A stretch of 26,610 nt of DNA, from the IMG/VR virus record IMGVR_UViG_3300047453_000062, positions 1-26,610 of that record, one strand, 5' to 3'. The DNA comes from a virus. The translations under genes and the position numbers were made by a program. The notes under the pieces were generated by a model that saw only the letters and a list, made by a program, of their open reading frames with translations, did no database searches and was not told the DNA's origin. The first letter of the stretch is position 1. Each line of letters opens with the position of its first letter. Shown in pieces: positions 1 through 26,610 of this stretch.

Positions 1-248
<248 letters not shown>

Positions 249-728
249 ATGCACATGATCAAAGTGACTAACAGGATGATTAACAAATATATTATTGATG
301 CTAACAAGAAAGTAACTGAATGGGCTGACGATGAGATGCCCATTACTTATGACAACTTACAAGGTGGACAGGCTGTAACCTATCGTGCAGCCATTGGGCA
401 TGGATATTATCTTGAAGATCCCATACCTTCTACACTAAAGCTGTATCGCAGACCTCGTGGAGATAAGCTTCTGTCTATTAAACACCTAGCTAAGTATGCA
501 AAAGAAGGTGATTTTATTTGTTTTGTTTATTACAAAGGCCTTAACACTGAGGTAGCTGACCCTGATACAACGAAGTGGATAGATCAAAACTTAATTGAGG
601 CATCTGAATGTAAAAGAAAAGATCTAGATATGTTTAGAGGCTACATTGGTATATCTATTCTGCCTTATGACCATGAGGAACTAAACATAGAAGATATATA
701 CCCTTCGCTTAAGGTGAATGCAGCATGA
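249..728 (+). CDS. Hypothetical early protein, 159 aa
   Basis: This is the first gene after the early promoter. A strong Shine-Dalgarno sequence (AAAAGGAG, 235-242) sits six bases before the ATG. The protein is soluble-looking, with no signal peptide, membrane segment or Cys/His metal cluster. Its middle part is rich in aromatic and charged residues (around KLYRRPRGDKLLS and FICFVYYKG) and its C-terminal part is acidic. I do not recognise the family. First position in the early unit suggests a host-takeover or regulatory role, but that is only inference. Its stop codon overlaps the ATG of the next gene (ATGA at 725-728), so the two are probably translationally coupled. Confidence 0.85.
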   Translation: MHMIKVTNRMINKYIIDANKKVTEWADDEMPITYDNLQGGQAVTYRAAIGHGYYLEDPIPSTLKLYRRPRGDKLLSIKHLAKYAKEGDFICFVYYKGLNTEVADPDTTKWIDQNLIEASECKRKDLDMFRGYIGISILPYDHEELNIEDIYPSLKVNAA

Positions 729-934
729 AAATGATAAAATCAAGACAGAATTATAAATGTTATTCTTGTAAAAGTAAAATTTCAAAGGGCGATTTATATA
801 GAAAAAAGAGTGTATCTATAGGAAGCCCTCATAAACCAGACAATGTGATTAAAAAAGACAATGGGATGGTTGTTTATGAAATGCAAGGCTTACGATTTGA
901 CGTACAGATTTGTTCATCGTGTGTAGCAGCATGA
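725..934 (+). CDS. Small zinc-ribbon protein, 69 aa
   Basis: This small basic protein carries two CxxC pairs: CYSC near residues 12-15 and CSSC near residues 63-66. This four-Cys arrangement is expected to bind one zinc ion. The segment after the first pair (KSKISKGDLY) resembles treble-clef or zinc-ribbon proteins, in which CxxC is followed by a lysine-rich turn. A DNA-, RNA- or protein-binding role is plausible, but no partner can be named. The gene overlaps its upstream neighbour by four bases (ATGA) and its stop overlaps the next small gene at 931 in the same way. The zinc-binding call rests on the visible cysteines only. Confidence 0.82.
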   Translation: MKMIKSRQNYKCYSCKSKISKGDLYRKKSVSIGSPHKPDNVIKKDNGMVVYEMQGLRFDVQICSSCVAA

Positions 935-1083
935 GATACAATTTTATAATCACTTTTGACTCTGGGTTTTACCAGTTGTGGAATAAAACGTCAGACAATG
1001 AATGGCAGATTACATTTGAATATGAGCAGCAACTGTTAAATTTTATGAAGATGTTGTTGGCAAAAGTTGAGGAGTTAAAATGA
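931..1083 (+). CDS. Small hypothetical protein, 50 aa
   Basis: The frame runs from ATG at 931 to TGA at 1081-1083 and encodes a protein beginning MRYNFIITFDSG and ending LLAKVEELK. It is supported by position: it exactly fills the gap between two tightly packed genes and makes ATGA overlaps at both ends (931-934 and 1080-1083). The last 20 residues could form an amphipathic helix. The function is unknown. Its shortness would let most automatic annotation miss it. Confidence 0.75.
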   Translation: MRYNFIITFDSGFYQLWNKTSDNEWQITFEYEQQLLNFMKMLLAKVEELK

Positions 1084-1304
1084 CAAATACTATTAAAATA
1101 GAGAAAAACATTCCTATTCCAAAAGGTGGACGCCCAAAAGGTGAATTAAGAAAAGTTATGGAAGCCATGAGAGTAGGGGACAGTATATTACTGTCTGATA
1201 AACATATACAACACGCAAGAGCATTGAAGAGCAGATGTGGAGTTAATATTACTGAAAGAAAGCAGTCTGATGGAACCTTTAGAGTGTGGAGAGTAGAGGA
1301 ATGA
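1080..1304 (+). CDS. Small basic protein with GRPKG motif, 74 aa
   Basis: The protein begins with a lysine-rich segment containing GRPKGE (about residues 18-23), which resembles an AT-hook. It continues with a 'VGDSI' segment followed by a helical, Arg/Lys-rich part ending in FRVWRVEE. Small phage proteins with this layout (basic N-terminus, VGDS turn, alternating hydrophobic C-terminal strand) recur in many phages and are usually annotated as hypothetical. DNA binding is a reasonable guess from the basic motif but is not shown. Its start overlaps the previous stop and its own stop overlaps the ATG at 1301. Confidence 0.82.
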   Translation: MTNTIKIEKNIPIPKGGRPKGELRKVMEAMRVGDSILLSDKHIQHARALKSRCGVNITERKQSDGTFRVWRVEE

Positions 1305-1552
1305 GTACTGATATGGTTCAAGCCCACAATTGGAAGCCTATAGAAGGTACAGTCGAGAAGCTAGAAAGTTATAGTGAGTACTGGATATATAAAGAACAGA
1401 TTGATGCTCAGATTGATTGGCTTAATGATTTAGATAGTAAGGAGAAGGCTAAAGATTGGCAAACTTACAAGAGCCTTCTTAACTTATTAGCCTCACTCAA
1501 AGAGAGTTGCTCTGGATGTGATGGTGTAGTCATTGAAGCAGGAGATAACTAA
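1301..1552 (+). CDS. Hypothetical early protein, 83 aa
   Basis: I chose the ATG at 1301 (MSTDMVQAHN) over an in-frame GTG at 1286. It gives the ATGA overlap with the upstream gene used throughout this operon, and GAGG stands just before it. The protein is acidic, mostly helical and has a CSGC pair near the C-terminus (SLKESCSGCDG). A single CxxC pair is not enough for a zinc site unless the protein dimerises; it could equally be redox-active. No family was recognised. The stop codon overlaps the next ATG by one base (TAATG). Confidence 0.83.
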   Translation: MSTDMVQAHNWKPIEGTVEKLESYSEYWIYKEQIDAQIDWLNDLDSKEKAKDWQTYKSLLNLLASLKESCSGCDGVVIEAGDN

Positions 1553-2076
1553 TGTTTTGTCATATCAAAAAATCTTTTAAACAATTAAATGCAGAGCAAG
1601 GTAAAGATCTTCATGTACGATTTGGGGTTGTGGCTGATGGCAAGTTCAAAGGCATCTCTTATAACAACGCTCTTGTAGATACTTCATCTATATCTGAGAT
1701 TGTATCTAGGTTACCTGAAGATAAAATTAGTATTCAGTTTATGGCTATTAATAATGAAGTGCCGCCCCATGTGGATAACGGTATTAATACAGTTATAAAT
1801 ATATATACAAAAGCAGGTGGATACACGACTACGTTTCATAAAGCTAAAGAAGGAGCCTCTAAGCACCGTCTACCTAATCAAGACAGTGGCTATGTTTGTG
1901 CATGGCATGAAGTAGATGAGGTAGATAGCTTCATAGCTGAAGACGGGGACGCATGGATACTAAATGTATCAGAGCTTCACAGTGTTCACTCAGGTGAAGG
2001 TGATAGGTCTGCCGTGTGTATCAATACTGCCATTGAATATGATGAGGTAGTAAAACTCTTGGGGGATTTACTATGA
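1552..2076 (+). CDS. Probable 2OG-Fe(II) oxygenase-like protein, 174 aa
   Basis: The sequence shows the pattern of the double-stranded beta-helix Fe(II)/2-oxoglutarate oxygenases. An H-x-D motif (H73, D75, in PPHVDNG) comes first, then a beta-strand-rich middle (INTVINIYTKAGGYTTTFH), and then a distal His (H143 or H146, in LNVSELHSVHSG) followed by an Arg (R152) that would bind the carboxylate of 2-oxoglutarate. The order and spacing resemble aspartyl/asparaginyl beta-hydroxylase-like and prolyl-hydroxylase-like phage proteins. If active, it would hydroxylate a protein, nucleic acid or small molecule using O2 and 2-oxoglutarate. The substrate is unknown. It sits among early genes, which suggests host modification rather than virion assembly. 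The oxygenase call is inferred from motifs only. Confidence 0.6.
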   Translation: MFCHIKKSFKQLNAEQGKDLHVRFGVVADGKFKGISYNNALVDTSSISEIVSRLPEDKISIQFMAINNEVPPHVDNGINTVINIYTKAGGYTTTFHKAKEGASKHRLPNQDSGYVCAWHEVDEVDSFIAEDGDAWILNVSELHSVHSGEGDRSAVCINTAIEYDEVVKLLGDLL

Positions 2077-2402
2077 GACTGTATAAATCCAGTAAAGGCC
2101 AGTGGGCAGGGACTCAGAGAGATGCTCAGAAGAACTTCCCCCGTGATTGGACAGAGGTTGACGTACCTACTTCTAAAATGGAGTTAATCGATTGGTTAAA
2201 TAGCCATGAAGTAGGGGCATCAAGGGAGAGGGCTGTTGGGCAAGAAATTGTTACTTCAGCCCCTCACCCTGATCAATTAAACCCAGATAGTCACTCGTGG
2301 GTCAAGTGGGCCTATGAAACTCTTAGGCGTGGAGATAAGTCTGAGGCTGAGAAGATGCTCTACAAGGGCCTTACTTATCAGAAGGAGTTGGCTAATGGCT
2401 AA
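2073..2402 (+). CDS. Hypothetical protein, 109 aa
   Basis: The start overlaps the previous stop (ATGA). The N-terminal half (MRLYKSSKGQWAGTQRDAQK, then WTEVDVPTSKMELIDWLN) resembles a small phage protein type of unknown function in which a short beta-hairpin precedes a helix with a WLN motif. The second half contains WVKWAYETLRRGD and looks helical, with regularly spaced Ala/Leu as in a helix-turn-helix repeat. No catalytic motif, signal peptide or membrane segment is visible. The function is unknown. Confidence 0.82.
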   Translation: MRLYKSSKGQWAGTQRDAQKNFPRDWTEVDVPTSKMELIDWLNSHEVGASRERAVGQEIVTSAPHPDQLNPDSHSWVKWAYETLRRGDKSEAEKMLYKGLTYQKELANG

Positions 2403-2685
2403 ATCAAAATTAAGAGGTATTATAGTTTTAGATATAGAAGTGGACAACTTACAATCTGCTGACCAGTTCCAGAAAAAACTTGGGATGGTAGCATGGGGAT
2501 TACAAAAGCCTGACTTAGTAGAGGGAATAAGAATTACTCAGGTTCAACATGAAGTGCCTTTGAAAACACGCAGAGGTAGGTCTGGTCCTATAAAAGATAT
2601 TACAATTAGAGGTACAAGAAAACCAAATAAAAATGGTAAGAATACAAAAGGTAACACACTACTAAGAATATATGGGGGTAAATAA
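2395..2685 (+). CDS. Hypothetical basic protein, 96 aa
   Basis: The ATG at 2395 was chosen over an upstream in-frame ATG at 2314. It lies eight bases after a clear AAGGAG and gives a short overlap with the preceding gene, as for its neighbours. The protein starts with a beta-strand-like hydrophobic segment (GIIVLDIEV) and ends with a very basic tail rich in Lys, Arg, Asn and Gly (KTRRGRSG, RGTRKPNKNGKNTKG). Such a tail suggests nucleic-acid contact, but no family was recognised. The next gene begins directly after its stop codon. Confidence 0.8.
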   Translation: MAKSKLRGIIVLDIEVDNLQSADQFQKKLGMVAWGLQKPDLVEGIRITQVQHEVPLKTRRGRSGPIKDITIRGTRKPNKNGKNTKGNTLLRIYGGK

Positions 2686-2961
2686 ATGGCTAAAGTTAAA
2701 AAAGGATACCATGAGTTAGTTTGGGCTGTCAGTGGATTAACTGAATTAATTGGTCAAGCGTTTGTTTCTTCCGCAGATGAAGGTCGGAGCTTTCACTGGG
2801 CTGATGATGATGGCTACTGGTTCAGTTTATATATGAAAGATGTCACTGACGAAATATATGCTGAGATAGGTGACAATCAGTATGGCAAAGATAAGGAAAT
2901 GTATGCAGCATTAGGATACTGTCAGTACCACGGTATCAGACATAAAGGAGTAGGAGAATAA
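2686..2961 (+). CDS. Hypothetical protein, 91 aa
   Basis: The ATG follows immediately after the previous TAA. The protein is rich in aromatic residues and acidic in the middle (FHWADDDGYWFSLYMKDV). It has no signal peptide or transmembrane helix, and its single Cys (in GYCQYHGIRH) with two nearby His does not form a recognisable metal site. The function is unknown. Its stop overlaps the next ATG by one base (TAATG at 2959-2963). Confidence 0.8.
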   Translation: MAKVKKGYHELVWAVSGLTELIGQAFVSSADEGRSFHWADDDGYWFSLYMKDVTDEIYAEIGDNQYGKDKEMYAALGYCQYHGIRHKGVGE

Positions 2962-3173
2962 TGAACAGGTGTCACGGAGTAAGAAGTTTAGGATTAGATC
3001 ACTCAAAGAAGTTTAAAGTCTTTGCGGTCTATAATAATAAACAGGACCGTGAAGCAGAGTCTAGATTAGCAGATTGGGGATGGAACTTGTTTCCCCCCAA
3101 ACTCAATCTATTAGAGATAGGTGAAACTCATTGGTGTATGAAAACCAAGAAAGGTTATGAGAGGTTAAACTAA
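2961..3173 (+). CDS. Hypothetical protein, 70 aa
   Basis: This short basic protein contains a region of alternating hydrophobic residues (KKFKVFAVYNNKQ) followed by a helix and a WGWNLF turn. Two cysteines are far apart and no motif is recognised. One-base overlaps (TAATG) link it to both neighbours, which supports it as a real cistron. Function unknown. Confidence 0.76.
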   Translation: MNRCHGVRSLGLDHSKKFKVFAVYNNKQDREAESRLADWGWNLFPPKLNLLEIGETHWCMKTKKGYERLN

Positions 3174-3595
3174 TGTTATTAACTGCATCACTTACTTGTT
3201 TAGCCTTAAACATATATTTCGAGGCTAGATCAGAAGACCTAGTGTCTCAAATATCTGTCGCGCAAGTAACTTTAAATAGAGTAGCCAGTGAGAAATACCC
3301 TGATACTGTCTGTGGAGTAGTAACCCAGAAAGATCAATTCTCTTGGTATTGGGATGGAAAGAGTGACAAGCCTCGTGAGAGAGCCGCATGGCGTAAGTCT
3401 CTTGCATTGGCTGAAGCTATACTAGACCACCCAGAAGCTATCAGAGTAAGTTGTGTGGGAGAGGCTACACACTATCACGCATCTTATGTATCTCCCAACT
3501 GGAGTAAATCGTTTACCAAAACTTGCAAAGTAGGCAATCACATATTCTATTCAAATACTATTTCAAAAGTAAAACCAAAGCTGAGACAAAAATAA
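3173..3595 (+). CDS. SleB/CwlJ-like cell-wall hydrolase, 140 aa
   Basis: The protein matches the Hydrolase_2 (SleB/CwlJ) pattern. It starts with the catalytic segment NIYFEARSE (probable catalytic Glu17), continues with VAQVTLNRV and the QFSWYWDG segment, and ends with the family signature THYHASYVSPNW followed by GNHIFYS. Family members cleave peptidoglycan glycan strands, usually as lytic transglycosylases. At 140 aa it is essentially the bare catalytic domain. The first dozen residues are hydrophobic but belong to the domain start, so export is uncertain. It is the last early gene and far from the late lysis genes (endolysin and spanins at 22234-23385), so the phage carries two unrelated peptidoglycan hydrolases under different control. 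It may loosen the wall late in infection or be packaged. Confidence 0.88.
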   Translation: MLLTASLTCLALNIYFEARSEDLVSQISVAQVTLNRVASEKYPDTVCGVVTQKDQFSWYWDGKSDKPRERAAWRKSLALAEAILDHPEAIRVSCVGEATHYHASYVSPNWSKSFTKTCKVGNHIFYSNTISKVKPKLRQK

Positions 3596-3598
3596 TAC

Positions 3599-3626
3599 TT
3601 GCCAAATAATTCTATGCCTGTATAAT
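3599..3626 (+). promoter_or_regulatory. Sigma70-like promoter before the primase gene
   Basis: A near-consensus -35 box TTGCCA (3599-3604), a 16-base spacer and a perfect -10 box TATAAT (3621-3626) stand in the 75-base gap between the hydrolase and primase genes. The start would be near 3633, giving a short leader that includes AAGGA at 3657-3661. This is one of the best promoter matches in the window and would begin a separate replication transcript. Confidence 0.75.
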
Positions 3627-3670
3627 TGGGCTATCGCCGCTAGGTGATATACAACTAAGGACCATGACCA

Positions 3671-4444
3671 ATGACCTACCAAGAACAATTATTAGTAATA
3701 AATTCTATACCTATAAAAGAAGGCGAGAGAAAGATAATGACTTGCCCTTCTTGTGGTGGGTATAAGAAGTTTTCTCTTAAAAAAGAAGATGGCTCACTGT
3801 TATGGAACTGCTTCAGGGCATCATGCAATGTGAGGGGAATATCTAGAGGTAGGGTTCCTATAGATAAAGCTAAGTTAAAGTTTATAAAGTCAGCATCTTC
3901 TACATCATGCGAAGTAAAAGGAAAACCTCTACCAGAGATTACTACTTCAGTAGAGAACTATGATCCTGCGATTGATTACCTTAGATCTGTAAATAGTTTA
4001 GAGGCTTATGAGAATAGCCTTATAGATATTAAATACAGTCCATCAGATGAAAGAGTAATATTCTATGGTAGTAATGGCGCTGTAGGACGTACTCTAAAGT
4101 CTTATGGACCTAAGTGGGTAACCTACGGGGATGTATCAGATGGAATATCTGTAGGTAGTGGAGATACTGCCATCTTAGTAGAAGATACTCCGTCTGCTTG
4201 TTCTGTTAGTAGAATAGCTAATACAGTGGGCATATCAATGTGCGGAACCACTCTTACTAATAATCTTAATATCAAGCTTAGTCAGTATGCAAATGTATAC
4301 CTAGTGCTTGATAGAGATGCTTCTAATAAATCTATTAAGATAGTTAAGAACCAGAACAGAAATATTAAAATGCGTATACCATCTAACGATCTAAAGTATC
4401 TGAGCCAAGATCAAATTAAGGGGCTTTTATTTTTAGATCAATAA
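3671..4444 (+). CDS. Zinc-binding TOPRIM primase, 257 aa
   Basis: An N-terminal zinc-binding domain has four cysteines: C25 and C28 (CPSC), then C47 and C52. After a linker comes a TOPRIM-like catalytic fold with the acidic residue E171 (in LVEDTPSA) and the DxD pair D214/D216 (in VLDRDASN). This matches the primase half of T7 gp4 and related phage primases, which make short RNA primers for lagging-strand synthesis. Here it stands alone, with the helicase as the next gene, instead of being fused as in T7. The ATG at 3671 follows AAGGA by nine bases. Another ATG at 3664 is in a different frame. About 42 bases separate it from the helicase. Confidence 0.9.
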   Translation: MTYQEQLLVINSIPIKEGERKIMTCPSCGGYKKFSLKKEDGSLLWNCFRASCNVRGISRGRVPIDKAKLKFIKSASSTSCEVKGKPLPEITTSVENYDPAIDYLRSVNSLEAYENSLIDIKYSPSDERVIFYGSNGAVGRTLKSYGPKWVTYGDVSDGISVGSGDTAILVEDTPSACSVSRIANTVGISMCGTTLTNNLNIKLSQYANVYLVLDRDASNKSIKIVKNQNRNIKMRIPSNDLKYLSQDQIKGLLFLDQ

Positions 4445-4486
4445 TGTTACAATCGAAACCTAGCTGAGTAATATAAGGACCAATAC

Positions 4487-5701
4487 ATGAACCACTCACT
4501 TCTGAAGAACTGTTTGAGAAATTTGTTCTTCGAAGAAAACAAAGGGAAGCTTAGACCTTCTCTCTTCGAAGAAGAAACTAGAGAAATATATAACTGTATA
4601 TCTGAATGCCATGATAAGTTTGGTAAAGATATTACACCTCTAGAACTCTTCTCCTACTGGAAATCCAAAAATCCTACATCTACACAGGCATGGGACAATT
4701 CTATTGAAGACATAATCAATAGTATTGGCAATGCTGAACCTATAGATGATGAAATATCTACAACAGTAATCGAACGTCTGTATCAGCAAGACATTGGTGC
4801 AGAGATAGTTAACTATGGCATAATGATTAACGAAGGTAAAATTACGGCTATGGATAGCCTAAAGCAATTACTTCAGAAATGTCAGGGTGACTTCACAACT
4901 AATGAGTTTGGAGAGAAGGTAACTGACAATATCTACGAACTACTAGCAGTAGTGTCAGATGATAACCGTTTTCAATTTAACATCCCCACCTTGAGCCGTG
5001 AAGTATATGGTATTGGTAGAGGGGAGTTTGGTGTTATAGCTGCCTATTCTAATGTAGGTAAAACTGCATTTGCAATCAGCCTCTGTGCAGCCCCTTCAGG
5101 TTTCTGCCAACAAGGTGCTAAAGTTGTTTATATAGCTAATGAGGAGATTGGTAAGCGTACCAAGCTTAGAGCCATACAATCCTACACGGGAATGACTAGG
5201 GATGAAATCTCTGAGACACCTGAAGATGCAGCCGCCAGATACTCAGGGATTAAAGATAGGCTAATATTTCAAGATGCCCAAGGTTGGGACATTACCACAC
5301 TTGAGGCTTACTTAGCCCAAGAGAAAGCTGACGTAGTAATAGTAGATATGGCTGACAAGATAGCCTTGACTGAGAAGTTTAACTCAGGACATGAACGTCT
5401 TAGGGAGTTATACTACCGTCTGCGTGAAGCAGCAAAGACATATGACTGTGCGGTCCTTGGTTTATCTCAGGCTAGTGCAGAGGCTGAAGGCAAGACCCGT
5501 ATTACCATGTCTATGATGGAAGGATCAAAATTAGGTAAGGCCGCAGAATCCGATATTATGTTAGGGCTTGGCAAAATGGACAGCCCAGATGATCCAGATG
5601 ATAGCACTAGATGGATTACTGTGATGAAGAATAAGATCAGTGGTTGGCATGGTACAGTGATGGTCAATCTAGATGTAGATAGGAATAGATATGTGGCTTG
5701 A
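4487..5701 (+). CDS. DnaB/gp4-like replicative DNA helicase, 404 aa
   Basis: A RecA-like ATPase fills the C-terminal two-thirds. The Walker A loop is AYSNVGKTA (about residues 186-194, Lys192), a catalytic Glu lies in YIANEE (219-220), Walker B is VVIVDMAD (283-290) and the polar sensor segment is GLSQAS (about 325-330). The N-terminal 150 residues are helical, like the collar or primase-binding part of DnaB. It should form a hexameric ring that unwinds the fork, working with the separate primase upstream and the polymerase downstream. An AAGGA at 4475-4479, seven bases before the ATG, marks the start. Its 3' end overlaps a tiny membrane-protein gene by 11 bases. Confidence 0.93.
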   Translation: MNHSLLKNCLRNLFFEENKGKLRPSLFEEETREIYNCISECHDKFGKDITPLELFSYWKSKNPTSTQAWDNSIEDIINSIGNAEPIDDEISTTVIERLYQQDIGAEIVNYGIMINEGKITAMDSLKQLLQKCQGDFTTNEFGEKVTDNIYELLAVVSDDNRFQFNIPTLSREVYGIGRGEFGVIAAYSNVGKTAFAISLCAAPSGFCQQGAKVVYIANEEIGKRTKLRAIQSYTGMTRDEISETPEDAAARYSGIKDRLIFQDAQGWDITTLEAYLAQEKADVVIVDMADKIALTEKFNSGHERLRELYYRLREAAKTYDCAVLGLSQASAEAEGKTRITMSMMEGSKLGKAAESDIMLGLGKMDSPDDPDDSTRWITVMKNKISGWHGTVMVNLDVDRNRYVA

Positions 5702-5768
5702 TATTTTATTAGTAGTTCTTGTTTTAATTATATTAATAACCGTATGGAGAGATAGTGATGATAAGTAA
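5691..5768 (+). CDS. Putative 25-aa single-pass membrane microprotein
   Basis: A short frame from ATG at 5691 to TAA at 5766-5768 encodes MWLDILLVVLVLIILITVWR plus the acidic tail DSDDK. Residues 3-18 are almost entirely Leu, Ile and Val and would form one transmembrane helix. An AGGA (5681-5684) lies six bases before the ATG. The frame overlaps the end of the helicase gene by 11 bases and the next gene by 11 bases, so it bridges the gap between them exactly as the other genes here do. The function is unknown: a membrane anchor, an inhibitor or a holin-like peptide are all possible. Evidence is coding position, ribosome binding site and hydrophobicity. Confidence 0.6.
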   Translation: MWLDILLVVLVLIILITVWRDSDDK

Positions 5769-5964
5769 TGAAGAAGCACAAAAACAGGCAGAAGAAACCT
5801 ATATTGGATTTCTTAAGTGGTGTAAGTATACCTTCTACTGGATTATGGCCTCTGGATTAATTTTGGCAAGTTGTAACTTTGGTGTAGAGGATGGTAAAAA
5901 AGCAACTGGATCTAAATACAATGGAGCCGTGTATGCTCCTAAAGGATTAAGTGATGGAAAATAG
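5758..5964 (+). CDS. Small membrane or lipoprotein-like protein, 68 aa
   Basis: I prefer the ATG at 5758 to the GTG at 5755, because GGAG at 5746-5749 is then eight bases away. The first 20 residues are polar and acidic. They are followed by a hydrophobic segment (FYWIMASGLILASC) that could be a membrane anchor. The LILASC part looks like a lipobox, with Cys as the lipidated residue, but the long polar N-terminal stretch is atypical for a lipoprotein signal. The remainder is Gly/Lys-rich. The function is unknown. It overlaps the 25-aa microprotein upstream and a 47-aa gene downstream, and lies between helicase and polymerase, an odd place for envelope proteins. Confidence 0.68.
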   Translation: MISNEEAQKQAEETYIGFLKWCKYTFYWIMASGLILASCNFGVEDGKKATGSKYNGAVYAPKGLSDGK

Positions 5965-6097
5965 ACTGCCACCAGTATTAGAAATGTGGCTAGACCAACT
6001 AGGTGTTAGAAAGCCCGTTAGACCAGTAGATCTCCCTGAAAGAACTTACACTTTCAAAACTCCAATATTTGATGAGAACGGGGAGCCAAACTTTTGA
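5954..6097 (+). CDS. Small hypothetical protein, 47 aa
   Basis: The frame runs from ATG at 5954 to TGA at 6095-6097. The product starts MENRLPPVLEMWLDQLG and ends with a short segment FKTPIFDENGEPNF. It overlaps the previous gene by 11 bases, and its stop TGA overlaps the TTG start of the DNA polymerase (TTGA at 6094-6097). Translation of the polymerase is therefore likely coupled to this small gene, which may be one of its roles. No family was recognised. Confidence 0.7.
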   Translation: MENRLPPVLEMWLDQLGVRKPVRPVDLPERTYTFKTPIFDENGEPNF

Positions 6098-8244
6098 AAA
6101 CACTTGTGCTTGATTTAGAAACTACGGTTGTCCGAAAGGATGGGCGTATAGATAACTCTCCTAAAAATCCATTAAATAAAGCTGTTATGGCTCAGTATGG
6201 ATGGCTTGGGGAAACTACAGTAGACTTTGTTAATATAGAAGTGTTCTTTCATAACCAATGCATAGAGCCTGACAGTGGGGATCAGCTAAGAGAATATTTA
6301 GCAGAAGCTGACTTACTGGTGGTCCACAATGCAAAGTTTGACGTAGAATGGCTCCTTGAGATGGGGTTTGAATTACCTGATCAAATATTCTGCACCATGA
6401 TTGCAGAGTTTGTATTGAGTAAAGCTAGGAGACTTCCTATCAGCCTGAAAGAAACAGCAATAAGAAGGAAGACAGATAGCTATAAGAAGTCTGATCTAAT
6501 AGATGATAAGTTTAAATCTGGTATGTGTTTCTCTGAGATACCTTTAGACGATGTAGTTGAGTATGGTATTGCAGACGTAAAGACTTGTGGAGAAATATAC
6601 TTATCTCAGATGCAGAGCTTTGAGAAAGAACACAACAGGTCACTACTTAGTGTAATTAAACAGATGAATGACATGCTTATGTTCTTGTGTGACATTGAAC
6701 TAAACGGCACTAAGATAGATATGTCTGTACTGGAAGAGGTTGAGAAGGAGTTTGAAGAGGAAAGGCAGACACTTACAAAGAACCTCAACGATATAGTATC
6801 AGAGGTAATGGGGGATACTCCTATCAATTTAGATAGTGGTGCTGACATGACTAGGGTTATATTTAGTCGGGAAGTTAAAAATAGAGAGGCGCACATACAG
6901 ACCTTTAACATAGGAACTAATGAGGCAGGTAAATCTCTGATGGCTCCTAGAATGACTCCCAAGCAGTTTACTAATGCAGTGAGGGCTACCACTCAGGTAG
7001 TCTACAGAACTAAAGCTGTTCAGTGTCCTGACTGTACAGGCGTGGGGTCGGTGCAGAAGTATAAGGTGAAGACTAAGACTAAGTTAGGCAAGAAGTACAG
7101 GGTCCAAGGAGATCCTTACAAAAACAGAACCAACTGCAAGACTTGTAAGGCCAGTGGTGCTATCTATATGCCTACGGGAGAAGTAGCAGGGCTAAAGCTG
7201 TCTCCTCAGAACCCTAATGATGCATCTATACTTGGCTTCAAGACTGATAAGATAAGCATACAGCGTCTAATTAGACAGGCATCTCGTAAAGATAATGAAG
7301 AAGCCGTACAGTTTCTAACTATGCTTACCCGACTTCATGCCGTGTCTACTTATTTAAATAGTTTTGTTGCAGGAATAAAGCGTGGTGTTAGAGAAGATGG
7401 GCTACTTCATGCCAACTTCAACCAATGCATCGCTGCAACGGGTAGGCTGTCCTCTGGTGGGGGGATGAGTCCAAATTTACAAAATCAGCCCAAAAGAGGC
7501 TTCCCCGTGCGTAAGGCTTTTATATCGCGTTTTGAAGGCGGAACATTTTTAGAAAGCGACTACTCTGGATTGGAATTTAGGGTCTGTGTAGAACTCAGTA
7601 GAGATAGTCAGGGCCTAGCAGATATCCTTAAAGGTAAAGACATTCACAGACAGACTGCCAGTATTATTGGCAGGAAGAAACCTGAAGATGTTACCAAAGA
7701 GGAACGCCAGAGAGCCAAGGCCTATACATTTTTACCTCTCTTTGGTGGCACTGGGGCAGGAGAGGCAGAGCATATCAGGGCATATTTCAGTCAGTTTTAT
7801 GAGGTGTACCAAGGGATATACTCTTGGCATCAAAGACTTATGGATGGCGCACTGAGAAATGGTATTGTTGAAACTCCTAGTGGTAGGCAGTACTACTGGC
7901 CCTCTGTGGTACGGGTAAAGAAGGATAGGGTAAGCAATGCTACCCAGATCTTAAATTATCCAGTTCAGGGCTTTGCGGCTGACATTGTTCAGTTAGCCTG
8001 TATAAGAGCAAGGCGTAAGTTTATAGAACTAAATCTTAAATCAAAGCTGATATTAACTGTACATGACTCAATTTGTGTGGATACTCATCCTAATGAATTA
8101 GACATAGTTAAAGAGGCTTTGACTTGGGCTATGACGGGTGTTAATAAAGAAGCACAAAGACGGTGGAACTATAATATGGTAGTGCCTCTTGAGATAGAAA
8201 TCTCAGGGGGAAATAATTGGCTAGATCAGGAAGAATATACTTGA
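6094..8244 (+). CDS. Family A DNA polymerase with DnaJ-like zinc-finger insert, 716 aa
   Basis: Domains in order: a 3'-5' proofreading exonuclease (ExoI LDLETT with D7 and E9; ExoII VVHNAKFD; ExoIII YGIADVKT with D161); an inserted segment with two zinc-finger halves of DnaJ type (CPDCTGVGSV, C311/C314; CKTCKASGA, C348/C351); then the polymerase core. In the core, motif A is ESDYSGLEF (D489), motif B is R538-K542-F546 and motif C is VHDS (H657, D658). The exonuclease plus partial DnaJ plus PolA order is the hallmark reported for phage HMO-2011. The residue equal to E. coli Pol I 762 is Phe (F546). The gene starts with TTG, overlapping the upstream stop. It replicates the phage genome with the upstream primase and helicase. 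The 716-aa length is close to T7 polymerase. Confidence 0.95.
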   Translation: MKTLVLDLETTVVRKDGRIDNSPKNPLNKAVMAQYGWLGETTVDFVNIEVFFHNQCIEPDSGDQLREYLAEADLLVVHNAKFDVEWLLEMGFELPDQIFCTMIAEFVLSKARRLPISLKETAIRRKTDSYKKSDLIDDKFKSGMCFSEIPLDDVVEYGIADVKTCGEIYLSQMQSFEKEHNRSLLSVIKQMNDMLMFLCDIELNGTKIDMSVLEEVEKEFEEERQTLTKNLNDIVSEVMGDTPINLDSGADMTRVIFSREVKNREAHIQTFNIGTNEAGKSLMAPRMTPKQFTNAVRATTQVVYRTKAVQCPDCTGVGSVQKYKVKTKTKLGKKYRVQGDPYKNRTNCKTCKASGAIYMPTGEVAGLKLSPQNPNDASILGFKTDKISIQRLIRQASRKDNEEAVQFLTMLTRLHAVSTYLNSFVAGIKRGVREDGLLHANFNQCIAATGRLSSGGGMSPNLQNQPKRGFPVRKAFISRFEGGTFLESDYSGLEFRVCVELSRDSQGLADILKGKDIHRQTASIIGRKKPEDVTKEERQRAKAYTFLPLFGGTGAGEAEHIRAYFSQFYEVYQGIYSWHQRLMDGALRNGIVETPSGRQYYWPSVVRVKKDRVSNATQILNYPVQGFAADIVQLACIRARRKFIELNLKSKLILTVHDSICVDTHPNELDIVKEALTWAMTGVNKEAQRRWNYNMVVPLEIEISGGNNWLDQEEYT

Positions 8245-8269
8245 TTAGTTGGTACAGTAATGGTAAAAT
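8241..8269 (+). promoter_or_regulatory. Extended -10 promoter before the SSB-like gene
   Basis: TTGATT (8241-8246), a 17-base spacer and TAAAAT (8264-8269) form a sigma70-like promoter. A TGG directly before the -10 box gives the extended -10 pattern. It overlaps the last codons of the polymerase gene and lies before AAAAGGA (8283-8289) and the ATG at 8297. It would raise expression of the SSB-like, nuclease and RNR genes above that of the polymerase. Confidence 0.6.
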
Positions 8270-8296
8270 GAAATCTCTCAATAAAAGGATACTCAA

Positions 8297-9136
8297 ATGA
8301 GTGAATTAGTAGAAACAAGTGGCTTGAGTTTGGCTGAAATTAGTGAAGAGCTAGGGGCATCTGTTGGAGCGAAGTCTCCCAGTATACCTACCTTAAAAAT
8401 AAACTCCTTTGGAGAAGATGCCAATGGTAATCAAATTCCATTAGGGGCGTTCTTTTTAAATACTCCAGAAGATAGGGTGTATGCAAAGGATAATGTAAGG
8501 CTTCGTGCCTTTAGTAATCACATCCAGTATCAACATTGGGATGATGGTAAATTAATTAATAAGTCTCTGTTGGTTAAAAACAACCGTGAGGAAGCTAGGG
8601 ATCAGATGGGTGGACTTATGTGTGGTTTACCTTCTTTTGAAGATCAACAAGCTATGGACCCAAAAGAACGTGAGAAGTATAACGGAATAGATAGATACCG
8701 TATTATCAGGGGGGTAGTTTCATACACTGGTAAAACGGCTCAAGGTAAAGAGGTTACCATTGAAAATCAGCCGTGTGTCCTATCTCTCAAGCGTAAAAAC
8801 TATGGTCCCTTTTACCACGATGTAATTAACAAGATGCGTCAGGGTATGAATGTGTGGGACTTTAATAGTGTTCTACGCGCAGAGAAGCGTAAGTCTCCTA
8901 AAGGTGCATCGTATTATGTCATGCATTTTAGTCCACAGTTTAACGACATTATTACTATGGATGATATGGCTGACGAAAGCATCAAACATGTTTTTGGCCT
9001 AGTTAAATCAGAAAATGCCAGAATAGATGAATCCTATAAAAACGCCAGAAAGGTTGTTCAGGATGAGGATGAAGCTGCAGAACTATATGATGCAGTAGAA
9101 GACTTATCTAAAGACTATGTAGCAGCCGCTGTCTAA
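8297..9136 (+). CDS. Putative ssDNA-binding or recombination-associated protein, 279 aa
   Basis: I do not recognise a diagnostic motif. The central part (about residues 35-190) is rich in beta-strand-forming and basic or aromatic segments (FSNHIQYQHW, RYRIIRGVVSYTGKT, VLSLKRKNYGPFYHDV), as expected for an OB-fold-like binding domain. The N-terminus and the last 60 residues are acidic and helical (VVQDEDEAAELYDAVEDLSKDY), which resembles the acidic tails by which phage SSBs recruit partners. It lies between the DNA polymerase and a RecE/Cas4-type nuclease and has its own promoter, so high expression in replication is likely. SSB or annealing protein is therefore an inference from context and composition; the coding call itself is secure. 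A good AAAAGGA precedes the ATG. Confidence 0.55.
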   Translation: MSELVETSGLSLAEISEELGASVGAKSPSIPTLKINSFGEDANGNQIPLGAFFLNTPEDRVYAKDNVRLRAFSNHIQYQHWDDGKLINKSLLVKNNREEARDQMGGLMCGLPSFEDQQAMDPKEREKYNGIDRYRIIRGVVSYTGKTAQGKEVTIENQPCVLSLKRKNYGPFYHDVINKMRQGMNVWDFNSVLRAEKRKSPKGASYYVMHFSPQFNDIITMDDMADESIKHVFGLVKSENARIDESYKNARKVVQDEDEAAELYDAVEDLSKDYVAAAV

Positions 9137-9906
9137 TGGGCGTTATAAAAGATATGTCTAATGAGAGATACCATTCTATGAGTGGTATCGGCTCATCTAC
9201 AGTAAAGACAGTCTACAAAAAATCTCTCGCCCACTGGAAAGGGCAAAAATATAAATCATCTACCGCATTTAATTTAGGTACGGCAGTTCATGCCCTACTA
9301 CTGGAAGAAGACAAAGACTTAGTTGTTAAAGGGCCAAAGACTAAAACCTCTAAAGCATTTAAAGAATTAGAAGAAAGTCTTGAAGAGGATCAGGTGCTTC
9401 TCAATGAAGTAGAATACCACATGGCTCATAGGATGGCTAAGTCTGCTTTGGATCACCCTGAGTGTAATAAAGTTTTACGCCACAAGGATAGGATGAACGA
9501 AGTAAGCATCTTTGCTAAGTGTAAAAGAACAGGGTTAGAATTAAAAACTAGGCCTGATCTTATGATAACTGAAAATGGTGCAGTGTACGATGTTAAGACA
9601 ACGGTAGATGCCTCTCCTGTAGGCTTCTCCAAAGAGTGTTTTAAATATGCTTATGATATTCAGGCAGCGTTTTACAAATATGTATGCGAACTAGCAGGGT
9701 TTGAGGTGAAAGAATTTTCATTTATAACCTGTGAAAAATCTAGCCCGTATGTTGCACATATGCACGTTGTAACTCCAGAACTAATGGAGAGCGCAACACA
9801 GCGTATGCATGATACAATAGATCAGATAGCATTTGCAGATCAGTCTTTGGAGTATGGCACGGGATGGGGTAGTTACACCTTTATCGAATTACCTAAATGG
9901 TTATAA
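9136..9906 (+). CDS. PD-(D/E)XK exonuclease, RecE/Exo VIII-like, 256 aa
   Basis: The N-terminus carries the pattern of the exodeoxyribonuclease VIII-like PD-(D/E)XK family: YHSMSGIGSSTVKTV, followed by FNLGTAVHALLLE. The catalytic core is visible as KTRPDLMI, then YDVKTT (D and K of the D-x-K motif), followed by a helix with YDIQAAFYKYVCE, which supplies the conserved Q and Y. Family members digest linear double-stranded DNA, making single strands for recombination, or degrade host DNA. With the SSB-like protein upstream it forms a probable recombination or end-processing module. It overlaps the upstream stop by one base and the downstream gene by ten bases. Confidence 0.85.
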   Translation: MGVIKDMSNERYHSMSGIGSSTVKTVYKKSLAHWKGQKYKSSTAFNLGTAVHALLLEEDKDLVVKGPKTKTSKAFKELEESLEEDQVLLNEVEYHMAHRMAKSALDHPECNKVLRHKDRMNEVSIFAKCKRTGLELKTRPDLMITENGAVYDVKTTVDASPVGFSKECFKYAYDIQAAFYKYVCELAGFEVKEFSFITCEKSSPYVAHMHVVTPELMESATQRMHDTIDQIAFADQSLEYGTGWGSYTFIELPKWL

Positions 9907-10259
9907 GCGTTCAATCAGCTAAAGCCAAAGGTAGGCGGCATCAGCAGTGGGTGAGGGATAAAATATTATCTATATTCCCAAAGCTTGAGCCTGATGATTG
10001 CCGTAGTACATCTATGGGGGCAGGTGGTGAGGACGTACAACTCAGCCCTGCAGCCCGTAAATTATTTCCATACTCTATTGAGTGCAAGGCATACAAAACC
10101 TTTGCTGTATATAAATTAATGGATCAAGCTATTGAAAACTGCCCCAATAAAGCAGAACCTTTAGTAGTTTTAAAGGCAGACAGAAAGAAACCTCTTGTGG
10201 TTATGGACGCAGAGCATTTCTTTAGTTTGCATGAGAAAGGTAAATTAAGTGGCAGATGA
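9897..10259 (+). CDS. Small PD-(D/E)XK-like endonuclease, 120 aa
   Basis: The protein matches a small phage nuclease type. It has a basic N-terminal segment (KAKGRRHQQWVRDKI), then PDDCRSTSMGAGGEDVQLSPAARK, then SIECKAYKTF. The acidic residue in GGED, followed by E-x-K in IECKA, forms the D-(E-x-K) active site of the PD-(D/E)XK superfamily. The size and motif order fit a structure-specific endonuclease or Holliday-junction-resolving type enzyme, comparable in role to T7 gp3, although the exact substrate is unknown. It overlaps the exonuclease gene by ten bases, so the two nucleases are likely made together to process replication intermediates or host DNA. Confidence 0.75.
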   Translation: MVISVQSAKAKGRRHQQWVRDKILSIFPKLEPDDCRSTSMGAGGEDVQLSPAARKLFPYSIECKAYKTFAVYKLMDQAIENCPNKAEPLVVLKADRKKPLVVMDAEHFFSLHEKGKLSGR

Positions 10260-10608
10260 ATTACAAAAGAATAGTTTACGTTTAGAGTTATGTATTAATC
10301 CAAATACAGAAGCCGTTGATATAGAGGTAATTCATAACCTCGATTTAGAAGAAAATGATGGCGAGATGATATTCTACTTGGATATGTTAAATGGAATAGT
10401 ACACGACATTAAAATAAATATGGAAAGCTTTGCTGTTACTGGTGGGATGTTAAGACAACTGTCTGACTTATCTGCTATAGTTTCAGGAGAGGACTTTGGA
10501 GAAGATTTTATACAGTTTGAACCAGACCAGTCTCTTATGGATGCAATAGAAGAGAATAAAACTAAGAACAATGTTATAAAACTAAAACCTAAGAATAGGA
10601 TACACTGA
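10249..10608 (+). CDS. Hypothetical acidic protein, 119 aa
   Basis: The start is a GTG at 10249, eight bases after AAAGG; no ATG lies near in this frame. It overlaps the nuclease gene by 11 bases. The protein is acidic in its first two-thirds (LEENDGEMIFYLDML, IVSGEDFGEDFIQFEPDQ) and basic at the end (NKTKNNVIKLKPKNR). It appears soluble and mixed alpha/beta. No family was recognised. Being between the nuclease and DUF3310 genes, it likely acts in DNA metabolism, which is inference only. Confidence 0.78.
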   Translation: MADELQKNSLRLELCINPNTEAVDIEVIHNLDLEENDGEMIFYLDMLNGIVHDIKINMESFAVTGGMLRQLSDLSAIVSGEDFGEDFIQFEPDQSLMDAIEENKTKNNVIKLKPKNRIH

Positions 10609-10934
10609 TGAGCATACCTCACATTCACAAAGAAACTATTACAATGGGTGATGACTTAACCCTTACAATGAATACCGATACTATTGGATTAGACATGGTG
10701 GATAACCCACCTCACTATAATAATGCTTCTATAGAGTGTATAGATGCTATGGAAGCTATGACTAAAGGATCAGATATATCTGGTCACTCTGCCTACTGTT
10801 GGCAAACCGCATTCAAATACTTGTGGAGATGGCCCTACAAGGAAAAAGCTCTGCAGGATTTATATAAATGCAGGTGGTACATAGATCGACTTATCTCCAT
10901 TCTGGAGAAAGATTCTAAATACAATAATAAATAA
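10608..10934 (+). CDS. DUF3310 family protein, 108 aa
   Basis: The segment VDNPPHYNNASIECIDAMEAM followed by FKYLWRWPYKEKALQDLYKCRWYIDRLI is the typical DUF3310 layout: a PxHY motif, a helix with ECID, then a Lys/Trp-rich helix pair. Members are widespread in phages and are often labelled nucleotide kinase, a label with weak support. It probably works in nucleotide or DNA metabolism, which suits its place directly before the ribonucleotide reductase. The first 25 residues are family-unlike and could be an extension. The start overlaps the previous stop by one base (TGATG). Confidence 0.85.
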   Translation: MSIPHIHKETITMGDDLTLTMNTDTIGLDMVDNPPHYNNASIECIDAMEAMTKGSDISGHSAYCWQTAFKYLWRWPYKEKALQDLYKCRWYIDRLISILEKDSKYNNK

Positions 10935-10940
10935 ATTAAT

Positions 10941-12935
10941 ATGATATCTAAAGACGATATTGAAGCAATGGCCTACACCAATGCTCAGAGAGAGTATTTC
11001 GGTCTAGGCCCCTTACCTAATGAGAAAAAGATGAACAACTACTTACCAACTGACTACCAAACCTTTATAGCCACTTCTCGCTATGCAAGGTGGCTTGATG
11101 AAGAGAAGCGCAGAGAGACTTGGGGCGAAACCGTAGAGAGGTACATGGACAATGTAGTTCGTCCTCTAATTGGTAATGACTCCTATGTAGATGAAATACG
11201 GGATGGTATTCTTAGTCTTAACATAATGCCATCTATGAGATCTCTTATGACTGCAGGACCTGCGGCTGAGAGAGACAATACCTGTATGTATAATTGTTCT
11301 TACCTACCAGTAGATGATCCTAAGTCTTTTGATGAAGCTATGTATATACTTCTCAACGGAACAGGCGTAGGGTTTAGTGTAGAGAGGCAGTATATATCTA
11401 AGCTACCAGAAGTCCCTGAGAACCTTTTTAGTTCAGATACCACAGTGGTTATACAGGATAGTAAACGTGGGTGGGCTAAAGGCTTCCGACAAGTTCTAGC
11501 GTTGCTATGGGCAGGAGAAATCCCACAGTGGGATGTATCTAAAGTACGACCTGCAGGAGCTAGGCTGAAGACCTTTGGTGGTAGAGCCAGTGGCCCTGCC
11601 CCACTAGTAGATCTGTTTAACTTCTGTATTTCTACTTTTAAGAATGCTCAAGGGCGAAAGCTATACTCTATGGAATGCCATGATATTATGTGCAAGATAG
11701 GGGAAGTTATTGTTATGGGTGGGGTAAGGCGATCAGCTATGATATCCCTATCTAATCTGTCAGATGATAGAATGCGTCATGCTAAGTCAGGCAAGTGGTG
11801 GGAGAATGCTCCACACAGAGCCTTGGCTAACAACAGCGTGGTCTACACAGAAACTCCTGATGCACTGTCGTTTATACGGGAGTGGACTTCCTTAGTAGAG
11901 AGTGGAAGTGGTGAGCGTGGTATATTCAACAGAGAAGCCTGTAAACGTATTGCAGAGCAAAGTGGTAGAAGAGATGCCGACCAAGACTTCGGTTGCAACC
12001 CGTGCTCTGAGATCAGCTTGAGGCCCATGCAGTTCTGTAATTTATCTGAAGTAGTTGTTAGGGCTACGGATGATATTGCTGCTATAGAGAAGAAAGTTAG
12101 ACTAGCTACTATACTAGGCACTATTCAATCTACCTTTACTTACTTCCCTTACTTAAGAAAAGTGTGGAAGGATAACACAGAGGAAGAGCGTCTACTTGGA
12201 GTAAGCCTTACAGGTATTATGGATAACCCACTTATGACTGTTAAGAATGAGGCATTAAATGAAACTCTGGAACATCTCAAGCAGTTAGCTATTAAAACAA
12301 ACAAGGAGTGGTCAGAGAGGCTAAAGATACCTGCCAGTACTGCCATAACTTGTGTTAAGCCCTCTGGTACTGTTTCTCAGTTAGTTGATAGTGCCAGTGG
12401 ACTACACCCACGATACTCCCCCTACTATATAAGAACAGTTAGAGGAGATAACAAAGACCCTCTCACACAGTTTATGGTGGATCAGGGGATACCTAGTGAA
12501 CCTGATTTTATGAAGCCAGATCACACAACTGTATTTAGTTTTCCTATGAGAGCGCCAGAGGGGGCTAAGTGTACTAAGGACTTCTCAGCCATACAACAGC
12601 TAGAGACTTGGCTAATTTATCAGAGACACTGGTGTGAACATAAACCTAGTGTTACTATTAACGTAAAACCTGAAGAGTGGTTAGAGGTAGGCTCCTTTGT
12701 ATTAAAACACTTTGATGAAATGTCTGGTGTTAGCTTCTTACCTTTTGAAGAACATACATATCAACAGGCTCCCTACCAGAATGTAAGTAGAGAAGACTAT
12801 GACACTCTTCTAAAGTCCATGCCTAAAGACATTAACTGGGATGAGCTAGACCTCTATGAGCAAGAGGATAACACTTCAGGTTCTAGGACAATGGCGTGTT
12901 CTGGGGATGTCTGTGAAATGGTAGATATTACCTAA
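10941..12935 (+). CDS. Class II (B12-dependent) ribonucleotide reductase, 664 aa
   Basis: This enzyme reduces ribonucleotides to deoxyribonucleotides with adenosylcobalamin, feeding phage DNA synthesis. The active-site finger loop is GCNPCSEI, giving N353, thiyl-forming C355 and E357. C119 (MYNCSY) and C366 (QFCNLSE) form the redox pair, and C653 and C658 (ACSGDVC) near the C-terminus are the shuttle pair. This matches the monomeric Lactobacillus leichmannii/cyanophage type, which needs no small subunit, and none is encoded nearby. At 664 aa it is somewhat shorter than the bacterial enzyme of about 740 aa. No clear Shine-Dalgarno sequence precedes the ATG; the leader is AT-rich. It is the last plus-strand gene. 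Use of this enzyme implies a host that makes or imports cobalamin. Confidence 0.93.
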   Translation: MISKDDIEAMAYTNAQREYFGLGPLPNEKKMNNYLPTDYQTFIATSRYARWLDEEKRRETWGETVERYMDNVVRPLIGNDSYVDEIRDGILSLNIMPSMRSLMTAGPAAERDNTCMYNCSYLPVDDPKSFDEAMYILLNGTGVGFSVERQYISKLPEVPENLFSSDTTVVIQDSKRGWAKGFRQVLALLWAGEIPQWDVSKVRPAGARLKTFGGRASGPAPLVDLFNFCISTFKNAQGRKLYSMECHDIMCKIGEVIVMGGVRRSAMISLSNLSDDRMRHAKSGKWWENAPHRALANNSVVYTETPDALSFIREWTSLVESGSGERGIFNREACKRIAEQSGRRDADQDFGCNPCSEISLRPMQFCNLSEVVVRATDDIAAIEKKVRLATILGTIQSTFTYFPYLRKVWKDNTEEERLLGVSLTGIMDNPLMTVKNEALNETLEHLKQLAIKTNKEWSERLKIPASTAITCVKPSGTVSQLVDSASGLHPRYSPYYIRTVRGDNKDPLTQFMVDQGIPSEPDFMKPDHTTVFSFPMRAPEGAKCTKDFSAIQQLETWLIYQRHWCEHKPSVTINVKPEEWLEVGSFVLKHFDEMSGVSFLPFEEHTYQQAPYQNVSREDYDTLLKSMPKDINWDELDLYEQEDNTSGSRTMACSGDVCEMVDIT

Positions 12936-12950
12936 GTTTTTAAAGAAAAA

Positions 12951-12976
12951 CCCCCACTATCGGTTGACGGTGGGGG
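12951..12976 (-). terminator. Terminator for the minus-strand late transcript
   Basis: CCCCCAC (12951-12957) pairs with GTGGGGG (12970-12976), and an inner CG/CG pair closes a five-base loop. Read on the minus strand, the hairpin is followed by TTTTTCTTTAAAA, a good intrinsic terminator tail. It lies 16 bases after the RNR stop codon on the far side of the intergenic region, so late transcripts would run through the whole gap before ending. Confidence 0.75.
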
Positions 12977-13066
12977 CAGTCTACTATATATTGTTTGCAT
13001 GAGGTTTGGTCACCTCGTCACAACCTCAAACACGGGTATGGGGAAGTGGCACTTAGTTGGTTGAAG
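12977..13066. other. Structured spacer between convergent terminators
   Basis: No reading frame was found. The stretch contains an exact 7-bp hairpin, TGAGGTT (13000-13006) with AACCTCA (13022-13028), whose loop contains the self-complementary GGTCACC. It also contains a compact hairpin AAGT-GGC-ACTT (13044-13054). Both terminators flank it, so it is transcribed in both directions as part of the 3' ends of the two convergent transcripts. It could be only a spacer, an RNA stability element or a small RNA. Confidence 0.45.
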
Positions 13067-13110
13067 CCCCCACACTGTTTTATGCTTGAGGCAATGTGGG
13101 GGTTTTATTT
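13067..13110 (+). terminator. Terminator for the plus-strand replication transcript
   Basis: CCCCCACA (13067-13074) pairs exactly with TGTGGGGG (13095-13102), followed by TTTTATTT. This is a typical intrinsic terminator for transcripts coming from the RNR gene. The stem repeats the same CCCCCAC/GTGGGGG sequence as the hairpin at 12951-12976. Its tail slightly overlaps the 3' end of the convergent minus-strand gene. Confidence 0.85.
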
Positions 13111-16100
13111 ATTTAGCCCCAAATATTGCACCTATACCCTCTGATAGGTCCCTACCTACAAATTGTTGGATAAAACCAATTTCTTCATCAGTAGGCTCTT
13201 CTTCTCTTATAAATATGTTGTACTTACCGCCTTGGTATGCCGCATTAACTGTCTGTCTAGCTGCCCCTTTAATAGCCTGAATATTCTGATTTTTTCTAAG
13301 TCTGTCTATTAAGGTAGCAAACTCTTCTGGTTGGGCTAATATTACTGCTAAAGCATCTGCAGCTACTTCTTTCTCTAACTCAGCTAACTCTTTTAGAGGG
13401 ATAGAACTTAGCCTACGGAGAAATGCTGCAGTCGGGTTCATGTATCCTGCTACAAGAAGAATACCTGTAGATACAGCGTCTGAAGTTCTTCTAGCCTGAT
13501 CTGTTAACAGTGACGTATTTGATCCTACAGACACACCTCTAGAAAAAGTCCCCATAGATTGTCTCTGTAAAATGGCTAGTGTTCTAACTACCCCTTCTCT
13601 TACATCCTCAAGACCTGACTGTCCATCAAAGATTAAATCTAAGCTAGTTAGAAGACCTGTAGCCTCTTCATTACTGAGCTTTGCTAACTGTCCTTGGTTT
13701 ACCCTAGATATGGGTTTCATATTTTGAGTACCAATGGTACTGGCTCCAAATATTCTACCCCCTATTAAATCTAATGCTTCAGCCTGTAAAACTTGTTTTG
13801 CTAACAACTTTTCAGCTTCAGTAGGAAGTTTATCTATTTCAGCAAGAAGTTGCTTAGTATTATTAGTATCTGTATTTATCAAAATACTCTGTAAATTTAT
13901 TGAAGTAGCAGGTCCTTCCGTTGCCATCTCTAAGTTGTCACTATCTTTAAATTTAGACAGAAGTGATTGTATTACACTATTTTTCTTTGCCTCTATTGCA
14001 TCGTTGGCGGCATTTAACTCATCTGTTAGACTAAGATTTAAGTCTCCTAGCTCAACAGTTTTATTTTCTATTCTGGTTATCAAGGCCTGTAATTGATCTG
14101 CAGCATCATTACTTCCAGAGGCCCGTAAGTTAGCTATAGGCTCTTGCAAGACTTGTCTAATCTGTAGTGGGGTAAGTCCCTGATCTACAAATGGAGACAG
14201 ACTGTTTACGACATCTTTAATAATCTTTGTTCTAAATAAAAGAGAAGTTTCGGTTGCCCCATCTATGGCAGAATCCCCTACCGCTTCAGATAGCTCTCTC
14301 TGAAGAGTACCACTTTTAAATGAAGCTCCTAGAGCCGTGTCGATAGCATTTGATAAAGCTACTTCTACATCTGCAGTACCTAGATCAGCCGCTTTGACGG
14401 TGGATGGAGCAAAAGCTAATTTCTTTGCCAATCTATCCTCTAAAGCTTTTGTTACAGGCTTAATAAATTCTGAGTCACGGAACCTGTTATCAAAATCTTG
14501 CCATAGCTGTTGTGCTTTTATTGCAGCCTCTGCAGTTGCTGAATTTTCTGACAACATGGCATAGCCTATCTGTCCTACTGCCTCTCCCTTTTCGTTTACA
14601 TTGCCATTAAGATGTTTACCTAATTCAATAAGAATTGCTCGTTCATCTTCAGGACCAGTATTTTTTAGACGGGCAATTACTGGTTTTAAAGTCCATAGAT
14701 CAGCAAAACCTAGTTGAGAAACTCTATCTGTAATTTCTTTAAACGTGGCTTCTTGTTCAAACACAAGTCCAGTATTTTCTGTACCACCAATAGGCTGTGG
14801 ACTTAATTTGTTAAATATTCCTATTAGTTTTGATTTTACCGCTTGTTTAGCCCGATTAGTGTTTACCACTTTGTCTGCAGGAAGGCTATTTTCAACAGCA
14901 TCTTTAAAAATTTTCATAAGAGCTTCTGCAGCGTCCTGACCAATTGGTGTATTTGGTACTGCGTCAAAAGCATTTTGATAGGCCTGTTTAGCCTTTACAA
15001 ACTCAGGGAATAAAACATTGTTTGCAAACCTAGAGACTGTCTGATCTGTCATATCACCAAAAGGATATAACTCATCAACAACTGTTAGGTATTCTTCGCT
15101 ATCTTGTAATATATTTTGTTTAGCTAGTTTTACCTCGTCTATCTCAATTTGTTTTATATTTGCTTTCTCTAGTAGTTTATCTACTTCTTCTTTATACCCT
15201 ACAACTAGTCTGTCTGTTAGAACTTGAGAAGCCTCTTTAGTCTGTATTTGGTCTGCAGCTTGTTTAAAGGCTTCTCCCGTTTGCATAATAACGGCATCAT
15301 CAAGTCCCGTCAGTCTAGGATCACCTGAGTTAGCCTTCATAAGAGCTACCATTCTAGCAAACATCTCATTAGCTTCTTTTTCTACATAGGCTTCCCATGC
15401 TTCTTCATCAAATACATTTCTGTTTCTGCCTTCTACTTTAGTAAAAGTATTTTTTAAGTTTTGGCGAGTTTCTCTAATGTAGGCTTCCGCACCAGAGGCT
15501 AGAGCTATAGTGGTAGTTACATCAATGTCTTTAGCAAAATTTCCTATGGTAATTGTTTCTACAGAATTAGCTCTAAGAACTTCTGATAATTTAATAAGTT
15601 TTCTGTTCTTAGCTTTTCCATTAGATTTTAATATTTCAGGATCAAGGAAATTAACTACGTTTAACACCTGCCCATCTTTAACAGACTTTACCATCTGTTG
15701 TGCGCTAAGTTTAGTTGTATCTCCTGCTTTCAACCCACCAAAATTTATTAAGGCAGGGGCTGCTACAGTTAGTAGTCCATCAAGCGCACCATTTAAAAGC
15801 AAACCTTCTAATAGTAACCCTACATCTCTAGAGGTAGAGGCTGACCAATCATATCCTGCAGCTTTTGCCCAATCTTGAATTTTATCATCTAGGAATATTC
15901 CTGATTGTCCTTCACTGGCTATGAGAGTGTCTGCTAAAGATGCCCCAATAACTGTACTACCAAATCTTCCTAGTCCACCTACCCTAGCTGATTTATCTAA
16001 TCTAGTAGCCATCTTGAGAAGATTTAGGCCACCTCTAGTAATAGTAGAAGAACCACCTGTTACTGGAGCCAGTGTAAGTACGTCTGCAAGTAATTGCTCA

Positions 16101-16876
16101 CCTGAAGTTAACTCCATAGTAGGATTGCTTTGAATAAAGTCTTTGTCTTCTTCTGCAGTTCCTAACTCAAACTTTCCTGTATCATCAGAAAAGTCAAGTT
16201 GCATAGCACCTGATAAATCTTTTCTAAAATCTAAAAACCCTTCTCTAAAAACTCTATTGAAAAAATCAGGTCCCATCTCTTCAGGTTTAGGCACAACTAC
16301 ATTTTCAACAAGGATCTTTCCAGTTTCAGGATCATTAGTCACCCTTTCATAGATACGTCTACCAGTAGGGTTTCCATCAACTATCTCAGGAGTACCGAAG
16401 TTATCATAAATCTCCTGTGCTTCCGTCATGTATTCTGCTACTTCAGCATCATAAGTTTCGGAATCTGCTTTTGCTCGTTGTACACTTAGATTCTCATTTG
16501 CAAGGTTTGAACCCTTATACTCATCAAATTTTTCAGTGGTAAATACAGTTAATCTGTCTATCCAGTTATTTGCTATCTCCTTGAATGTACCCCCCGGTTT
16601 TTCACCAAAGATAGCTTCTGGGGTTAGATCATCTCCACTTTGAACAGCTTCTTGTCGTTCCTGAGTAGTCTCATTAAACTCCACACGAGGAGTAGTAGGT
16701 AGACCTAAATCTTGAAGTACCTTATCTGCATCTTCTTCCTCTTGATTAATGGAGGGGCTAGTAACAGGATTAGCAATAGCTTCTAGTTCCTCTTGAGGAA
16801 TATTTTCATTATTCGCCCAAGGGTTATCTATGTACATTTGGGCCGTTTCAGGAGTTAGGCCATATTGATTTTCCAT
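13109..16876 (-). CDS. Very large internal virion/ejection-like protein, 1255 aa
   Basis: This is the longest gene in the window and the last of the late transcript. Most of the product is predicted helical from composition: long runs rich in Lys, Glu, Ala, Leu and Gln with coiled-coil character (for example around EKLLAKQVLQAEALD). A short region near residues 345-375 contains a hydrophobic patch (LLLEGLLLNGALDGLL). The N-terminal 60 residues are acidic (INQEEEDADKVLQDLG) and no signal peptide is present. Size, gene order and helical nature fit the large internal-core or ejection proteins of podoviruses (comparable in role to T7 gp15/gp16). No lysozyme or other enzyme motif was seen. AGGA lies six bases before the ATG. 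Confidence 0.7.
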   Translation of the reverse strand: MENQYGLTPETAQMYIDNPWANNENIPQEELEAIANPVTSPSINQEEEDADKVLQDLGLPTTPRVEFNETTQERQEAVQSGDDLTPEAIFGEKPGGTFKEIANNWIDRLTVFTTEKFDEYKGSNLANENLSVQRAKADSETYDAEVAEYMTEAQEIYDNFGTPEIVDGNPTGRRIYERVTNDPETGKILVENVVVPKPEEMGPDFFNRVFREGFLDFRKDLSGAMQLDFSDDTGKFELGTAEEDKDFIQSNPTMELTSGEQLLADVLTLAPVTGGSSTITRGGLNLLKMATRLDKSARVGGLGRFGSTVIGASLADTLIASEGQSGIFLDDKIQDWAKAAGYDWSASTSRDVGLLLEGLLLNGALDGLLTVAAPALINFGGLKAGDTTKLSAQQMVKSVKDGQVLNVVNFLDPEILKSNGKAKNRKLIKLSEVLRANSVETITIGNFAKDIDVTTTIALASGAEAYIRETRQNLKNTFTKVEGRNRNVFDEEAWEAYVEKEANEMFARMVALMKANSGDPRLTGLDDAVIMQTGEAFKQAADQIQTKEASQVLTDRLVVGYKEEVDKLLEKANIKQIEIDEVKLAKQNILQDSEEYLTVVDELYPFGDMTDQTVSRFANNVLFPEFVKAKQAYQNAFDAVPNTPIGQDAAEALMKIFKDAVENSLPADKVVNTNRAKQAVKSKLIGIFNKLSPQPIGGTENTGLVFEQEATFKEITDRVSQLGFADLWTLKPVIARLKNTGPEDERAILIELGKHLNGNVNEKGEAVGQIGYAMLSENSATAEAAIKAQQLWQDFDNRFRDSEFIKPVTKALEDRLAKKLAFAPSTVKAADLGTADVEVALSNAIDTALGASFKSGTLQRELSEAVGDSAIDGATETSLLFRTKIIKDVVNSLSPFVDQGLTPLQIRQVLQEPIANLRASGSNDAADQLQALITRIENKTVELGDLNLSLTDELNAANDAIEAKKNSVIQSLLSKFKDSDNLEMATEGPATSINLQSILINTDTNNTKQLLAEIDKLPTEAEKLLAKQVLQAEALDLIGGRIFGASTIGTQNMKPISRVNQGQLAKLSNEEATGLLTSLDLIFDGQSGLEDVREGVVRTLAILQRQSMGTFSRGVSVGSNTSLLTDQARRTSDAVSTGILLVAGYMNPTAAFLRRLSSIPLKELAELEKEVAADALAVILAQPEEFATLIDRLRKNQNIQAIKGAARQTVNAAYQGGKYNIFIREEEPTDEEIGFIQQFVGRDLSEGIGAIFGAK

Positions 16877-16884
16877 AGGTATTC

Positions 16885-19512
16885 CTAATTGTTAGACGTA
16901 GGTTGTTTAGGGGCTAGAGCCGTAAGCCACCCTTTTGCGTGACTAATCATTTCGGCTGTTGGGGTTCCAACTTTATATGCCTTTACTGCTAAAGCAAGGG
17001 CCATTGTATTTATTTTAGCTTCATCAGGGTTTCCCTGCATAAATTTACCATATTCGTTATTAGGGTTTATAGAGTTCATATAATCCACTGCCACCTGAGC
17101 ATTTGCTATTTCATTTAAGTCTGCAGGAGTTGCACTAGATTGGCTTACTACTGTAGTAGAGCCTTTAGGGGGAAGTGTACCATCCGTTTTAAAATCTTGA
17201 ACAACTTTGTATGCGTCTGGATTATTTGTTTTAACAAACGCATCTAAACCACCCACTACTATCCCAGTTTCCTCAAAAACCTCTTTATAGAGAGGGTCCC
17301 TAAGACCAATCTTATGTTCCATATCTGAATTTAGACTATTATCAAATGCTAAACTTTCAGAGGTTAGTAGTTTTTCAGTTTGTCTTAAAATGTTTGCACC
17401 ATATACGTCATAGGTAGAACCTGTATTGTTAATAGTTAAGGTATTTTTAAAGTCCATGTTAGACAATGCTTGTCCAGAACTTCCTAGTTGGAGTTTAGCA
17501 AACTGAAATGCGTGTCTTAGAGATAGAGATATCCATTGATCATACACACCTGCTAACTGAGAGTAATTAGCTTTACTGCTATTGGCTGCTTCAAACTCAG
17601 CCATAGCAGATGCTTTTACTTTTTCTATTATCTGTGCCTCAGAATAAGACATTTGTGTATTTTTCATTACTTCAAAGAACTGTTCTGTTCCTTTCATTAT
17701 TCTTTCAGCAAAACTTGCCATTTTACCAATGGTTAGAACTCCTTCATTTTGACGTACAAACTCTAGAAGTTCATAAGAACTCTGGATAAGTTTTGATGCA
17801 TCATTTTTCTTATCATTAAGTTTTTGAAAGAAATCATCATTTCTGTTAGCCAACTTTGAAGTAGCTTCTACTGAATTTCCAACAAGAGGGCCTACACTAT
17901 CTGGCTTGTAATCTCCTGTAGCTCTGTCAACTATTTGTCCTTTTCTTGTACCAGATACTACATAGAAGTTTCCTGCTTTAGTAAGTCTAACAAGAGTTGT
18001 GCTACCTTCTGGATCACCTGTAAATTCTATAGTAGTAAAATCTTTAGTTAGCTCTACAGAAACATTGTTTTCTTTAACTTTATCCTGAAGATCAAATGAA
18101 TCTTTTATCATCTTCAATCTTACAAGTTCATTTGTGTACGTTTCAAATCTATCAGAAGACAGACCTGATTTATCTTTTATATAATTCGCTAATCTTTCTT
18201 GTACATTTTCTATAGTAACCTCTAGGGTAGCTTTATCTGAGTCGTTATAGCTGTAGTCTTTAAATACACGTTTATCAAGAGTGGTAAATTCCCCATCTAC
18301 GTTATCTAAGAACTGAAGTTTAGCTAAAGTTTGTTGTTCAGTAGGTTCTAGCGTACCTAGTCTTTGTTTGTCTTTTAGAAGAACTAAAGTGTTTCTCTGT
18401 TCGTTTGCGTCCATTCCTGCAACGTGAGCTACTACATCAAAAACTTCTTCTTCTTTAGGATTAATTTTACCTGCAGCAACTAAGGCATCATATGTACTAT
18501 TTAAAGCAACAAGTCTAAGGTTTTCTAAATCAGTTTTCTCTCCCTGTTCTTTTAGAAGTTGTCTTTCTGATATAACTTGGGTTACAGATAATTCTTCTAC
18601 AGACTTCTTCTCTGAAGGAGGAGATATTAAACCTTTCCCTCTATTCTTCTGAGTCTGAGTTAACTTTGCCATATTTGCCTGATCGTTAACCATTAGCTCA
18701 ATTTCTTTTTTATCTTTAAAGAAACCATCTTTATTTTTAAATGGATCACCTTTACTTAAATCTCTATAATCATCTTGTCTTCTTAGTTGGTTAACCCTTG
18801 AAAGTATCCTGTTATATTGCACCATATCTTGATCTATTTGTTTAGTTTTAAGCAAACCATCAAGCATAATTTCTGCATCACCAATATTTTCTCTAGTAAG
18901 TTTATTTAAAAAGGTATCATCGCTATAAGTACCTTGACCTGACTGTAGGGTTGCCTGTCTATCTACAAGGGCAGCATACTTTTCTGGATTACTTTGCTTA
19001 GTTATCTTACTAAGTTCAGATATAACCTGTCCTAAATCCATTCCTGAAATGTTTTTAAGGTTAGGATTTTTAAACACAGGGGCTGGAATAATCATGTTCA
19101 TCTGATCATCAACACTCGTAGGAGCATTTAATGTAAACTCATTAATGTTATCAATGCTATCTATATACCCCTGAGCAAGACTAGCATTTGCTGAACCATT
19201 ATTTTTAAGAATTTGCGTAAGCTTTGGAGCAAGAGATGTATTTAGGCCGTTTGTCTCTAAAACTAAGTTAACTGTACTGTCTATTTCTTTAGCTAGTTTA
19301 TCAGCCGCCTCTTGTTTTTTACGAAGTGCCGCATCCTCTGCCTTCTTTAGCTTTTCGCGTTCAAAATCATTACGTTCTTTTTCTTGAAGCCCCTCTTTAA
19401 GTCCAGAGGCTAGGACGGTCATGTACTCTCCAATTCCCATCTTATCCATAAATGCTTCATCTTGGATTTTTTCTTGAGCTTCGGCTATAGCAAAATTAAA
19501 ACGTGCAGACAT
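16885..19512 (-). CDS. Large internal virion-like protein, 875 aa
   Basis: The protein is soluble, charged and mainly helical, with a strongly coiled-coil N-terminal part (about residues 35-75, LKEGLQEKERNDFEREKLKKA). A central part with more beta-like segments follows (ITKAGNFYVVSGTRKG-type region around 500), and another helical region lies near the C-terminus. No enzyme motif or membrane segment was recognised. Length and position between the small acidic protein and the 1255-aa protein suggest an internal core or ejection protein, comparable in role to T7 gp15. Its start overlaps the preceding stop by one base (TAATG), and its stop TAG is used as part of the ribosome binding site of the next gene. 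Confidence 0.68.
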   Translation of the reverse strand: MSARFNFAIAEAQEKIQDEAFMDKMGIGEYMTVLASGLKEGLQEKERNDFEREKLKKAEDAALRKKQEAADKLAKEIDSTVNLVLETNGLNTSLAPKLTQILKNNGSANASLAQGYIDSIDNINEFTLNAPTSVDDQMNMIIPAPVFKNPNLKNISGMDLGQVISELSKITKQSNPEKYAALVDRQATLQSGQGTYSDDTFLNKLTRENIGDAEIMLDGLLKTKQIDQDMVQYNRILSRVNQLRRQDDYRDLSKGDPFKNKDGFFKDKKEIELMVNDQANMAKLTQTQKNRGKGLISPPSEKKSVEELSVTQVISERQLLKEQGEKTDLENLRLVALNSTYDALVAAGKINPKEEEVFDVVAHVAGMDANEQRNTLVLLKDKQRLGTLEPTEQQTLAKLQFLDNVDGEFTTLDKRVFKDYSYNDSDKATLEVTIENVQERLANYIKDKSGLSSDRFETYTNELVRLKMIKDSFDLQDKVKENNVSVELTKDFTTIEFTGDPEGSTTLVRLTKAGNFYVVSGTRKGQIVDRATGDYKPDSVGPLVGNSVEATSKLANRNDDFFQKLNDKKNDASKLIQSSYELLEFVRQNEGVLTIGKMASFAERIMKGTEQFFEVMKNTQMSYSEAQIIEKVKASAMAEFEAANSSKANYSQLAGVYDQWISLSLRHAFQFAKLQLGSSGQALSNMDFKNTLTINNTGSTYDVYGANILRQTEKLLTSESLAFDNSLNSDMEHKIGLRDPLYKEVFEETGIVVGGLDAFVKTNNPDAYKVVQDFKTDGTLPPKGSTTVVSQSSATPADLNEIANAQVAVDYMNSINPNNEYGKFMQGNPDEAKINTMALALAVKAYKVGTPTAEMISHAKGWLTALAPKQPTSNN

Positions 19513-20081
19513 TATACAATCTCTTCCTCAATAGGTTCTTCTTCAGGCATATCCCCTAGCATACTTGCTTGTTCTTCAGGACTTGCTTCTTCTGGGATAG
19601 ACATAAGGCCTTCACCTTCTGCCATCTCTTCCTCTACTGGATCTTCTGGGGGGGCAGGTATTATATCAGCAATTCCCTCTTCTTCAGCAATTAGAAGAAG
19701 TTTCTGTAACTCCGTAGCAGTCAGAGGCTGTCGATCTTTATCTTCTAGCCCCATCTCATATTCTACACTGGCATTTTCAGCTTTTATCTCTAGGTATCTG
19801 GATACAGGACCTGCTACCTGAATAGCTAAGTCTACCCCCATTTTACCTTGTTTAATTGATGTAAGTAATAAAACTGTAGTAATAGTAACTACATCAGCAC
19901 CTACATCCATCAACGCATAGATAGTCTCTAAGTCTTCTGGCTCAGAGATCTTGCTGATCATATTTTCTACTGCTTCGTCATAGTCCGTAATATCTGGGGG
20001 CCTATGCCAAGGGTAGTTTCGGTTATCTGATGTTAGGTTTTCGCCCGGAATTGGAGCTTCAAACTTCTGTGGTATTACCAT
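19512..20081 (-). CDS. Acidic hypothetical structural-cluster protein, 189 aa
   Basis: The protein has an N-terminal Pro-rich segment (MVIPQKFEAPIPGENL), a central hydrophobic helix (IYALMDVGADVVTITTVLLLT) that could be membrane-active, and a very acidic C-terminal 70 residues (PAPPEDPVEEEMAEGEG, EEEPIEEEIV). This charge split resembles small virion or assembly chaperone proteins. I do not recognise the family. The start overlaps the preceding gene by 23 bases in another frame. It lies in the group of probable internal virion proteins. Confidence 0.72.
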   Translation of the reverse strand: MVIPQKFEAPIPGENLTSDNRNYPWHRPPDITDYDEAVENMISKISEPEDLETIYALMDVGADVVTITTVLLLTSIKQGKMGVDLAIQVAGPVSRYLEIKAENASVEYEMGLEDKDRQPLTATELQKLLLIAEEEGIADIIPAPPEDPVEEEMAEGEGLMSIPEEASPEEQASMLGDMPEEEPIEEEIV

Positions 20082-20256
20082 CTTGATCCAACTCTTTCTC
20101 TTCTACTTCTGCATCACTATTTAGGGCCTGTTGCAACCCATCAAAATATTCAGGCGTGTAATAGACTTCGCCATCCTTTATCTCTGAGGTTTTATTTAAC
20201 ATTTTCCCCTCTTTAAATTTCTTTATGGAGAGTAATACTGCTTCATCGAATTGCAT
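20059..20256 (-). CDS. Small hypothetical protein, 65 aa
   Basis: This short protein has a helical N-terminus (FDEAVLLSIKKFKEGKML) and an acidic C-terminus (AEVEEKELDQDGN). It overlaps the upstream gene by 14 bases and the downstream gene by 23 bases, both in other frames, which supports real coupled translation. No family was recognised. A minor virion or assembly role is possible from its place only. Confidence 0.7.
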   Translation of the reverse strand: MQFDEAVLLSIKKFKEGKMLNKTSEIKDGEVYYTPEYFDGLQQALNSDAEVEEKELDQDGNTTEV

Positions 20257-22234
20257 CTCTAACTACCTCATAGTTAACGTGAAGGTATCCATTCTTTTCA
20301 AATACAGCTTCAGGGTGAGTTTTATAAAGTTCTTGAGCCACAACTCCATACGAAGGTAATTTGTCTGCCCCATACTTTTTGGCCTCTTCTGACCAATCCC
20401 ATTTGTATAAACCTACACCATTTATGGTATTATACTTCTGGATATTATTTTTAAAACGTGCATCACTCATTCCTGTAATAAATTTAACTCCTGCTTCTGT
20501 ACTCAAGAAAGAACCTGCTAGAGAGAAAAGACCTCCTAGAAAACCACCACCTTTTTTCCTACCTGCTTGAGCCTGTATTTGAGCAATGGTTAAATCTTTA
20601 ATAGCCTCATTTTCGTTTTGAGAATACTTAAATACATAATCTAACAAGGAATCTACATGGTCCCATGTCCCTGTCATTTGCTCACTAGTTAGATCTAGGC
20701 CGTTTTTAACATCTGTAGTTGTAGCATCCCAATCAGTCTTAAATTGCTCTAGGGTAACATCCTGTCTCCATTTAGCATTAAACTGGGAGTAGTTATATTG
20801 AAGTTGGTCTAAAAATTGATCTCTGCTATTTCTTATATCCAAAACAAATTGGGCAGCATCGTTTATTTCTCCAGAATTGAACTTCTTGAGCGCATTTATC
20901 TCTGAGTTGTTCTGTAAGTCTATTTGGGCATTTAGGTTACCAAAGAACTTGGCAAAATCGTTTGCATTCTCTGCACCAAATATCCGTTGTGCATTCATAG
21001 CTGCAGTGTCAGTAAACAGAGCTTCTATCCTAGCCTGTTTATTTACAATCTCTGCCTGTTGAGTATTTGTTAAATTAGCTATATCTAGCTTCAAGAAGTT
21101 CTGAGCGTTTGTAACTAAGGCTGTCTGTCTAGCATTAAGATTAGAAGTCTCCATATTTGCTAATATAGTAGCTTTGTTAATGATAGATTTCTGTTTGTTG
21201 TCTAAATTAGTAGTAGTTAATGTTTGAAAGAATTTTGCATCTTTATCCGCAACCTGAATAACCGACTGCATCATGGCCTGTGCTATGGCAGCTTCGGCTG
21301 CAGCACCAGTGATGTTTAAGGCTCCTGCAGCACTTTTAACCATAGGCCTAGCCCACACAGGAGTTACATATTGACCTTTATCATTTATAAATTGTCTAGA
21401 GATTATTTCTATCTGCCCTGCAGTAGTAGCTCTCTTATCTAAATAGTTACCTTCTCCTAGCTGTCGGGCTAATTCTCTACCTGAAGGAGTAGTAGTGTCA
21501 ATAATGTTAGTGAAATCTATTGAAGCCCAATCATTAACGGCTCTACCTACTGCATTCTCTCCTGCAGCAACCGCTTCTATATCTATCTGTATTTCATTTG
21601 GATTTACTAATCCTTCCTTACTCATGGTTTTTGTAGCAGCATCTACCATCATATCATCAGTAAGGGAGCTAGTATTAGATTTTACAGAATAGTCTGTAAC
21701 TTCAACTTTATCTATTTGATCTGCTAATGCGGTTTTATCTACTGTAGATACATCAAGGTCTACTGGATCATCACTTCTAGCCTCACCCATATCAATTGCT
21801 GTACCTTCAGCATCTGCATCAAGTGTAGGAACAGCATCTTCTAAAGTGAACCCTTTGCTTTCCATCCACTTCTTAGGGTCTGCTAATATAGCATCTCTAT
21901 CTTCCTGTGCTTTAAGACTTCCTGTCTTTTCGGCCCACTCTAAGACTTGCTCTACAATATCGACTTCTGGTACTTCGGATACATCTATACCTGTCTCTTC
22001 TGTGACGGCCCCAGATCCAGAACCTCCCCCCGTTGTAATTTCTGGGGGTTCAGCATTTCCATCGATTACTCCATCGTTTCCAACAACAGCATCACTATCA
22101 TCTACAGCTTGTCCTGTTGTGGTACTTACTAGAGTACCCCCCTGATATTCTGTATCATCATCAGTTGTAGTAACATTAGCTATCGACTGTTGTAGAGAAT
22201 TTCCTCCACCAAATGTGCTTGACCATAATCCCAT
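20243..22234 (-). CDS. Virion protein with C-terminal S74-like domain, 663 aa
   Basis: The first 170 residues are low-complexity, acidic and Thr/Gly/Asp-rich (for example TTGGGSGSGAVTEE). Residues about 280-560 are Asn/Gln/Ala-rich and helical. A Gly-rich hydrophobic hinge follows (KKGGGFLGGLFSLAG), and the end is a domain starting SDARFKNNI at S590, with GLYKWDW and YGVVAQEL. This end matches the peptidase S74/intramolecular chaperone type, whose catalytic Ser lies in SD-x-R-x-K. Only 74 residues are present, shorter than the endosialidase-type chaperone, as in many podovirus structural proteins. Self-cleavage is possible but uncertain. Alternatives are a tail fibre or an internal virion protein; the Gln/Asn-rich body favours the latter. 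The start overlaps the o-spanin stop (TAATG). Confidence 0.72.
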   Translation of the reverse strand: MGLWSSTFGGGNSLQQSIANVTTTDDDTEYQGGTLVSTTTGQAVDDSDAVVGNDGVIDGNAEPPEITTGGGSGSGAVTEETGIDVSEVPEVDIVEQVLEWAEKTGSLKAQEDRDAILADPKKWMESKGFTLEDAVPTLDADAEGTAIDMGEARSDDPVDLDVSTVDKTALADQIDKVEVTDYSVKSNTSSLTDDMMVDAATKTMSKEGLVNPNEIQIDIEAVAAGENAVGRAVNDWASIDFTNIIDTTTPSGRELARQLGEGNYLDKRATTAGQIEIISRQFINDKGQYVTPVWARPMVKSAAGALNITGAAAEAAIAQAMMQSVIQVADKDAKFFQTLTTTNLDNKQKSIINKATILANMETSNLNARQTALVTNAQNFLKLDIANLTNTQQAEIVNKQARIEALFTDTAAMNAQRIFGAENANDFAKFFGNLNAQIDLQNNSEINALKKFNSGEINDAAQFVLDIRNSRDQFLDQLQYNYSQFNAKWRQDVTLEQFKTDWDATTTDVKNGLDLTSEQMTGTWDHVDSLLDYVFKYSQNENEAIKDLTIAQIQAQAGRKKGGGFLGGLFSLAGSFLSTEAGVKFITGMSDARFKNNIQKYNTINGVGLYKWDWSEEAKKYGADKLPSYGVVAQELYKTHPEAVFEKNGYLHVNYEVVRDAIR

Positions 22235-22479
22235 TATAGTTCTTCCTTCTCAGCATTACACTGGCGAATACGATCACGCAGTAGTATGTAATCTGTCACC
22301 ACTTCAGGAATTGCCTCGTATGCTTCATCTAAAACATCTAGCTCTACAGCTAATGTCTCACTAAAATCTTCAGAGTAATTCTCTATAGGTGGACAATAAA
22401 TCTCTAAGTCTGTTCTATAAACCGTTTCCGCGCAGCCGCTTAATGAGACTAGGGCGATCAGTAATACTATCTTTTTCAT
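22234..22479 (-). CDS. o-spanin, outer-membrane lipoprotein (Rz1-like), 81 aa
   Basis: The ATG at 22477-22479 was chosen over an upstream in-frame ATG because it begins a classic lipoprotein signal: MKK, a hydrophobic stretch (IVLLIALVSL) and the lipobox LSGC with the lipid-modified Cys. The mature part is acidic and helical and would span the periplasm to meet the i-spanin. Together they fuse inner and outer membranes in the last step of lysis of a Gram-negative host. The gene starts inside the i-spanin gene, in another frame, and overlaps it by 65 bases. This is the overlapping type of spanin pair. Confidence 0.85.
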   Translation of the reverse strand: MKKIVLLIALVSLSGCAETVYRTDLEIYCPPIENYSEDFSETLAVELDVLDEAYEAIPEVVTDYILLRDRIRQCNAEKEEL

Positions 22480-22654
22480 GCTCTGCCATTTTCTTATAAA
22501 AATTTGTCTTTTTCTTTGAAGCCTGAAGATCGTCTTTAAGTACTTTGTTCTTTTCTTTGTTGGCTCCAACGACTTTCCCCATCAAATAAATGATAGGAAT
22601 AGCCATTGCTAAAGCTCCAATAATGTAAGTTTTTATCTTACTGAAAATAAACAC
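22415..22654 (-). CDS. i-spanin, inner-membrane protein (Rz-like), 79 aa
   Basis: The start is a GTG whose G is also the last base of the endolysin stop (TAGTG at 22652-22656), with GAAGG just upstream. Residues 8-25 form a single N-terminal membrane anchor (KTYIIGALAMAIPIIYLMG). The rest is a Lys/Glu-rich coiled coil (KNKVLKDDLQASKKKT) facing the periplasm. Size, anchor and position next to the endolysin and the lipoprotein gene fit the Rz-type i-spanin. It is shorter than lambda Rz (153 aa), like many podovirus spanins. Confidence 0.85.
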   Translation of the reverse strand: MFIFSKIKTYIIGALAMAIPIIYLMGKVVGANKEKNKVLKDDLQASKKKTNFYKKMAEHEKDSITDRPSLIKRLRGNGL

Positions 22655-23385
22655 TAGTGTACGCCTTCTTTGTTATCTTTCCATCGTGCATATGCCGCTA
22701 GAGCTATACCACCAATTGCACATAATAAGAATATAGTCTTTAGGCTGTCTGCGTAAGCTACTAGCCCCTGAAGTTGACCTGCCACTTCGTTTAGCCCTGT
22801 AGCAGCCCCTGCAATTCCTGCTCCTGCCATTGTTTTACTTTTTAACAGTGACTTAGGGGCTTCTGCAGTAGGTTTTTGTGGCATCTCAGGACCACCTTCA
22901 TCTGAAGGCATCTTGGCATCCATTGCAAATAAGGCAGACTCTGCAGCCCTACGTCTAGTTAGCCCTCGTAGTGGAGTAAGTTTTCCATCTATTCGTGCCT
23001 TGTTCCAACGCATAAGCTGTTCTGGTACTTCGTCGTACAAACCTTTGTTCAATTTCTTCAGCAAAGTTGAGCTACGGAAGGCCCCACCGCCTAAGTTGAA
23101 TACGAACGAGGTAAGACTGTCATACTGGTTTTGAGTTAGAGGAACGTGGACATACTTCTTAACTATTTTACCATGTTCGTTAAGATCATGTATAAGGCGT
23201 GTCTCTGCTTCTTCCTTTGTCATAGTATGACCAGAGCGAACTCCCTTGGTCGCGCCAAATCCTATCGTGTACTTTCCTGCAGGACATCTATAACTGTGTA
23301 CTAGACCATCCTTATGTACTTTATGTAGGCCTTCAAACTTCTTTACTAAGTTAGTGCCTGTTTGAGAAATTTTATCTGGGTGCAT
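22654..23385 (-). CDS. Endolysin, T4/P21-type lysozyme with C-terminal membrane segment, 243 aa
   Basis: The N-terminal 155 residues are a muramidase of glycoside hydrolase family 24. The catalytic Glu is E18 (KKFEGLH), followed by YRCPAGKYTIGFGAT, giving a Cys/Thr pair (C34, T40) in place of the usual Asp/Thr, and later the conserved QYDSLTSFVFNLGGGAF and GLTRRRAAE. It cuts the glycan strands of peptidoglycan. Unusually, residues 160-243 add a Pro/Lys linker, a Gly/Ala-rich stretch and a strong transmembrane helix (about 217-235, TIFLLCAIGGIALAA), which could anchor the enzyme or act in holin-like fashion. No separate holin was recognised nearby. The E-to-C spacing is longer than usual. Confidence 0.88.
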   Translation of the reverse strand: MHPDKISQTGTNLVKKFEGLHKVHKDGLVHSYRCPAGKYTIGFGATKGVRSGHTMTKEEAETRLIHDLNEHGKIVKKYVHVPLTQNQYDSLTSFVFNLGGGAFRSSTLLKKLNKGLYDEVPEQLMRWNKARIDGKLTPLRGLTRRRAAESALFAMDAKMPSDEGGPEMPQKPTAEAPKSLLKSKTMAGAGIAGAATGLNEVAGQLQGLVAYADSLKTIFLLCAIGGIALAAYARWKDNKEGVH

Positions 23386-23398
23386 AATTACTTTCCAT

Positions 23399-25024
23399 TC
23401 AGTTTTGTCGAATTATAGGACTTTGATTTTGTCTTCCGTCCATCAATCCTAATCCATTTGCGGAAAGGTCACCAAATTGCCCTCCTTGACGTTGGTAGCC
23501 AAGTCGATCCATCTGAGATAGTAGTTGCCCTATATCTCTAGTAGTTTGTGATAGAAGTTTACCACTACTATCAAAAGAGGCAATAAGGAGATTGTTTTGA
23601 TCATCCATACCTCTTCGGGTAACATTACCATTTTGCTCTACAGACTGAGTAATTAACTTTCCTGTCTGATCAAACGCATTGGCTAAATCTTGATATTCTC
23701 TACGAGTATTTTCTTCTATATTGTTACCTTGAGATTGTAGTATTTGTCGTATTGTGCCTAATCTAGCCAATACATCTGTTGCCTGATCTGCCCCAACCTG
23801 TTTATTTACATCACTGAGGTCACGCATAATCTGACCGTAGGCTAAAGAATTTTTTTGTTCTACAGACTGCGCCTGATTAGCTGCAGCCTCTGCTTGGGCC
23901 GCAGACTGAGACATTTGCTGCCCTTGTCCTCTTTGAAGAGTATCTACACCGCCAGTAATCTGTTTTTGAAGTTCTGACCTAGCATTAGTAGCTAAGTTTG
24001 TGTCTGTAGCATACTGCCCTGTGAAGTCACCGAAGTCTGCAGCTAGGCTTCCTCCTACTGAAGTAGAAATATTATTTAACAACCCACTGTTAGTTACTTG
24101 GTTTTCTGCCTGTACTCTTTTAATTGTATCAATAGCAGTCTGTGCATTAGTCTGACCTAGTAGAACTTGTCTTTGCAATTCCCCTAAAAATCCTTGTACT
24201 TGACTTGGGTCTGCCCCCATAAGACGTTCAAAAGCTTCTCTTGCTGCTACATCAGCATTACTAACTGCAGTATCTACATCTGTAAATCTATCAGAAACGC
24301 CTGTAGTATCTAATTCGTTTCTACCTATGTTTGTAACATCAGTTCCAAGACCTGCTAATTGACTTGTTATACTTCCGCTATCTGCAGTAACACCAATATC
24401 ATCACTAAGTAATCCTACATCAGTACCAAGCTGCCCAACATTAGTTCCTATAGTTGCAACATCTCCTACCAGACCCCTATCAGGGCCTCCAAGAGTAGTT
24501 TTAATGTCTCCTACTCCTGTTTGAATGTTTCCTACATCAGTGGCTATGCCGCCTATTTGACCAGTATCGGCTAAGATCTTATCTTGGTTAGAAATAGATC
24601 TAGCAAACCCTGCGTCCATTGCAGCCGATTTCGCCAAGTTTGAAGTATCAATGGTGGTGTTAGTAACATTAACAGGCTGAAAGTTTGAAAATCCTGCGTC
24701 AATTTGAGAGCCTATTTTATCCTGCCCACCTAGAAGAGCTTCAGTATCCCCCTTAACAGTTTCGGTTACTGCAACATTTTCATTACCTCCAAACGTAACT
24801 GGATTCGTACCTGTGGTAACTTCACCTGTAACAGGATCAACCACTGTGGTGGGTAAATTCATTGTACTTTCAGTATTAGATGTAACCAATCCCTCTGAGG
24901 GTGTACCTAGCTTATCATCTACAATGGTTTCAACTTCTGCAGCCGAAGCTCCATCACCTTTAAAACATATCAACCCACTGTCACGGGGGTTCATCCACTT
25001 CATCATTGGGTTATATAAACTCAT
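23399..25024 (-). CDS. Repetitive fibrous structural protein, 541 aa
   Basis: After a 30-residue N-terminus (MSLYNPMMKWMNPRDSG), the protein is built largely of short degenerate repeats with Gly and Asp/Asn every seven to eleven residues (NIQTGVGDIKTTL, NVGQLGTDVGLL, LGTDVTNIG). Longer helical, Gln-rich segments follow (AEAAANQAQSVEQKN), along with repeated DDQNNLLIASFDSSGKLL-type units near the end. There is no signal peptide or membrane helix. This pattern suggests an elongated trimeric fibre or a tail-associated protein, although a tape-measure- or scaffold-like role cannot be excluded. The ATG is eight bases after AGGAG, which itself lies inside the end of the upstream gene. It precedes the lysis cassette. 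Confidence 0.66.
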   Translation of the reverse strand: MSLYNPMMKWMNPRDSGLICFKGDGASAAEVETIVDDKLGTPSEGLVTSNTESTMNLPTTVVDPVTGEVTTGTNPVTFGGNENVAVTETVKGDTEALLGGQDKIGSQIDAGFSNFQPVNVTNTTIDTSNLAKSAAMDAGFARSISNQDKILADTGQIGGIATDVGNIQTGVGDIKTTLGGPDRGLVGDVATIGTNVGQLGTDVGLLSDDIGVTADSGSITSQLAGLGTDVTNIGRNELDTTGVSDRFTDVDTAVSNADVAAREAFERLMGADPSQVQGFLGELQRQVLLGQTNAQTAIDTIKRVQAENQVTNSGLLNNISTSVGGSLAADFGDFTGQYATDTNLATNARSELQKQITGGVDTLQRGQGQQMSQSAAQAEAAANQAQSVEQKNSLAYGQIMRDLSDVNKQVGADQATDVLARLGTIRQILQSQGNNIEENTRREYQDLANAFDQTGKLITQSVEQNGNVTRRGMDDQNNLLIASFDSSGKLLSQTTRDIGQLLSQMDRLGYQRQGGQFGDLSANGLGLMDGRQNQSPIIRQN

Positions 25025-25025
25025 T

Positions 25026-25481
25026 TTAAATCTCCTGAGAATAGACGTAGTAACGGGTTTTAAATTCGTTACCTTGTTTGCTCTTTAAGGAACGTAACTT
25101 ACGCTCCCATCCTTTTCTTCCCCAAACTCTTAGCGAACTACAACCATTTTGTTTGGCAAAATCTTCAAGACAGTGAAACTGATCTTTCATATCGTTTACT
25201 GTCTGATTTATTACTGTTAAGCAAAGTATCTGTAGAGATTTATACTCTGGATACACTGATACTTGAGTTACAGTCACACAGTTTAATTCATTATCTGCAC
25301 CAACAGTCACCCATATCTGCATAAGGTTATCAAGGGCTTTTCTAAATATATCAAAAGTTGAGTACTCACCTTCACCATGATCTAAGGACTTTTGTATTTG
25401 AGGCTCTAACGTAGGCCAAAGTTTTAAAACTTCTTGTGGACTAATAATACCAGATCTAAACTCAGCGGTTTCTGCTGTCAT
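25026..25481 (-). CDS. GNAT-like protein, 151 aa
   Basis: The layout resembles small phage GNAT-fold proteins often found beside structural genes: SPQEVLKLWPTLEPQIQKSL, then beta-strands (LMQIWVTVG, LNCVTVTQVSVYP), then LQILCLTVINQ and a helix followed by CSSLRVWGRKGWERKLR. A strict acetyl-CoA-binding Q/R-x-x-G-x-G/A loop is not clearly present, so catalytic activity is doubtful. It may be a structural or assembly protein with that fold. It is the first gene after a good promoter (25515-25543). The ATG has only a distant AGGA (14 bases), so initiation may be weak or leader-controlled. Confidence 0.65.
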   Translation of the reverse strand: MTAETAEFRSGIISPQEVLKLWPTLEPQIQKSLDHGEGEYSTFDIFRKALDNLMQIWVTVGADNELNCVTVTQVSVYPEYKSLQILCLTVINQTVNDMKDQFHCLEDFAKQNGCSSLRVWGRKGWERKLRSLKSKQGNEFKTRYYVYSQEI

Positions 25482-25484
25482 CTA

Positions 25485-25517
25485 TCGTAAATTTTCCTAG
25501 ATTATATGTCGTAAATT
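25485..25517. repeat. Direct repeat TCGTAAATT around the promoter start
   Basis: The nine bases TCGTAAATT occur at 25485-25493 and 25509-25517, 24 bases apart. On the minus strand one copy overlaps the -10 box and transcription start of the promoter at 25515-25543 and the other lies in the leader. The spacing is close to two helical turns plus a few bases. Two copies could be operator sites, but chance in AT-rich DNA is possible. Confidence 0.4.
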
Positions 25518-25543
25518 ATACCACTTTAAAGCAGAGGTTACAA
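25515..25543 (-). promoter_or_regulatory. Extended -10 promoter for late genes
   Basis: Read on the minus strand: -35 TTGTAA (complement of 25538-25543), a 17-base spacer and a perfect -10 TATAAT (complement of 25515-25520), preceded by TGG, which gives the extended -10 form. It lies in the only long non-coding gap of the late region (25482-25556) and drives the GNAT-like, fibre, lysis and internal virion genes. Confidence 0.75.
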
Positions 25544-25556
25544 GGGTTTATAGCTA

Positions 25557-26429
25557 CTAACCAACCGTATATTGATGTACCTTATTTTCACCTGCGATAT
25601 ACAAATGGTCACCTCTAATTATTAAGCCATGTACATTAAATCCAGTGATAAAGTAACTTACTGTTTGAGTACCATACATAGTGCTAACATCCCAAGGAGT
25701 TGACATATAAGCAGCGTATAAAGTAGGGACCCCTGGTTGCATCCACATTATAACAGTCCCATCATCTGAAACGGCTATGTCTCTAGTACCTGCATTAACG
25801 CCACCACCGACACTTTGGCGGTTAGCCGCACCAATGTCGTAAGAAGAAGTAGTTGTATAATAGTGTAAATTGTTAGTTCCAGAGTACCAGTGTACAATAA
25901 ATTTTGTTCCAGTTGAATCAAATCTAATAGTATGGGGATATGCCTCATTAGATGTAGCGTTAAAGTATGTAGACCCTGCTCCATTCCAACTATTTCCATT
26001 ATAGCCGCTATGTGAATATGTATATAAATCTTGACTAGTCTCATTAAAGTGAAAAGACTTTGTACCAGAGGCATCCATTTCCATTGCTCTATTTGCTTGA
26101 GAGCTACTCCATGATGTCGAAGGTGATGTACCAAGGGTGCTTAAAACATGTTGTTGACCGAAATTATATCTTCTTACAGTACTCCCATCGAATAAGAATA
26201 TATGATTTCCTGCCTGATCTACAAACATACCGCCAGACGTAAAGTTAGTGTTAAAAAGAGAAGTTGTACTAGGAGTGATTTCAGCGGCAAATCTAGCCAA
26301 ATCCAGTTCACCTTCTGTAAATTTTAAAGGCTTACTACCAGTACCTCGACCAAAGCTCCGCATAGAGCCACCGCCAAGAGTACCCAACATGGGTGCATAT
26401 AAGAGTTGTGGTTTTTTAGGAAAAATCAT
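25557..26429 (-). CDS. Beta-propeller-like structural (tail) protein, 290 aa
   Basis: After an N-terminal segment MIFPKKPQLLYAPMLGTLGGG, which looks like the short leaders seen on marine podovirus tail proteins, the protein has about five repeats of the YVTN/WD-type beta-propeller blade. Each blade contains a turn such as DQAGN, DASGTK, DSTGTK or SDDGT followed by aromatic beta-strands, ending in HLYIAGENKVHQYTVG. Such propellers in phages usually are tail or fibre-associated parts. Gly, Ser, Thr and aromatic residues dominate and charge is low, as in secreted or virion proteins. It starts after TAGGAG that overlaps the stop of the upstream gene. The exact role is unknown. Confidence 0.72.
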   Translation of the reverse strand: MIFPKKPQLLYAPMLGTLGGGSMRSFGRGTGSKPLKFTEGELDLARFAAEITPSTTSLFNTNFTSGGMFVDQAGNHIFLFDGSTVRRYNFGQQHVLSTLGTSPSTSWSSSQANRAMEMDASGTKSFHFNETSQDLYTYSHSGYNGNSWNGAGSTYFNATSNEAYPHTIRFDSTGTKFIVHWYSGTNNLHYYTTTSSYDIGAANRQSVGGGVNAGTRDIAVSDDGTVIMWMQPGVPTLYAAYMSTPWDVSTMYGTQTVSYFITGFNVHGLIIRGDHLYIAGENKVHQYTVG

Positions 26430-26444
26430 TGTGAGTATCTCCTA

Positions 26445-26610
26445 CTAAGCGAATTGCGCTACTGTTGCCAAAACTGTGAATGTCGCTGAAGCTGTTTTGA
26501 TTATGGTGAAGGTATAAACATCTATTCCAGAAGCATTCCCTGCCGTTGGTGCGCTACCGCCCTGCCACTTTGGAGTGACTGAATTGCCGTCTATTGAGTA
26601 GGAGTTTAAG
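26445..26610 (-). CDS. C-terminus of a structural protein, cut by the window edge
   Basis: The minus-strand frame is open from the right edge to TAG at 26445-26447 and yields the last 54 residues, including WQGGSAPTAGNASGIDVYTF and ending FTVLATVAQFA. The WQGG-x-x-P-x-x-G segment is typical of the C-terminal end of phage tail-fibre or receptor-binding proteins with a small beta-domain. The N-terminal part lies outside the window, so the product cannot be named more exactly. Its stop codon overlaps the ribosome binding site of the beta-propeller gene, so both belong to one late transcript. Confidence 0.75.
   Translation of the reverse strand, partial: LNSYSIDGNSVTPKWQGGSAPTAGNASGIDVYTFTIIKTASATFTVLATVAQFA

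Follow-up and report, generated by a model that had tools for sequence, protein, structure and literature searches.

OppZ and CarZ of Vibrio cholerae are autoregulatory small RNAs (sRNAs) derived from 3'UTRs, and RNase E processing and Hfq dependence define them (PMC7398697). Among phages, PreS of phage lambda is an sRNA of ~90 nt that acts in trans and regulates the host replication gene dnaN, and the small antisense RNAs OOP and aQ of lambda and sar of P22 face a neighbouring transcript and lower the expression of a phage gene (PMC12197685). In this study, we describe a predicted sRNA gene with its own promoter and intrinsic terminator, located in the intergenic region where the early and late operons converge in a virus record of 26,610 bases (the whole stretch analysed, hereafter the window). 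By gene order the window is an HMO-2011-type phage, and phages of this type have been described as ocean-dominant and broadly distributed (PMC9038755).

Like OppZ and CarZ, the predicted sRNA lies at the 3' end of an operon, is ended by the operon terminator and is predicted to pair with start regions of its own operon, limiting translation; it differs from them in having its own promoter inside the opposing terminator, in its phage location and in its connection with replication genes. The conserved promoter speaks for primary transcription of the predicted sRNA. With PreS it would share a phage origin, a similar size, action in trans and a link to DNA replication, whereas it is predicted to target helicase and primase of its own phage instead of a host gene. 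Like OOP, aQ and sar, it would be a small phage RNA that faces a neighbouring transcript and lowers the expression of a phage gene. In contrast to them, perfect antisense overlap exists only with the 3'UTR of the late mRNA, and the predicted targets are ~9 kb away and would be reached through short seeds.

In a covariance-model search, no Rfam 15 family matched at the gathering score. In the bacterial genomes sampled, no homologue was found: an exact-pattern scan of 84,980 genomes gave six hits that we judged to be chance, and a covariance search in a single phylum, with 398 genomes, gave one terminator match, also judged to be chance. The paper on HMO-2011-type genomes (PMC9038755) and that on RCA phages (PMC6918029) make no mention of small RNA, noncoding, promoter or terminator, and the main text of a 2025 review of phage sRNAs lacks the word helicase (PMC12197685). 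None of the catalogues searched here, which for papers means the open-access literature, describes such a built-in replication brake.

Anatomy of the early/late junction

The early genes on the + strand end in ribonucleotide reductase (RNR) and converge on the leftward late genes (Table 1). Primase, helicase and RNR are all read in the same direction; the predicted sRNA comes after the last gene of this block and uses its terminator. A late protein of the window matches the Roseobacter phages CRP-738, CRP-235 and CRP-3 at 38-46% identity. The 1255-aa late protein had no match in phages by tblastn, and blastn of the junction region against phages returned nothing useful. A Peptidase_S74 (endosialidase chaperone) domain was observed at the C-terminus of a late protein, at 20243-22234 on the - strand.

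Table 1. Coordinates of genes and predicted elements in the window
Feature	Position	Strand	Basis or remark
Gene at the primase position, 257 aa	3671-4444	+	similarity to annotated primases of CRP phages
Predicted primase start-region target	3652-3671	+	CAACTAAG (3652-3659) pairs with linker; TGACCAA (3665-3671) pairs with loop and overlaps ATG
DnaB-like replicative helicase; main predicted target in relatives	4487-5701	+	Pfam DnaB_C 5e-11; annotated as a DNA helicase in the CRP phages
Weak loop complement GACCAA at -9 of helicase start	4478-4483	+	just 6 nt and not significant; most relatives have 8-11 nt
RNR, last gene of rightward early/replication operon	10941-12935	+	phrog_367, E 5.7e-180
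Leftward intrinsic terminator of late operon; hairpin also holds -35 box of sRNA promoter	12942-12976	-	hairpin and TTTTTCTTT on - strand; same layout in relatives
Predicted sigma-70-type promoter of sRNA: TTGACG (12964-12969), 17 bp, TATATT (12987-12992)	12964-12992	+	10/12 matches
Predicted sRNA, about 108 nt (70-80 nt in most relatives)	12999-13107	+	start inferred from -10 box
Conserved hairpin GAGGU-UUGGUC-ACCUC, loop = first seed	13001-13016	+	pair probabilities 0.89-1.0; stem covaries in relatives
Extra hairpin of window subtype only	13017-13050	+	also in L165 and L311; absent from L298
Unpaired linker CTTAGTTGGTTG, second seed	13052-13063	+	relatives and target ranking
Rightward intrinsic terminator, closing both sRNA and early operon	13064-13107	+	hairpin and TTTTATTTATTT; pair probability 1.0
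1255-aa late protein, last gene of leftward operon	13109-16876	-	

An earlier note on this DNA had pointed to two hairpins with an identical 7-bp stem, and both are present as claimed, with their T-runs facing the proposed directions. The left hairpin pairs CCCCCAC (12951-12957) with GTGGGGG (12970-12976) and is followed by TTTTTCTTT on the - strand; the right one pairs the same arms at 13067-13073 and 13096-13102 and is followed by TTTTATTTATTT on the + strand. Positions and T-runs also bear out that each terminator is distal to its own gene, leaving the transcripts to overlap in antisense: measured from the T-run ends, the early and late mRNAs overlap by ~160 nt, each terminator being placed beyond the other. 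A simple terminator scan with a loop limit of 3-8 nt detected neither hairpin. The region folded better than its dinucleotide shuffles on both strands (z of -4.25 and -4.99, 0/200).

Convergent operons often end in overlapping transcripts, and the junction might consist of a pair of terminators and nothing else, without an independent RNA; any regulation would then come at most from the converging transcription or from the antisense 3' ends. In favour of this, the two terminators are real, and a single simple bidirectional terminator suffices in many other relatives. However, terminators alone need no conserved promoter, loop, linker or covarying extra hairpin, and we consider this explanation quite improbable.

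The middle stems proposed earlier, TGAGGTT/AACCTCA (13000-13028) and AAGT-GGC-ACTT (13044-13054), exist as sequence but are outcompeted, with a pair probability of 0 in the predicted sRNA. The favoured hairpins are GAGGU/ACCUC (13001-13016, 0.89-1.0) and GUCAC/GUGGC (13017-13050, 0.98-1.0). A close relative, L298, has nearly the promoter and left hairpin of the window and keeps GAGGU-UUGGUC-ACCUC, but it is without the insertion from which one half of the 13000-13028 stem comes.

It had further been proposed that the duplicated arms allow long-range alternative folding, and a switch between the two terminators could be imagined on this basis. The arms are identical in the window and the swapped fold costs only 2.7 kcal/mol (-63.4 vs -66.1). 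Against this, the swap is the disfavoured state, the identical arms are not conserved, and an RNA started at the sRNA promoter would lack the left arm. The terminator arms are unrelated in most relatives, in which the longest complement between left arm and right region is 4-6 nt (exceptions being the window with 11, CRP-212 with 10, L019 with 9 and L298 with 7). The competing helices showed no conservation by covariation, the switch was rejected as a candidate, and we give it hardly any credence.

Conservation and covariation among relatives

The junction gene is common to ~35 distinct relatives, including the cultured Roseobacter phages CRP-738, CRP-3, CRP-235 and CRP-212. Eight relatives were found without the motif, namely L013, L019, L049 and L083 through the RNR protein and the four CRP phages just named through protein similarity, and their promoters are unbiased evidence because none of them was found by motif search. 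Pattern scans enlarged the family to 35 distinct sequences in an automated table, two further rows of which are a different element. The shared layout begins with the leftward terminator, an A-tract and a hairpin with TTGAC[C/G] inside, so that the -35 box of the predicted promoter is embedded in the late-gene terminator. It continues, after 17-18 bp, with an A/T-rich -10 box and a hairpin carrying UUGGUC or a close variant in its loop, and closes with a linker (GUUGGUU in most) and the rightward terminator. L223 and L230 have a degenerate-looking leftward terminator and retain the promoter and RNA. The element is missing from HMO-2011, CRP-1, CRP-13 and many further relatives with RNR, which have one simple terminator.

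Covariation was evaluated in two alignments. MAFFT misaligned the hairpin among 22 diverse members, and the count was therefore made first for the 12 members that could be aligned and afterwards for an alignment guided by the model. The 5' hairpin was 100% paired across the 12 members. Over the whole structure, five pairs had changed on both sides, giving 15 doubly changed cells vs 4.4 in shuffled data (0/500), and slid controls paired in only 46-58%. In the model-guided alignment of 36 members, which was fitted to the structure and thus leans towards it, 98.4% of cells pair and double changes occur in 17 of 21 pairs; the window enters this alignment only by its linker and terminator part, its own hairpin being uncounted there. 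The stem takes the forms GAGGU/ACCUC, GAACAGAU/AUCUGUUC, GAACUGGU/AUCGGUUC, GAAAGGU/ACCUUUC, GGAAUGGU/ACCAUUC, GUUCAGU/ACUGAAU and AGUGUGGU/ACUGCACU. Compensatory changes, which the earlier note had proposed to look for, were present in the stems of the predicted sRNA; the identical arms and the 13000-13028 and AAGT/ACTT stems were not conserved or not favoured. Its suggestion of a structured small RNA at the junction gains support from these changes together with the conserved gene layout.

The same comparison bears on a possible short peptide product. The window (at 12999, with 21 codons), CRP-3, CRP-235 and L291 each have an ATG where the transcript is predicted to start, or close to that point. 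In other relatives, however, the start is TTG or absent, the frame of the loop changes, the lengths are not divisible by three and the stem shows covariation, all of which makes a coding function very improbable.

Some other elements resembled parts of this gene. Matches like the sRNA occur in L198 (10502-10573, -) and L088 (2745-2807, -) at 32.5 and 21.7 bits, amid other gene content. We do not claim L198 (E 9e-5) or L088 as members of the family, as these are unrelated phages that were fetched by the search motif and the matches may be chance. A second element was seen in L274 (2235, -), L289 (853, -) and L286 (near 4310, +), ~1.2 kb from the main sRNA and just upstream of an ORF. It consists of a promoter (TTGACT-17-TACTAT), a hairpin of the form GGGGA-UUGGUA/U-UCUU and a terminator. 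It may be a further sRNA or an attenuator, and the main sRNA of these phages lacks a clear helicase target. Rhizobium phage RHph_N3_13 (L266, 4460-4555) has at the same junction an unusually long terminator stem of ~17 bp with further pairs, and no sRNA.

Complementarity to helicase and primase start regions

Candidate targets were ranked among phage genes, the scope of the target search, by exact complementarity of each phage's own sRNA to every annotated start region (-40 to +22). RNAduplex ranking without accessibility gave noise; exact runs were scored in its place and compared with background sequence, swapped sRNAs and control genes. Mostly over 8-11 nt, the loop and linker complement the region around the start of helicase, primase or both in the same phage. 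Among 51-55 genes, helicase ranked first in three of the four annotated phages, with complements of 10 nt in CRP-738 (UGGACCAAUC), 11 nt in CRP-3 (CUAACUUGAAA) and UCUAACUAG plus GACCAA in CRP-212; in CRP-738 primase ranked second (CAACCAACG at -17). Further helicase complements were found in L221 (AUGGACCAAUC, 11 nt, at the AUG), L227 (ACCAAUCAUUA, 11), L254 (ACCAAUCAC, 9), L169 (ACCAACUA, 8), L308 (CUAACUUGAAG, 11) and L291 (UACCAACUAA, 10), the last also having one of 9 nt at primase (ACCAACUAA). One compensating base differs between CRP-3 and L308, in sRNA and target alike. In the window, primase ranked first of 31 start regions, with CAACUAAG at -19 and UGACCAA at -6, and the site reached a chained p of 0.006 against its own genome; this primase lead arose first from a motif search and was afterwards tested over all genes. 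Where two sites occur, their order is consistent with antiparallel pairing, the linker on the upstream site and the loop on the downstream one. Among phage start regions, no clear helicase or primase match was found for CRP-235, L294, L277/L289 and L223. The gene predicted to be targeted, helicase or primase, appears to differ among subtypes.

Several controls addressed chance complementarity. Against 62-nt windows of each phage's own sequence, helicase gave p of 0.0009-0.05 in 16 of 23 phages; with the same background the values were 0.12-0.91 in the window, L166, CRP-235, L294, L289, L277 and L223. The chained scores of 15 representatives gave a combined Fisher p of 1.7e-11 for helicase, and those of 13 gave 2.5e-4 for primase; shared ancestry makes both values too optimistic. 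The helicase start matched its own sRNA over 8.5 nt vs 6.7 nt for swapped sRNAs (p 5e-5), and the same test for primase alone was not significant (p 0.09). When only noncoding 5'UTRs were compared, with one phage per linker class, p was 2e-5 to 1e-3, and conserved helicase codons are therefore not the explanation. The control starts of DNA polymerase, RNR, exonuclease, orf8297 and the gene at the lysozyme position showed no effect (p 0.16-0.95). The helicase complementarity to the predicted seeds thus exceeds chance and co-varies from phage to phage.

These controls also bear on whether a real sRNA acts mainly on a host mRNA or on a host RNA-binding protein such as Hfq, the phage replication matches being a by-product. 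Action on host genes has been described for phage sRNAs such as PreS (PMC12197685), and the UUGGUC loop is conserved even in subtypes for which no phage target was found. However, the own-vs-swapped and control-gene tests single out helicase, and we regard a mainly host-directed role as unlikely.

Considering all the above results, we have proposed a plausible model in which an operon-end sRNA, encoded at the junction, represses the translation of replication genes; this is the best explanation in our view and a rather probable one. Transcription from the promoter would begin near 12999 and stop near 13107, at the rightward terminator, yielding an RNA that consists of a short hairpin presenting UUGGUC, an unpaired linker of the GUUGGUU type and the terminator hairpin. 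Loop and linker would pair antiparallel with the Shine-Dalgarno/start region, mainly of helicase in relatives and of primase in the window, and the occupied start sites would block ribosome binding and lower the amount of replication protein made. The sRNA gene closes the early operon to which the predicted targets belong, and mRNA of that operon, whether read through or processed, would therefore also carry the sRNA sequence; negative feedback on replication might result. Leftward late transcription passes over the sRNA promoter and might silence the sRNA, although this timing is conjectural. A regulatory link to replication, which the earlier note had sought in the overlap of the terminators, is accordingly retained as likely, by way of base-pairing in trans rather than of that overlap.

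The direction of the effect deserves separate comment, since an sRNA pairing with the same start regions might activate translation, for instance by opening an inhibitory structure. Some pairing sites are 15-24 nt upstream of the start codon, where activation is possible, but many cover the start codon or adjoin the Shine-Dalgarno sequence, and such pairing normally represses. We infer repression and hold activation to be fairly remote.

In a wider form of the repression model, which we advance tentatively and with somewhat less than even confidence, the sRNA with its promoter in the opposing terminator would co-evolve with the helicase and primase starts of its own phage and would serve as a self-limiting brake, shifting infection out of replication and into the late phase, in an abundant marine phage group. 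The -35 box within the opposing terminator is a compact arrangement and could tie late transcription to sRNA output. If the model is true, operon-end sRNA feedback would be extended to viruses, and post-transcriptional control of phage replication would become testable in cultured Roseobacter phages.

One further feature was observed upstream of the primase gene. In the integrase-bearing phages L314, L315, L316, L317 and L328-L333, a sequence similar to a tRNA 3' end (GGCTCCGGCGGT.GGGATCGAACC... or GGTTGCGGGAG..GGATTTGAACC...) lies ~180-210 nt upstream of the primase start, and it looks like a phage attachment site.
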